Positions 1 to 64,000 of a stretch of DNA of 64,000 bases are shown here, in pieces. The stretch is from assembly GCF_014696925.1 (NCBI RefSeq), contig NZ_JACJQY010000003.1, positions 174,126-238,125 of the forward strand, written 5' to 3'. The notes below the pieces were generated by a model. That model searched no databases. It was not told the origin of the DNA and saw only the letters and a program-made list of their open reading frames with translations. Positions within the stretch are counted from its first letter, which is position 1; every line of letters begins with the position of its first letter. This DNA comes from Phormidium tenue FACHB-1050. Its GTDB lineage: Bacteria > Cyanobacteriota > Cyanobacteriia > Pseudanabaenales > Pseudanabaenaceae. Position numbers and translations under genes: made by a program.

Positions 1-429
1 TATCGCCGTGACAAAGCTGTCACCTTTGGATACTGTAACTGCTTCGGGTAGAGGGATTAGGCGATCGCCTTGTACTTGTGTGTCAATACCAACTTTAGCG
101 ATCGCTTCCACCCAAGGCAACGCCGACCCATCAAGGATCGGCAATTCGGGACGATCAAGCTCAATACAGGCATTATGTATACCCATACCAAACAAAGCTG
201 ACAGCAAATGCTCGACCGTGCGAACACCTGTGCCATTTTGGCGTAACTCCGTCGATAGCTGCGAAGCCGAAACTACAGTCGTATCCGCAGGTATCTTGGC
301 TTCACCATAGATAAAATAGCGACCTGAATTAATGGGCGCAGGACTGACAGTCACAGAAACTTGCTCACCACTATGCAATCCAATCCCCGACAAAGCAAAT
401 GGGGCAGCGATCGTCTGTTGGTAGAGCAT
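1..429 (-). CDS. lpxC: UDP-3-O-acyl-N-acetylglucosamine deacetylase, partial (C-terminus outside window)
   Basis: Minus-strand translation MLYQQTIAAPFALSGIGLHSGEQVSVTVSPAP...VRTVEHLLSALFGMGIHNACIELDRPELPILDGSALPWVEAI matches the LpxC N-terminal pattern; lies next to omp85 and purC as in other cyanobacteria. Confidence 0.93.
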   Translation of the reverse strand, partial: MLYQQTIAAPFALSGIGLHSGEQVSVTVSPAPINSGRYFIYGEAKIPADTTVVSASQLSTELRQNGTGVRTVEHLLSALFGMGIHNACIELDRPELPILDGSALPWVEAIAKVGIDTQVQGDRLIPLPEAVTVSKGDSFVTAI

Positions 430-431
430 GA

Positions 432-2453
432 CTAGAATTTTTCTCCTAGACCAAAGCTAAACTGTGTACCACCATTTGAGCCGATGCCGTAGTCCACTCT
501 GATGGAACCTAGCGGCGATTGTACCCGTACCCCAATGCCATAACCTGCACCGTTACCTGGTTTGTTTCGTGCTCCTGCGGGATTCCCTGGTACGGCTGAG
601 GCTGAGCCTAGATCAGTACCATAATCAAAGAACAAGACTCCGCCAACGATATTAAACACAGGGAAGCGATATTCTGCCGAGAAGATGCCAAAACTGCGAC
701 CGCTACCAATTTTGCCTTCATCCCAACCCCGAACTGAGTTGCTACCACCTAGTTGAAAGGCTTCGTAGGGTGGCAAAGTACCGATTACAGTCCCAGCTTG
801 AATGTTGAAAGCAAGAGCCTGTGTACCTTCAGAGAAGTTCAAGAAATTAACGGGGATAAAGTAGCTGTAGCTAGCACGAACCCGATTTAAGAAAACTGAA
901 CCTAAACCAATGGGAATCGACTGCTCAGTCGCAATCCGAAATACAGAGCCAGAAGATGGCTTAATCGGATTATCGCGTTGATCGGTGGCATAGGCGAATT
1001 GCAGCAATAGCAAATCATCTTGTCCAATACCACTAGCTGATAGAGGATTGCCTAGGGAGTCGGTGGGAGAAATGACGTTATTGTTGCTATTGGCGATGCT
1101 GACCCGTTCGTAGCGTAAGCCCAGTGAAGCCGTGGTGGCTGTGCCAAGGGGACGAGAGAAACTAAAACCTGTGCCAAGTCGGTTGATGCGAGGGCTAACG
1201 TTGTCAGGTCCAATACCAATTGGGGTATCAAAAATATAGCTGAACAAGCTACGGTTAAAAATATTGGCTGTAAATGAAGTGCGATAAGGGTCACCCGCTA
1301 GCCAAGGATCGGTGAAGTTGAGGTCAAATAGTAATTCACGTTCACCGACTTGAATGTCTAAACCGAGCTTTTGGTTGTTGCCACCGAGGTTTTGTTGTTG
1401 AAAACTAACCGTACCAAATAAACCTGTGGATGAGCTTAAACCTGCACCTGCGGCGATCGAGCCTGTGTTACGTTCTTTGACATTGACAGTCACGATTACT
1501 TTGCGTGGATCGGTTCCTGGAGCAAGCCCAATGTTGAGATCTTCAAACAAACCAAGAGCAAAGACTTTTTGTAAATCGCCCTGAACTGTATTTTTGTTGA
1601 AGATTTCACCTTCTTTAATCGTCAACTCGCGGGTAATGATAAAGTCGCGGGTAGTGCCAGAGACTGGTTTGCCTTCATTGTCAACGGTTTTGCCATCTTC
1701 ATTGATAAAGGCTACTTTGATGTCTTCGATTACACCTTCAGATACAACGAGGTTAATATTTCCTTCGGGTGTAGCTTTGATATCAACGATTTGAGCTAAA
1801 ACATAGCCCTTGTCTTGGTAGTATTTTTCAAGCTCTTTAACCCCTGCTTGGATATCTTTGAGATTAGTGACTTTGCCAATCTGTGAACCAAAGATGCGAT
1901 CAATCACACCTTGTTCTAGTACTTGTGTGCCTTCAGTGTTTACAGATTTGAGGACAGGATTTGGTAATACGAAGAAAGTTACGCGCACACCGATGTCGGT
2001 ATCTTCTGGTTCCGCTTGAACATTGGAGAAAAAGCCTGTGGCAAACACAGCGTTGATATCAGACTGAAGCTGAGTACGAGTTACTGTCCGACCTGGTTTT
2101 GTGGCGATCGCATCATAGATTCTTTGCTCAAGTTCAGGAGGTAAAGGAGGCTGACCTTCTGGAGTTTTAATGGCAACTTCTCCCACTAGCACTTGAGTTT
2201 CAGTTGTAGTTGCAGGGGGAGGAGTGGTAGAAGGTAGTGTAAAAGTTGGTGATGTAGTGGGGGGAATTGGGGTGCTTGGCTGAGTAGGAGGCTCCTCTGT
2301 TGTAGTGGGGGGAGTAGTTGGCTGCGGGGTTGGCGCTTGAGCAATCTCTTGCTTTGCAGGAGCAGCCTGTGCCAGCAAAGGACTTGTTAGTAACGTGCTG
2401 GATGCGGCAATGGCTGTGAATACGAGCAAGTTTATACGCATAAAGTCTTCCAA
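432..2453 (-). CDS. bamA: Outer membrane protein assembly factor BamA/Omp85 with POTRA domains (start may be Met at 2441)
   Basis: 673-aa ORF: signal peptide, Pro/Thr-rich linker, POTRA-like repeats and C-terminal barrel with GGSNSVRGW motif and terminal F. Confidence 0.93.
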   Translation of the reverse strand: MEDFMRINLLVFTAIAASSTLLTSPLLAQAAPAKQEIAQAPTPQPTTPPTTTEEPPTQPSTPIPPTTSPTFTLPSTTPPPATTTETQVLVGEVAIKTPEGQPPLPPELEQRIYDAIATKPGRTVTRTQLQSDINAVFATGFFSNVQAEPEDTDIGVRVTFFVLPNPVLKSVNTEGTQVLEQGVIDRIFGSQIGKVTNLKDIQAGVKELEKYYQDKGYVLAQIVDIKATPEGNINLVVSEGVIEDIKVAFINEDGKTVDNEGKPVSGTTRDFIITRELTIKEGEIFNKNTVQGDLQKVFALGLFEDLNIGLAPGTDPRKVIVTVNVKERNTGSIAAGAGLSSSTGLFGTVSFQQQNLGGNNQKLGLDIQVGERELLFDLNFTDPWLAGDPYRTSFTANIFNRSLFSYIFDTPIGIGPDNVSPRINRLGTGFSFSRPLGTATTASLGLRYERVSIANSNNNVISPTDSLGNPLSASGIGQDDLLLLQFAYATDQRDNPIKPSSGSVFRIATEQSIPIGLGSVFLNRVRASYSYFIPVNFLNFSEGTQALAFNIQAGTVIGTLPPYEAFQLGGSNSVRGWDEGKIGSGRSFGIFSAEYRFPVFNIVGGVLFFDYGTDLGSASAVPGNPAGARNKPGNGAGYGIGVRVQSPLGSIRVDYGIGSNGGTQFSFGLGEKF

Positions 2454-2687
2454 ACACCTACAGAATATTTAAACAGAATACTGAACAGGAAACTATTGAC
2501 GGACAAATGTGAACAGAAAGTTTCTGATAATACTAATAAATAACTATAACTTTCAACACCCCTATATTGCTAGCAGTAATTAACTAAGAACTAAATTTTG
2601 TCATTTTGATCGCCAATGTTAAAAATCATACCTACCTAAAAAGTTTACCGTTGAAGCCCTTTTTTGCAAATTTTCGCAAAATTGCTT

Positions 2688-3413
2688 TTAAGCGATCGCG
2701 GCTAAGACTCGTTTCATCACCTCTTGATAGGCTTCAGCAACATTACCGAGATCTTGACGAAAGCGGTCTTTATCTAGGATACGGGCAGTGGGGTCAGAGA
2801 TCTCCTTATCCCAGAGACGACAGGTGTCGGGGCTGATTTCGTCGGCTAGCAGTAAATGTCCATTAGCGTCAGATCCAATTTCCACCTTAAAATCAACGAG
2901 GATTAAATTACAGCGCTCAAAAAAAGTTTGCAGATGGTGATTAATATCTAGAGCTAGTTGTTTGAGTTGAGCAACTTGTTCAGGTGTGGCGAGATCAAGC
3001 ATGGATACATGGGCATCAGTAATTAGAGGATCGCCAAGGTCATCATTTTTATAGAAAAATTCGACTAGGGGCTGCTTGAGTGGTTGACCTTGTGCTAAAC
3101 CAAGGCGTTTGCAAATACTACCTGCGGCAATATTCCGAACCACAACTTCGATGGGCAATATCTGGACGGCGGCAACTTGCATCTCATTAGGTGAAACTTG
3201 CTTAATGAAGTGGGTCGCAATACCTTGGGCTTCCAGATACTGAAAAATGTGTGAGGCGATCGCGCAGTTCATTTCTCCTTTGTTGGCGATCGTGCCTTTT
3301 TTTAGAGCATTGAAGGCGGTTGCGTCATCTTTGTAGCGCGATAGCAAAATGTGGGGATCATCTGTTGTAAACAGGATTTTGGCTTTGCCTTCGTAGAGCT
3401 TGGTTCCACTCAT
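2688..3413 (-). CDS. purC: Phosphoribosylaminoimidazole-succinocarboxamide synthase
   Basis: 241-aa ORF, YEGKAKILFTTDDPHILLSRYKDDATAFNALKKGTI... and LILVDFKVEIG...LADEISPDTCRLWD are diagnostic PurC motifs. Confidence 0.96.
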   Translation of the reverse strand: MSGTKLYEGKAKILFTTDDPHILLSRYKDDATAFNALKKGTIANKGEMNCAIASHIFQYLEAQGIATHFIKQVSPNEMQVAAVQILPIEVVVRNIAAGSICKRLGLAQGQPLKQPLVEFFYKNDDLGDPLITDAHVSMLDLATPEQVAQLKQLALDINHHLQTFFERCNLILVDFKVEIGSDANGHLLLADEISPDTCRLWDKEISDPTARILDKDRFRQDLGNVAEAYQEVMKRVLAAIA

Positions 3414-3462
3414 GGATAGATATATGGCGATAGTAGTTGCTTAAGTATTCTATAGGATCGCC

Positions 3463-3513
3463 AACCCCACAAGATATTTGGGGCGCTTTGCGCCCCAAAT
3501 ATCTTGTGGGGTT
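3463..3513. terminator. Perfect 51-bp palindrome (23-nt arms, 5-nt loop) upstream of purC / downstream of pabB
   Basis: aaccccacaagatatttggggcg ctttg cgccccaaatatcttgtggggtt. Confidence 0.75.
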
Positions 3514-3575
3514 TAAGAACCAGATTTTTGATGACACGGCTTAGCCGCACCATCAAAAAATTTACAGTGAAGCCC

Positions 3576-4934
3576 TTAATTTAAGCCTAGTGCAGCCAGT
3601 TGAGCTTGGGCTTTTTGCAAAGATTCTAGCCATTCCCGATCGCTTATACTATCAGCAACTATTCCTGCTCCAACCTGTCCCCAGATATGATTGTCAGTCT
3701 TGAGTAAAGTGCGAATTAAAATATTCAGATCCATGTTGCCGCGCCTGTCAATATAGCCACAGGAGCCATAAAACAAACTGCGTCGCTGTGGTTCTAACTT
3801 TTCGACGATTTCCATACAGCGTACTTTTGGACAGCCCGTAATTGTTCCCCCTGGGAAAGTAGCCCGAATGAGATCTACCAACGTGCGATCGCGGCGTAAT
3901 GTCCCCACCACATTACTGACAAGGTGCATAACGTGGCTGTAGCGCTCGATCGCTAATAGCTCATCGACCTTAACGCTGCCCCATTCACAAACTCGCCCAA
4001 GGTCGTTACGCTCTAGATCGACTAGCATAATGTGTTCGGCTTGCTCCTTAGTACAGCCTAGTAATTCACTCTCAAATTCGAGATCTTTCTGTTCAGTTTT
4101 GCCGCGTGGTCTTGTACCTGCGATCGGACGAGTTTCGGCATGGCGATCGCGTAGGCTAACTAGACGCTCAGGCGAGACGCTAATTACCTCTCCCCAAGTT
4201 GTGCGCCAATAGCTTGCAAAGGGTGATGGATTAATCTTTTGCAAATGGCGATATAGTTGCCACCCATCCGAGTTCCAAGGGTATCCAAACCGCATCGAGA
4301 GATTTGCCTGAAAAATATCGCCAGCATAAATATGGTGTTTCGCTTTTTCCACCATGGCTTCATAGCCTTGTCGTTCTGGTAAATAAGTTGGAGTAGCTTG
4401 TACAGTGCGATCTTTACTAAGACAGGCAAGGGGCGTAAGCCCCTTGTTTTCTGCATTGCTAAAGCGATCGCCTAATTCCTTTAATTCAAGGCGATCGCTA
4501 GCGGCTAACCATACTGTTTCAGTTTGATGATCAACTACCGCAAAACTAGATGGCTCATACCAAAAGGCAACAGGAAAAGGCAAAGTATCAGGCTTGGTAT
4601 AGGGCAAGCGTTCAATTTCCCAAGCGAGGTCATAGCCTAACCATCCTAAATATCCTCCTGTAAATGGCAAATGATCAGGTAAATCAGAATGAGAATTTTG
4701 CATCCGCGATCGCAATTTTTCCAAACATGGCAAAATCTCACCAACTTCAGGAGTCCAAATTTGTCGAGGCTGCCCTGCGGCGATCGAATATCTTGCTAGT
4801 TTTGAAGAAACTGTATCAATGGCAGGGCTTTCTAGCAGAACTGCAATCGGTTCATGAGCATAGAGCGATTCCCATAGATCTGCACCTGTCATATTTGCTG
4901 GTAGCGATCGCTGAAGCCACAACCAATCGGTCAT
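3576..4934 (-). CDS. pabB: Anthranilate/para-aminobenzoate synthase component I family protein
   Basis: 452-aa ORF with the chorismate-binding signature (IFQANLSMRF, RPIAGTRPRGKT, ERNDLGRV, FPGGTITGCPKVRCMEII-like). Confidence 0.85.
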   Translation of the reverse strand: MTDWLWLQRSLPANMTGADLWESLYAHEPIAVLLESPAIDTVSSKLARYSIAAGQPRQIWTPEVGEILPCLEKLRSRMQNSHSDLPDHLPFTGGYLGWLGYDLAWEIERLPYTKPDTLPFPVAFWYEPSSFAVVDHQTETVWLAASDRLELKELGDRFSNAENKGLTPLACLSKDRTVQATPTYLPERQGYEAMVEKAKHHIYAGDIFQANLSMRFGYPWNSDGWQLYRHLQKINPSPFASYWRTTWGEVISVSPERLVSLRDRHAETRPIAGTRPRGKTEQKDLEFESELLGCTKEQAEHIMLVDLERNDLGRVCEWGSVKVDELLAIERYSHVMHLVSNVVGTLRRDRTLVDLIRATFPGGTITGCPKVRCMEIVEKLEPQRRSLFYGSCGYIDRRGNMDLNILIRTLLKTDNHIWGQVGAGIVADSISDREWLESLQKAQAQLAALGLN

Positions 4935-4960
4935 AGATAGATTACGTAAGGTATGGTTTT

Positions 4961-4999
4961 ATTATAGAGAGGCGGTGCGAAGCGCCGCCTCTCTATAAT
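4961..4999. terminator. Palindrome between divergent pabB and small ORF
   Basis: attatagagaggcggtgcgaagcgccgcctctctataat; single mismatch in stem. Confidence 0.6.
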
Positions 5000-5016
5000 T
5001 TAAAAGCAAAAACCTT

Positions 5017-5202
5017 ATGAATCGCACCTTATTTATTGGGATTCTCGTCTTAATTGGGCTAATGGTATTGGCGAGTTCGTTACCGAATAAGTTCTACGGT
5101 GCGAGTGATCGCAAGTTCATCATAATTACGATTATCACCTGTATCGTTTCGGCGATCGGCTTAGCAGTATTTTTCAGCATTCCTTTCTTAACCGCAAACT
5201 AA
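5017..5202 (+). CDS. Small two-TM hypothetical membrane protein
   Basis: 61-aa ORF with two hydrophobic segments, ends at the edge of a terminator-like palindrome. Confidence 0.6.
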   Translation: MNRTLFIGILVLIGLMVLASSLPNKFYGASDRKFIIITIITCIVSAIGLAVFFSIPFLTAN

Positions 5203-5255
5203 AACCCAATAAAGTAAAGAGCCCGCGTAGCGGGCTCTTTACTTTATTGAGTTTT
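5201..5255. repeat. 55-bp palindrome family member; probable bidirectional terminator
   Basis: aaaacccaataaagtaaagagcccgc gta gcgggctctttactttattgagtttt, one mismatch. Confidence 0.85.
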
Positions 5256-5259
5256 GGTA

Positions 5260-5598
5260 TTAGTACTTTGCCATGCTTGGCTCAACCGCATAGGCATAGG
5301 CATCAATGCCGCCACTAATATTTTTGACGTTAGTAAAGCCTTGATTGATTAACCATTGACACATTTGGGCTGATCGCATCCCATGATGGCAAAGTACTAA
5401 TGTTTCCGTATGGGGATCAAACTTTTCCTTAAAATCTACTGACCATTCTCCATATTCACTGAGAGGCAAGATCGTAAAATCAGCGATCGCGGCAATTTCT
5501 ACCTCATCACGTTCCCGCACATCGATCAGTTGTAAATCTTGGCGATCTCCAGCCAAACGTTCGGCTAGCTCTTGGACAGTAATTTGTATGATAGACAT
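5260..5598 (-). CDS. Rhodanese-like domain protein
   Basis: 112-aa ORF with LIDVRERDEVEIA and LCHHGMRSAQMCQWLINQGF (active-site Cys loop). Confidence 0.92.
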   Translation of the reverse strand: MSIIQITVQELAERLAGDRQDLQLIDVRERDEVEIAAIADFTILPLSEYGEWSVDFKEKFDPHTETLVLCHHGMRSAQMCQWLINQGFTNVKNISGGIDAYAYAVEPSMAKY

Positions 5599-5693
5599 AC
5601 GTGCAAAATATCTCTTAGGTATGAGTTAAAAAACTAACACAAGTCCCGCTTTTAGTTCAAACTTTAGATTATTGCGCTTTGCCATCGCAACAA

Positions 5694-5750
5694 ACCCAAA
5701 TAGTTTTTTAAGAACCTTGCTTTGCAAGGTTCTTAAAAAACTATTTGAGT
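5694..5750. repeat. 57-bp near-perfect palindrome
   Basis: acccaaatagttttttaagaaccttgc ttt gcaaggttcttaaaaaactatttgagt. Confidence 0.8.
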
Positions 5751-5775
5751 ACTATAAATTTATTTGTCTAGACTA

Positions 5776-6243
5776 ATGAGCCAGCCCATCGAAGAATTGT
5801 TGAGAGACCTCAAAAGTGAAGATGAGGAGATACGCGATCGTGCCACGCAGGGGCTGTGGGAAATGTGGTTTATGCAAAAGGGAATGCAGGGCTTACAAGT
5901 TTTGCGACAGAGCCAAATGATGGCAGATAGCGGCAATGTCAGACAAGCGGAACTAATGCTCACCCAATTAATTCATGCTCAACCAGATTTCGTCGAAGCA
6001 TGGAATCGGCGGGCAGTTTTGTTTTATATGCAAGGGGATTACAAGCGTTCCATCAAGGACTGCCAGAAGGCGATCGCCCTTAATCCCTATCATTTTGGTG
6101 CAGTTCACGGTTTGGGTTTGTGCTATGCGGCGATCGGTAATTATCACGAAGCGATCGCTACTTTCCGCCGCGCCTTAGAAATTCAACCCTATTCCCTCAC
6201 CAACCAAAAACTAATTCTTGAATGTACAGCTATGCTTAACTAA
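5776..6243 (+). CDS. TPR-repeat protein
   Basis: ORF with TPR-like repeats (AWNRRAVLFYMQGDYKRSIKDCQKAIALNPYHFGAVHGLGLCYAAIGNYHEAIATFRRALEIQP). Confidence 0.88.
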   Translation: MSQPIEELLRDLKSEDEEIRDRATQGLWEMWFMQKGMQGLQVLRQSQMMADSGNVRQAELMLTQLIHAQPDFVEAWNRRAVLFYMQGDYKRSIKDCQKAIALNPYHFGAVHGLGLCYAAIGNYHEAIATFRRALEIQPYSLTNQKLILECTAMLN

Positions 6244-6281
6244 CCAAGCAAAAACTCGCTTTGCGAGTTTTTGCTTGGTTA
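6241..6281. terminator. 41-bp perfect palindrome joining two convergent stop codons
   Basis: taaccaagcaaaaactcgctttgcgagtttttgcttggtta; begins with TAA of TPR gene and ends with TTA (stop of 6279-7703). Confidence 0.85.
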
Positions 6282-7703
6282 GTTTGTATTCCAAAGAGGT
6301 GTGCGACGTACAAAGGAAAGGATGCAAACACCGATGCTAATGCTGAGCCAGCCACAAATTAGCGTTAATAGGGGCAATGATTGATTGAATGTCACTAGGG
6401 AAGCGATGTTCTCTGTGGTTTTTCTGGATAAAAAAGCGCTGATCAATAAAAGAGCCGTACCGATTTCCCAAGGTTGCAAATGATTTTTGATATAGCTAGG
6501 GCGATCGCTTTGCAGACTATTAGGGGCAACTAATTGCAAGAAAAATCTGGCGATCGCAGGACTAAGGAGACAAACACCAAGCCAAGCAATCAAACTCTCG
6601 GCAACTAGTTTTATAGGTAAGGGGAAAAGAAATAGGATCAATCCTCCCACCGTGATAAATGCGGTTCCTGCTAAAATTCCTGCGCCCTGAGGCAGTAATA
6701 CATTCGCCATGCCTAAACTATCACGCTCAGATTCTTGTTTGGCAAGGTGAAACTGATCGCGAATCGTTTGCCCTAACTGATCATTTTGATTTGGGCCTTC
6801 TTTAGTACTCGATGTCACAACCGTCATCGCTAAAGGAATGGTGATGTCACTCTTATTGCCTGATAGCTGCATCCAGCTTAGTTCGCCACTAGCCTCTTGC
6901 AATTTAACCAATGACAGACTTGAGAATGGGCGTAAATCGATCGCATATTCCGCATCAATCCCCCATAAGCCACTAAATCTCAGATGTAAAATCTTTTCGG
7001 GCGATCGCAACTGGGCTTGCCATGTAAAAAATCCTGTAAGTCCTGAAGCTGTCAAAGCGATCGCCGCGAGCGCCCTTAAATTTGCAGAAAAATCGAGCAT
7101 TGTCCAAAAGAAAAAGCCCAACACGATTAGCACCAAACTATTAAACTGTCGTGGCTGTTGACCTATAGCCGATGGGCTAACCAAAACTGTTTGGTCAGAA
7201 TAGGTAATTACATTCAATATGTCCGCATTAACGGCTTCGATGACTTGCTTTTTCTCTGCTTCTGTCTTCGATTTACCCGATCGCCAAGCTAGAGAGCTAG
7301 CCAAACCTGTGAAAATCGCAGCAGGTAAAATCCACCACAATGCGATCAATGACTTTGCTAAAGCTTCGGAAGATAGGCTTAGCCCTGCGATTAAAACCAA
7401 CCAATAGGCTGTCATCCCAATTAACTGCGATCGCGAGAATAGATAATCGGAGTTTTGGCGGCATACTTCAACCACGGACTTAGCCGTATGTAGACCTAAT
7501 ACAAAGCCCACAAGTAATATGAAACTCGCGATCGCCAAAATAATCGCATCACCTAATCGCACTAATTGAGCGATCGCCAATACGAAAATCAACAAGCCTG
7601 AAAAAATAAAATTCACAGAAATAGGATAAGTCGCCTGCCGCCAGCCCCACCCGACTTTACCCGATACCAATTGTCGCTGTGAGTGAGAAGGCAAAACTTG
7701 CAT
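6279..7703 (-). CDS. Conserved hypothetical multi-pass membrane protein
   Basis: 474-aa ORF with many hydrophobic helices; no family recognised with certainty. Confidence 0.75.
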   Translation of the reverse strand: MQVLPSHSQRQLVSGKVGWGWRQATYPISVNFIFSGLLIFVLAIAQLVRLGDAIILAIASFILLVGFVLGLHTAKSVVEVCRQNSDYLFSRSQLIGMTAYWLVLIAGLSLSSEALAKSLIALWWILPAAIFTGLASSLAWRSGKSKTEAEKKQVIEAVNADILNVITYSDQTVLVSPSAIGQQPRQFNSLVLIVLGFFFWTMLDFSANLRALAAIALTASGLTGFFTWQAQLRSPEKILHLRFSGLWGIDAEYAIDLRPFSSLSLVKLQEASGELSWMQLSGNKSDITIPLAMTVVTSSTKEGPNQNDQLGQTIRDQFHLAKQESERDSLGMANVLLPQGAGILAGTAFITVGGLILFLFPLPIKLVAESLIAWLGVCLLSPAIARFFLQLVAPNSLQSDRPSYIKNHLQPWEIGTALLLISAFLSRKTTENIASLVTFNQSLPLLTLICGWLSISIGVCILSFVRRTPLWNTN

Positions 7704-7755
7704 TGGCGATAGGGAATTGGTATTTAATGTTTACTTTCTACTTTTTACTTTTGCC

Positions 7756-8832
7756 TTACACAGTGGCGATCGCTTCGTGACGCGCAAAAATCATGCGACC
7801 AGCCGAAGTTTGTAACGCACTAGTGACTATCACAATAATTTGTTTGCCGAGGTACTCACGACCTTCCTCAATGACAACCATTGTGCCATCTTCAAGATAG
7901 CCAATGCCTTGCGATGCTTCTTTTCCTTCCTTGAGTACTTTGATTTCGATCAGATCCCCTGGTAAATAGGTTGGGCGCAAAGCTTGAGCGAGATCATTGA
8001 TATTCAAAACTTCAACCTGCTGTAAATTGGCGACTTTGTTGAGGTTGTAATCATTAGTGATCAGCGTGCAGCTTAGCTCTTGGGCTAAACGGACTAACTT
8101 GGCATCAACAGTATGCAAGTCTTCATAATCGGCGGAATGAATTGTGATGCGATCGCTAAACTGGTCACGCATATTATTGAGAATATCTAGCCCCCTTCTA
8201 CCACGAACCCGTTTTTGATCATTGGAGCTATCAGCGATCGTCTGCAATTCTTGAATCACAAAATGGGGGATCAGTAATTGCCCTTCTAAAAATCCCGTCT
8301 CCATCAAAGTCTGAATTCGTCCATCAATTACGGTACTAGTATCTAAAACCTTCGCTGTCGCGGTACGCAAAGTTCCATCAGCGAGGAGACTGCTTTCGAC
8401 ATTGTTGGGATTGATCAACCGCAACAATGCACGCCCGTGAGTGTCCGACAGAGTCATCCCCGAATAAGCAAAGATAATACTTACTAAAATTGCCGTGAGT
8501 GGCTTAATAAAGTCAAAGTTGTCAGGAATAGGGATTAAAAATAATGGTGCTAGCATCAAGTTAGCGACCAGTAGACCAAAGACCAAACCAACAGCACGAC
8601 CCAAAATCGTCTCAAGCGGCATTGACCGAATGTTCGTTTCGATGCGGCGGTAGGTATTTTGGACGATCAAGCCTGCAATTAATCCGACCACAGATCCTAC
8701 CCCAAGCGTCACCCAGCGTAGATTTTGGATATTCAGATGGGAGATCGTCTCTGGTGGTAAGAAATCAATACCGTGGAAGCCAGTGCCTGCTCCCGCGAGG
8801 ATGAATGTAAAAATGATAATAGCGTCAATCAT
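7756..8832 (-). CDS. PIN/TRAM domain membrane protein (YacL-type)
   Basis: 358-aa ORF: N-terminal TM helices, PIN domain (VLDTSTVIDGRIQTLMETGFLEGQLLIPHFVIQELQ...), C-terminal TRAM-like segment. Confidence 0.9.
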   Translation of the reverse strand: MIDAIIIFTFILAGAGTGFHGIDFLPPETISHLNIQNLRWVTLGVGSVVGLIAGLIVQNTYRRIETNIRSMPLETILGRAVGLVFGLLVANLMLAPLFLIPIPDNFDFIKPLTAILVSIIFAYSGMTLSDTHGRALLRLINPNNVESSLLADGTLRTATAKVLDTSTVIDGRIQTLMETGFLEGQLLIPHFVIQELQTIADSSNDQKRVRGRRGLDILNNMRDQFSDRITIHSADYEDLHTVDAKLVRLAQELSCTLITNDYNLNKVANLQQVEVLNINDLAQALRPTYLPGDLIEIKVLKEGKEASQGIGYLEDGTMVVIEEGREYLGKQIIVIVTSALQTSAGRMIFARHEAIATV

Positions 8833-8983
8833 AGGGCGGAACTCCGCTTGGACGAATAAATATAAGGACGTGAGATCAACTCAAATAATCTCTAGCCTAG
8901 AGCTTTAATTGAGTTTAGGTAATATTTTTCAAAATTTCTCAATCCTTTGCATACAATTCTACACAAATGCAATAGAGAATTGT

Positions 8984-9385
8984 CTATCTTGGGGATTGAG
9001 CGCAACCTTCGCTGGATTTTTGTCCGTCGGGCATGATTGCCCCACAAAAGTTGGTTTCTGATATGTATGCACTTGTCAAGTCGGCTCCTGTGAGATCAGC
9101 TCCCCTTAAATCCGCTTTATCTAGAATTGCACCTATTAAGTTTGCCTCTCGCAAATCAGCAAGCTTAAGATCTGCTGAAAATAGATTCGCGTTACGTAAA
9201 TTTGCACCTCTCAGGTTGGCAAAACTTAGTTTTGTCCTTGATAGATCGCAACCTTGGCATTCTCTAGTTTGCAAAACCTGACGGATTTGGTTGGGATCAG
9301 CAGAGGCGGATTCTGTCCAACTAATTGTGGCGATCGCGCAGGTTAGTCCTGAAATTATCAAACAAGTCTTGATTAGAGTTTTCAT
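8984..9385 (-). CDS. Secreted pentapeptide-repeat protein
   Basis: 133-aa ORF with A(D/N)Lxx repeats (LSFANLRGANLRNANLFSADLKLADLREANL...) after a signal peptide. Confidence 0.88.
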   Translation of the reverse strand: MKTLIKTCLIISGLTCAIATISWTESASADPNQIRQVLQTRECQGCDLSRTKLSFANLRGANLRNANLFSADLKLADLREANLIGAILDKADLRGADLTGADLTSAYISETNFCGAIMPDGQKSSEGCAQSPR

Positions 9386-9530
9386 TTGTTTGGATCTTAG
9401 TTGTTGAGCTTACTGTCAGTATAAAACCTAGAAAGTAGAGTCCGTGTAAAGTCTCACCTTTAGCATTAGCAAATTTCAATCACCCAAAAAATGAAAGGTT
9501 TGCAAAGCAATGCTTTCATTTTTTTGACAT

Positions 9531-9585
9531 AAAACCCAAGAATTGATTGGCAGCGCTCCGCACTGCCAATCAATTCTTGGGTTTT
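9531..9585. repeat. 55-bp palindrome family member
   Basis: aaaacccaagaattgattggcagcgc tcc gcactgccaatcaattcttgggtttt, one mismatch. Confidence 0.85.
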
Positions 9586-9853
9586 GTTTTGTCCTAAGAC
9601 AAGTAACTGTAGCCATATCACTATGGAGTGCGATCGCAATCACAAGGGTAGATATCTGGTGTCACTTGCGATTATCAAAAAAAGCTAGATGATGACTTCA
9701 TGGAGTTAATCACTCACAAGTTAAAGATCACCCAGTCGGTTGAATTGATAGAAGGAAGTAGCGATTGCTACTTTTGATAGAAAATTAAATTTATAGAAAT
9801 TTGATTTTCTAATTCGTTGCAAGTAATTAGAGAACGTAGAAGTAGAGGCAGTC

Positions 9854-10204
9854 ATGAAAAGTACAATCGTCGCCACATTTTTAGCCATTTCGGGTTTCGC
9901 CATTTCAGGTTTTGCATTCGCTACATCAGCTAATGCTCAAACAGCGATCGTCGCCGCTCTCTATCAAAACCCTACTGCTCCTCAAACCGAAGTTCGTTAT
10001 GACAGTGCTGCTACTAGCACCAATCAAATTATCCTTGCGGTCAATAGCACTCCTGAAGTAATGGCGATCGCGTACAACTTGGTTACTGGTGATAGTTACG
10101 ATCGCATCGTAACTGTGAGCCACAAAGATAGTCTTGCTTGCTTAGTAAGTGGCAACGGCTCTGTTGATGGTGCTGTTATGTGTGGATTCATCGACTACGA
10201 ATAA
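9854..10204 (+). CDS. Small secreted hypothetical protein
   Basis: 116-aa ORF with signal peptide (MKSTIVATFLAISGFAISGFAFATSANAQ), followed by a terminator-like hairpin. Confidence 0.7.
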   Translation: MKSTIVATFLAISGFAISGFAFATSANAQTAIVAALYQNPTAPQTEVRYDSAATSTNQIILAVNSTPEVMAIAYNLVTGDSYDRIVTVSHKDSLACLVSGNGSVDGAVMCGFIDYE

Positions 10205-10233
10205 GAAAAAGGACGCGAAGCGTCCTTTTTCTT
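10203..10233. terminator. Bidirectional hairpin terminator
   Basis: aagaaaaaggacgcgaagcgtcctttttctt between convergent genes. Confidence 0.85.
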
Positions 10234-10236
10234 GAT

Positions 10237-10740
10237 TTAGGCAATATTGGCGTTATTTTTAAGTTCGTTTAGCTTTTGCAGTCCAAACTGAGCGCGTTTA
10301 ATTTTTTTTTCGCATAATTCTTCAATATCAGTACGCGCAATTTCAAGCCCGTTTTGCGTATCTGTGGCTCGATCAAAAAATACAATGCTGTCCACCTGTT
10401 TCATCCCAATTAGGCGAAACAGCATATCAATTACGTTATATTCTCCACATTCGAGATTTTCGTCATTTAATCGCAATCGGTCAATATTGGCTGGAGTGCG
10501 ATCGCAGTAGGCATAAATCGTCGTTTTTTCCAGTTCAGGATTGTCATGATTGCTAAGCGGTGTGAGTAACCAACCACCTTCAATATCTTGAATCACAAAA
10601 TAAATTGTATGTTTAAGATTTTGGGCGATCGCCTTTAGTACTGACGCAATCAAACTAACTGCGCTAGCCGTTTCTTCATCGGGGGTACTCTGAACTAATA
10701 AAGCAACTTGGCGATCCAGAATTTGATCTTTAGTTTGCAT
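10237..10740 (-). CDS. Conserved hypothetical protein
   Basis: 167-aa ORF, bounded by a hairpin at its 3' end. Confidence 0.7.
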   Translation of the reverse strand: MQTKDQILDRQVALLVQSTPDEETASAVSLIASVLKAIAQNLKHTIYFVIQDIEGGWLLTPLSNHDNPELEKTTIYAYCDRTPANIDRLRLNDENLECGEYNVIDMLFRLIGMKQVDSIVFFDRATDTQNGLEIARTDIEELCEKKIKRAQFGLQKLNELKNNANIA

Positions 10741-10780
10741 GAATCTTTAGTTAACTTTGATCGTGATTAATATCTTGAAT

Positions 10781-10821
10781 TTAGATGATTGAGCCGCGCT
10801 CTGCGCGGCTCAATCATCTAA
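10781..10821. terminator. 41-bp perfect palindrome
   Basis: ttagatgattgagccgcg ctctg cgcggctcaatcatctaa; contains stop of 10818-11543. Confidence 0.8.
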
Positions 10822-11543
10822 ATATTATTGGCTGATCTCTGAAGTGCAGGTTTGGCTGTAATTGATTGCAATGATTCTAAAGTCTCAAAAATTGCCTCAC
10901 GCATAGTTGTCTCGGTTTCGCGATTTAGCAATACTTGGCAATAATCAGCGATCGCCCGTTCTTGAGCAGCAGGCAACCGATTATCTTGAACATATTGATT
11001 GATTTTCTTAATGGCAATCAGTCTTGCTAGATCGTCATTTACTGCTAGCTGAGCAATAAGCTGATCAAAATTATTTTGTTGACGTTGCAACCATTGGCTA
11101 AAAGCTTGACGTACGAGCAACACTAAAATCCCTAAAGTTGCGACAAGCTGCAAAATGTTGGCTGACGCTAACCAATGATTTTCTTGGTTAGACCATACAG
11201 CTAATACTGTATAGGTCAAAAAAACAGTGACCGTGCCGCTCGCGACTGATAAAGGTAAGTGGCGATAGGGACTTTGCAAAAACTTCTGAATGCGCCACAA
11301 AATCACATTCCAGTTCCAGTCCTGTATTATATAGACCGCAGTCATGGCAAAGATCCCCGCACTAGTTGCCGCGATTAGCTGCCAATTCCACAGTAGCAAC
11401 ATCACCAAAAAAATCGCCAACAAAGCCCATACTGGCAACCCTTGCTCACGGGCAAGCCCACGCCAAAGCGATCGCATTAATTGTTGAGCTTGCGATGGGG
11501 ATGCAGTTGATTCTTGTTCTGAATGATGTGAAGTTTTGACCAC
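10818..11543 (-). CDS. Hypothetical membrane protein
   Basis: 241-aa ORF with several TM helices and a soluble C-terminus; stop codon lies inside a palindrome. Confidence 0.72.
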   Translation of the reverse strand: MVKTSHHSEQESTASPSQAQQLMRSLWRGLAREQGLPVWALLAIFLVMLLLWNWQLIAATSAGIFAMTAVYIIQDWNWNVILWRIQKFLQSPYRHLPLSVASGTVTVFLTYTVLAVWSNQENHWLASANILQLVATLGILVLLVRQAFSQWLQRQQNNFDQLIAQLAVNDDLARLIAIKKINQYVQDNRLPAAQERAIADYCQVLLNRETETTMREAIFETLESLQSITAKPALQRSANNI

Positions 11544-11636
11544 TGATTGCCACTTATATCCCTAAGGACTGTAATAGCTACTTTACAGGATTTTAGTTAA
11601 AAAAGGTGAGAGCGCTTAAGCACATCTCACCTTTTT

Positions 11637-13406
11637 TCATTTAGCAGGTTTCTTGTACATGTTTTGCAAGCTGAGTAGCCCTACACCGCCCGTGACGAGA
11701 AACACCCCAAATAGCTGGATAAAATCTAGTTTGTTTCCCAAGATTGTGTAGGCTAGGAACGTGGTAAAGACGGGACCACTAGCACTCACAATCGATGCTT
11801 GCGCTGCACCCATTAGCTTTGTACCAAAGCTGGTCAGCAAATAACCCCCTAAAGTCGTTAGTGCAATCAAGAAGCACATAAATATAAGTGAGCTATTAAA
11901 GGAAATCGAAGCCAAGGTGAATGGTAATGTCCCAAAGCAGAGCAGCAAAATAATTGCAAAGTTAATTGAAGTAAAAGAAACAGGATTTAGTTGTTTAAAG
12001 CAAGCCTGAGAGGTAATGATATATCCCGCGAAAGAAATTCCTGAAAGCATTGCTGCAATTACCCCCCACGTATCAGGTTTTGTTACTCCAAAAATGTTGT
12101 AGGTAAGCATAATGCCTACATAAATCACTCCAATTACAAACCAGCGTTCTTTGCTAGGGCGATCGCCAAATAGCATCCAAGCCATCAAAACTGTAACCGT
12201 CGGGAAGATGAAAAACAGGGTGACGGCTAGTCCGGGGTTCAAAATGCCTAGAGCTACATAAATGAATGCAAAAGAGGCAAATTGCAGTAAAGCGCTGAAG
12301 GCAACCCGCCAGAATAATAATCTACGACCGGGTGTGAGCAATTGCTGAAAGTCTCGTAATACATCTACCCGAAAAATAAGCTTAGCTACTATCCACATAA
12401 TTGGTGTTGCGAATAGCATTCGCAACAGTAACAACATGAAGGAGTTGGGGACGGTGGCTTTAATCAATCCCCCAAAACTAAACATCCCAAAAATACTGGA
12501 GTTGGAGAAAATCACCCTTACCAAAATATTTTGCAAGGACAAAACCACTGAAGCGCCCAATACTAAGATAAATCCTAACCACCAATCATTGAGACGCTTA
12601 GTTGGTTGAGCTATGGGAGGGGCTGTCTCTAGAGAGTTAAATGGTTCGGTCGGATCACCTACATATGGGCGAGTGTCATTTGAGTCATATTGCCTAAATT
12701 GACTACTGTTGAATGTAGGGATCTGAATTTGCCCATAGTTAGCATTGCCATTAGGAATAGTAGGCGCTGCACTACTGCCATTAGTGCCGATCGCTCCTGC
12801 AAAACCAGATGTCCCCGTGAAGTTGACTGGTGGATTACTGCCTAGGCTCCCACCTGTGTAGCGATCGCCCGATGATCGCCGCAAGTATTCATCAATTCTT
12901 TCAACAAGCGCCGAGAGCATCAACTCGCCTTGTTGTCGTTGTGTATACATACGTTGCATCTGATCATCAAGATCTCGCTGATATGTATCCACATCCCGTT
13001 GTAAAGACTGAAAAGTGGCTCGAATAGCACCATCAAGATTAAGCATTAACTGCTCAAAATTCTCAGAATGATCATTGAGTACCTTTGAGTTAGTAACGAT
13101 CACATCATTTTTTAAGTGATAGGTGATCGCTTGGGCAAGTTGCTCGATCCATTGTTGGCGCTGGATTTCTTGCTGATTCATGCCTTGCTGCGCGACAGTT
13201 AGCACCTCTAGCTCTTTGCGTTGAGACTGGAGTCGCTGAATATCATCAGTTAAGGCATTTTTTTGAGCTTGTAAAATCAAAATTTCACGGCTGAGCTTGC
13301 CCAAGATATTTGCCCGCAGATCAGACAAGTCCTTGGTGACTCCCGCGAGGGTCTGCTCGTAATTACTATTACTACGAATATTATTGCTCTCCATTGAAGA
13401 AATCAC
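11637..13406 (-). CDS. EamA/DMT-family transporter with an N-terminal coiled-coil region
   Basis: 589-aa ORF: about 270 aa coiled-coil and low-complexity N-terminus, then ~10 TM DMT/EamA-type region. Confidence 0.83.
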   Translation of the reverse strand: MISSMESNNIRSNSNYEQTLAGVTKDLSDLRANILGKLSREILILQAQKNALTDDIQRLQSQRKELEVLTVAQQGMNQQEIQRQQWIEQLAQAITYHLKNDVIVTNSKVLNDHSENFEQLMLNLDGAIRATFQSLQRDVDTYQRDLDDQMQRMYTQRQQGELMLSALVERIDEYLRRSSGDRYTGGSLGSNPPVNFTGTSGFAGAIGTNGSSAAPTIPNGNANYGQIQIPTFNSSQFRQYDSNDTRPYVGDPTEPFNSLETAPPIAQPTKRLNDWWLGFILVLGASVVLSLQNILVRVIFSNSSIFGMFSFGGLIKATVPNSFMLLLLRMLFATPIMWIVAKLIFRVDVLRDFQQLLTPGRRLLFWRVAFSALLQFASFAFIYVALGILNPGLAVTLFFIFPTVTVLMAWMLFGDRPSKERWFVIGVIYVGIMLTYNIFGVTKPDTWGVIAAMLSGISFAGYIITSQACFKQLNPVSFTSINFAIILLLCFGTLPFTLASISFNSSLIFMCFLIALTTLGGYLLTSFGTKLMGAAQASIVSASGPVFTTFLAYTILGNKLDFIQLFGVFLVTGGVGLLSLQNMYKKPAK

Positions 13407-13567
13407 CTCGTAACAATGCCATCTGAAATAACGCTAGGGACTAAGTTTGGCACTAATTTTTTAATTGGCTTAATTGGTTGCGTCTAGTTTGCGAACTTTA
13501 TAGCACTAATTTGAGCATCTGACATATTTAGTTTTATTTGTTGATCAAAAAAATGTTTATAGCAGTC

Positions 13568-13624
13568 TCAAAAAACAAAGGAAAGTTGCGGCGCTTCGCG
13601 CCGCAACTTTCCTTTGTTTTTTGA
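13568..13624. repeat. 57-bp perfect palindrome
   Basis: tcaaaaaacaaaggaaagttgcggcgc ttc gcgccgcaactttcctttgttttttga. Confidence 0.85.
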
Positions 13625-13665
13625 ATTCGGGAGAGTGTTTAGGAGATGCATAGCTTTCTAGATAA

Positions 13666-16600
13666 TTAAGCTTCAGCTTTGGCAAGATGCATAATGTCAA
13701 GCCACTCGATCAAACTATCAAGTTGTTTGTCGTGAGATAGTGTGCCTAAGCCTCGCACGGTGACATTACCTAGACTATAAACAAAGCGCGATCGCAGGTG
13801 GCTCGGTAAATGCTCATGGAGGAGTTTCCATGCTGGCTCTTCCATCTTAGACTCTAGGACAACATGTTGCTTACCTTCTGGCTTAATCCGCGAGAACCCA
13901 ATCCGCTTAGCGATCAGTTTTAATTCCATAACTTTTAAAAGTTGCATAGCAGGGGCGGGGACATTTCCATAGCAGTCTTTCCACTCTTCGATGATTTGGG
14001 TGAGTTCGCGGCGAGAACTTACGGAGGCTACGGCTCGGTATGCACTCATTTTGCGATCGCCATCGGGAATATATTCCGCAGGGATAAAGGCGGTAATTGG
14101 CAAATCTACTTGTGTATCATCGACTTCAGGGATTTCTGAGCCACGTATTTCGGCGATCGCTTCTTGCAGCATCTCCATATATAAATCAAAGCCAATCGTG
14201 TTGATTTGTCCCGACTGCTCAGAGCCTAAGAGATTGCCCACGCCGCGAATTTCCATATCGCGCATGGCTAACTGATAGCCTGAACCGAGGTGGGTAAATT
14301 CTTGAATTGCTTTGAGACGTTTGCGAGCGACATCAGTTAGCTCACCTTTTTCTTGATAAAACAACCAAGCATGGGCTTGAATGCCAGCCCGACCAACCCG
14401 ACCACGCAATTGATAAAGCTGCGCGAGTCCAAATCTTTGGGCATCTTCAATAATGATCGTGTTGACTCGGGGAATGTCTAGCCCTGATTCGATAATTGTG
14501 GTGCAGATCATCATGTCGGCTTCGCCACTGTTGAAACTGAGCATCGTTGCTTCTAGTTCTGATTCGGGCATCTGTCCGTGGGCGATCGCCATGCGTACCG
14601 ATGGCAACATTTCATGGACTCGCGCCGACACTTCCTCAATATCATCAATGCGCGACACCACATAAAAGATCTGACCACCGCGATCGAGTTCCTGTCGAAT
14701 TGCGGCGCGAACTAGCTCAAGGTTATAACGCGATAAATGTGTCATGATTGAGCGTCTTGATGGTGGTGGGGTCGTAATCAGGCTCATTTCGCGCACGCCA
14801 GACATAGCCATATATAGGGTTCTAGGAATGGGTGTGGCGGATAGTGTAAGAACATCAACTTCCGTTTTCATGGTTTTGATCTTCTCTTTTTGGGCAACCC
14901 CAAAGCGCTGCTCTTCATCAATGACCAATAGCCCTAAATCTTTAAATTCCACATCTTTAGATAGAAGTTGATGCGTACCGACAACAATATCCAGTTCCCC
15001 AGTTTTCAGCTTGCGACAAATTTCTCTCTTCTCAGATGTGGTGCGGAAACGATTAAGCAGCGCAATATTTACAGGATAGGCGGCATAGCGCTCTTGCAAA
15101 CTGTGATAGTGCTGCTGTGCGAGAATCGTGGTCGGAACCAGCAATGCCGCTTGTTTTCCTGTTGTCACGGCTTTAAAAATTGTGCGGATAGCAACTTCGG
15201 TTTTGCCAAAGCCCACATCGCCGCAGACAAGTCGATCCATTGGGCGTGAACTTTCCATATCTTGCTTCACATCCTGAGTTGCCTTCAATTGGTCAGGTGT
15301 CGCTTGGTAAGGAAAAGAATCTTCCATTTCCTGTTGCCAAGGATTATCAGGCGGGAAAGCATATCCTACCTGCTGCGATCGCTTGGCGTAAAGTTCTAGT
15401 AAATCAAAAGCGATTTTCTTAATCGCTTTCTTTGCTTTAGCTGTGGTATTTGTCCATGTTTTGCCCGTCATTTTGTGCAATTCGGGCTTGCCTTCATTCA
15501 TGCCCCGATAACGCGACAGAATTGACATCTGATCGACGACTACGCGCAATAATCCATCGGCATATTTGAGAACTAAGTATTCGCGAGTTTCATTATTGAC
15601 CGTCAATTTTTCTAATTTGATAAACTGTCCCACGCCATGATTTTTGTGAACAACATAGTCTCCTGCGGAGAGTTTATTGAGATCTACTTGTTTCGAAACT
15701 GCCCTGCGACGTTTGCGAACATAGTTGGGAGTACCCAAGGCGTGTTGTCCAAAAAACTCGCGATCGCTGATCACCACAATTCGATAAGTAGGCAGCACAA
15801 AGCCTTGAATTTCAGCAATGCCCGAATATTTCAAAGCAACGGCAATGCGGAGGTTGTGGGTTTTGTCTATCGCAGGATAATCGCGAACATTGGGAATAAA
15901 TTGGGCTTGGCAATCATGTTCTTGCAACAGTGCTACTGTGCGCGAAGGTTGGGCAGAGATGAGAATGATTTTATACTTCTGTTCGCGGTAGTCACGGATA
16001 GTTTGGGCGATTTTGCCGAACTGATGGGGAATTGCAGGAATCGACCGACTCGACATATTCACGCCGCGATTTTCTTCTCCTAGTTCAAATAATTCGAGGC
16101 GATCAAATTTGGTGATTTGTTCTAAACATTCAGCAAAGGAGCGATGGAGTTTGCCCTCTCCCCCAGACCCTCTCCCACTGGGAGTGGGTAGTAGGGAGTA
16201 AATCTGTTCGGCGGATTCGTACCAGCGATCGCAATGCGCTTTGCATTGGTCGATCTCATCAATTACAACCAAACAGTTTTCTGAAGTTGGTAAATAATCT
16301 AATAGAGAAGCTGTAGATTTGGGATGGACTGCAAACCCCTGAACGCTAAATTCATCTTCTAGATTGCTATCATTTGCTGGTAGGTTGCCTAAAATATGCC
16401 CATAGCTAATCGGCGCTAACATCACCGAGGGAATGCTATCGAGTGGTCTTTGGGTGGAAGGCTCAAATTCACGAATTCGTTCTATTTCATCGCCAAACCA
16501 ATCAATCCGTACAGGCATTTCACTGGAAACAGGAAAAATGTCAATAATATCGCCACGTCTTCCCCATTGTCCTTCTGTCTCGACCGTTGATGTATGCTCA

Positions 16601-17106
16601 TAGCCCATCAGAGTCAGGTTCTCTGACATGTCCTTAAGCGTAATCTCTGTACCAACTTCCAAGGATAAGCAATATTCTCTAAATTCTTCAGGACTGGGTA
16701 AATGGGGTTGGAGGGCGCGATCGGTTGCGACGATCGCTACTTTTTTCTTTTCTCCTTCCCGTTCATCCCAGTTGACTAAATCCGCCAAAATCTGCATTTG
16801 TCCCCAAACGACCTCTGACTCAGGTGCATAGGGTTCGTAGGGCAGGACATCAGAAGTGGGATAAAAATGTACAGTCTGCCAACCCATAGTATCTAGTTGT
16901 ACCGACCAGCGACCTGCCTCTTCGATCGTGGCAGCAATAACTAACATCAGCCGTTCTTGCTTTTGGCTCAGGGTCGAACTAACCAGCCCTTTGCCGACTC
17001 GTGATAAACCCGAAAGCGTGAGTTGATGCGATCGCACCAATTTACTCTCTAGTTCATCAGTGAGAGGCGATCGGATTAAAGAACGAATTACTGAGGAAAA
17101 TGGCAT
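13666..17106 (-). CDS. mfd: Transcription-repair coupling factor
   Basis: 1146-aa ORF with RecG-like helicase motifs ([62 protein letters not shown]) and RNAP-interacting domain. Confidence 0.96.
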
Positions 17107-17223
17107 GGGCTAAAAGGCAATATTTGGAAATGGCAATACATCAGAGTTTAGCAATAATATTTAATCGTCTAGTGATGAAGGTTAAAATAAAAATATCTAT
17201 CGCCAACCTATTGTAATTAAGCC

Positions 17224-17787
17224 ATGATTGCTAATCCCAAATTTAATTACATATCTCCAGATGAATATCTCGAAATGGAGGAACAAAGTGATATCAAACA
17301 TGAATATATCGATGGATATGTTTATGCAATGGCTGGAGCAAACGATCCCCACGTTACGATCGCCTTGAATATGGCTTTTGCTGTCCGCAACCATTTGCGT
17401 GGATCTGGTTGCCGAGTTTATATGTCAGATATGAAAGCGCGGATAGATGCATTGAATCGATTCTACTATCCTGATGTGATGGTGACTTGTGATTTTAGAG
17501 ATACCCAAACTCCAAATCACAAGCGTTTTCCTAAACTAATTATCGAAGTTCTATCAAAATCTACGGAAGCATTTGATCGAGGTGATAAGTTTGCCGATTA
17601 TCAGCAACTAGATAGTTTAGAAGAATATGTTCTCGTAAATACAAAACGTCAACGAATTGATTGTTTTCGTAAAGAGGAGGGGCGCTGGTTTTTAGAAACA
17701 TATTCTGAAGAGCAAGAGAGTTTTCAACTATCAAGCATTAATTTTGAAGGCAAATTTAAAGATCTTTACGAAGACGTTAGTTTTTAA
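17224..17787 (+). CDS. Uma2-family (DUF820) PD-(D/E)XK nuclease-like protein
   Basis: 187-aa ORF; YISPDEYLEMEEQSDIKHEYIDGYVYAMAGA...YYPDVMVTC...LIIEVLSKSTEAFDRGDKFADYQQ. Confidence 0.9.
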   Translation: MIANPKFNYISPDEYLEMEEQSDIKHEYIDGYVYAMAGANDPHVTIALNMAFAVRNHLRGSGCRVYMSDMKARIDALNRFYYPDVMVTCDFRDTQTPNHKRFPKLIIEVLSKSTEAFDRGDKFADYQQLDSLEEYVLVNTKRQRIDCFRKEEGRWFLETYSEEQESFQLSSINFEGKFKDLYEDVSF

Positions 17788-17809
17788 GTAGCTCGGCATA
17801 GTTATAAAC

Positions 17810-17864
17810 AAAACCCAGATTGCCATGTCGCCCGCGTAGCGGGCGACATGGCAATCTGGGTTTT
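17810..17864. repeat. 55-bp palindrome family member (perfect)
   Basis: aaaacccagattgccatgtcgcccgc gta gcgggcgacatggcaatctgggtttt. Confidence 0.88.
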
Positions 17865-17906
17865 AAGTTTACTTATGCTTAACTACTTAAATAAAATTAT
17901 TGCAAT

Positions 17907-18527
17907 TTAGACGTTTACAAGCTGAGAAACTGATCTCAATGGTTCTAATAGTATTCCTAAAATCTTATCCACTTCGCTAACATAATACTCAATCGCATCA
18001 ATCTGGACTAAATTTTTTTCTAGCTTAATAAACCGCCAGTTCGTGCCACTAGTAACGCCCCCATAAATAATTGGGATTTTGTTATGATGCTGTTCGTTAA
18101 AGATTTGCGCCGCAACCATCGCCGCAATACATTGACCAACACCACCAAAAATATCTTCTCGCTTTGCCTCAATAATAATCACCACAGGAGATGTAATTTC
18201 CAACTGTTCTTCAGAACTACTCAATAAAAAATCACAGAACCCTGTCAATCCACGATCGCGATCAACTGTGAACTCTGAGCCAGAAAACAATGAAATCTTG
18301 TAGTTTAGTTGACGGCGAACTTCGCTCAAAATCTGAGCAATGATAAATTCTGATCGCGCTTTCTCAGTGCCAACTGCGATCGCAAAAGATAGATTTTCTT
18401 GAAGTAGTGTCGTCAAGATTTGGGATGGTGTAACTTTGGCTGTATCTACAAAAAGATTTGTCTTTTCGTCAATGGTTAACTGAAAAGCTTCTTTGACTTT
18501 GCTAAAGGTGAAGTCACTGTATGCCAT
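17907..18527 (-). CDS. Hypothetical protein, possible PD-(D/E)XK fold
   Basis: 206-aa ORF with GFCDFLLS...PVVIIIEAKRED...GQCIAAMVAAQIFN, resembling D-(X)n-ExK plus a Q motif. Confidence 0.7.
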   Translation of the reverse strand: MAYSDFTFSKVKEAFQLTIDEKTNLFVDTAKVTPSQILTTLLQENLSFAIAVGTEKARSEFIIAQILSEVRRQLNYKISLFSGSEFTVDRDRGLTGFCDFLLSSSEEQLEITSPVVIIIEAKREDIFGGVGQCIAAMVAAQIFNEQHHNKIPIIYGGVTSGTNWRFIKLEKNLVQIDAIEYYVSEVDKILGILLEPLRSVSQLVNV

Positions 18528-18658
18528 AAAAACCTACATTTTTTGTGATGCTCCTATTTTACTTGTATTGAGATCGTCAACATCTGTCTACCCGTGATGA
18601 AATGAAATCGCGATCGCAAGAAATGTAAAATAGGTTTAGCTCATATTGTCGTGAAACT

Positions 18659-21226
18659 ATGCCCGTACCCGTTGAACAGTTACTTAACTCCGAAATCCTC
18701 AAACCTGCTCGTTATTTAGGTAATGAGTTTGGCGCAGTGCATAAACCTTGGGAGCAGGCGATCGTGCGCTGGTCGCTGACCTATCCTGAAATTTATGAAG
18801 TAGGCGCGTCCAACTTGGGGCATATCATTCTTTACAGCATCATTAACTCTAAAGATGGTCAGCTATGCGATCGCGCTTATCTCCCTGCCCCTGACCTCTC
18901 CGCAAAATTACGTGAAACCAAGACAGATTTGTTTGCGGTGGAGTCCAAGCGATCGCTGCGGGACTTTGACATTTTAGGCTTTAGCCTCAGCTATGAACTA
19001 GGTGCAACCAATGTTTTAGAAATGTTTGACCTTGCCAATATTCCGATGACATGGCGTGAAAGGAGTGAATTGAGTATTGAGGAATGCCCATTAATTTTTG
19101 CAGGGGGTCAAACTGCCACTTCTAATCCTGAACCCTATGCTGACTTCTTTGATTTCTTTGCTCTCGGTGATGGAGAAGAACTATTACCTGAAATTGGAGA
19201 AGTTCTCAAAGCCGCTAAACTTGCAGGTAAAACTCGTCGTGAAACTTTACTAGATCTTGCCAATGAAGTTGATGGGGTTTACGTTCCAGAATTCTATGAT
19301 ATGGATGAGAAAACAGGCGCAGTCACTCCCAACCGTAGCGACGTTTCTCCCCGTGCATTGCGGCGGGTGGCTACACCAATGCCTGAGCATAGCATTGGCT
19401 TAGTTCCCCTTGTGGAAACCGTTCACGATCGCCTCGTCATCGAAATTAGAAGGGGCTGTACTCGCGGCTGTCGTTTTTGCCAACCAGGGATGCTCACCCG
19501 TCCCGCCCGTGATGTCGAACCCGAAAAGGTGGTTGACACGATTGAGAGAGCCATTCGAGAAACAGGATATAACGAATTTTCTTTGCTTTCCCTCTCTTGT
19601 TCCGATTATCTTGCGTTGCCATCGGTAGGCGTACAGATCAAGAATCGTTTTAAAGATGAACACGTTACCCTCTCTTTGCCTAGCCAAAGAGTCGATCGCT
19701 TTGATGAGAATATTGCCCATATGCTGCGTAGTGGCGATGGTCGTCAACAGGGACTGACATTTGCTCCTGAAGCTGGAACCCAGCGTCTGCGGGATGTTAT
19801 TAATAAGGGCTTGACCGATGAAGAGCTATTGCAAGGGGTGAAAACTGCCTATGTCGAAGGTTGGGATAAGGTCAAGCTCTACTTTATGATTGGCTTGCCG
19901 ACGGAAACCGATGAAGATGTGATTGGCATTGTCAATACGGTGGAATGGCTCCAAAATGAATGTTCGCAAAAGGGAAGGAAGAAGATTTCCTTTAACTTGA
20001 CTATTTCCAACTTTACACCCAAGCCCCATACGCCTTTCCAGTGGTTCACTGTCTCTAGTGGTGAGTTTGTGCGGAAGCAGCAATTGCTTCGCAAGGAATT
20101 TCGTCGCTTGAGTGGAGTGAAGGTGAACTACACCGAGGTTCGCATCAGTGCGATGGAGGATTTTGTTGGGCGGGGCGATCGCCGTTTGGGTAAAGTGCTG
20201 TATCGCGCATGGCAACTGGGTGCGGGTATGGACTCATGGTTTGAAAATACCGAAAAAGCTTTTGGTGCATGGACACAGGCGATCGCAGAGGCAGATCTGG
20301 TTTGGGATGCACCATCGCTAAAAATGGAGGATGCTTTACCTTGGGATCATATTGATACGGGTATCGATAAACAATGGCTGATCGAAGATTGGGAAAGAGC
20401 GATCGCGGCTCAGATTGTTCCTGACTGTTCCTTTGGTGGTTGTTCCCATTGTGGAGTCTGTGGTCCTGAATTTGGACATAACGAGGTGATTCCACCACCT
20501 GAAGTGCCGCCCATTTCTCTAGAGAAGCCCAAAGTACCGCCCAGAGTTCAACGTATTCGTCTCAAATTTGGCAAGCTAGGCGATATGAGTCTAATTTCTC
20601 ATCTAGACTTGCACCGATTCTTTCAACGTGCGGCTAGGCGTGCGGCTCTGCCCGTTGCTCATACTGAAGGTTTTAATCCTTTACCGCGTATTTCCATCGC
20701 GAAGGCTCTGCCCCTTGGTCAAACTAGTAGTGCTGAATTTGTGGATTTTGAGCTAACGGCAACTATACCCATTAAAGAATTTCAAGAACGCTTCAAAGCA
20801 GAATTAGATGCGGATCTGCCAATTTATGCGATCGAGGAAGTTCCTGTTCATGCGCCTTCTTTGGATGCGATGCTCGAAGTTGCTGAATATACGCTTACTT
20901 GTGCTTTTATTACGCCTAAGGAACGCAATGCGGCGGATATTATGGATTTACTAGAAGGTGCGAGTTATTGTGTGCTGGCGGCAACTTCGATCCAAATGCC
21001 AAAAGTCTCGAAATCAGGTCGTAATCAGATGCTGGAATTACGCGATCGCCTCTTTGCGATTAATGTAATTAACCCCGATCCTGAGTTGCCCAAAATCCAT
21101 TTTATGGGAAGTTGTAAGCCTGATAGCAATCTCAAACCTGAGTATGTGGTCTATATGATGAATAAGTATCTTGCCGAAGAAGATGAAATTAAATTAGTCA
21201 AGGTTCATCGCGAATCGATGCGTTAG
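18659..21226 (+). CDS. B12-binding-type radical SAM protein (TIGR03960-like) fused to TIGR03936-like C-terminal domain
   Basis: 855-aa ORF with EIRRGCTRGCRFCQPGM (CxxxCxxC context), LTFAPEAGTQRLRDVINKG, and C-terminal LKFGKLGDMSLISHLDLHRFFQRAARRA. Confidence 0.92.
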   Translation: MPVPVEQLLNSEILKPARYLGNEFGAVHKPWEQAIVRWSLTYPEIYEVGASNLGHIILYSIINSKDGQLCDRAYLPAPDLSAKLRETKTDLFAVESKRSLRDFDILGFSLSYELGATNVLEMFDLANIPMTWRERSELSIEECPLIFAGGQTATSNPEPYADFFDFFALGDGEELLPEIGEVLKAAKLAGKTRRETLLDLANEVDGVYVPEFYDMDEKTGAVTPNRSDVSPRALRRVATPMPEHSIGLVPLVETVHDRLVIEIRRGCTRGCRFCQPGMLTRPARDVEPEKVVDTIERAIRETGYNEFSLLSLSCSDYLALPSVGVQIKNRFKDEHVTLSLPSQRVDRFDENIAHMLRSGDGRQQGLTFAPEAGTQRLRDVINKGLTDEELLQGVKTAYVEGWDKVKLYFMIGLPTETDEDVIGIVNTVEWLQNECSQKGRKKISFNLTISNFTPKPHTPFQWFTVSSGEFVRKQQLLRKEFRRLSGVKVNYTEVRISAMEDFVGRGDRRLGKVLYRAWQLGAGMDSWFENTEKAFGAWTQAIAEADLVWDAPSLKMEDALPWDHIDTGIDKQWLIEDWERAIAAQIVPDCSFGGCSHCGVCGPEFGHNEVIPPPEVPPISLEKPKVPPRVQRIRLKFGKLGDMSLISHLDLHRFFQRAARRAALPVAHTEGFNPLPRISIAKALPLGQTSSAEFVDFELTATIPIKEFQERFKAELDADLPIYAIEEVPVHAPSLDAMLEVAEYTLTCAFITPKERNAADIMDLLEGASYCVLAATSIQMPKVSKSGRNQMLELRDRLFAINVINPDPELPKIHFMGSCKPDSNLKPEYVVYMMNKYLAEEDEIKLVKVHRESMR

Positions 21227-21233
21227 ACTAAGT

Positions 21234-21257
21234 AACAAGGGGCTTAAGCCCCTTGTT
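21234..21257. repeat. 24-bp perfect palindrome aacaaggggcttaagccccttgtt
   Basis: Self-complementary; nearly identical sequence occurs in frame inside pabB at 4427-4448. Confidence 0.8.
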
Positions 21258-21293
21258 TAAATATTACCAATATGACAAATTCAAGGTCTTAAT

Positions 21294-21851
21294 ATGGCTG
21301 AACTAACACTCGCTCAGAATTGCTTTCTAATTCATCACAAAATACCTTTATCTCAAGTTTTTGATGCGACTGGCATGAAAAAGAAGGAATACGAAGAGGT
21401 AATGAAAGAATTGGGTATGACTATTGCGATCGGAGTAAATCCTTGTAGAGCAATAGAAAGACATACGCTTAAAGATAAATACGGTAAGTGCATTCAATGT
21501 AAACCTGTTAACCTCGCTTTCCAGAAACGTTACAACGAGTCAGGATTTATCTATATCGCAAGGTCTGAGAGCTTGAAACTAATCAAAATTGGTACAGCAA
21601 AGGATACTGTAAAAAGGGAATATAGTCTAAATAATTTTCGGTACGGCGGTTGTAGTGATTGGAAAATTATGTTTAATGAACAATGCAATAAACATGGACG
21701 CATAGAATTTGAAGCACATCAAGCTTTAATGCCTCATAATGTTCATAAATCTTACTGGAAGCAGGATAATTTGGTTGAATGTAGTGAGCTTTTCGATTGT
21801 GAAGTTGAATTAGCTGTCAAAACTATTGAGGAAATTATCTTGCGATATTGA
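21294..21851 (+). CDS. GIY-YIG/T5orf172-like nuclease-domain protein
   Basis: 185-aa ORF; GFIYIARSESLKLIKIGTAKDTVKREYSLNN resembles the (F/Y)IY...KIG...R...L GIY-YIG/T5orf172 pattern; upstream CIQC pair. Confidence 0.65.
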   Translation: MAELTLAQNCFLIHHKIPLSQVFDATGMKKKEYEEVMKELGMTIAIGVNPCRAIERHTLKDKYGKCIQCKPVNLAFQKRYNESGFIYIARSESLKLIKIGTAKDTVKREYSLNNFRYGGCSDWKIMFNEQCNKHGRIEFEAHQALMPHNVHKSYWKQDNLVECSELFDCEVELAVKTIEEIILRY

Positions 21852-21870
21852 TAACTAAACAAGTTCTTGA

Positions 21871-22025
21871 ATACCGATCCTGAATTTCCGAAAATTCATT
21901 TCATGGGTAGTTGCAAGCCCGACAGCAATCTCAAACCTGAGTATGTGGTCTATATGATGAATAAGTATCTTTCAGAAGAAGATGAAATTAAATTAGTCAA
22001 GGTTCATCGCGAATCGATGCGCTAA
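21871..22025 (+). pseudogene. Duplicated, diverged 3'-terminal fragment of the upstream radical SAM gene
   Basis: 155 nt aligning with 21071-21226 (156 nt) through the stop codon; long identical stretches plus mostly synonymous differences and one missing base. Confidence 0.88.
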
Positions 22026-22037
22026 CAAATGTAGCAA

Positions 22038-22064
22038 TGAAGGCGGCGCGGAGCGCCGCCTTCA
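22038..22064. terminator. GC-rich palindrome tgaaggcggcgcggagcgccgccttca
   Basis: 12-nt arms, 3-nt loop between the fragment 21871-22025 and gltS. Confidence 0.75.
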
Positions 22065-22070
22065 CTTATT

Positions 22071-25000
22071 TTAGACCGTTGCTGCTACAGGCACTGCATC
22101 CGTAGCTTCAGGGCTATTCTGCTCCGAAGGTGGCACAACCTGCCAGAACTTCGGCAAATAGCTCGACCAATTATCGAGAATTTCCTTCGCTCTAGAACTA
22201 CCAGTATGCTCATAGCTGGATTGAATCAATTCCTTTAGCTGATTCTCACCTGCGGCGGTGCAAACCCGTTGGACTTTGAGAACTTCTTGGCTTAACCGCT
22301 CTTTGAACTTGCCATCAATATCAAGGAAGTAAGCAATCCCGCCTGTCATCCCAGCGCCAACATTACGACCTGTGGTTCCTAGAACTACAACTACGCCACC
22401 CGTCATATATTCACAGCAGTGGTCACCTGTCCCTTCCACTACTGCCTTTGCACCAGAGTTCCGCACTCCGAATCGTTCGCCAGCACGTCCATGTACAAAC
22501 AGATAGCCACCCGTTGCACCATATAAGCAGGTGTTGCCAATGATGGCATTGTCCGCAGGATTGAAGGTGCAATCAGGTTTTGGCTTGATGCTGATTGTGC
22601 CACCATTCATCCCTTTACCAATGTAGTCATTGGCTTCACCGACTAGAGATAGATTCAATCCATTGATATTGAATGCGCCGAAGCTTTGACCTGCTGCGCC
22701 CACAAATTCGAGATTGAGGTGGCTAGCCAGACCAGAGTTGCCATATTGCTTAGCGATCGCCCCTGATACTCTCGCAGGCACTGAACGATCGGTATTAACG
22801 ATCGCATAGGTTTTGCTTAAATCAGTTTGATTAGCGATCGCCTCCTGCACTTCGAGATCTGCCAAGATTTCATCATCCAGAACTGCACCATTGCTATGGG
22901 AAGTTGGAGAATGCTCTAACCAACTGCGATCGCTCTTGGTGTTGGGGAGATTGATGAGACAACCTAAATCTACTTGATTGAGATTGAGTTTAGCGAGTTG
23001 CAAGTCTTGGCGCTGTGCCAATAGGTCAGAACGTCCGATGATCTCTTTGAGGGATTTGTAACCGAGCTTGGCAAGGATTTGACGCACTTCTTCAGCAACG
23101 AAATAGAGGAAATTAACCACATGTTCAGGCGTTCCAGGGAAGCGCTTGCGGAACTGCTCTAGTTGCGAAGTTACACCAACAGGGCATTTATTAGTGTGGC
23201 AAACTCGCGCCATGATACAACCTTCAGCAATCATCGCCGCTGTACCAAAGCCGTATTCTTCACCACCGAGAAGAGCCGCGATCGCCACATCCCAGCCAGT
23301 TTTGAAACCGCCATCAACACGTAATAAAACGCGATCGCGTAGTTTGTTACCCATCAGCACCGTATGCACTTCTGCTAAACCAAGTTCCCAAGGTGAGCCA
23401 GCGTGCTTAATCGAACTTAGGGGTGAAGCGCCCGTACCGCCATCGTAGCCAGAGATTTGGATGATGTCGGCGTTTGCCTTAGCTACACCTGCGGCGATCG
23501 TGCCGATACCAATTTCCGATACTAGTTTTACAGATACTTTTGCGGTGGGATTGATCTGATGCAAATCATAAATCAACTGGGCGAGGTCTTCGATGGAATA
23601 GATGTCATGGTGTGGAGGAGGCGAAATTAGCGATACCCCTGGTTTGGAGTTTCGGAGCATGGCAATATAGCTGCTGACTTTTGGTCCTGGCAACTGTCCG
23701 CCTTCTCCTGGTTTCGCACCTTGAGCAACTTTAATCTCTAGTTGATTGGAACTGACAAGATAGGAAGGAGTAACCCCAAAGCGTCCCGACGCAATCTGTT
23801 TAATTGCGGAGTTAGCAGTGTCGCCATTTTTTAGCCCCTTGAGATGAGGGAATGTTGCGGAAATGCCATTAGCATCTACATCATTGATGGGCAAATAGCG
23901 AATTGGATCTTCGCCACCTTCACCACAGTTAGATTTACCACCGACGCGATTCATGGCGATCGCAAGGACTTCATGGGCTTCTCGACTCAAGGCTCCGAGG
24001 GACATAGCTCCTGTACAGAAGCGGCTGAGGATTTCAGAAACATCTTCGACTTCTTCTAGGGGAATGTTAGGGCGATCGCTCTTAAATTCTAATAAATCAC
24101 GTAGAGCCGTTGGCGTGCGATTCTGTAACTGTGTCCGATAGACTTCGTAATGGTCGTAGCCATCACCAGCCACTGCTTTATGCAAAGCCTTTGCCATTTC
24201 AGGACTGTTCATGTGGTACTCACCTGTGGGGCGATACTGCATGAAGCCGTAGTTCTCTAGCTTTTTGATTTGCAATTCAGGGAAGGCTTGAGAATGGAAA
24301 CTGAGTAATTCCGATGCGATATCAGCGAAGTTAACACCACCAACGCGGGAAACTGTTCCCTTAAAGCAATTGGTAATTACTTCTTCGCCAATACCGATCG
24401 CCTCAAAAATTTGTGCGCCACTGTAGCTCGATAGGAGCGAAATCCCCATCTTGGAGAGAATCTTCAACAATCCGCCTTCAACTGCTTTACGATAGCTATC
24501 TTGAACTTGGGTAATTGTCAAAGCCTTGATTTTGCCCTGTTGCATTTGCATTTGGGTCTTGGCTTTACCCCACCATTGGCGTGTGGTCTCAAAAGCTAGA
24601 TAAGGACAGATCGCACTAGCTCCATAACCAATCAAGCAAGCAAAATGATGGGTACTCCAACATTGAGCCGTTTCCACAATAATCGAAGCCTTCATGCGAA
24701 GCCCTTCGGCACAAAGACGGTGATGCACAGCACCCACAGCTAATAGAGGGGGAATATAGGCACTTTCTGCACTCAAGTTGCGATCGCTTAAAATCAACAA
24801 TTTTGCGCCATCGCGAACAGCCTTCACTGCTGCATCACTGAGCTTAGCGATCGCCTGTTTTAGTCCATTAGCTCCTGAGGCGATCGGGAACAACATATCT
24901 AATTTTGCCGAAGCAAAACCTAATGATTGTAGTTCCTCAAGCTCTGCTTCATTGATTACGGGACTCTTTACCTTAATCTGATTAGCCGCATCAGGAGTGG

Positions 25001-26729
25001 CAAGGAGCAAATTCGCTCTTTCTCCTAAGAACATCGATAAAGACATCACCGTTCCCTCACGCAGAGGATCGATCGGTGGATTAGTTACCTGTGCAAAGCG
25101 CTGCTTGAAGTAGTCATAGAGCAGGTGTGGACGTTGTGATAAAAATGCTAGCGGCGCATCATCACCCATGCAGAAGACTGGCTCCTTTCCATCTTGAGCC
25201 ATCGCTTCAATCACCATTTCCACGTCTTCGAGGGTGTAGCCAAAGGCGGTTTGATAGGTAAGAACTTTCTGCTCATCAAGGGTTGGCGCTTCTGCAAAAG
25301 GTTTGACCTCCAGATTCTTCCGATATTGTTTAATCCATTCACCATAGGGATGAGCCTTGGCGACTCGCTCCTTTATTTCCCAGTTGTGGAGAATCTCATG
25401 GGTTTGCAAATCCACAGCGATCGTTTGTCCAGGACCAAGGCGACCTTTTTCAATGATATCCGTTTCAGGAATATCCACAGTTCCTGCTTCTGAGCTAACG
25501 ATCACCATGCCATCATTAGTAATCATGTAACGAGCAGGACGTAAGCCATTGCGATCCAGAGCCGCACCGACAATTTTGCCATCACTAAAGGCTAGCAAGG
25601 CGGGTCCATCCCAAGCCTCTTGCAAGCCACTGTAATATTCGTAGAAATCAACAATTGCTTGGCGATCGCTTAAATCTGGTTGATTCTCATAGGCTTCTGG
25701 CACAAGGATCATCATCGCCTCAAGCGGACTATGCCCTGTCTCAATTAGCAATTCAAAAACGTGATCGAGCGTTGCCGAATCGCTCTCATTTGGTTTAAGA
25801 ATAGGAAGTAAATCCTTGAGGCGATCGCCCTTTGCGTCTACCCAAGTAGGATGGGTGAGATCACCTTGACGAGCAAGGAACCAATTGGTATTTCCCTGCA
25901 AAGTATTAATTTCACCATTGTGACCCAGAAAACGCATCGGTTGAGCAAGGGGCCATTTGGGTAAGGTGTTGGTGCTAAAACGACGGTGATAGATTGCATA
26001 AGCCGAGACATAATCGGGATTTTGAAGGTCTGCATAAAACGCATCTAATACAGCTGATCGCACCATCCCCTTATAAATTACGGTCGCGTTAGATAGAGAT
26101 GGGACATAAAAGTCGCTAGGGAGATCAGGAGCGAGCTTTTTGACCTCAAGTTTGATGCGGCGACGAGTAATGTAAATCGCTCTTTCAATCTGATCGAGTT
26201 TTTGATGATCGGCATCAGCCACGAAAATCGCTTGCTCAATCTGGGGCTGATTTTCCCTAGCTTGCACACCCAAGACCTCTGGATTAACAGGCACAATTCT
26301 CCATCGTAGGAGCTTTAAGCCTTCTTCTGAAGCAATTCTTTCGGTGATTGCACGACATTTAGCTGCATGATCGTGATCCTGTGGCAGGAAAAACATCCCC
26401 AAAGCTGAATGCTCAGGATCAATGGTCAAATCTGCAAATTCCTTTTGTAACAAAGCCCAAGGAATTGCGGTCATCAAACCTGCACCATCTCCCGAATCTT
26501 GATCGGCACTACATCCGCCGCGATGCTCCATACAAGTCAGAGCTTTTAGGGAATTGCTCACAATTTTATGGCTAGCACGACCTTCTTTGTCCGCAATAAA
26601 TCCTACCCCACAGGCATCACGCTCTTCCACTAGCCAATAGGGACCTTGGACAAGATTAGTAGTTCCAGACTGATTAGACTGACTTGTATTCACGCGGCTC
26701 ACTTCCATCGGATTATCTGTTGCTATCAA
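22071..26729 (-). CDS. gltS: Ferredoxin-dependent glutamate synthase large subunit
   Basis: 1552-aa ORF; N-terminal ...[22 protein letters not shown] (class II amidotransferase Cys), FMN/3Fe-4S region [16 protein letters not shown]-terminal GXGXG-type repeats. Confidence 0.94.
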
Positions 26730-27280
26730 AAAATGTATGTTGAAATTATGAGATTCTTAAGGTGGGTGATGAAGCTCTCACTGCGTCACTTCGTACCTTG
26801 TACATTGTTAATTCTAGATTAAGCTTTTTATTAACAGGTGCAAAACTGTTAATATCTTGCTTGCAGAAATTTGCTTTAAACTGACATAAATCGCTTAAGA
26901 TTATTGCAAATTAGCAGTCGCACCCTAGCTGTAGCTTGGGATCTAAGTCAAGACTTAATATTTGAACTAAGCTTGCATTCAATCATTTGAATGAAGGCAG
27001 ATTTTAGAGCATAGCTCTTTACTTAGTCTTGTGCATAGGTACTAAGTAGATATTTTAGTATGAATTTTTTAAGTGGGGCATTATCGATTATAAGCGACAA
27101 AGATCTTTCTTATGTTCGACTCACTACAGTTTTTGGGTGTAGTTTGACCTACAAGCGAGACCCAAAGCTACAAAATTAAGTACTTCTTCTTTTGCGTTTT
27201 TATAGCAGTCCTAAATGGGTTGTGAGAGTTCGCCCCTTTGGGGTGAACTCTCATATTGCTACATAATTAGGTAATTACAA

Positions 27281-27333
27281 ACCCAAACCCATAAAGTTGT
27301 GACTTTACGGGGCACAACTTTATGGGTTTGGGT
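27281..27333. repeat. Inverted repeat with 18-nt arms and larger loop
   Basis: acccaaacccataaagttgtgactttacggggcacaactttatgggtttgggt. Confidence 0.75.
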
Positions 27334-27387
27334 AATTTATTTTGGACAAGTACTTATAATGGCAAAACAGTTTCAGTGACTTGCATC

Positions 27388-27795
27388 ATGGCTTATTGGC
27401 TTCTTAAAAGTGAACCCGATGTTTATTCCTATGCTGATCTAGAGCGCGATCGCCAGACGATTTGGGATGGGGTGAATAATAATTTGGCGCTCAAGCATAT
27501 CCGCACGATGCAGATCAAAGATCTTGCCTTGATTTATCACACAGGCGATGAACGGCGTGCTATGGGTATTGCGGAAGTGATCAGTTTGCCCTACGTAGAT
27601 CCGAAATTAGACGACCCCAAACGGGCGGTGGTTGATGTTAAAGCCTTGCGATCGCTGCCTCAGCCAGTCACCCTTGCTCAAATTAAACAAGATCCTGATT
27701 TTGAAGGCTTTGATCTAATTCGGATTAGTCGCCTGTCTGTTGTTCCTGTCTCTGAGGCGCATTGGCAAAAAATTTTAGAACTCGCCAATATTTAA
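27388..27795 (+). CDS. EVE domain-containing protein
   Basis: MAYWLLKSEPDVYSYADLERDRQTIWDGVNNNLALKHIRTMQIKDLALIYHTGDERRAMGIAEV; the ORF-track start at 27322 lies inside a palindrome, so ATG 27388 is preferred. Confidence 0.9.
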   Translation: MAYWLLKSEPDVYSYADLERDRQTIWDGVNNNLALKHIRTMQIKDLALIYHTGDERRAMGIAEVISLPYVDPKLDDPKRAVVDVKALRSLPQPVTLAQIKQDPDFEGFDLIRISRLSVVPVSEAHWQKILELANI

Positions 27796-27827
27796 ATGAA
27801 GTGCCGCGCTATGCGCGGCACTTCATT
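27795..27827. terminator. 33-bp hairpin after EVE-domain gene
   Basis: aatgaagtgccgcgctatgcgcggcacttcatt. Confidence 0.8.
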
Positions 27828-27910
27828 AGCTTTTAGGTAGCCCTAATTTATTTAGATCGCTTTGCGCTATAGGATATTGGCTAGAAGTTATTAGTAATTT
27901 TTTAGAATAT

Positions 27911-28414
27911 ATGAACTATTTGGTTAGTGTTTGGAGCGATCGCCTGAAGGCTGAAGAAGTCTATACGCGACTAGAATCTGCAAATTTTCCGATGGAAGCA
28001 ATTTCGATTTTAGGCAAGGGCTACAAAAGCGCTGAAGAATTTGGCTTTATCGATCCCCTTGTCCAAGGTCGCAAACAAGCCTTTTTTATGTCCTATTGGC
28101 TAGTTCCCTTTGGCTTTTTAGCAGGAATTGGATTTAGCCTCGTTACTGATTTACATACTTTTGCTTGGGCTGGCAGTATTGGCAATCATTTGATCGGTGG
28201 CTTGCTCGGTGCATTTGGTGGTGCAATGGGAAGTCTATTTGTGGGCGGTGGTGTTGGTGTGGCAACTAGCAGCGACTCCGTTCCTCTGCGTAACCGTCTT
28301 GATGAAGGTAAGTATCTGATCGTTGTCCAAGGTACAGATCAGCAGGTAGTGCGGGCTAATCAACTCATGCGTCCTTTGCGCCCTGAGAATATTCAAGGCT
28401 ATGTTGCTCCCTAA
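27911..28414 (+). CDS. Conserved hypothetical protein with glycine-rich TM segments
   Basis: 167-aa ORF, no firm family. Confidence 0.72.
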   Translation: MNYLVSVWSDRLKAEEVYTRLESANFPMEAISILGKGYKSAEEFGFIDPLVQGRKQAFFMSYWLVPFGFLAGIGFSLVTDLHTFAWAGSIGNHLIGGLLGAFGGAMGSLFVGGGVGVATSSDSVPLRNRLDEGKYLIVVQGTDQQVVRANQLMRPLRPENIQGYVAP

Positions 28415-28424
28415 ATTACAACGC

Positions 28425-28690
28425 TTTACGCTCAATCCAGAACAATATATTTTTCAAAAGCTTTACATTGCAAAGCTTTTGAAAAATATATTGTTCTGTT
28501 GAAATATAAATAATTTGGGAAAATAACTTGTGTTGTAAGTCGTCTACAGGGCTTTATTAAGAGTCCCGCTAATCGACTCTCTTAGATACCAATCGATAAA
28601 AGTGTGGCAATACTTTTATCGATTAAAAGTCAAGCCCAGCAAGAGTTTTGAAAGCATAAAAATGGCGTAGCCATTTTGTGCTTGAGTATA
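28425..28690. repeat. Composite repeat, modules M1 (28425-28500) and M2 (28587-28690)
   Basis: M1: ttacaacgctttacgctcaatc + 61-bp perfect hairpin; M2: cgataaaagtgtggcaatacttttatcgattaaaag..cccagcaagagttttgaaagcataaaaatggcgtagccattttgtgctt. Confidence 0.7.
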
Positions 28691-28723
28691 ACAAAGCATA
28701 AAGGTATTACCAAAAATAGAAAT

Positions 28724-29422
28724 ATGAAATCACGTCAAGTCTTTACTTATATTTGGCGCATTAATGCTGTAATTATTCTACTTATGGGAATTCTTGCTAG
28801 CGCTAGTTTTGCTGCGACTGTTTGGGGATTATTTCGACAGGCTACCCGTACGCAGGAAGTTAGTAATGTTGTCAATTTATCTACAAATGATGAAGTCAAG
28901 GTAAAAACGACAATTGGAACCTTTGGACAGATTTCAGGAACGGATATCATTAAAGCTCCGCTTTATCTGATCCAAGAATATGACTATAGAGCAGGAGCTA
29001 AGGAGTCTAGTTCTGTTCAGAATTATATTTTCTATGATCCAACTAAAAAAGTGTCTTATTGGTTAAGACCGAAGAGTGAAGGATTACTTCTATCTACGAT
29101 CGCTTTACCAGATCTCACGGAAAGTACGGGAAAAGAACAGCAGTTGCCGACAGTTGGCTATGTGTATTTAGTTGCGGACAAAGACACCAACAATGACAAA
29201 CGTATCAATGACGAAGATCAAAAGAGCATTGCGATTTCTGATCCTTCAGGGTTGCGCTTTAAAGTGTTGATTAATCAAGTAGATCGGTTTAATGGCACTT
29301 CTACTATTAAAAATAATCGTGTCTCCATACTGTATCAATCAGAAAATAAGCTCAAAGTTGCCGAAGTTGATCTGCGATCGCAAGAAATCGTCAGTAATTC
29401 TGAATTTAGCAGTCAGCCATAG
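28724..29422 (+). CDS. Hypothetical membrane-anchored protein
   Basis: MKSRQVFTYIWRINAVIILLMGILASASFAATVWGLF N-terminal TM; ORF-track start 28676 overlaps a repeat, so ATG 28724 is preferred. Confidence 0.72.
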   Translation: MKSRQVFTYIWRINAVIILLMGILASASFAATVWGLFRQATRTQEVSNVVNLSTNDEVKVKTTIGTFGQISGTDIIKAPLYLIQEYDYRAGAKESSSVQNYIFYDPTKKVSYWLRPKSEGLLLSTIALPDLTESTGKEQQLPTVGYVYLVADKDTNNDKRINDEDQKSIAISDPSGLRFKVLINQVDRFNGTSTIKNNRVSILYQSENKLKVAEVDLRSQEIVSNSEFSSQP

Positions 29423-29499
29423 AGTTTATTGTAAAATTGAAAATACATTGATAAAGACAAAGAGTAACTAAGCTCTGTTAACTTATCGTTTAGGAGAAT

Positions 29500-30081
29500 G
29501 TGACTATGATTGTTGCAAGTCCTTTGCTCACAATGGCGGAATATCTTGCTTATGATGATGGAACAGATGCAAGGTATGAATTAGTAAATGGAGAATTAGT
29601 GGCGATGGCACAGCCTACAGGAATTCATGGCGGCATGAGTGAATTTGTTAATGATAACTTTCGTTTAGAAATTCAACGTTTACAGTTATCTTTAGTTTCT
29701 AAGCAAGATTTAATTGCGGTGCAAACGGGGCGAGTCGGTGGCAAAATTACCTGTCGGGTTCCTGATGTGGTAGTAATTACATCAGATCAGTGGCAGGATA
29801 TGAGATTCCGCGAGGCAGTATTAACTGACTCGGTTCCACTTTTAGTTGTAGAAATCGTTAGCGATAGTACTCGCAATATTGACTATCGCAAGAAAAGAGC
29901 AGAATACAATGCAATTGAAATTCCTGAATATTGGATTATCGATTTTAGCGATCGCAAAGTGACAGTTTTATTGCTTGAAGATGGACTATATGAAGAAACA
30001 TTGTATCGAGGTGACGAAATAATTAAATCTTTACTATTTACCGAGTTAAAGCTAACTCCTGAGCAAATTTTTAAAGCCTAG
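29500..30081 (+). CDS. Uma2-family (DUF820) protein
   Basis: 193-aa [35 protein letters not shown]...[12 protein letters not shown]...[35 protein letters not shown]. Confidence 0.93.
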
Positions 30082-30137
30082 ATGACACAAAATCTATTGA
30101 AACCTCATCATAAATCTTCACGTAGGCTCTTATAACC

Positions 30138-31337
30138 ATGAATCATGTATTAATTGGAATCTCTGGAGGTATTGCCGCTTATAAAGTTTGTGAAGTGGTT
30201 TCGAGCTTAGCCAAACGCGGCGTTGAAGTTCGGGTAATCATGACGCGATCAGCAGCCGAATTTGTTACGCCTCTTACCTTTGCTACATTGTCGCGCCAAC
30301 CTACCTACACTGATGCTGACTTTTGGCAACCGACAAATGGAAGACCTCTACATATTGAACTAGCAGAATGGGCAGATGTATTTTTGCTTGCGCCTGTGAC
30401 CGCCAATACTTTAGCGAAGCTAGCTTATGGCATGGCGGATAATCTTCTCACTAATACTGTCCTCGCTTCCAATTGTCCAATTCTCTTTGCGCCAGCAATG
30501 AATACAACGATGTGGCTACAACCCACTGTGCAGGAGAATTGGCATAAGTTATTAAAGGATTATCGATATACAGCGATCGCACCGACGGATGGCATTCTTG
30601 CCTGTGATGCTGTAGGTACTGGGCGGATGGCTGAGCCAGAAATAATTTTGGAATATTTAGAATCTTTTCTATTTACACAAGGGAAACAGGATTTAAAAGG
30701 GAAACATATTTTAGTTAATGCAGGGGGAACTCGCGAATTTATCGATCCTGTCCGCTTTATCGGTAATCCATCCACAGGAAAGCAGGGAATTGCGATCGCT
30801 AAAGCTGCAATCCATCGTGGCGCAAAGGTCACCCTCATCACTACATCTAGCTCCTCTCTCCCTATGGGAGAGATGCTGGGGGTGAGAGAAGTTCGCACTT
30901 CCGCAGAAATGCACCAAGCGATGATTGAGGAATTCCCTAACGCTGACATCACGATCGCAGCAGCAGCCGTTGGTGATGTGCGATCTAAATTACAAAGCGA
31001 TCGCAAGTTACCAAAATCAGAACTACCCTTAAATCTTGAACTTGAGTATATTCCTGATATTATTGCCGATCTCGCCACTCGTAAACGTCCTGAGCAAATA
31101 CTAGTCGGCTTTGCGGCGCAAACTGGAACTGAGGCAGAGGTTTGCGCCGCAGCACAAGAGAAACTAGAGCGAAAAGGACTGGATGCGATCGCCGCTAATG
31201 CTGTTAATACTTCTCTAACAGGGTTTGGTACTGATACTAATCAAGCCATATTCATTCATAAAGAGGGACATGAGGAAACTACTCCCCTCTGCTCAAAATT
31301 AGAACTTGCCCATCGTTTATTCGATTTCCTAATCTAG
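30138..31337 (+). CDS. coaBC: Bifunctional phosphopantothenoylcysteine decarboxylase/phosphopantothenate-cysteine ligase
   Basis: 399-aa ORF; LIGISGGIAAYKVCEVVSSLAKRG, APAMNTTMW, LVNAGGTREFIDPVRFIGNPSTGKQGIAIA. Confidence 0.96.
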   Translation: MNHVLIGISGGIAAYKVCEVVSSLAKRGVEVRVIMTRSAAEFVTPLTFATLSRQPTYTDADFWQPTNGRPLHIELAEWADVFLLAPVTANTLAKLAYGMADNLLTNTVLASNCPILFAPAMNTTMWLQPTVQENWHKLLKDYRYTAIAPTDGILACDAVGTGRMAEPEIILEYLESFLFTQGKQDLKGKHILVNAGGTREFIDPVRFIGNPSTGKQGIAIAKAAIHRGAKVTLITTSSSSLPMGEMLGVREVRTSAEMHQAMIEEFPNADITIAAAAVGDVRSKLQSDRKLPKSELPLNLELEYIPDIIADLATRKRPEQILVGFAAQTGTEAEVCAAAQEKLERKGLDAIAANAVNTSLTGFGTDTNQAIFIHKEGHEETTPLCSKLELAHRLFDFLI

Positions 31338-31399
31338 AGGTGGTGCTTTGCACCACCTCTAGATTAGAGAAAGAGTGACGCAAAGCGTCACTCTTTCTT
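31329..31399. terminator. Two back-to-back hairpins between convergent coaBC and GH10-like genes
   Basis: ctaatctagaggtggtgctttgcaccacctctagattag followed by agaaagagtgacgcaaagcgtcactctttctt; both include stop codons. Confidence 0.82.
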
Positions 31400-32979
31400 T
31401 AGTTAGGTATCGTTGCTGGTTCTAAACCTGTGGCTTTTCCAAATTTGCGAAGGCGATCGCTTTCGGGTTCCATCCATGAGTAGACAAAGTGACTAATGCA
31501 ATTAATCTTTGGTTGTCTAGCAAGGATAGCTCGCGTTTGAATCTCAAAGCTAGGATGTCCATCAAAGCCCTGTCCCCAAGTTCCCGCTAAAACTGGACAA
31601 ACTAAAGTCTCAGGTGCAGATTGGCGGACAACCTCAGCGACCTGTTCCGCAACACATTGACCATCATCACATAGGGCATAGGTCATTGGATGACGCTCCA
31701 TGAATTTGGGGAAACGATCCCATGGTTGCATTTTAGGATCGAACCGACCTGCCTCAGTACGATTGCCCCCAGGGAAGAAAACTGTACCAATCGGCATATT
31801 ATTTTGCTGAAGTGGAATGGTAACTGCATTCACAAAATTAATCACCCCTTGATAGGCGTGGTTAGTGGCGATATTCCAAAGAAGTCTCTTCGTGATCGTG
31901 GCAGTTTCTCTAGGGTTTTTAATATTAGTCGGTTGCACTTTGATTGCTTCCGTCATTTTCTTCTCAGTCTGAATCACATCATCAGCCGTGAGATCCCCAT
32001 TCTGGAGATAGAGCGCCATTAGCTCGCGCACATTTTTATTGTCAATGCTATTGAGCAAAGCCGATCGCGAAGATTGTCCATGAATCCAAAGTTGTTTGAC
32101 GTTATTGATCAATTCACCTGTGGAATTAGTGGGATAGCGCACGTAGTCAAATACCATCCCGTCAGGATTGCGTTTCATCAAAGCTTTGACTACGGCTGTT
32201 AGATCGGCTTTGGCGATCGCACTATAGGGATCAGCAAATAAATGATCAACTTCATAGGCATCTTCATAAAAAGCACGTCCATTACTAACCATGTTGCGAT
32301 CAAAATTGGTATTGGCAATACTATTTTCCCCTCTACCATTAAGTGCTAAGGCTCCTGAACGCCCCTTGATTTCGCTATAGCCATAGCCAAAATTCATCGT
32401 AAATGACCAACCATAAACTTTGATGCCCCGTTCTCTGCCGATCTCGATTGCTCGTTGCCATAGATCATAATCCGCAGGCACTTCCCCCGACTTAACCGCT
32501 TCCTCCATCACCGATCGCCAAGGTGTTGGATTATCAGCAACAGGTAGTAAGACGCGACCATCATAGAAAACTTCGACAAAAACTTGGTTATAGCCACGAT
32601 TTGCCATTTTGTCGAAAACATCCTCCAAAACGCCTGACTTAACATCATTGGGATATAGCCTTACCCAAGTGGCTTGCGTTTGGGGTTTGCTGCGATCGCG
32701 ACAGGCTTGTAATTCTGACTTATGTTTTTGGACAATAGCCTGATATTGCGATTGAGCAGTAGAGTTACTAGGGTTTATGACTAAAGCTGATTTTCGTAAT
32801 TCATGTTTTCGCAAGATTTCCGCCTTGCTCACATCACAGGTAGGGTTGCCCCACAGGATTTTATCTGGTAGAGATCCCGCGATCGCTTTCCCTGTCAAAG
32901 CTGTGCTTAAAACCGTAAGAGAGGCGATCGTCAACAAATTAAATTTATTGATCTTGCTTAAATTTCTTTTGTATTTCAT
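31399..32979 (-). CDS. Glycosyl hydrolase-like (GH10-like, YddW-type) family protein
   Basis: 526-aa ORF; TWVRLYPNDVKSGVLEDVFDKMANRGYNQVFVEVFYDGRVLLPVADNPTPW...GIKVYGWSFTMNFGY...VVKALMKRNPDGMVFDYVRYP. Confidence 0.8.
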   Translation of the reverse strand: MKYKRNLSKINKFNLLTIASLTVLSTALTGKAIAGSLPDKILWGNPTCDVSKAEILRKHELRKSALVINPSNSTAQSQYQAIVQKHKSELQACRDRSKPQTQATWVRLYPNDVKSGVLEDVFDKMANRGYNQVFVEVFYDGRVLLPVADNPTPWRSVMEEAVKSGEVPADYDLWQRAIEIGRERGIKVYGWSFTMNFGYGYSEIKGRSGALALNGRGENSIANTNFDRNMVSNGRAFYEDAYEVDHLFADPYSAIAKADLTAVVKALMKRNPDGMVFDYVRYPTNSTGELINNVKQLWIHGQSSRSALLNSIDNKNVRELMALYLQNGDLTADDVIQTEKKMTEAIKVQPTNIKNPRETATITKRLLWNIATNHAYQGVINFVNAVTIPLQQNNMPIGTVFFPGGNRTEAGRFDPKMQPWDRFPKFMERHPMTYALCDDGQCVAEQVAEVVRQSAPETLVCPVLAGTWGQGFDGHPSFEIQTRAILARQPKINCISHFVYSWMEPESDRLRKFGKATGLEPATIPN

Positions 32980-33028
32980 AGACTAAAAAATGGTAATCCC
33001 AGTAATTGAAGGGAGACTGCTCAGAAAT

Positions 33029-33205
33029 AGTACCAAAACAAAAAATGGCGTAGCTATTTTTTGTTTTTAAACCCTTACTGGGTTTGGTTTTAACTCACAA
33101 AAGTATGACAACCCTTTTGTTACAGTGCTTTGCGCTCAGGCTCAAACCAAGAAATTTTTTGAAAGGGTTGCAAAGCAACCCTTTCAAAAAATTTCTTGTG
33201 GTACG
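33029..33205. repeat. Composite repeat, M2 inverted then M1
   Basis: ccaaaacaaaaaatggcgtagctattttttgtttttaaacccttactgggtttggtttt... then ttacagtgctttgcgct...aagaaattttttgaaagggttgcaaagcaaccctttcaaaaaatttctt. Confidence 0.75.
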
Positions 33206-33318
33206 TTTGATCGAAAATTGCTGTAATTGCTATAAATCCTATACTATCCGCGTTTTCATAGACGAACTTGGCTTAACAATGTGGCACACTGACAAGTGTA
33301 TTTCATGACCGCTTCACC

Positions 33319-34473
33319 ATGCTTCACAACCCTGCCAGATTTAAGCCTAGTCCCATCGAAGATGATTCTGAAGAAAATGATGATGAATTGGAATTTTATG
33401 ACTTCAATGAACCCGAACCAGGCAGTCCACCTGGAACGCTGATCATTGATGAAGACTCGGCTATTCCCAATATCTTTTTGATTGATTACAACGCCGATGA
33501 AGCTCTCGGAGTTCAGCTTGCTACGCCCGAAGATTGCTTTCCTTATCTAGATAGCCACTCAGTCTCATGGGTGGACGTACAAGGCTTGGGGTCTGAGGAG
33601 GTCTTGAAACGTCTAGGTAAAGTGTTTGGACTCCATGAGCTTGTATTAGAAGACATTGTTAATATTCCGCAGCGTCCCAAGGTTGAGAGTTTTGAGGATC
33701 AGGAATTGATCATCTTGCACATGGTGACTAGTCGTGAAGATGGTCGGGGTTTTTATGATGAGCAGGTAAGTTTAATCTTAGGCAAAAACTACATTCTCAC
33801 CGTCCAAGAAGAACCCGAAAATGATGTATTTGAGCCAATTCGTCAGCGCATCCATCGCAATCGTGGGGTAATTCGATCGCAAAAGGCTGATTATCTTGCC
33901 TATGCTCTAATTGATGCGATCGTTGATGGGTTTTTCCCTGTGCTAGAGGACTACGGCGAACGTCTCGAAGATTTGCAGGATGAAGTGGTGGAAAATCCCA
34001 CCCGCCAAACTCTCGATAAAATCCATAAAATCAAGCGTGAACTTTTGTTACTCCGTCGTGCAATTTGGCCGCAGCGAGACGCAATTAATTCTCTAATTCG
34101 CGAAGAAAGCCCTTTGATTGATCGCGAGGTAAGAGTTTTCTTGCGAGACTGCTATGACCATACGGTACAGGTAATGGACATGGTTGAGACCTATCGCGAA
34201 CTTGCCGCCAACTTGATGGATATTTACCTATCATCTTTGAGTAATAGCACCAACGAGATCATGCGCTTCTTGACTGTCATCTCAACGGTATTTATTCCTC
34301 TTACTTTCGTGTCGGGAGTCTATGGGATGAACTTTGATACAGATATTCCATGGAATATGCCTGAATTAAAGATGCCATTGGGATATCCTTTCTTTTGGCT
34401 GGTGATCATGTCTATTTCTGGTGGATTGCTATTTTACTTTTGGAAAAAAGGCTGGCTATTTAGTCCAAAATAA
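33319..34473 (+). CDS. corA: Magnesium/cobalt transporter CorA
   Basis: 384-aa ORF ending with two TM helices and the YGMNFD motif. Confidence 0.96.
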   Translation: MLHNPARFKPSPIEDDSEENDDELEFYDFNEPEPGSPPGTLIIDEDSAIPNIFLIDYNADEALGVQLATPEDCFPYLDSHSVSWVDVQGLGSEEVLKRLGKVFGLHELVLEDIVNIPQRPKVESFEDQELIILHMVTSREDGRGFYDEQVSLILGKNYILTVQEEPENDVFEPIRQRIHRNRGVIRSQKADYLAYALIDAIVDGFFPVLEDYGERLEDLQDEVVENPTRQTLDKIHKIKRELLLLRRAIWPQRDAINSLIREESPLIDREVRVFLRDCYDHTVQVMDMVETYRELAANLMDIYLSSLSNSTNEIMRFLTVISTVFIPLTFVSGVYGMNFDTDIPWNMPELKMPLGYPFFWLVIMSISGGLLFYFWKKGWLFSPK

Positions 34474-34552
34474 CGACAGAATCACGGATTATAGCTTTTG
34501 AGCTAAAATATTACTTAAATCCTAGTCAAAACAACTTACTAAAACCTGAGAT

Positions 34553-34738
34553 ATGTCTACTCCTGAAGCTTTAAAAGAAAGATTTGTGGCGATCGCTAGC
34601 AAGCGTGAATTATTGGTGCAATTGTCTCTCAAAGATAATTTGGGTAGCTTGAGCATTGATGTGATCCAAGCCTTAGAAGAACTTGATGATCTCTTGATTG
34701 AAATCAGAAAGATCTTCCCTGATTGGCAACAGGACTAG
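34553..34738 (+). CDS. Small hypothetical protein
   Basis: 61-aa ORF between corA and a CocE-like gene with short spacing. Confidence 0.55.
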   Translation: MSTPEALKERFVAIASKRELLVQLSLKDNLGSLSIDVIQALEELDDLLIEIRKIFPDWQQD

Positions 34739-34747
34739 GATATCTCC

Positions 34748-36427
34748 ATGCCTCCTAAATTAACTTCATTCCATTCTCAAGTTAATGTCCAGCGTCAAGT
34801 CAAGATCCCCATGCGCGATCGCCTTAACTTGACGGCTGATATTTATCGCCCCAAAAACGTTGATACGCCTTTGCCAGTGTTATTGATGCGCTTGCCCTAT
34901 GGTCGAGCGATCGCCTCTAGTTGCACCTATGCTCATCCCAGTTGGTATGCCAGCCAAGGCTATATTGTCGTGATCCAAGATGTGCGTGGTTGTGGTACTT
35001 CTGATGGTGAGTTCTATCCATTTGTCAGTGAATATGATGATGGATTTGACACAGTGGAATGGTGTGCAAAGGAACTAGAAGGCAGTAGTGGCAAGGTGGG
35101 AATGTATGGATTTTCCTATCAGGGGGTAACTCAATTTCAAGCGGCTGTAAAGCAACCTGAAGGACTTGTGACGATCTGTCCGACTATGGCAACGGCGGAT
35201 TTGTATCATGGTTGGTTTTATTTTGGTGGTGCGCTTTGTCTAGACTTTGACCTAGGTTGGGCTTTGCAATTGGCGCAAAATCGAGCATGGTATTTAAAGC
35301 AAGAACCACAAGCAACGAAGCTTTTTGAAGCCCAAAAGCAGGTCTCTAAATGGTTAGAGACTGTGCCATTAAGTGAAATAGAACTATTTAAGAATGAATC
35401 CTTTGGAGATTTCGGAAGATTCTTTTTTGATTGGATTGGGAATCAGCAAGCTGATGATCAATATTGGCAACAGCTAAATCCTCTCAGTTATTTTGATCGC
35501 TATGATTTGCCTGCTTTACACATTGCGGGATGGGCAGATATTTTCATTGAGGCGACGATTAACACCTACCACCAAGCCAAATATGCAACGACAAAACCAC
35601 AGCATCTAGTAGTTGCACCTTGGCAGCATATGCCTTGGCTACCGAAAGTTGGCGAGCTTGATTTTGGTGAAGCGGCTGTTTCTAAAATTGATCAATTGCA
35701 AGTGGATTGGTTTGATTTTTGGTTAAAAGAGATTGATAACGGAATCTGCGATCGCGCTCCCGTTCAAATGTTTTTTATGGGCAAAAATCAGTGGCTAGAT
35801 TTACCAGAATTCCCGAAAGATACTCGCACCAAAGTATTCTATCTTACTTCCCAAAAACAACTAATCGAACAATCACCAATCACCAATCACCAACTACCCG
35901 ATATCTATGTCTACGATCCCCGCAATCCTAACCCTACTACTCCCTACGGATTCTACGATCAGCGCAATGTGCATCATCGTTGGGATGTATTGGTTTATGA
36001 GAGTGCAGAACTGGATGAAGAGATAGCGATCGCAGGTATTCCCGAATTTGTTCTCTATGCAGCTACTACTGCTCCTGATACTGATTGGGTAATTAAGCTC
36101 TTAGATATTTATCCAGATGGTAAACAAATGCTGGTATCGATGGGTGTTTTACGAGCGAAATTCCGTAAATCATGGACTGAGCCTGAATGGATCGAGTCTG
36201 ATGTGGTGAATGAATATCGGATTAAATTACGTCCAACCTGTCAAAATTTTGCTCAAGGACATCGGATTGGGATAGCGATCGCCAGTTCAGCTTTTCCTGC
36301 GATCGAGCGACATTCTAATACACAGAAGTTACCGTCAGAGGCGACAGTCAGTGACTTGGTGGAGGCAACGCAGCAAATTTTTTATGGTGCGGAATATCCT
36401 TCCCATTTACAACTACCCATAAAATAA
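34748..36427 (+). CDS. CocE/NonD family X-Pro dipeptidyl-peptidase-like hydrolase
   Basis: 559-aa ORF; VKIPMRDRLNLTADIYRP, VIQDVRGCGTSDGEFYPF, GKVGMYGFSYQGVTQ (catalytic Ser region), C-terminal jelly-roll. Confidence 0.93.
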   Translation: MPPKLTSFHSQVNVQRQVKIPMRDRLNLTADIYRPKNVDTPLPVLLMRLPYGRAIASSCTYAHPSWYASQGYIVVIQDVRGCGTSDGEFYPFVSEYDDGFDTVEWCAKELEGSSGKVGMYGFSYQGVTQFQAAVKQPEGLVTICPTMATADLYHGWFYFGGALCLDFDLGWALQLAQNRAWYLKQEPQATKLFEAQKQVSKWLETVPLSEIELFKNESFGDFGRFFFDWIGNQQADDQYWQQLNPLSYFDRYDLPALHIAGWADIFIEATINTYHQAKYATTKPQHLVVAPWQHMPWLPKVGELDFGEAAVSKIDQLQVDWFDFWLKEIDNGICDRAPVQMFFMGKNQWLDLPEFPKDTRTKVFYLTSQKQLIEQSPITNHQLPDIYVYDPRNPNPTTPYGFYDQRNVHHRWDVLVYESAELDEEIAIAGIPEFVLYAATTAPDTDWVIKLLDIYPDGKQMLVSMGVLRAKFRKSWTEPEWIESDVVNEYRIKLRPTCQNFAQGHRIGIAIASSAFPAIERHSNTQKLPSEATVSDLVEATQQIFYGAEYPSHLQLPIK

Positions 36428-36436
36428 AAATTCACC

Positions 36437-36600
36437 TTACGCAGATAGAATTCCTGCTATCGCTAAGGTTTGGGGCTGGCACGGGGGCGCAGCCCCTACA
36501 GAACATTTAATTATTGCAGGTAGGGGCAATCCCCCCGTGGTTGCCCTGCTTGGCTGGCGACAAGAGATTCTTGGTTTAACTTGCGGTGTAAGCCCGCCAC
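36437..36600 (-). repeat. Diverged copy of the gggcaaccacggggggattgcccctac MITE-like repeat
   Basis: Reverse complement shares ~75 bp core (36474-36549) with 47228-47301. Confidence 0.7.
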
Positions 36601-36953
36601 CCACCATAGGAAGTAATTTCTTTTTGCCCTTCACATAAAAATGGTTCGCCAAGAACGCCCAAAACTTCTTGTCCATTGGCTAAAACAATTTTGCCAATAC
36701 ATAGCCCAGCAGGCTCAGACAATAAAATTGCACCCAAAGCATCGGGAGTAACTGACCAAATCTCTAAAGCGATCGCTTGTCCATTTTCGCTAACACGTAA
36801 CATCGCAGGATGGCGATCAGCGATCGACCAAAGTCGATATATAGGTGCAGTTATGTCTTCTCTTACAAATACTGCCCCCACTTTCTGCAAGTTACCATTC
36901 AGCTCCAGTCCGCGCATTAAAGTTCCATTTACGGCAAAATCAATCATCTGCAT
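36576..36953 (-). CDS. Stand-alone allophanate hydrolase C-terminal-like domain protein
   Basis: 125-aa ORF; MRGLELNGNLQKVGAVFVREDITAPIYRLWSIADRHPAMLRV...ITSYGGWRAY resembles the C-terminal domain of allophanate hydrolase. Confidence 0.75.
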   Translation of the reverse strand: MQMIDFAVNGTLMRGLELNGNLQKVGAVFVREDITAPIYRLWSIADRHPAMLRVSENGQAIALEIWSVTPDALGAILLSEPAGLCIGKIVLANGQEVLGVLGEPFLCEGQKEITSYGGWRAYTAS

Positions 36954-37002
36954 AATTTTTTAGTGTAGTAATTGTGGATAGCGCTTTGCGCTGTCTACTC
37001 CA

Positions 37003-38478
37003 TTAGTTTTTGGTTTGAGCAACGAGATAGATGCGATCGCTTAACTGCCTCAACAACTGGGCGATATCACCATCAGTTGATTGCAACTGAGCGACCTTTT
37101 CGCAACTATACATCACCGTTGTATGGTCTTTACCACCTACTGCTTCACCAATTTTGGGCAAGCTGAGATTTGTATGCTGACGCATGAGATACATCACATA
37201 CTGACGGGCTTGGCTGATTTCTCTGCGGCGTGAATTCCCTAATAGATCGGCTAAATCGATATTCAGCATTTCCGTAACTACGCTCAAAACCATCTCGGCA
37301 GATACTTCTACAGGTTCTTTGGGAGGATTGAGAACTGGTGCAACATTTTCCACCGTCATCGGCAATCCCGAAATCGAGATATAGGCAACAGTTCGCACTA
37401 ATGCTCCTTCCAATTCGCGAATATTAGAAGTATAGCTAGCGGCAATGTAATGGAGGACATCGGCAGGGATTTTGAGATGATCGTATTCAGCTTTCTTTTG
37501 TAAGATTGCCATGCGCGTCTCCAAATCTGGAACTTGAATATCCGCAATCAATCCCATCGAGAATCGTGAACAAAGTCGTTCTTGCAAACGCGGAATCTGA
37601 GCAGGTGGGCGATCGCTGGCTAATACGATTTGTTTACCAGTTTCGTAAAGCGTATTAAAAGTATGGAAAAACTCCTCCTGAGTATATTCCTTACCTTCGA
37701 TAAATTGAATGTCATCAACTATCAACATATCGATCTCGCGATACAGTTCCCGAAATCGCTGCATACTATCTTTGCGAATTGCCGAAATTAGATCGTTAGT
37801 GAACTGCTCTGTCGATACATAGGCGATTCTTGCTTTCGGTTCGATTTCTAGACGGTAATGGGCGATCGCTTGCATCAGATGGGTCTTGCCTAAGCCCACA
37901 CCACCGCATAAAAACAAAGGATTAAACTCACGCCCTGGGGACTCGGACACGGCAAGCGCCGCTGCATGAGCCATGCGATTGGTGGAACCAACTACAAAAC
38001 GATTGAAATTGTATTTAGCATTGAGGTTGCTAGGACGTGGTACGTGACCATTGCTATCTGATGACTGAGGACTTTGGGCATTATTGAGCGTGGTAGGAAT
38101 TGCCGCCGCCATTGCGTGAACTGCCTCCGCTGCGATCGCCGTTTCCAGCATCCCATCTTGACTAATCTCAGCACCATCAAGATTAAGATTTAGCTCAGGT
38201 TGACCCGTAGGCGGTTCACTGCTTGGAGCTGCCTCAATATGAATTTCTACTGGATAGCCAAGGATTTCCGTGACTGCATCCGTAATATTTTGAACGTAAT
38301 ATTTATGCAGCCAATTTTTAGCAAAAATTGAGGGCGTGCGAATAGTCAAGCGATCAGCCGTAAGCTCATCAGCCACAACTGTCTTAATCCATCCTTCATA
38401 GGTTGGACGGCTAAGTTGGCTTTCAAGCAGTTCGAGAACTTGATTCCAGAGGGTTTCTAAGGAAATATCAACAGACAT
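37003..38478 (-). CDS. dnaA: Chromosomal replication initiator protein
   Basis: 491-aa [81 protein letters not shown]. Confidence 0.97.
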
Positions 38479-38562
38479 CGTTGGTTGTGGTCAAGAGGGC
38501 TAACGGCGGATCACGATCTTATCGCGTGTATTAAAATTTTGGAGAATTACTTAATTGACTTA

Positions 38563-39645
38563 ATGAATATTCTGCGGAATGACTACACAAGCTCCAGATC
38601 AAAATCTCAGTCTAACTCTAGAGCGCGAATAGCTCTCACTATAGGCGATCCCGCAGGAATTGGTACGGAAATCATTCTAAAATCTCTTGCCGATCGCCAT
38701 TTATTAGGACTGGATACAACGTTTACAGTTTTTGGCGATCGCCGCTATCTAGGGGAAACCTATGATTTGTTGAGAAATCATAACAATTTATTGATGGCTG
38801 ATCCTGACAGCATAGAGATTGTCGATATCTGCACTAATGAGGAGATTTCTTTAGGAATTGGCAATCGCGCAAGTGGGGCAGCTAGTTTTGCTTATCTTGA
38901 TGCTGCGATCGCCCAAACTCTCTCAGGGAATTTTGATGCGATCGTTACCGCACCAATCGCTAAGTCAGCATGGAAACAAGCGGGGCATGACTATGCAGGA
39001 CAGACTGAGTTATTGGCTGAGCGGAGCCAAGTTGATGATTTTGGGATGTTGTTTGTGGGTAAATCCCCTCATACAGACTGGGTGTTTCGTACTTTGCTAG
39101 CAACGGTGCATATTCCTTTGAGCGAAGTCACCAAGCAACTTACACCAGAGTTAATCGAGCAGAAATTAGAATTACTACGCCGATCGCTATTACAGGATTT
39201 CGGGATTACAAATCCACGGATTGCCATATCGGGGATCAATCCCCATAGTGGTGAACAGGGACAACTAGGGCGCGAGGAGAGGGACTGGTTACAGCCGTTA
39301 ATAGATCGCTATCGTCAGCAACACCCCAACGCCCAAGTTACAAACCCAATTCCACCCGATACGATGTGGATCAATCCTGCCAAGGCTTGGAGCGATCGCG
39401 ATCGGGCGCATCTTGGGTATGACGCTTATCTTGCTATGTACCACGATCAGGGTTTAATTCCCGTTAAGCTCTTAGCCTTTGATCGGGCTGTGAATACCAC
39501 AATTGGGTTGCCCTTTGTTCGCACATCACCCGATCATGGTACAGCCTTTGATATTTCTGGCAAAGGTATTGCCGATCCTGCTAGTACGATCGAGGCGATC
39601 CTCCTTGCGGTCGAACTCGCAAACGTTCGTAAGGGCAATTCATGA
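38563..39645 (+). CDS. pdxA: 4-hydroxythreonine-4-phosphate dehydrogenase
   Basis: ORF 38485-39645; [84 protein letters not shown]. Start 38563 preferred. Confidence 0.95.
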
Positions 39646-39660
39646 ATTGCCCTTACGAAC
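39625..39660. repeat. 36-bp perfect loopless palindrome overlapping the pdxA stop codon
   Basis: gttcgtaagggcaattca|tgaattgcccttacgaac; left half encodes VRKGNS, TGA stop starts the right half. Confidence 0.88.
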
Positions 39661-39661
39661 A

Positions 39662-39696
39662 AAAAAAGAGGCGGCGCTTTGCGCCGCCTCTTTTTT
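39662..39696. terminator. Bidirectional terminator between pdxA and rplI
   Basis: aaaaaagaggcggcgctttgcgccgcctctttttt. Confidence 0.88.
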
Positions 39697-39703
39697 GGGA
39701 TGA

Positions 39704-40165
39704 TTATTCAGGAATAACTTGAATTTTGATCGTTGCGGTGACTTCAGCATGAAGCTTGATCGAAACATCAAAAGTACCTGTTTGATTAATTTCAGGAATT
39801 GTAATGTCGCGGTGATCGATTTCTAGCATCGACTTTGCGGTAATCAACTGAGCAACTTCGCGATCGGTCACAGTACCGAAAATTGCATTACCTTCGCCGA
39901 CTTTTTTCTTAATAATAAAGCCACCAATAGTTGATAATGCGGTCTTACGGCTTTCTGCTTCTTGACGAATAGCGATCAAGCGTTGACGCTCAACTTCCTT
40001 ACGTCTTTCAACTTCTTTAACAACACCTGAGGTAGCACGAATAGCTAAACCTTGAGGTATGAGGAAATTTTGGGCATAGCCAGGCTTTACAGCTACTAAA
40101 TCGCCAAGTTTGCCTAATTTTGTAACATTTTTGGTCAGCATGACCTGCAAATTACTCTTTGCCAT
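39704..40165 (-). CDS. rplI: 50S ribosomal protein L9
   Basis: 153-aa ORF; VMLTKNVTKLGKLGDLVAVKPGYAQNFLIPQGLA. Confidence 0.96.
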   Translation of the reverse strand: MAKSNLQVMLTKNVTKLGKLGDLVAVKPGYAQNFLIPQGLAIRATSGVVKEVERRKEVERQRLIAIRQEAESRKTALSTIGGFIIKKKVGEGNAIFGTVTDREVAQLITAKSMLEIDHRDITIPEINQTGTFDVSIKLHAEVTATIKIQVIPE

Positions 40166-40375
40166 GTGCTTTTGACTCTTACTCGTTTAAAAGATAGATG
40201 TACATCTGAGGGATTGCGGCTACGGCGCAGTCTCACAGCTATGATGAGAATTACTACTAGCTATGGTCAAACAACGAAGTTAGAACTAATATAGATACAT
40301 TAGAATTTACGGTTTTAACCAGACTTTCTAGTATAGCGAAAAAACTGGCTTTGTAGACTCTACAAAAAATTTACG

Positions 40376-41500
40376 ATGCAGCGTTGGCAGTTATTCAAAA
40401 TCTCTAGGCAAATTTTGCCGCTTCTGGCCTTATCTTTAGCGGTCGTAGTTCTGCCTAGTTGCACAATTAATCAGCCTCCTAAACCTTTTAGTTCTGAGGC
40501 TTTACCGACCGAAGCGATCGCCGAAATTAGTGAAATTCGCAGCTTCCCTGTGCGCGTTAGGTATGTTAACTCCACATCCGCAAGACCTGCGACTGTGGGT
40601 GTGCCACTTAAGGTAAATGAAAGCGTTAGCACCGAAGACTCCTCAACGGCTCAAGTGACCTTACGCAGTGGGGCGATTATCAGAATTGGCGGAAAATCAA
40701 GCTTAACCCTCAAACCACAGAATCAAGTTGAATTTACATCTGGGCGTTTAGTGGCTTGGGCAGCTAGCGATCGCAAATCTCCAGCCCAAGTCCAAACCCC
40801 CTTTGGCGAAATTTCTAGCAACGATGGCACGGTGTATCTAGAAATTCCACCTAAGGCGGCGGAAGATCGGCGGGTGATTGCGCTTGATGGCACTGTAACT
40901 GTCTTACTCAAAAGCACATCAGAAATTGTCACCCTTGGCAAAGGCGAAGAAATTAGGATCAAAGCCGATGGTAAAGCTTCAGCCCCAAAACGCATTGACA
41001 AAGAAAGTATTGACAAACGGATTGCGAATAATGCTTTGATTTTTGGATTTAGTACCCAGTTGGCAAGTTTGCCGCAAATTACCTCGGAATTTGGGGTGAC
41101 AGCGACGGTCAAGGAAGCAAGTACGATTGAGTTTCGCCGTGCTGACTTACCTAAACCCACTGAAAATCCCAATCGCAATAAAGTTACTTATAATTCAAGC
41201 CCAGCCGCAAATAGCGATCGCAATGATCGCCGTGAAGAACCACCTGCACCCAGACGTGAAGAACCAACAGCTGCTAGGACGGAACCTGCTGTTCCACAAG
41301 CAAACTCCAACAACCCTGCTCCAGCCAACAATAATGCTCCAGAACCAGTAAGGACAGAGCCGACACCTGTAACTAACAATCCTGTGGCAACACCGATAGA
41401 GCCACCACCTGCACAACCTGCGCCCTTAGAGCCACCACCTCAGCCAGTTCAACCTGAGATCCCTGCACCCGCACCCGTAGCTCCAGAGCCAAAACCATAG
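40376..41500 (+). CDS. FecR-like domain lipoprotein with Pro-rich C-terminus
   Basis: 374-aa ORF; lipobox-like LPSCTI, FecR-like core (STAQVTLRSGAIIRIGGKSSLTLKPQNQVEFTSGRLVAWA), proline-rich tail. Confidence 0.75.
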   Translation: MQRWQLFKISRQILPLLALSLAVVVLPSCTINQPPKPFSSEALPTEAIAEISEIRSFPVRVRYVNSTSARPATVGVPLKVNESVSTEDSSTAQVTLRSGAIIRIGGKSSLTLKPQNQVEFTSGRLVAWAASDRKSPAQVQTPFGEISSNDGTVYLEIPPKAAEDRRVIALDGTVTVLLKSTSEIVTLGKGEEIRIKADGKASAPKRIDKESIDKRIANNALIFGFSTQLASLPQITSEFGVTATVKEASTIEFRRADLPKPTENPNRNKVTYNSSPAANSDRNDRREEPPAPRREEPTAARTEPAVPQANSNNPAPANNNAPEPVRTEPTPVTNNPVATPIEPPPAQPAPLEPPPQPVQPEIPAPAPVAPEPKP

Positions 41501-41582
41501 GGTTAAAGGTGGCGCTTCGTGCCACCTTTAACCCAAAATAGTAATGGCGGCGCTTCGCGCCGCCATTACTATTTTGGGTTTT
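41500..41582. repeat. Two overlapping palindromes, the second a 55-bp family member (41528-41582)
   Basis: gggttaaaggtggcgcttcgtgccacctttaaccc shares its last AACCC with aacccaaaatagtaatggcggcgcttcgcgccgccattactattttgggtt. Confidence 0.82.
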
Positions 41583-41669
41583 ATAGAGGATGTCTAAAAT
41601 TGATGTGGCGATCGCAATCTCTTGTGTTAACATCTGACCCTTAAAAGAGCATAAATAGCGACTCGACTA

Positions 41670-42749
41670 ATGATGGTGGTAAAGATGTTGGCAGCCAAAA
41701 AAATCTCCAGTGCGTTATCCAGTACATTAATTTCCCTAATAGTTAATGTAGTCAGCCTATGCACCGTCACCTATGGAGTCGTTAACAGCGCCAATGCAAT
41801 TAATCCTGACAAGCATAATTCAGATATACCAGCTAACATTCTTCTTGCCCGTAATCCCTCATCAAATCTAGATAGTCGAGTTAGTTCCACCCTCATCGAT
41901 TATCAGGGAAGACTATGGATCGGTACTTGGCAAGGTTTGATGCAAATTGATCAGAGAACTGGTGCGGCAGTTAACTCCATCTCTTTACCCAATTCCACGG
42001 TTACCGCCCTATTAGAAGATCGTCGTGGTTATTTTTGGGTTGGCACAACCTCAGGCTTATATCAGATTGAGCCTAGCTCTGGCAAAATTGAAAACATTGC
42101 GATTCAACTATCTTCCAGCCGAATCCTCAGTCTAGCGATGGATCGTGCAGGTTTTATTTGGGTCGGAACTGATCAAGGTTTAACCCGCATCAGTCCTTAC
42201 AATGCTGAAACCTATGCCAGAATGCCCGACCTACCAGGGACAGCCGCCAATGTGATGCAGTTTGATAATGCTGGCTATCTTTGGGTCGGGACATTAAATG
42301 GACTGGTGAAAATCAACCCCGGAACAGCCAAAATCACCGCAAGGATTCCCTATGTATCGGGGCAAATTGTCCAAGCGATCGCCGTGGAGCCTTCGGGCAA
42401 GATTTGGGCAGGTACTCCTCGCAATGTATTTGAAATTAATCCAAAAACTAATAAGGCGATCGCCCGCATTAATGCTGTAACAGGACGAGATATTGTGGCT
42501 CTGGCGAGTCATAAAAATGGTGAGTTGTGGATTGGAATGAGGGATGGGTTAGTTCTCGCCAATACCTATAATGGCGCTATTACATCATCGATTTATAACT
42601 TGCCCAGTAGTTCAGTCATCAATTTGCTTGTCCATAATCAACAAATATGGATTGGTACTGAGGATGGTTTAGGCAAGATCAACACTCAACTTAAAAAATC
42701 GGAAATACCAAGTGCAAATGCGACTGTAGTTTATACAACTCAAAAATAA
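41670..42749 (+). CDS. Exported beta-propeller protein with two-component-regulator-type (Reg_prop) repeats
   Basis: 359-aa ORF with repeats of the type LLEDRRGYFWVGTTSGLYQIEPSSGKI / MDRAGFIWVGTDQGLTRISPYNAET. Confidence 0.85.
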   Translation: MMVVKMLAAKKISSALSSTLISLIVNVVSLCTVTYGVVNSANAINPDKHNSDIPANILLARNPSSNLDSRVSSTLIDYQGRLWIGTWQGLMQIDQRTGAAVNSISLPNSTVTALLEDRRGYFWVGTTSGLYQIEPSSGKIENIAIQLSSSRILSLAMDRAGFIWVGTDQGLTRISPYNAETYARMPDLPGTAANVMQFDNAGYLWVGTLNGLVKINPGTAKITARIPYVSGQIVQAIAVEPSGKIWAGTPRNVFEINPKTNKAIARINAVTGRDIVALASHKNGELWIGMRDGLVLANTYNGAITSSIYNLPSSSVINLLVHNQQIWIGTEDGLGKINTQLKKSEIPSANATVVYTTQK

Positions 42750-42751
42750 GT

Positions 42752-42945
42752 ACAGCGCTTTGCGCTTAATTAAACTACAGAGAAATTTTTGGAGGTGGCG
42801 CGGAGCGACGCTTCCAAAAATTTCTCTGTACTACTCAAAGCCTCAATAGGTTGTAATACCAAAACACAAAACGGCTACGCCATTTTGTGTTTTTAAAATC
42901 CTTACTGGGTTTGGTTTTCAATTTCCAAAAGTGTGTCAACACTAG
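42752..42945. repeat. Composite repeat, M1 then inverted M2
   Basis: tacagcgctttgcgctt...acagagaaatttttgg..ccaaaaatttctctgt then accaaaacacaaaacggctacgccattttgtgtttttaaaatccttactgggtttggttttcaattt. Confidence 0.75.
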
Positions 42946-42946
42946 T

Positions 42947-43062
42947 TATAGCTATAGCCATCTGTATCAGGACAAATCAAAACCCAAATAGTGTGAGGCG
43001 GCGCGAAGCGCCGCCTCACACTATTTGGGTTTTATGTCCTAACAAGAATGGCGACAGCTATA
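42947..43062. mobile_element. MITE-like element A, copy 1, with 55-bp palindrome 42979-43033
   Basis: tatagctatagccatctgtatcaggaca...tgtcctaacaagaatggcgacagctata: imperfect ~27-bp TIRs. Confidence 0.72.
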
Positions 43063-43169
43063 TATGGCTGCCATCGATTGTGTTAGGACACAAGAAAAAC
43101 CCAAGAAGATAATGGCGGCGCGAAGCGCCGCCATTATCTTCTTGGGTTTTACACTTGGCAACAGCTATA
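43060..43169. mobile_element. MITE-like element A, copy 2, in tandem with copy 1; palindrome 43096-43150
   Basis: atggctgccatcgattgtgttaggaca...ttggcaacagctata. Confidence 0.7.
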
Positions 43170-43472
43170 AAATTAAGAAACGAGTAGGAATTGTTGTCTT
43201 TCTTTTTTCTCCAATTGCTATATTTTGGGGCTATATTTTAAATTATGGAAATCTATATTTAGATCGGGGCAACCTAAACATAGGTTTTCTCAAATGGTTT
43301 GTATAAGATTGTTCCAAGGGTTTATTTTCAGACAAAATAAAAAACCTACAAATGATTTAGGACTGAGCTGTTTGTAAATGTTTAAATTTAGAGTGATTTT
43401 AGAAGGCAGGGCTTAGTGGGGCTTTCTAAAATTATTTCGGGTTGATTTTTTGTGGAGAAATTAAACTAAAAG

Positions 43473-44942
43473 ATGGATGTTTTATTAACAAAACTGTATG
43501 AAATCTTCACAGCCCAAATTTTAGATATTGGAGGTACTAAGTTTTCGATCGCTACGATCATTTCTTTGCTAGGTCTTATTGTCTTAGCTTTTTTTGTGTC
43601 AAGAATTATTAGCGAAATCATTAGGCAGTCATTATTGTCAAAACTTCGGATTAATCGCGGATTGCAAGAGGCGATTACCGTATTTATTAAATATGTACTA
43701 ATCACCCTTAGCAGTGTAATTATTCTGCAAACGGCGGGAATAAATCTTAGTTCGCTAGCGGTGATTGCGGGTGTGGTCGGTATTGGGATTGGTTTTGGAT
43801 TGCAAAATATAGCTAGCAACTTTATTAGTGGATTAGTTTTACTGTTTGAGCAAACTATCAAAATTGGTGACTATATCGAGATTGGTGAACTCAAAGGCAC
43901 AATTGAGAAAATCTCTATTCGCTCCACCATTATTCGTACTGAAGATGATTTATTTGTAATTGTGCCAAATCAGCGATTTATTGAAAACAATACGGTTAAC
44001 TGGAGCTATGAGGGACATACTTGCCGTATTCATATTCCTGTGAGCGTGGCTTGTGACACTGATTTATTAGTATTAACTGAAGCCTTGCTCACTGCCGCTC
44101 GCCATGAGCCGCGAGTATTGTCAAATCCACCGCCAGAAGTTTGGTTTCAGGCATTTGGGAAAGAATCACTTGAGTTTGAGCTACTGGTCTGGATTGATGA
44201 TCCTGATGCTAATGAACCAATTCGGAGTTCGATTAATTTTCGGATTGCCTATGAGTTTAGATCTAGAGGCATTAGAATTCCTTTCCCAACCAGAGAGATC
44301 ATCCTGCACAATCCTGAGGCAATGCAGCAGGTTATCGCGCCACCGAATCCAGAAGATTATCAACTGTTAAATGCAAAACAGACAAATTCTGCAATTTCTC
44401 CAGCTAATAATGTCATAAATTCTAAGAGTCTACGTGATCTATTACGTAAAATATCTTATTTTGAGAGATGCACTGAGGTAGAACTATTTGCTTTAATCGC
44501 TAGGGGTTATCGTAAGCATTTTGATATTAGTGAAATCATTTGCCATGAGAATGATCCCAGTGAAGAGTTTTATATTATTTTGTCGGGTGTCGTCGAAGTC
44601 TTTTCAGAGAAGAATAATCAGGTGATCGCCACATTAAGTGAAGGCGAATTTTTTGGAGAGATTTCACTATTAATAGGTACGCCTCGGACTGCAACGGTAA
44701 GGGCTTTGACTATAGATACAGTTCTATTTGTGGTGGAGCGTCAACAGTTACAAAAGCTGCTCAGTGAACATAAAGAATTAGGTGAGCAGATTGCTCTGAA
44801 ATTATCAGAACGACAGCAGGTGTTAATCAGTCTGGGATTACTCAACGAAGAGGAATTACAGCGATCGCAATATGCGGCTTTGTCTTGGGTACGCGATCGC
44901 TTAAATAATATTTTTGGAATTAATTTAGGCAAAAGTCCATAA
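43473..44942 (+). CDS. MscS-family mechanosensitive channel fused to a C-terminal cyclic-nucleotide-binding domain
   Basis: 489-aa ORF; SSLAVIAGVVGIGIGFGLQNIASNFISGLVLLFEQTIKIGDYIEIG then CNB-type GEFFGEISLLIGTPRTATVRA. Confidence 0.92.
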   Translation: MDVLLTKLYEIFTAQILDIGGTKFSIATIISLLGLIVLAFFVSRIISEIIRQSLLSKLRINRGLQEAITVFIKYVLITLSSVIILQTAGINLSSLAVIAGVVGIGIGFGLQNIASNFISGLVLLFEQTIKIGDYIEIGELKGTIEKISIRSTIIRTEDDLFVIVPNQRFIENNTVNWSYEGHTCRIHIPVSVACDTDLLVLTEALLTAARHEPRVLSNPPPEVWFQAFGKESLEFELLVWIDDPDANEPIRSSINFRIAYEFRSRGIRIPFPTREIILHNPEAMQQVIAPPNPEDYQLLNAKQTNSAISPANNVINSKSLRDLLRKISYFERCTEVELFALIARGYRKHFDISEIICHENDPSEEFYIILSGVVEVFSEKNNQVIATLSEGEFFGEISLLIGTPRTATVRALTIDTVLFVVERQQLQKLLSEHKELGEQIALKLSERQQVLISLGLLNEEELQRSQYAALSWVRDRLNNIFGINLGKSP

Positions 44943-44955
44943 AATACATTGCAAA

Positions 44956-45068
44956 TATAGCTGCCGTCGATTGTGTTGGACAAAAGCAAAACCCAAGAAG
45001 ATAATGGCGGCGCGAAGCGCCGCCATTATCTTCTTGGGTTTTATGTCCTCATACTGGCGACAGCTATA
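44956..45068. mobile_element. MITE-like element A, copy 3, flanked by direct repeat; palindrome 44988-45042
   Basis: tatagctgccgtcgattgtgttggaca...atgtcctcatactggcgacagctata; 12-nt direct repeat atacattgcaaa at 44944-44955 and 45066-45077. Confidence 0.82.
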
Positions 45069-45112
45069 CATTGCAAAGTGACGTAAAGATCAAGCCTATA
45101 GCAAGACTAATT

Positions 45113-45165
45113 TTAATGGTTTGGGATAGTTGGTCACTTTATGACCAACTATCCCAAACCATTAA
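45113..45165. repeat. 53-bp perfect palindrome
   Basis: ttaatggtttgggatagttggtca cttta tgaccaactatcccaaaccattaa. Confidence 0.8.
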
Positions 45166-45282
45166 AAAATCGATCCCCAAAGCTTAAGAAACTTGGAATA
45201 TGTGCGCTATATCACTGCTAGCCATGAGACGATCCCCTACTCTGGGATCATTAACCAGCAAAGTTAGTGGCTACTCAATATA

Positions 45283-45633
45283 GTGATTAAAATGTCTAAT
45301 ATCCAAGCACAAAAAATTAATTCCAGCAATTTAGAATCTCAATTTAATCAATCAATCTGCATTTATCGTAATGACACTGAGTTTGTACAAATTATTCGTA
45401 TAGCTCAACCCAAGACTAATTTTTTTGAAAGAGTAGTATTTCCTAATCAATGCATTCAATTTACTGCTTCCATAGATGCCTTACTAGAAATCTGTGAATG
45501 TGTTTCATCTGGTTTAATTCATGCGGATACGATTCCTTGTTATCAAATTGCAGTCGTAGCTATGGACATGAATATGGGACTAAATTTATCAAATATCAAA
45601 GGGGCAAATAAAGATCTGTCGATCGCTGCCTAG
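45283..45633 (+). CDS. DUF1830-like protein
   Basis: 116-aa ORF; CIYRNDTEFVQIIRIAQPKTNFFERVVFPNQCIQFTASIDALLEIC. Confidence 0.75.
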   Translation: MIKMSNIQAQKINSSNLESQFNQSICIYRNDTEFVQIIRIAQPKTNFFERVVFPNQCIQFTASIDALLEICECVSSGLIHADTIPCYQIAVVAMDMNMGLNLSNIKGANKDLSIAA

Positions 45634-45709
45634 TTTTTGGATTAGTTTTTGGATTATGTAGTAGCCGTTGCTTTTTTGTCTTTAACTTTATTATTTTACT
45701 ATTTTGTCA

Positions 45710-45788
45710 AAGGAAGAGATTGCCATGCAATCTCTTCCTTATTTAATATAAATAAATGAAGGCGGCGCGAAGCGCCGCCTTCATTTAT
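45710..45788. terminator. Two successive hairpins between DUF1830 gene and hom
   Basis: aaggaagagattgc cat gcaatctcttcctt (45710-45740) and ataaatgaaggcggcgc gaa gcgccgccttcatttat (45752-45788). Confidence 0.75.
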
Positions 45789-45844
45789 GCGGATGCAGAT
45801 GCAGTGATTCATCGCGTCCCCAAAAAAACTACAATAAAAGCTAA

Positions 45845-47173
45845 TTGAAATCGACGAAAATCAAAAAAAGTAAGACTGTGACATATAAAGTTGGACTTCT
45901 CGGATTAGGAACAGTTGGCACAGGCGTTGCCAAAATTTTCCAAGACCCTGCGGGTCGTCATCCTTTGCTACCTGATATCGAAATCGCGCGGGTAGGTGTG
46001 CGATCGCTAGACAAGCAGCGTGATGTGGCGATCGCTTCCAGCATTGTCACAGATGACTTGGTTGCGATAGTTAGTGATCCTGAGATCGATGTTGTGGTTG
46101 AGGTTATTGGCGGAATTGAGCCAGCCAAAAGTTTGATTTTAGAGGCGATCGCCAATGGCAAACATATTGTTACTGCTAATAAAGCTGTAATTGCTAGACA
46201 TGGCAATGAAATTTTTACTGCCGCCAAACAAAAAGGCGTATATGTAATGCTAGAAGCTGCTGCCTGTGGTGGTATCCCTGTGATTCAAGCCCTTAAGCAA
46301 AGTCTAGGCGGTAATCGCATCAGTGAATTGACAGGAATCGTCAACGGCACAACTAATTACATTCTTAGCCGTATGTATTTTGAGGGTGCTGATTTTGATG
46401 CAACTCTTGCTGAAGCTCAACAATTGGGCTATGCAGAAGCTGATCCCACCGCCGATGTCGATGGCTATGATGCTGCCGACAAGATGGCGATTTTAGCAAG
46501 TCTTGCCTTTGGCGATCGCGTCAAACTTGAGGACATTTACCGAGAGGGTATTCGCTCGATCACTAGTGCTGATATTGGCTATGCCAAAGAGTTAGGCTTT
46601 ACAATCAAGCTCTTAGGAATTGCGCGGCGTACCGATAACAAAAATGACATTGATTTGGAAATTCGGGTACATCCTACGCTAATCCCGATTCAACATCCCC
46701 TAGCGAATATTCATGGTGTCACTAATGCCGTTCGCATTGAAGGCGATCCCATTGGTGAAGTTGTTTTTTCAGGACCTGGCGCAGGTGCAGGCGCAACTGC
46801 TAGTGCTGTAGTTGCCGACATTATCAATGTTGTGGCAGCATTGAAATCTATGCCCAATCAAGTAAATCAATTAATGGGCTGCTCCCATGAGCATTACGCA
46901 AAAATTGCCCCCATTGAAAACACCGTAAATCAGTTCTATGCGAGACTGCTAACCCATGATAAACCTGGGGTGATCGGCGATCTGGGTACTGCTTTTGGTA
47001 AACACTGCGTTAGCTTGAATGCAATTTTACAAAAAAATACAAGTCATGATGGGTTAGCTGAAATTGTGGTGGTAACGCAAAGGGTCAGTGAGTACAACTT
47101 CCAACAAGCGATCGCTGCCATTCGCCAGTTAACTACTTTGCATAGTATCCCCACGATCCTAAGAGTTCTCTAA
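45845..47173 (+). CDS. hom: Homoserine dehydrogenase
   Basis: 442-aa ORF; VGLLGLGTVGTGVAKI, VTANKAVIARHG, EAAACGGIPVIQALKQSLGGNRI, C-terminal ACT domain. Precise start uncertain. Confidence 0.96.
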   Translation: MKSTKIKKSKTVTYKVGLLGLGTVGTGVAKIFQDPAGRHPLLPDIEIARVGVRSLDKQRDVAIASSIVTDDLVAIVSDPEIDVVVEVIGGIEPAKSLILEAIANGKHIVTANKAVIARHGNEIFTAAKQKGVYVMLEAAACGGIPVIQALKQSLGGNRISELTGIVNGTTNYILSRMYFEGADFDATLAEAQQLGYAEADPTADVDGYDAADKMAILASLAFGDRVKLEDIYREGIRSITSADIGYAKELGFTIKLLGIARRTDNKNDIDLEIRVHPTLIPIQHPLANIHGVTNAVRIEGDPIGEVVFSGPGAGAGATASAVVADIINVVAALKSMPNQVNQLMGCSHEHYAKIAPIENTVNQFYARLLTHDKPGVIGDLGTAFGKHCVSLNAILQKNTSHDGLAEIVVVTQRVSEYNFQQAIAAIRQLTTLHSIPTILRVL

Positions 47174-47176
47174 TTA

Positions 47177-47344
47177 ACTGATGTTATGCGGAACTCAGAT
47201 GATGAACCTCTTGCTGCTAGCACATAACAGGGCAACCACGGGGGGATTGCCCCTACCTGTAAATTTTAGATCTTGTAGGGGCTGTGCCCCCGTGCCAGCC
47301 CTAGACTTACGCCATCGCAAGAATTCCTTCCACATAACATCAGT
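47177..47344. mobile_element. 168-bp MITE with 15-bp TIRs and 5-bp flanking direct repeat AATTA
   Basis: actgatgttatgcgg ... ccacataacatcagt; AATTA at 47172-47176 and 47345-47349; starts 3 bp after the hom stop codon. Confidence 0.82.
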
Positions 47345-47421
47345 AATTAAGAAGTTAATGTATTGGAAGACAAAGCCGTGCAACACTTATTTGCTAGGAA
47401 GAGATTAGGGTTCTTCTTGAT

Positions 47422-48669
47422 TTAGAGAACTTTACCAATAAGCGATCGCCCCATATAATTGCTATTTCTCGATTGAGAGGCGATCGCATTATTTGTAACT
47501 AACCACTCTAAGCTTGGATCGAAAAGAGTTGCAAGTTTGGGTTGTGCAAGTCCCAAAGTTTTAGCTGGGTTAACGCTAAGAGATTGCCAAAGCTCACTAG
47601 CAGTCAGTAATTCTGTTACTACTAAGTTTTGCCAGAGGACAGAGAGTGCAAACTCTAAGCCGATTGCACCTACGGGCGCAACTTCAAAAGGCACAACTTT
47701 TTCTTCGTAAGCGCGGGGAGTGTGATCAATCGCAATGCTATCGATGGCTCCTGATTTGATACCCGCAATCAACGCTAGGCGATCGCTTTCACTTCCGAGA
47801 GGCGGAATCAGACGAAGATTCGGATCATAGGTTGCTAAATCGCGATCGTAGTGACAAAGGTGTAACCAAGTGGTACTTGCCGTTACAGGTAATCCATCAT
47901 TTTTGGCTTGAGTAATTAGTTCTACACTCTGGGCGGTAGAAAGTCGCATGAAATGGGTGGGAGCTTTGGTGAGGCGTACTAGCTCAATTAAGGCGGCAAG
48001 GGCTGTAGTCTCGGCGGCGGCAGGATAGCCTGTCATGCCATATTGGATCGACCATTTGCCTTCCCGAATTACACCACTACCTGCTAGATCAGGATTTTTG
48101 GGAAATAGGGCAATTGGTTTACCAAGCGGTTTGATATATTCCATCGCGCGACGCACGAGCAGCAAATTGTTAACGGCTTTGCCATCGGTAAAGCCAACTA
48201 CGGAGTCAGCTAGCTCTCCTATGTCGGTGAGTTGATTTCCTTCTAGCCCCTTGGTAATAGCTCCCCAAGGTTGCAGAATATTTCCTTGTTTGAGCTGCAC
48301 ATTGCGCCAAAATTCTAGAGCGGCAATATCATCGATCGCGGGTTGAGTATTGGGCAAAATGCCAACTGTTGTAAAACCGCCATTTTTCGCTGCTTGTACT
48401 AGTTCCGATATCGTTTCGGTAGATTCATGCCCAGGCTCACAACTAGTGCTGTAAAGATCAATCAGCCCTGTTCCTAAGACGACACCTGACCGCTGCTCAA
48501 TGTTGATGTTCTCAGGAAGTTGGGATCGATCAAAGTTGAGATGAATTTGGCGATCACCATCAACAAAAATATCGGCAAAAGTTTCAGAAATATTTGACGA
48601 TGAGGCGGCATCAAGAATGCGTACTTGCTTGAAGAGAACTGGGTAAGTGAGAGAATTTTCGGAGGGCAT
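47422..48669 (-). CDS. pyrC: Dihydroorotase
   Basis: 415-aa ORF; LGTGLIDLYSTSCEPGHESTETI, GFTTVGILPNTQPAID, IDSIAIDHTPRAYEEKVVPFEVAPVGAIGLE. The usual HxH-type site is altered (LYSTSCEPG). Confidence 0.88.
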   Translation of the reverse strand: MPSENSLTYPVLFKQVRILDAASSSNISETFADIFVDGDRQIHLNFDRSQLPENINIEQRSGVVLGTGLIDLYSTSCEPGHESTETISELVQAAKNGGFTTVGILPNTQPAIDDIAALEFWRNVQLKQGNILQPWGAITKGLEGNQLTDIGELADSVVGFTDGKAVNNLLLVRRAMEYIKPLGKPIALFPKNPDLAGSGVIREGKWSIQYGMTGYPAAAETTALAALIELVRLTKAPTHFMRLSTAQSVELITQAKNDGLPVTASTTWLHLCHYDRDLATYDPNLRLIPPLGSESDRLALIAGIKSGAIDSIAIDHTPRAYEEKVVPFEVAPVGAIGLEFALSVLWQNLVVTELLTASELWQSLSVNPAKTLGLAQPKLATLFDPSLEWLVTNNAIASQSRNSNYMGRSLIGKVL

Positions 48670-48717
48670 ACAAAACGATTTTTCTTTTTACTGTATAGCG
48701 CGATGTGCGTTAAAACT

Positions 48718-48756
48718 AAAAAAGTGTTGAGGTGCAAAGTCCCTCAACACTTTTTT
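48718..48756. terminator. Bidirectional terminator
   Basis: aaaaaagtgttgag gtgcaaagtcc ctcaacactttttt. Confidence 0.75.
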
Positions 48757-49774
48757 ATTGAACAATATTGAGCGATCGCTGATTTTGGTAATAACTGCGC
48801 CATTGCCATTTACCTTGAGCATCAACAGTAGGAGTGAATACGCGGACATCAAGTGAGTTTAAGCCAATTTCTTGGACGATAATTTCGGGATAGCGATCGC
48901 CATTGATCTCTTGAAGCCCATAGAGGGCATAGCTGCTGACACTATCATTGATATAGGAAAGCGCTCTAGTATGGGTCAAAATTGGTTCTGAAGTCCAATC
49001 TCCGTTTGTTGATTTTCGCAACATGACTAACATGCTGTACTCCTGACGCTCAAGAGCCGAACGGGATAGAAACTCTTGCCACACTTGAGGATCAAATCCT
49101 GCGGGACGAATGGGATTATCGAGACGCAAACCTGCAATGATTTCAGGCTGGTTGTCACCATCAATATCTGCACATACTAACGAGGCGATCGCTACTTGTG
49201 AGATTGCAGCTTGTTTTGCTCCAAGGTTTAAAAATAAATTACGTGATTTTTCGAGTACAAGGGGTTGGATTTTGCTGGGACAGTTAAAAAAGTAGGTGCG
49301 ATCGCTTGCCGTATTCAGGCGATCGCTTGCCACAATTGTTAAATTGGGCTGGCGTAAAATGGCTGGATCAAAGCTTTTTGTCGGTTGATTTTTCTCATTT
49401 TCGGCTGGTACTTGCACCTTAAAACTGGCGATCGCTCCAAAAGTATCGGAGCCACGCACCCCACTGACTTGAAACATGCCCAGTGGCTTTCCGAACTGAA
49501 TTAATGAAAAACTGCTCCCTAACGGAATTGATTGAATTACCCGATCTAAACTGCCTAACTGTTCTACCAAATCGGAAGGGACAATTCCTTCGATCGTCTT
49601 ACCATCGGGAGAAGCTTGGATAAATAAGAAAATCGGGACTGGTGATTTATCTACTTCCGTTTTTTTGTCATTATTTGGGCTAAAGCAAGCATTAAGACCA
49701 ATAGCAATTCCTAAAATTAAGAGAGATGTCGATATAGATCGGTAAATTTTGTGGCTGAATTGTCTAAATGGCAT
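48755..49774 (-). CDS. Hypothetical lipoprotein
   Basis: 339-aa ORF with lipobox-like GLNACFS and a VCADIDGDNQPEIIAGL calcium-binding-like segment. Confidence 0.72.
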   Translation of the reverse strand: MPFRQFSHKIYRSISTSLLILGIAIGLNACFSPNNDKKTEVDKSPVPIFLFIQASPDGKTIEGIVPSDLVEQLGSLDRVIQSIPLGSSFSLIQFGKPLGMFQVSGVRGSDTFGAIASFKVQVPAENEKNQPTKSFDPAILRQPNLTIVASDRLNTASDRTYFFNCPSKIQPLVLEKSRNLFLNLGAKQAAISQVAIASLVCADIDGDNQPEIIAGLRLDNPIRPAGFDPQVWQEFLSRSALERQEYSMLVMLRKSTNGDWTSEPILTHTRALSYINDSVSSYALYGLQEINGDRYPEIIVQEIGLNSLDVRVFTPTVDAQGKWQWRSYYQNQRSLNIVQ

Positions 49775-49797
49775 GATATGCGGGCAGTCTAGAGTTA

Positions 49798-49856
49798 TCC
49801 ATCTACTTAAAATATAAGTGTCTGCAAAGCAGACACTTATATTTTAAGTAGATGGA
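49798..49856. repeat. 59-bp perfect palindrome
   Basis: tccatctacttaaaatataagtgtctgc aaa gcagacacttatattttaagtagatgga. Confidence 0.82.
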
Positions 49857-49872
49857 TGTAATTAATTGCAAA

Positions 49873-49923
49873 ACCAAGTTTATAAGGTTGCGCCCCTGAG
49901 AGATGCAACCTTATAAACTTGGT
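49873..49923. terminator. Inverted repeat (19-nt arms) downstream of mscL
   Basis: accaagtttataaggttgc gcccctgagagat gcaaccttataaacttggt. Confidence 0.78.
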
Positions 49924-49926
49924 AAT

Positions 49927-50349
49927 TTATTTGGATTCCATCACTTCTGCTAAACGTTCAACAGCTAAGGTCAGACGCTCTTGAGGGTCAGGTTTGACTT
50001 CAGCCGCCGCTTCTTCATGAACTTTTTTACGCTTCATCGCTTCAAAGGAACGAATAATCATGAAGATCACAAAAGCGATAACTAAAAAATTAATCACTGA
50101 GGCTAGAAACACACCATATTTAATGCCATTGATTTGTAGCTTAGCAAGATCTTCAACATTGGCTGCTTTGAGAGCGGGATTTAGAAGCAAAGGTGTGATG
50201 ATGTCCTCGATCAACGAAGTGATAATTTTGCCAAAAGCACCACCAATAATCACCGCAACGGCTAAATCAATCACATTTCCTTGCAAAATGAAAGTCTGAA
50301 AGTCTTTCATAAAACCTCCAGCCGCACGTCTACTATTTTGTAAACCCAT
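49927..50349 (-). CDS. mscL: Large-conductance mechanosensitive channel (start may be Met at 50310)
   Basis: MKDFQTFILQGNVIDLAVAVIIGGAFGKIITSLIEDIITPLL is diagnostic. Confidence 0.96.
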   Translation of the reverse strand: MGLQNSRRAAGGFMKDFQTFILQGNVIDLAVAVIIGGAFGKIITSLIEDIITPLLLNPALKAANVEDLAKLQINGIKYGVFLASVINFLVIAFVIFMIIRSFEAMKRKKVHEEAAAEVKPDPQERLTLAVERLAEVMESK

Positions 50350-50431
50350 AGAATAATGCTCCTCAAATAGAAAGTCTGGCTGTAATTGTGCAGCTTTGTA
50401 CTGCTTATTACAGCTCTAAAATAAACAGGTT

Positions 50432-50860
50432 TTAATTATCAGGCTTTTGATCACGTTTTATTGATCTTGATTCTTTAATCTCACTCATAACCCTTAACCA
50501 CGGTAAGGCGATCGCTTGATGGCGGTATAACCGATACATCAAATACATACAAAGAGCAAAATAGCCTGAACTTAAGGTTGCTTTGATTAATTCTGATGTC
50601 ACTTGTAAAGTTGCACCCTCGGTTGGTACGCCTCCCATCGCGCCATAGGCGATCGCCCAAGTCAACATCAAGGCGATCGCTACTTGACTAACATCGCGTA
50701 CTTTGCGACTGCTTCTTTGCCGCACCAAAGCGATCGCCGATGGGATTAGTCCAAATATTGGCATTAAACAAAAAAACATCTCAATGCGCTCTTTGGTGGA
50801 ATCACGAGATATTTGGTCGGGAGTCTCGATTTGGCGATCGCGCTTAGAATAACGGCTCAT
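50432..50860 (-). CDS. Hypothetical membrane protein
   Basis: 142-aa ORF with three hydrophobic segments. Confidence 0.65.
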   Translation of the reverse strand: MSRYSKRDRQIETPDQISRDSTKERIEMFFCLMPIFGLIPSAIALVRQRSSRKVRDVSQVAIALMLTWAIAYGAMGGVPTEGATLQVTSELIKATLSSGYFALCMYLMYRLYRHQAIALPWLRVMSEIKESRSIKRDQKPDN

Positions 50861-50888
50861 AACTTTACCTTTACTTCTGAGACGATGT

Positions 50889-51088
50889 TACAGCGCTTTG
50901 CACTGACTTAAAACCCAGAAAGATTTTGGAAAAAGGCGCGAAGCGCCTTTTTCCAAAATCTTTCTACACTACACAAAGCTTTAATCCCAATTCACGAAAG
51001 TGTTGCAACTCTTTTATGAATTAAAAACCAAACTCAGCAAGGGTTTTAAAAACAAAAAATGGATACGCCATTTTTTGCTTTGGTATCA
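50889..51088. repeat. Composite repeat, M1 then M2 in direct orientation, upstream of gcvT
   Basis: ttacagcgctttgcactgacttaaaacccagaaag..ctttct then aagtgttgcaactcttttatgaattaaaaaccaaactcagcaagggttttaaaaacaaaaaatggatacgccattttttgctttggtat. Confidence 0.78.
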
Positions 51089-51176
51089 TGCAAGCATAAG
51101 CTGACAGTCAGTATCCAAAACTGCATATGCCAAGGCTACATATTATTGTAGTTGTAATAATTTTTTAAATAAATTG

Positions 51177-52265
51177 ATGACCAACATTCTCAAACGTACT
51201 CCTTTGTATGATCTCCATGTTGCTGCTGGTGCGCGATTGGTGGAATTTGGTGGTTGGGAGATGCCTGTCCAATATAAAGGACTGGTTGCCGAACATAAAG
51301 CTGTGCGATCGCAAGTCGGGATGTTTGATGTGTCGCACATGGGCAAATTTGCAATTTCTGGGGAAGGTGTTCTCGAAACCTTAAACAAACTTGTGCCATC
51401 TAATTTAGGCAGAGTGAAGGTAGGACAGGCTCTATATACGGTTTTACTCAATGAGCAAGCAGGGATTATTGATGATGTGATTTTTTATCGTCATGAACCT
51501 AATGGCGATCTTGAAAATTGGTCAGTAATTGTCAATGCTTCCACCACTGACAAAGATAAAGCATGGTTACAACAACATTTAGGCGATCGCCTGATCGATA
51601 ATTCTGCTTCGCAAACTTTAATTGCTGTTCAGGGTAAAACGGCGATCGCGACTCTCCAAAACATCATTACTGAAGATTTATCCAAGCTACCTCGTTTGCG
51701 GTTTGGACATACCCGTACCCAAGTGTTAGGTGTACCAAGCTTCGTAGCGCGGACAGGCTACACAGGCGAAGATGGCTGTGAAATCATGACCGATATCGAA
51801 ACAGGTAAGGCTCTTTGGCAAAAACTTCTCGATCTCGGTGTTGCTCCCTGTGGCTTAGGTTGCCGCGATACATTACGACTAGAGGCTGGAATGCATCTTT
51901 ATGGTCAAGATATGAATGAAACGATCACTCCTCTTGAAGCTGATCTGATGTGGATTGTGCATCTCAAAGAGAAAGGCGATTTTATCGGGCGTGCGGTTTT
52001 AGAAGATCAAAAACTAAATGGAGTCTCTCGTAAATTAATCGGTTTAGAGCTAGAAGGTCGCAATATCGCTCGTCACGATTACCCGATTCGTTTTGAAGGC
52101 GAAACTGTCGGTATTGTCACCAGTGGTACGATGTCACCGACTCTAGGAAAGGCGATCGCTTTCGGCTATGTACCAACGCACCTTGCTAAGAATGGGCAAA
52201 TCCTCCAAGTCCAAATCCGCGATAAAGAGTTTCCTGCCAAAGTAACCAAGCGCAACTTTTTGTAG
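51177..52265 (+). CDS. gcvT: Glycine cleavage system T protein (aminomethyltransferase)
   Basis: LKRTPLYDLHVAAGARLVEFGGWEMPVQYKGLVAEHKAVRSQVGMFDVSHMGK; RTGYTGEDGCEI. Confidence 0.97.
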   Translation: MTNILKRTPLYDLHVAAGARLVEFGGWEMPVQYKGLVAEHKAVRSQVGMFDVSHMGKFAISGEGVLETLNKLVPSNLGRVKVGQALYTVLLNEQAGIIDDVIFYRHEPNGDLENWSVIVNASTTDKDKAWLQQHLGDRLIDNSASQTLIAVQGKTAIATLQNIITEDLSKLPRLRFGHTRTQVLGVPSFVARTGYTGEDGCEIMTDIETGKALWQKLLDLGVAPCGLGCRDTLRLEAGMHLYGQDMNETITPLEADLMWIVHLKEKGDFIGRAVLEDQKLNGVSRKLIGLELEGRNIARHDYPIRFEGETVGIVTSGTMSPTLGKAIAFGYVPTHLAKNGQILQVQIRDKEFPAKVTKRNFL

Positions 52266-52299
52266 GATTTTGAGTAAATATAGTTTCGGGGCAAACCCA

Positions 52300-52354
52300 T
52301 AAACCCAACAAGATAAAGGCGGCGCGAAGCGCCGCCTTTATCTTGTTGGGTGGC
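52300..52354. repeat. 55-bp palindrome family member with degenerate right end
   Basis: acccaacaagataaaggcggcgc gaa gcgccgcctttatcttgttgggt. Confidence 0.82.
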
Positions 52355-52475
52355 TAACGATAAAACATCAAAGATAGCTTGACAATTAGATCGTAGCTAG
52401 GTTAGGATAATGTGCTTATGTCTTGAATCAAAACTAGACATATACTCCGCCCACTAAAACTGCAGTCATTAGTGC

Positions 52476-55400
52476 ATGAATAAGCCTACTCTTGTTACTC
52501 CTGCCTTCGTTCTACCAGATCTTGTAGAAATCCAGCGGGAGAGTTTTCGATGGTTCCTAGAAGAAGGACTTATTGAAGAGCTTGAGAGTTTCTCACCGAT
52601 TACAGATTATACGGGCAAAATGGAACTCCATTTCATTGCCAAAGATTATAAACTCAAGCGTCCAAAATATAGTGTTGATGAGTCCAAACGTCGGGATGCC
52701 ACCTATGCCGTACAGATGTACGTTCCCACAAGGCTTATCAATAAAGAAACAGGAGAAATAAAAGAGCAAGAAGTTTTTATTGGCGATCTGCCCCTGATGA
52801 CAGATCGTGGAACCTTTATTATTAACGGCGCTGAGCGAGTCATCGTCAATCAGATCGTCCGTAGTCCTGGGGTTTATTACAAACAAGAAATCGACAAGAA
52901 CGGTCGCCGTACCTACAACGCCAGCCTCATTCCGAACCGAGGCGCTTGGCTAAAGTTTGAAACCGACAAGAATGATCTTGTATGGGTACGCATTGACAAA
53001 ACTCGTAAACTTTCTGCTCAGGTATTACTCAAAGCGATCGGCTTAAGTGATGCTGAAATTCTTGATGCGCTTACTCACCGTGAGTATTTCCAGAAGACCA
53101 TTGATAAAGAAGGTCAGTTCGACGAAGACGAAGCACTGAAAGAACTTTATCGTAAGCTGCGTCCAGGTGAGCCTCCTACAGAGTCTGGCGGACGTGAACT
53201 TTTGCGATCACGCTTTTTTGACCCCAAACGTTATGACCTCGGAAAGGTTGGACGTTACAAGCTCAATAAGAAATTGCGCTTAAATACCCCTGACACGATG
53301 CGGGTATTGACCGAGAAGGATATTCTCACTGCGATTAACTACCTGATCAACCTCAAATTTGACATTGGTGAGATCGACGACATTGACCACTTAGGCAACC
53401 GTCGGGTCAGGTCAGTTGGAGAACTACTGCAAAACCAAGTTCGTGTTGGCTTAAACCGTCTAGAGCGAATCATTCGCGAACGGATGACAGTCTCTGATGT
53501 TGATGCATTAACACCTGCATCCTTGGTTAACCCCAAGCCCCTAGTTGCCGCAATTAAAGAATTCTTTGGTTCCAGTCAGCTGTCTCAGTTTATGGATCAA
53601 ACCAATCCTCTAGCTGAGTTGACCCACAAGCGTCGTCTTAGTGCCCTTGGTCCTGGTGGTTTGACTCGTGAACGTGCAGGCTTTGCGGTACGTGATATTC
53701 ACCCTAGCCACTACGGTCGCATCTGCCCTATTGAAACGCCTGAAGGACCTAACGCAGGTCTGATCGGTTCCTTGGCAACCCATGCCCGTGTAAATCAATA
53801 CGGCTTCATCGAAACTCCTTATTACGCAGTCGAGAATGGCAAGGTTCTCAAAAACGAAGAACCTGTCTACATGACTGCTGATGAAGAAGATGAATTCCGC
53901 GTAGCTCCTGGTGACGTAGCCACTAACGATGACGGTTACATTTTTAACGAAATTGTGCCGATTCGTTACCGCCAAGAATGGGGTACAGCAACACCTGAAG
54001 AAATTGACTATGTTGCAGTTTCACCCGTACAGATCATCTCGGTGGCAACATCGCTGATTCCGTTCCTTGAGCATGATGATGCTAACCGTGCCCTGATGGG
54101 ATCGAACATGCAACGTCAAGCAGTTCCTCTCTTGCGTCCTGAGCGTCCCCTCGTTGGTACTGGACTTGAAGCTCAAGCTGCGCGTGACTCAGGGATGGTA
54201 ATCGTCTCGCGAGTCACAGGTGAAGTCTCCTATGTATCTGCCGACGAAATTCGCGTCAAGGCTGATGATACTGGGCTTGAGAGTATCTACCGTCTACAAA
54301 AGTATCAGCGATCTAACCAAGACACCTGCTTAAATCAGCGTCCTCTGGTATGGGTTGGCGATACGGTCGTCGCAGGACAAGTACTTGCTGACGGCTCGGC
54401 AACTGAAGGCGGTGAAATTGCCCTTGGTCAGAACATTCTGGTTGCCTATATGCCTTGGGAAGGCTACAACTACGAAGACGCAATTCTGATTAACGAGCGT
54501 CTGGTAATTGATGATGTTTACACCTCAATTCACGTTGAGAAATACGAAATTGAGGCACGTCAAACCAAATTGGGCCCCGAAGAAATCACTCGTGAAATCC
54601 CTAACGTTGGTGAAGATTCTCTGCGTAATCTTGATGAGCAGGGCATTATCCGCATTGGTGCTTGGGTCAGTTCTGGAGAAATCCTTGTTGGTAAGGTCAC
54701 TCCTAAGGGTGAATCGGATCAGCCTCCTGAAGAAAAGCTGTTAAGAGCAATTTTCGGTGAAAAGGCTCGTGATGTAAGAGACAACTCTTTGCGTGTACCT
54801 AACGGTGAAAAGGGACGTGTTGTTGATGTGCGCGTATTCACTCGCGAACAAGGCGATGAGCTTCCTCCTGGGGCAAATATGGTCGTCCGTGTCTATGTTG
54901 CTCAAAAGCGCAAGATCCAAGTCGGCGACAAGATGGCAGGTCGTCATGGTAACAAGGGTATTATTTCGCGGATTTTGCCGAAGGAAGATATGCCTTTCTT
55001 GCCTGATGGTACGCCTCTCGACATCGTGTTGAATCCTCTTGGTGTGCCTTCTCGGATGAACGTCGGTCAAGTATTTGAATGCTTGCTCGGTTGGGCTGCC
55101 GAAAACTTGAATGCTCGCTTTAAAATCGTACCTTTCGATGAAATGTATGGTGAAGAAGCATCTCGTGAGTTGGTACATGGTCAGCTAGAACATGCTCGTA
55201 ACCACACTGGCAAAGACTGGATCTTCAATGATGGTTTCCCAGGTAAATTGACCGTGTATGACGGACGCACTGGTGAACCCTTCGATCAACCTGTGACCGT
55301 TGGTAAGGCATACATGCTGAAACTGGTTCACCTTGTTGATGACAAGATTCACGCACGTTCGACAGGTCCTTACTCTCTGGTTACCCAGCAACCTCTTGGT

Positions 55401-55778
55401 GGTAAAGCCCAGCAAGGTGGTCAGCGCTTTGGAGAAATGGAAGTATGGGCGCTGGAAGCTTTTGGTGCAGCCTATATTCTCCAAGAACTTCTCACAGTTA
55501 AGTCTGATGACATGACTGGACGTAACGAAGCTCTGAATGCGATCGTGAAAGGTCATGCGATTCCTCGTCCTGGTACGCCTGAATCATTCAAGGTATTGGT
55601 GCGCGAGCTTCAGTCTCTCTGTTTGGATGTATCAGTTCACAAACTCTCTGAGGATGGCAGTAACCAAGATACTGAAGTAGATCTGATGGTGGATACTGGT
55701 TCCCGTCGTACACCAAATCGTCCGACCTATGAGTCAGTCTATCGAGGTGACATCAACTTTGATGAGGACGACGATTAA
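52476..55778 (+). CDS. rpoB: RNA polymerase beta subunit
   Basis: 1100-aa ORF; full RpoB motif set including [54 protein letters not shown]. Confidence 0.98.
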
Positions 55779-55800
55779 TTATTAGCTGTTATGCAGGTGG

Positions 55801-55973
55801 CTATTAGCTGTTAGCTTTTGGAATATCCAATCTAAACGGCTAATAGCTAAATGCTAAACCTTGATAGCTAACTCAAGTTTGGTGCTGCAATTCAGCGATT
55901 TTCTACGCAATGCAAGCTAGTGCAATTCAATTATAAAAAAGCTAAAAGCTAACCGCTAATAGCTAACAGCTTT
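55801..55973. repeat. Heptanucleotide (AGCTAAN) repeats in inverted arrangement in the rpoB-rpoC1 spacer
   Basis: ctattagctgttagctttt (55801-55819) pairs with aaaagctaaccgctaatag (55944-55962); right block reads agctaaa agctaac cgctaat agctaac agctttc from 55940. Confidence 0.78.
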
Positions 55974-56009
55974 CAACCTAAAGAACTTAATTTAAGGACG
56001 TTGTAACGT

Positions 56010-58046
56010 ATGGCGAAAGTGGAACAGCGATTTGACTATGTCAAGATTGGCTTGGCATCACCCGATCGCATTCGTAAGTGGGGCGAGAGAGTTTTACCAA
56101 ATGGCAGTTTGGTTGGCGAAGTCACAAAACCTGAAACAATTAACTACCGCACACTGAAGCCAGAAATGGATGGCTTGTTCTGTGAGCGAATTTTTGGCCC
56201 TGCTAAGGACTGGGAATGTCATTGCGGCAAGTATAAGCGTGTGCGCCATCGTGGAATCGTTTGTGAACGTTGCGGTGTAGAAGTCACGGAGTCACGAGTA
56301 CGCCGTCACCGCATGGGCTTCATTAAGTTAGCGGCTTCGGTTACCCATGTATGGTATCTCAAGGGTATTCCTAGTTATATGGCGACTTTGCTGGATATTC
56401 CTCTACGTGATGTCGAGCAAATTGTTTACTTTAATGCCTACGTTGTCCTTAATCCCGGAATTCAGTCTGAGGTTGATGGTGTAATTGTTTCCGTCAATAG
56501 CCGTGAGATCCGTATTCGTGGCGTTGACGGTATTGAAAGAGCTTACCATCTACATCCTAAACATGTTTCCACTGTTACTGAAGGGAAAGTTGTTGAAGCT
56601 GGAGAGGCGATCGCTAGTGCCTACAATCTCTCTTATAAGCAACTGCTTTCTGAGGATCAATGGATTGATCTAGAGGATCAGATATATGCTGAAGATCCAG
56701 TCCTAGATGGTATTGAAGTTGGTATTGGTGCTGAAGCAATCAAGCAATTATTGCAAAATATCAATCTTGAAAAAGAAGCTGAGCGTCTTCGCACTGATAT
56801 TGAAAATTCCAAAGGTCAAAAACGCGCCAAGTTAATCAAACGTTTGCGTGTAGTTGATAACTTTGTGGCAACTGGCTCGAAGCCAGACTGGATGGTGTTG
56901 GATGTAATTCCTGTAATCCCTCCAGATTTGCGTCCGATGGTACAGCTTGATGGTGGACGCTTTGCTACCAGCGACTTGAATGACCTCTATCGCCGTGTAA
57001 TCAACCGTAATAACCGTTTAGCACGTTTACAAGAAATTCTTGCACCTGAAATTATCGTCCGTAACGAAAAGCGGATGTTGCAAGAAGCTGTTGATGCGCT
57101 CATCGATAACGGTCGTCGCGGTCGGACGGTAGTTGGTGCAAACAATCGCCCACTTAAGTCTCTCTCAGACATTATCGAAGGTAAGCAAGGTCGTTTCCGT
57201 CAAAACTTGCTCGGTAAACGGGTTGACTACTCTGGTCGTTCCGTAATTGTTGTCGGTCCTAACCTCAAGATTCACCAATGTGGTCTGCCTAAGGAAATGG
57301 CGATCGAGCTTTTCCAGCCCTTTGTAATTCATCGCCTGATCAAAACAGGTTTGGTGAATAACATCAAAGCTGCCAAGAAACTGATTCAGCGTAATGATCC
57401 AGCCGTTTGGGACGTTCTAGAGGATGTGATCCGAGAACACCCCGTCATGCTCAACCGTGCTCCGACGTTGCACCGTTTGGGTATTCAAGCCTTTGAACCA
57501 TTGCTAGTTAGTGGTCGCGCGATCCAATTGCATCCCCTTGTTTGTCCAGCCTTTAACGCTGACTTTGACGGTGACCAAATGGCGGTTCACGTACCTCTAT
57601 CAATTGAAGCTCAAGCAGAAGCACGCTTGTTGATGTTGGCTTCTAACAACATTCTTTCACCTGCAACAGGTCGTCCGATCGTTACACCTAGCCAAGATAT
57701 GGTTTTGGGCTGTTACTATCTCACCACTGAAAATCCCTATAAGCAGAAAGGTGAAGGACGTTACTTTGCTAACTTCAACGATGTCGTGATGGCATACGAA
57801 CAAGGCGAAATTGACATTCATTCCAATGTTTGGGTGCGTTTCGAGGGAATCGTGGAAGGACAAGGTGCAGTCAAGGAAAATGAGGAGCCGAAAGTTACGG
57901 TTCTCGAAGATGGCACAAAGGTCAAGGAATATGATTTCCGACGGACTCGTGAAGATGCGGAAGGTGGCTTGATTTCGCAGTACATCAAAACTACTCCTGG
58001 GCGCGTAATTTTCAATCAGGCAATTTATGCGTCTCTAGCTAGCTAA
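56010..58046 (+). CDS. rpoC1: RNA polymerase gamma subunit (cyanobacterial split beta')
   Basis: 678-aa [19 protein letters not shown] catalytic motif; immediately precedes rpoC2. Confidence 0.98.
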
Positions 58047-58048
58047 AT

Positions 58049-58085
58049 GTTACAAATAGCCACGCTTGGCGTGGCTATTTGTAAC
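58049..58085. terminator. Hairpin between rpoC1 and rpoC2
   Basis: gttacaaatagccacgc ttg gcgtggctatttgtaac. Confidence 0.78.
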
Positions 58086-58134
58086 CATAGAATTTCGATT
58101 AATTACTCAAAAGATTATTTAATAGCTTAATACC

Positions 58135-61100
58135 ATGGCAGATTTCACGACTAGCAACACGGATTCGCCTGAAGAAAAGAAGCCTCAGCGCTTTATCAAT
58201 AGCACCATCGATAAGGGGCAGTTGAAGAAGTTAATTGCTTGGGCTTTTACGCATTATGGAACAACTAGCGCCGCCAATGTTGCTGACCAATTAAAAGCAT
58301 TAGGCTTTCGTTATGCAACTCAGGCTGGCGTATCAATTAGTATCGACGATTTACAAGTTCCTGCTAGTAAGAAAGCTCTGCTAGCGGCGGCTGAGCAGGA
58401 AATCGAAGAAACTGAAAGTCGTTACACAAGGGGCGAAATTACTGAGGTTGAACGTTTCCAAAAAGTAATCGACACATGGAACGTGGCTAACGAGAACCTC
58501 AAGGATGAGGTGGTGAAAAACTTTAAGAGTAATAACCCCCTTAATTCGGTATACATGATGGCGTTCTCTGGAGCGCGTGGTAATATCTCGCAGGTGCGTC
58601 AGCTAGTCGGTATGCGTGGTTTGATGGCTGATCCACAAGGGGAAATTATCGATTTACCGATTAAGACGAATTTCCGCGAAGGGCTGACTGTTACTGAATA
58701 TATTATTTCCTCCTACGGTGCGCGTAAAGGACTGGTAGATACAGCGTTACGCACGGCTGACTCTGGATACCTCACCCGTCGTCTTGTTGACGTATCGCAG
58801 GATGTAATCGTTCGTGAGAATGATTGTGGTACGACTCGCGGCATTAAGCTAAAAGCGATGCGTGATGGGGAAAAGACATTAATTAAGTTGTCCGATCGCC
58901 TATTTGGTCGTGTGGCAGCTGAAGATATTGTCGATCCTAATACGGGCGAAGTAATCGTCATGCGTAACCAAGAGATTTCGGAAGATTTATCCTTGGCAGT
59001 CCAAAAGGCTGGGGTCGAAGAAGTTTGTGTGCGCTCTGCCTTTACTTGCGAATCGACGCGATCAGTTTGCCAGATGTGCTATGGCTGGAGCTTGGCTCAT
59101 GCTGAATTGGTAGACATTGGCGAAGCAGTAGGTATCATCGCCGCCCAATCGATCGGTGAACCAGGTACACAGCTAACCATGCGTACCTTCCACACAGGTG
59201 GTGTATTTACTGGGGAAGTTGCCGAACAACAACGTGCTCCCTACGATGGCACAATTAAATATAACAAAAAGCTGAAAGTCCGCCCCATGCGTACTCGCCA
59301 TGGTGAAGATGCGTTCATCGTTGAATCCAATGGTGACTTTACCCTAGAAAGTTCTGAAGGTAAAAAGGTCTACGCAATCACCCAAGGCTCGACATTGTTG
59401 ATGCGTGATGGACAGAAAGTAACTCAAAATCAACTGATGGCTGAGGTATCCATCACAGGTAAAACTTCTCGCAAAACCACAGAAAAGGCTACGAAAGCGC
59501 TGAATACTGGTTTAGCAGGTGAAGTATTATTTTCGGATCTGGCGATCGAAGAGAAAAAAGACCGTCAAGGTAACACCAGCTACGTTGCTCGTGGTGAAAA
59601 AGGTCGGGTTTGGGTATTGGCTGGTGAAGTCTATGACTTGCCTCCGACGGCTGAACCAACTGTGAAAAATGAAACCTATGTCACAGAAGGTGATGTCCTT
59701 GCAGAAACTCGCTTGATTACAGAGCATGGCGGTGTCGTGCGTTTGAGTGAAGAAGACAGTCGCCATAACCGCGAAGTTGAAATTATTACGGCTTCGGTAG
59801 TATTGGATCAGGCGATCGTCAAAGAAGAAAGCTATCAAGGTCGTGAGCATTATGTGCTAGAGACTCAAGGTGGTCAAAGCTTCTCGCTCAAGGCTTCCCC
59901 CGGTTCCAAACTGATCAATAATCAAGTCGTTGCCGAACTGATTGATGATACTTACCAAACTAAGAGTGGCGGTATTATCAAATTCGCAGGTGTGGAAGTC
60001 GCGAAGCGGAGTAAGGGCAAGCAGGGTTATGAAGTCGTCAAGGGTGGTACTTTGCTATGGGTTCCTGAAGAAACCCATGAAGTGAATAAGGATGCTTCCC
60101 TATTGATGGTCGAAGAGAATCAGTTCATTGAAGCTGGTACAGAAGTTGTTAAGGATATCTTCAGTCAAACCGCAGGGGTGGTGGAAGTATTCCAAAAGAA
60201 TGACATTCTGCGCGAAATTGTGATCAAACCAGGTGATTTACATCTCGTTGATGATCCTCAAACTGCCATGCAAAAGAATGGCACTTTAGCTCAACCAGGC
60301 ACGGAAATTATGCCAGGATTGACTTCCCCTGAGCTGCGCTATGTGGAATATCTGGACTCGACTGAAGGTCCTGCCTTGCTATTGCGTCCCGTGGAAGAAT
60401 ATCAAGTTCCTGATGTACCAACGGTTCCTAGCCAAGAATCGGTCAACCAAGAAGGTCGTTCAATTGGTTTACGGGCTGTGCAGCGTATCCCTTATAAGGA
60501 TGGCGATCGCGTGAAGGCGATCGATAGCGTGGAGCTACTCAAGACCCAATTACTGCTAGAAGTTGACACCGATGCCCCTCAATTGGCTGCGGACATTGAG
60601 TTTATTCCTAATGACAGCGATCCAGGTAGCTTGCGTTTGCAATTGGTAATTCTCGAATCTTTAGTGATTCGTCAAGATAACTCTGGCGACCCCGCTCACA
60701 CCAACTCACGCACTCGTTTGCTAGTAAATGATGGCGATCGCATTGATCCAGGCGCAGTTGTTGCACGCACCGAAATTCTCTGTAAGAAAGCTGGTCAAAT
60801 CCGTGGTATTCGTCAAGGATCGGAAGTAGTACGACGCTTACTGGTAGTCACCGACGCGGATTGCATCACCACGCCTTGCTCTAATCCCACGGTACAGGCT
60901 GGCGATCTTTTGCGATCAGGTGATGAAATCGGTGAAGGCGTGATTACCGAAGAATCGGGACAAGTTCTCAAGGTGGAAGATGGCTCCGTCGTATTTCGGA
61001 TTGGTCGTCCTTATCTAGTATCCCCTGGTGCATTGTTGCAAATCCATGATGCTGACCTTGTGCAACGTGGTGACAACATTGCACTGTTAGTATTTGAACG

Positions 61101-62112
61101 AGCCAAAACTGGAGATATTATTCAAGGTTTGCCTCGGATTGAGGAACTCCTCGAAGCACGTAAGCCCAAGGAAATGTGTGTACTTGCGCGTACCACAGGC
61201 ACTGCTCAAGTCACCTACGACTCAGACGATAATCCTGAAGTGAAGATTCTCGGCGATGATGGCGTTCTTGATGATGATTACTCATTCAATGCGGGTCAGA
61301 GTGTGATTATCTCCGATGGTCAGAAGCTTTTGGCTGGTGAAGCACTCACCGATGGTCCCGCCAATCCCCATGACATTCTCGATATCTATTTCCATGCTTA
61401 CAAGGAATCTCTGGGAGTCAGACAAGCGGCGCTCATTGGCTTACAAAAAGTCCAAGAGTTTTTGATGAACGAAGTCCAGTCGGTATACCAATCTCAAGGT
61501 GTAGACATTTCCGATAAGCATATTGAAGTAATCGTTAAACAGATGACTTCTAAGGTACGTATTGAGGACGGTGGTGATACAACTCGTCTCCCTGGTGAGC
61601 TAGTAGAACTGCATCAAGTTGAACAAATCAACGAAGCGATGGAAATTACAGGTGGCGCACCTGCGGACTATACGCCTGTGTTGATGGGTATTACCAAGGC
61701 AAGTTTGAATACCGATAGCTTTATCTCGGCAGCTAGTTTCCAAGAAACCACTCGTGTTCTTACGGAAGCAGCGATCGAAGGTAAGTCTGACTGGTTGCGT
61801 GGTTTGAAGGAGAACGTGATTATTGGTCGTTTGATTCCTGCGGGTACGGGCTTTAATGCCTATGACACACCTATCGTGGATGTCGATAATGGCTATGAGC
61901 CAGATCTCGGCTATGACGAAGAAGCGGATGATGTGATCATTGATGACAACACTGCGCGTAATTATCAAATCATTGAGCCTCGAATCGAACCAATCCGTGT
62001 TGTCGATAAGCCTCGCAGTCGTCGTAGCTTTGACGATGAGCTAGTGGATGATGATGTGGAGTTTGATGATGACGAAGAGGAAGATGATGATGATTTTGAG
62101 GATGAAGACTAA
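58135..62112 (+). CDS. rpoC2: RNA polymerase beta' subunit (C-terminal half)
   Basis: 1325-aa [48 protein letters not shown]; long cyanobacterial insertion and acidic C-terminus. Confidence 0.98.
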
Positions 62113-62147
62113 ATAAAAAAAGCGGTGCTTAGCACCGCTTTTTTTAT
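62113..62147. terminator. Rho-independent type terminator after rpoC2
   Basis: aaaaaaagcggtgc tta gcaccgcttttttt. Confidence 0.88.
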
Positions 62148-62605
62148 GGATTACGAAGAGAGGTAATTGCTTGATTAAGCGATCGCAGTTCTTGCAAAAT
62201 TTCTCGTAATAGCCGATTGGTCTCGTTTTGAGTAGGCTCTTGCACCTGAATCGTCACTTGCTTCATTTTCAGGACATCCCGCGCAAATCTTGACACCTCA
62301 GTGGGATGAAATAATAAAGGATCGCGATCGCTTTGTCGGAGTTCAGGATTAAGTCTGGTTGGATCGTAAGGTAAGTTTAGTAAACCTTGCGCTGGATCGG
62401 TATTGGCATAGCGATATATAGAAGCACGCGATCGCCCTAATGCTTTTTGGATTGCTTCTACATCCATTAGCTCGTAGTTATGATCAGATTTTAGTTCAGA
62501 TCGAGAAAACGGCAGACTCATGTCGTCACATGGATTCATAGTGATATTCAGAATAATCAAGGAAACACAAAAAATATTGATGTTTTTTGGTGTGGAAGTA
62601 GGCAC
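62144..62605 (-). CDS. Hypothetical protein with possible HTH (likely start Met at 62539 or downstream)
   Basis: ORF with MDVEAIQKALGRSRASIYRYANTD (HTH-like) and a C-terminal coiled segment. Confidence 0.6.
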   Translation of the reverse strand: MPTSTPKNINIFCVSLIILNITMNPCDDMSLPFSRSELKSDHNYELMDVEAIQKALGRSRASIYRYANTDPAQGLLNLPYDPTRLNPELRQSDRDPLLFHPTEVSRFARDVLKMKQVTIQVQEPTQNETNRLLREILQELRSLNQAITSLRNP

Positions 62606-62621
62606 AACACATAGCTTTAAC

Positions 62622-62780
62622 TATAGCTGTAGCTATTCAAGTCAGGACATAATACCAAAACACAAAACGGCGTAGCCGTTTTGTGTTTTGAAAGCCGAAG
62701 AGAGAGTTGCGGCGCTTCGCGCCGCAACTCTCTCTTCGGCTTTGTAGCTACAGTAAGGCTTATGTAATGTCCTAAACATT
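62622..62780. repeat. Composite repeat: element-A-like left end enclosing a partial M2 hairpin and a 53-bp perfect palindrome
   Basis: tatagctgtagctattcaagtcaggaca; caaaacacaaaacggcgtagccgttttgtgttttg (62656-62690); aaagccgaagagagagttgcggcgcttcgcgccgcaactctctcttcggcttt (62691-62743); atgtcctaa. Confidence 0.68.
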
Positions 62781-62946
62781 GAGCAGACTGTCGCATAGGC
62801 AATTGCCCTGAGATTACTTTGTCATTGTTTGCCCATCTATAATAAAAACTGGGTAGTTCTAAAGAAGTGATGATGTTCTGCGCTATGCGCGGCACATCAC
62901 CACTTCAAGATAATTAATTCTTTTAGTAACACCAAAACTGTATTTC

Positions 62947-63905
62947 GTGGAGATTTCGGTGAAGCGTAATTTTATGCTCTCTTTTTTGAGTCGAGGCTTA
63001 GCTACGGCGATCGCTGTAGTGATGCTCAGTAACTTGCCCCTATCTTGGCAATCATCTTTATGGCAATTGTCGGGTAATCAAGCCTATGCTGCTCAGCCTG
63101 ATCTAGTTGCCAAAACCGCTACAACCTCTGGTAAATCTTCTAGTCAATCGCCTGATTTGCTAACGGGTAATGTCGTTAAAACTGTTTTAGATAACGGATT
63201 GACGGTTTTAACCAAAGAAGTAAATACGGCTCCAGTTGTCACTGTCCAAGTATGGTATCGCGTTGGTTCTCAAAATGAAAAAGCAGGAATCACAGGTATT
63301 TCCCATCAACTTGAACATTTACTATTTAAAGGAACTAAAGATCGTCCGATCCAGTTTGGACGATTGTTTAGTGCATTAGGTAGTGACTCTAATGCTTTCA
63401 CCAGTTATGACATGACCGCCTATTTTGGGACAACAGGTAGCGATAAGCTGGATGCCATGCTCAGACTGGAAGCCGATCGCATGGTCAACACCGTTGCAGG
63501 TGAAAATGAGCTCAAAAGTGAGCGTACTGTCGTTTTATCGGAACTAGATGGCGGAAATAATAGCCCAGGCACAAGACTCTATCGACAGGTGATGCTAGCC
63601 GCCTATCCAGATAGTTCTTACGGTTGGCCAGTGATCGGCTATCGTCCTGATGTTGAGAATTATACGGTTGAGGATATCCAAAATTATTACCGTACTTTTT
63701 ATCGTCCTGACAATGCCACGTTGGTAATTGTTGGCAATTTCAACACCGCAGATACACTCAAAAAAGTGCGTGAAATCTATGGCGCGATCGCTGCTCCCCC
63801 AAAACCTAAAGTTTTAATTACCCCTGAAGCCCAACAAAGTAAACCCCAACCACCAGAACCAAAATCAGCGCAGGAACCAATTCGCCTCAAAGAACCCGGG
63901 GTAGT
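62947..63905 (+). pseudogene. M16-family peptidase, N-terminal part, apparently interrupted near 63900
   Basis: Signal peptide, then TVLDNGLTVLTKEVNTAPVVTVQVWYRVGSQNEKAGITGISHQLEHLLFKGT (an HxxEH-like zinc site, here HQLEH). Reading frame abruptly ends after RLKEPG with VVCHIC-stop. Confidence 0.8.
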
Positions 63906-64000
63906 GTGTCACATTTGTTGAGAGATTGAGGAGGATTGAAAGCAAAACTCATGTCTATTGATAAACAAGCCGATGACAATATCATGCATCACAATAGATT
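63899..64000 (+). mobile_element. Possible left end of an insertion sequence interrupting the M16 gene (family unresolved)
   Basis: Unrelated sequence begins around ggggtagtgtgtcacatttgttgagag, followed by a possible new ORF start MSIDKQADDNIMHHNR at 63952; window ends before it can be confirmed. Confidence 0.4.

Follow-up and report, generated by a model that had tools for sequence, protein, structure and literature searches.

A gene end repeated on either side of a GIY-YIG nuclease gene in a cyanobacterial chromosome, and its interpretation as a candidate mobile unit

Introduction

Integrative islands located in the 3′ ends of genes replace the end of the host gene upon insertion, and require an integrase or recombinase together with att sites. 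Replaced gene ends are also found in the "gene hybrids" formed by mobile ORFs in fungal mitochondria, namely in atp6 of Allomyces macrogynus and in atp6, atp9, cox2 and nad3 of Glomus sp. (PMC3630166). In these genes a foreign C-terminal end completes the host gene and is followed by a LAGLIDADG or GIY-YIG ORF, while the displaced native C-terminal end survives as a relic further downstream; differences between the two ends are mostly synonymous (PMC3630166). The literature that we searched, in which few subscription journals were covered, held no report of gene hybrids of this type in bacterial chromosomes.

Two other processes are relevant. T4-like phages carry free-standing, intronless GIY-YIG homing endonucleases (SegA–SegG) between their genes, and flanking gene sequence is co-converted as these enzymes spread to alleles without the enzyme gene (PMC2988022). 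Homology-facilitated illegitimate recombination, in turn, combines a homologous with an illegitimate joint (PMC3240628). Here we describe a locus in which the 3′ end of a radical SAM gene occurs on both sides of a GIY-YIG family nuclease gene. The window (the whole 64-kb stretch of DNA that was analysed) lies on a 238-kb contig of a 5.6-Mb cyanobacterial genome, so that the locus is not mitochondrial, and was compared with 25 other genomes of the same genus, which are designated below by number (e.g. G021).

Results and Discussion

Organization of the locus

The features of the locus, in window coordinates, were as follows:

18659..21226, + strand: host gene, intact, encoding a B12-binding-type radical SAM protein (TIGR03960) fused to a TIGR03936/DUF2344 domain (profile matches)
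21075..21226, + strand: proximal tail (P), the 3′ end that the host gene uses, forming the first of the two repeat copies (repeat comparison)
21234..21257, + strand: terminator-like stem-loop (AACAAGGGGCTTAAGCCCCTTGTT) directly 3′ of the host stop (seen in the sequence)
21294..21851, + strand: GIY-YIG family nuclease gene (T5orf172), 185 aa (ORF and domain match)
21852..21873, + strand: junction spacer (AACTAAACAAGTTCTTGAATAC), alike in five species (junctions of relatives)
21874..22025, + strand: distal tail (D), a chimeric, in-frame relic corresponding to the final ~50 host-gene codons plus the stop (repeat comparison)
22038..22064, + strand: terminator-like hairpin 3′ of the relic, also present 3′ of the relic in G022
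22071..26729, − strand: gltB (glutamate synthase large subunit; named by eye), the convergent downstream neighbour

The host gene is 2,568 bp long and matched both profiles strongly (TIGR03960, E = 2.2e-179; TIGR03936, E = 1.1e-51). Among the relatives compared, gltB directly adjoins this locus in G022 only. The stem-loop at 21234..21257 was not among the sites flagged by a terminator scan. The nuclease ORF is the only one between the tails and forms a separate frame 3′ of the host stop, being neither an intron nor an intein; integrase and recombinase genes are absent from the ~0.8-kb insert. An RNA element or intron at the locus was also considered and rejected, as an Rfam search of the window returned zero matches.

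The direct repeat is ungapped, with 21075-21238 matching 21874-22037 at 89% identity over 164 nt and a spacing of 799 (blastn of the repeat within the 64-kb window: 92% over 151 nt, E = 3e-57). Its first 54 nt are 83% identical and differ mainly at third positions, and its 3′ part is 96.8% identical; between P and D, pS was 0.37 and pN 0.024. A first-pass annotation, made from the letters of the window, had reported that the final 52 codons of the radical SAM gene, with their stop, recur downstream, with a near-identical 3′ part and mainly synonymous changes in the 5′ part, and that a GIY-YIG/T5orf172-like ORF lies between the tails. These observations were borne out, the repeat covering ~50 codons and the ORF matching the T5orf172 domain (PF10544) at E = 9e-8, above the curated cut-off. 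The same annotation had described the copy as one base shorter and frameshifted, which was wrong: D is an open frame of 52 codons (21867-22025) with the same stop position as the host gene and aligns without gaps, so the reported frameshift was a misalignment.

Homology to the radical SAM gene begins inside the junction spacer, at ~21863, and no other portion of that gene is attached to D. The distal copies of five species share a junction that reads GATAACTAGACAAGTTCTTGAAT or differs from it slightly, and begin after it, immediately 3′ of the nuclease stop codon or of the nuclease remnant. In a genus sample of ~440 kb, most of it unselected, no other downstream copy of a gene tail was found except one at rca in G009, which had been included deliberately; that case aside, the sole occurrence of such a copy at this locus indicates that the repeat exceeds chance. 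P clusters with the tails of the close relatives G022 and G005. D is chimeric, its 5′ 54–60 nt resembling other species and its 3′ part resembling the proximal tails of G000 and G022. The identity of the native end in the window itself is ambiguous, with P looking native and D partly foreign.

The nuclease gene and its divergence

The predicted nuclease has an N-terminal Cys/His cluster (C51, H57, C66 and C69) and a set of invariant residues (Y87, KIG98-100, R108 and E138), whose catalytic role was assigned by eye. Structure prediction was of no use (pLDDT 35), and a search of solved structures with the nuclease profile returned nothing meaningful. Within the genus, a search for full-length copies found them in only five genomes; a survey of 390 cyanobacterial genomes gave no match of this similarity in any other genus. 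A phage or viral origin was rejected, as no homologue was found in phages or viral contigs. One distant homologue lies on a Bradyrhizobium plasmid beside Ku/LigD genes, in a different layout.

Synonymous divergence of the nuclease gene was out of step with that of its host gene. The respective dS values were 0.63 vs 0.33 for G000 and G022, 0.05 vs 1.64 for G010 and G014, 0.53 vs 0.88 for G000 and G021, and 0.52 vs 1.22 for G021 and G022. Together with dN/dS ratios of 0.15–0.39 between nuclease copies, this mismatch points to interspecies transfer under purifying selection, and sequence comparison thus supports movement of the nuclease gene between species. Nuclease copies also occur at non-homologous sites (G010:C55 and G014:C245), where a host-tail copy was looked for and none was found. 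In both G010 and G014 the nuclease gene stands beside a Uma2 gene at the rca locus, with no host tail, and relatives carry no nuclease gene there.

Distribution of the unit in the genus

The combination of host tail and nuclease gene is patchy across the genus, and relatives do not share a single arrangement. G022 has the same gene order, with a decayed relic (50% at the amino acid level) and the same neighbour, gltB. In G021 the host tail is followed by the nuclease gene and then by a Uma2 gene, with no relic. In G010 and G011 a GHKL ATPase gene, resembling those of BbrUII-type restriction enzymes, replaces most of the nuclease gene and is followed by a C-terminal remnant of the nuclease and the relic; G011 has an N-terminal nuclease remnant 3′ of the relic as well. 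G006 has kept a decayed relic, on a short contig, and the remaining genus genomes with the host gene have unrelated sequence 3′ of it. An uninterrupted radical SAM gene running directly into the sequence that follows position 22025, which the first-pass annotation had proposed as a check of insertion, was present in no relative among the genus genomes compared.

The most informative pair are the sisters G021, a carrier, and G002, which is free of the nuclease gene. Their host genes are 96.8% identical over the body and 80.0% identical over the last 45 codons; identity breaks down around codon 811 and is regained immediately ahead of the Uma2 gene that both genomes carry. Third-position differences in the tail were 0.60, 0.40 and 0.33 per 15 codons, compared with a maximum of 0.33 elsewhere in the gene. 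This drop was the largest of any close pair. The next largest (−5.4 points) was between G013 and G009, both unit-free, which indicates that tails recombine even where no unit is now present. When all species pairs were considered, the final 45 codons ranked 2nd among 56 windows of the gene for lack of congruence with its remainder.

At 0.83, the synonymous divergence of the G021/G002 tail is unremarkable for a comparison between species of this genus (mean 0.61, maximum 1.11), which suggests an allele of foreign origin and not an end designed for resistance. The tail of one of the two sisters appears to be foreign, and the exchange can be read in either direction. The tails were also searched for a carrier-specific cut-site signature, and none was found. 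Given this and the ordinary divergence, the idea of an end recoded against cleavage was rejected, and the earlier description of the host end as "recoded" was not supported.

Similar architecture at other host genes

Sixty other short T5orf172 loci from cyanobacteria were examined for gene ends that recur on the far side of the ORF. In G329, mfd is followed by a gene for a 230-aa GIY-YIG protein, then by a pair of VapB/VapC-type genes, and finally by a relic comprising the last ~40 mfd codons; in the relatives G220 and G348, mfd is followed directly by a VapBC-type pair, and neither a GIY-YIG gene nor a relic was detected. In G034 a MazE/PIN pair lies between mfd and an mfd relic. G255 presents a mirror image, in which relics of the 5′ end of an ABC-transporter gene lie across a GIY-YIG gene and a DUF4351 gene. 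The suggestion that both G255 relics are cut at one codon was rejected because the outer relic extends further in another frame, and no site specificity is therefore claimed. Two further candidates were discarded, L192 for sharing only a zinc-ribbon motif and L169 for its interspersed repeats.

Across 254 loci (1.3 Mb, with some redundancy), a scan for downstream gene-tail copies recovered the cases at the radical SAM gene and mfd and just one other, an rca-Uma2-relic arrangement in G009, the relic of which starts at GCGATCGCC, a sequence also present in the proximal tail. A scan of 30 Uma2 loci returned a ruvA-Uma2-relic arrangement, also in G009, for which G002 provides the empty site: the G002 ruvA tail enters the DNA that lies 3′ of the G009 relic (88% over 207 nt). 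In G009 a tail end and a Uma2 gene were thus inserted ahead of the DNA that follows the ruvA tail in G002. At ruvA the native end is therefore the relic, which in G009 is still connected to the native sequence further downstream.

Proposed mechanism and alternatives

Insertion with restoration of the host gene end is well supported. The first-pass annotation had envisaged a nuclease gene entering together with a host 3′ end, so that the host gene stays intact and its old end is left as a relic. Insertion of this kind is upheld by the G021/G002 comparison, the movement of the nuclease gene and the ruvA-Uma2 locus; that the relic is the old end was seen at ruvA. We consider it moderately probable that the locus represents a mobile unit, made up of a host-gene 3′ end and a GIY-YIG nuclease gene, that entered the radical SAM gene at its 3′ end and spreads in a homing-type manner. 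P, either brought in with the nuclease gene or swapped at insertion, would complete the host gene, and D would be the remainder of the displaced end, partly exchanged later. Spread would proceed as for free-standing homing endonuclease genes: the nuclease would cut the tail of a unit-free allele, putatively near codons 803-812, the break would be repaired from the carrier allele, and the nuclease gene would be copied with its flanking tail, giving rise to chimeric P and D tails.

Such cleavage and drive, which we infer, would account for the chimeric P and D tails, the G021/G002 tail exchange and the incongruent phylogeny of the nuclease gene. The chimerism of D in the window runs in the direction that repair predicts, with the 5′ part like other species and the 3′ part like the host lineage; the near-identity of its 3′ part to P calls for later gene conversion or a close donor. 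The mobile-unit reading further draws on the overall incongruence of the tail, the mismatch in nuclease dS, the D junction common to five species, the element-derived remains in G010, G011 and G006, the recurrence of the architecture at mfd, rca, ruvA and the ABC-transporter gene, the lack of other tail copies in the genus sample and, beyond these genes, in the 254 loci scanned, and the fungal mitochondrial precedent (PMC3630166). Counted against it are the missing carrier-specific signature, the two-way reading of the G021/G002 exchange, the divergent G013/G009 tail, the native look of P beside a partly foreign D in the window, the uninformative structure prediction, the nuclease copies without host tail at non-homologous sites, and the cargo at G034 mfd, rca and ruvA, which is a toxin-antitoxin pair or Uma2 with no GIY-YIG gene.

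The main rival, which we regard as unlikely, is passive capture by homology-facilitated illegitimate recombination, a process described in competent bacteria (PMC3240628). A linear foreign fragment comprising a host gene end and the adjacent gene would recombine by homology at one of its ends, its other end being joined illegitimately within the host tail, so that a tail relic remains; the nuclease would be cargo and not driver, and subsequent spread would occur by ordinary homologous recombination. The junctions are compatible with one homologous joint and one with little or no homology. Passive capture explains relics with any cargo (VapBC, MazE/PIN, Uma2 or GIY-YIG), G021 with no relic and a joint just before Uma2, and G014, where a truncated hydrolase lies on one side and a preserved Uma2-rca on the other; the start of the rca relic at a sequence common to the proximal tail is likewise as expected of a short-homology joint. 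However, the inserts are compact with complete ORFs, the relics begin ~20–135 bp after the cargo stop, all cargo found is nuclease-like or toxin-like, and one nuclease family occupies one host position in several species with an incongruent phylogeny.

It is very improbable that the GIY-YIG gene belongs to the resident host or defence genes, with the tail exchange and relic reflecting a recombination hotspot at gene ends. The restriction-enzyme-like GHKL ATPase gene does occupy the same site in G010 and G011 at 95% identity, with the hosts at ~80%, Uma2 and VapBC genes are found at such sites, and the G013/G009 tail differs with no element present; yet the nuclease gene is patchy, occurring at full length in only five genus genomes searched and, at this level of similarity, outside the genus in none of the 390 cyanobacterial genomes, and its divergence does not follow that of the host. 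Tandem duplication of the radical SAM gene, with the second copy deleted to its last ~50 codons, is often the origin of a partial gene copy beside a gene, but is disfavoured here to the point of being scarcely credible by the common junction right 3′ of the nuclease stop in five species, the lack of any trace of further radical SAM gene sequence, the sister that has the nuclease gene without a relic (G021) and the one that has neither (G002), and the copied ends of four further host genes, in each case with nuclease-like or toxin-like genes in between.

It is possible, if rather doubtful, that a general class of "end-restoring" cassettes exists in cyanobacterial chromosomes, in which a gene end travels with a nuclease or toxin gene (GIY-YIG, Uma2, VapBC or restriction-like), rebuilds the end of the gene entered and leaves a relic. 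If true, such cassettes would constitute a transposase-free dispersal route for families such as Uma2, which numbers 61–99 copies per genome in three genomes. We know of no mechanism for the mobility of Uma2 and toxin-antitoxin genes in cyanobacteria, and the unit proposed here would offer a testable one for their spread. It would also show how a nuclease gene may invade genes that are conserved (radical SAM, mfd, ruvA and rca) without breakage, and would extend a kind of mobile element known from fungal mitochondria to bacterial chromosomes.

Comparison with known systems

Unlike integrative islands, the ~0.8-kb insert has no integrase, recombinase or att sites. Homology-facilitated illegitimate recombination can leave a host-tail relic after an insert; it is, however, an outcome and not an element, and does not predict recurrent nuclease cargo at one site. 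The Seg enzymes share with the window an intronless gene of the GIY-YIG superfamily (here T5orf172, PF10544) lying between genes. As regards co-conversion, the nuclease gene here appears to move between species, and a tail exchange at the insertion, readable in either direction, is seen in G021/G002 and may be linked to the nuclease. Seg enzymes differ from the window unit in residing in phage genomes and in cutting hundreds of bp away (PMC2988022), and the text searched mentions no duplicated host end; the window protein, in contrast, belongs to the T5orf172 branch, for which no phage homologue was found.

The likeness to the fungal gene hybrids is closer. In the window, as in the hybrids, an endonuclease ORF directly follows an in-frame host end that completes the gene. 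The displaced native end of the hybrids may have its counterpart in the relic, which is chimeric in the window and native at the analogous ruvA-Uma2 locus. The inserted end of the hybrids comes from another lineage; the G021/G002 tail appears foreign in one sister, whereas P of the window clusters with close relatives. Unlike the mitochondrial hybrids, the present cases lie in bacterial chromosomes and involve several host genes, the cargo can be a Uma2, VapBC or restriction-like gene, and the units are putatively mobile, with native and foreign ends that are not cleanly separable in the window. Judged by its sequence, and with no claim to membership of that class, the locus appears to work like a gene-hybrid homing element, for which the gene hybrids of fungal mitochondria are the nearest precedent.

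A GIY-YIG insertion in the mfd tail

In a genome of a different cyanobacterial family (locus L194), the mfd 3' end carries an independent GIY-YIG insertion, accompanied by a toxin-antitoxin-type pair and a relic, i.e. a partial copy of the mfd tail.

Features of locus L194
2495-4273, mfd
1773-2465, GIY gene
1108-1741, VapBC-type pair
924-1086, mfd tail relic

At the mfd locus of two related genomes (G220 and G348) both the GIY gene and the relic are absent, and G034 carries a MazE/PIN pair together with a relic.

Uma2-family genes beside gene-tail relics

Similar arrangements with a Uma2-family gene were found in G009 at both ruvA (locus L308) and rca (locus L094).

Features of loci L308 and L094
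L308 594-1295, ruvA
L308 2053-2112, ruvA tail relic
L094 1014-1904, rca
L094 304-867, Uma2 gene
L094 89-170, rca relic

The L308 relic is the native ruvA tail, still joined to native downstream DNA, and the tail now on ruvA came in together with the Uma2 gene; G002 provides the empty site. In L094, the Uma2 gene separates the rca 3' end from its relic, which begins at GCGATCGCC, common to the relic and the proximal rca tail and a cyanobacterial HIP1-type palindrome.

Uma2-family genes number 61 in G009, 76 in G002 and 99 in G022; we know of no mobility mechanism for the family. Two candidate members were judged by eye in the window (17224-17787 and 29500-30081). The window also holds 90-bp intergenic direct repeats (43062-43151 and 44955-45043), 94% identical and MITE-like, around a gene that, judged by eye, resembles those for MscS-type channels carrying a cyclic-nucleotide-binding domain.

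Relics of a 5' end

An ABC-transporter ATPase gene lies downstream of two relics of its own 5' end (L265 10459-15711). Enclosed by this arrangement are a GIY gene, a DUF4351 gene and a small ORF whose product resembles a membrane protein.

The radical SAM locus in related genomes

The sister genomes G013 and G009 both lack the GIY-YIG unit, and their radical SAM tail is unusually divergent (pS 0.74 vs 0.25); perhaps the unit was once present and has since been lost. Two other species of the genus carry a GHKL ATPase gene at this locus.

GHKL ATPase genes
L044 4014-6047
L050 9264-11297

These genes are 95% identical, compared with ∼80% for the radical SAM genes of the same two species; identity rises sharply in the last bases 5' of the radical SAM stop and drops at the GIY remnant. 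The GHKL ATPase gene is similar to BbrUII restriction enzymes.
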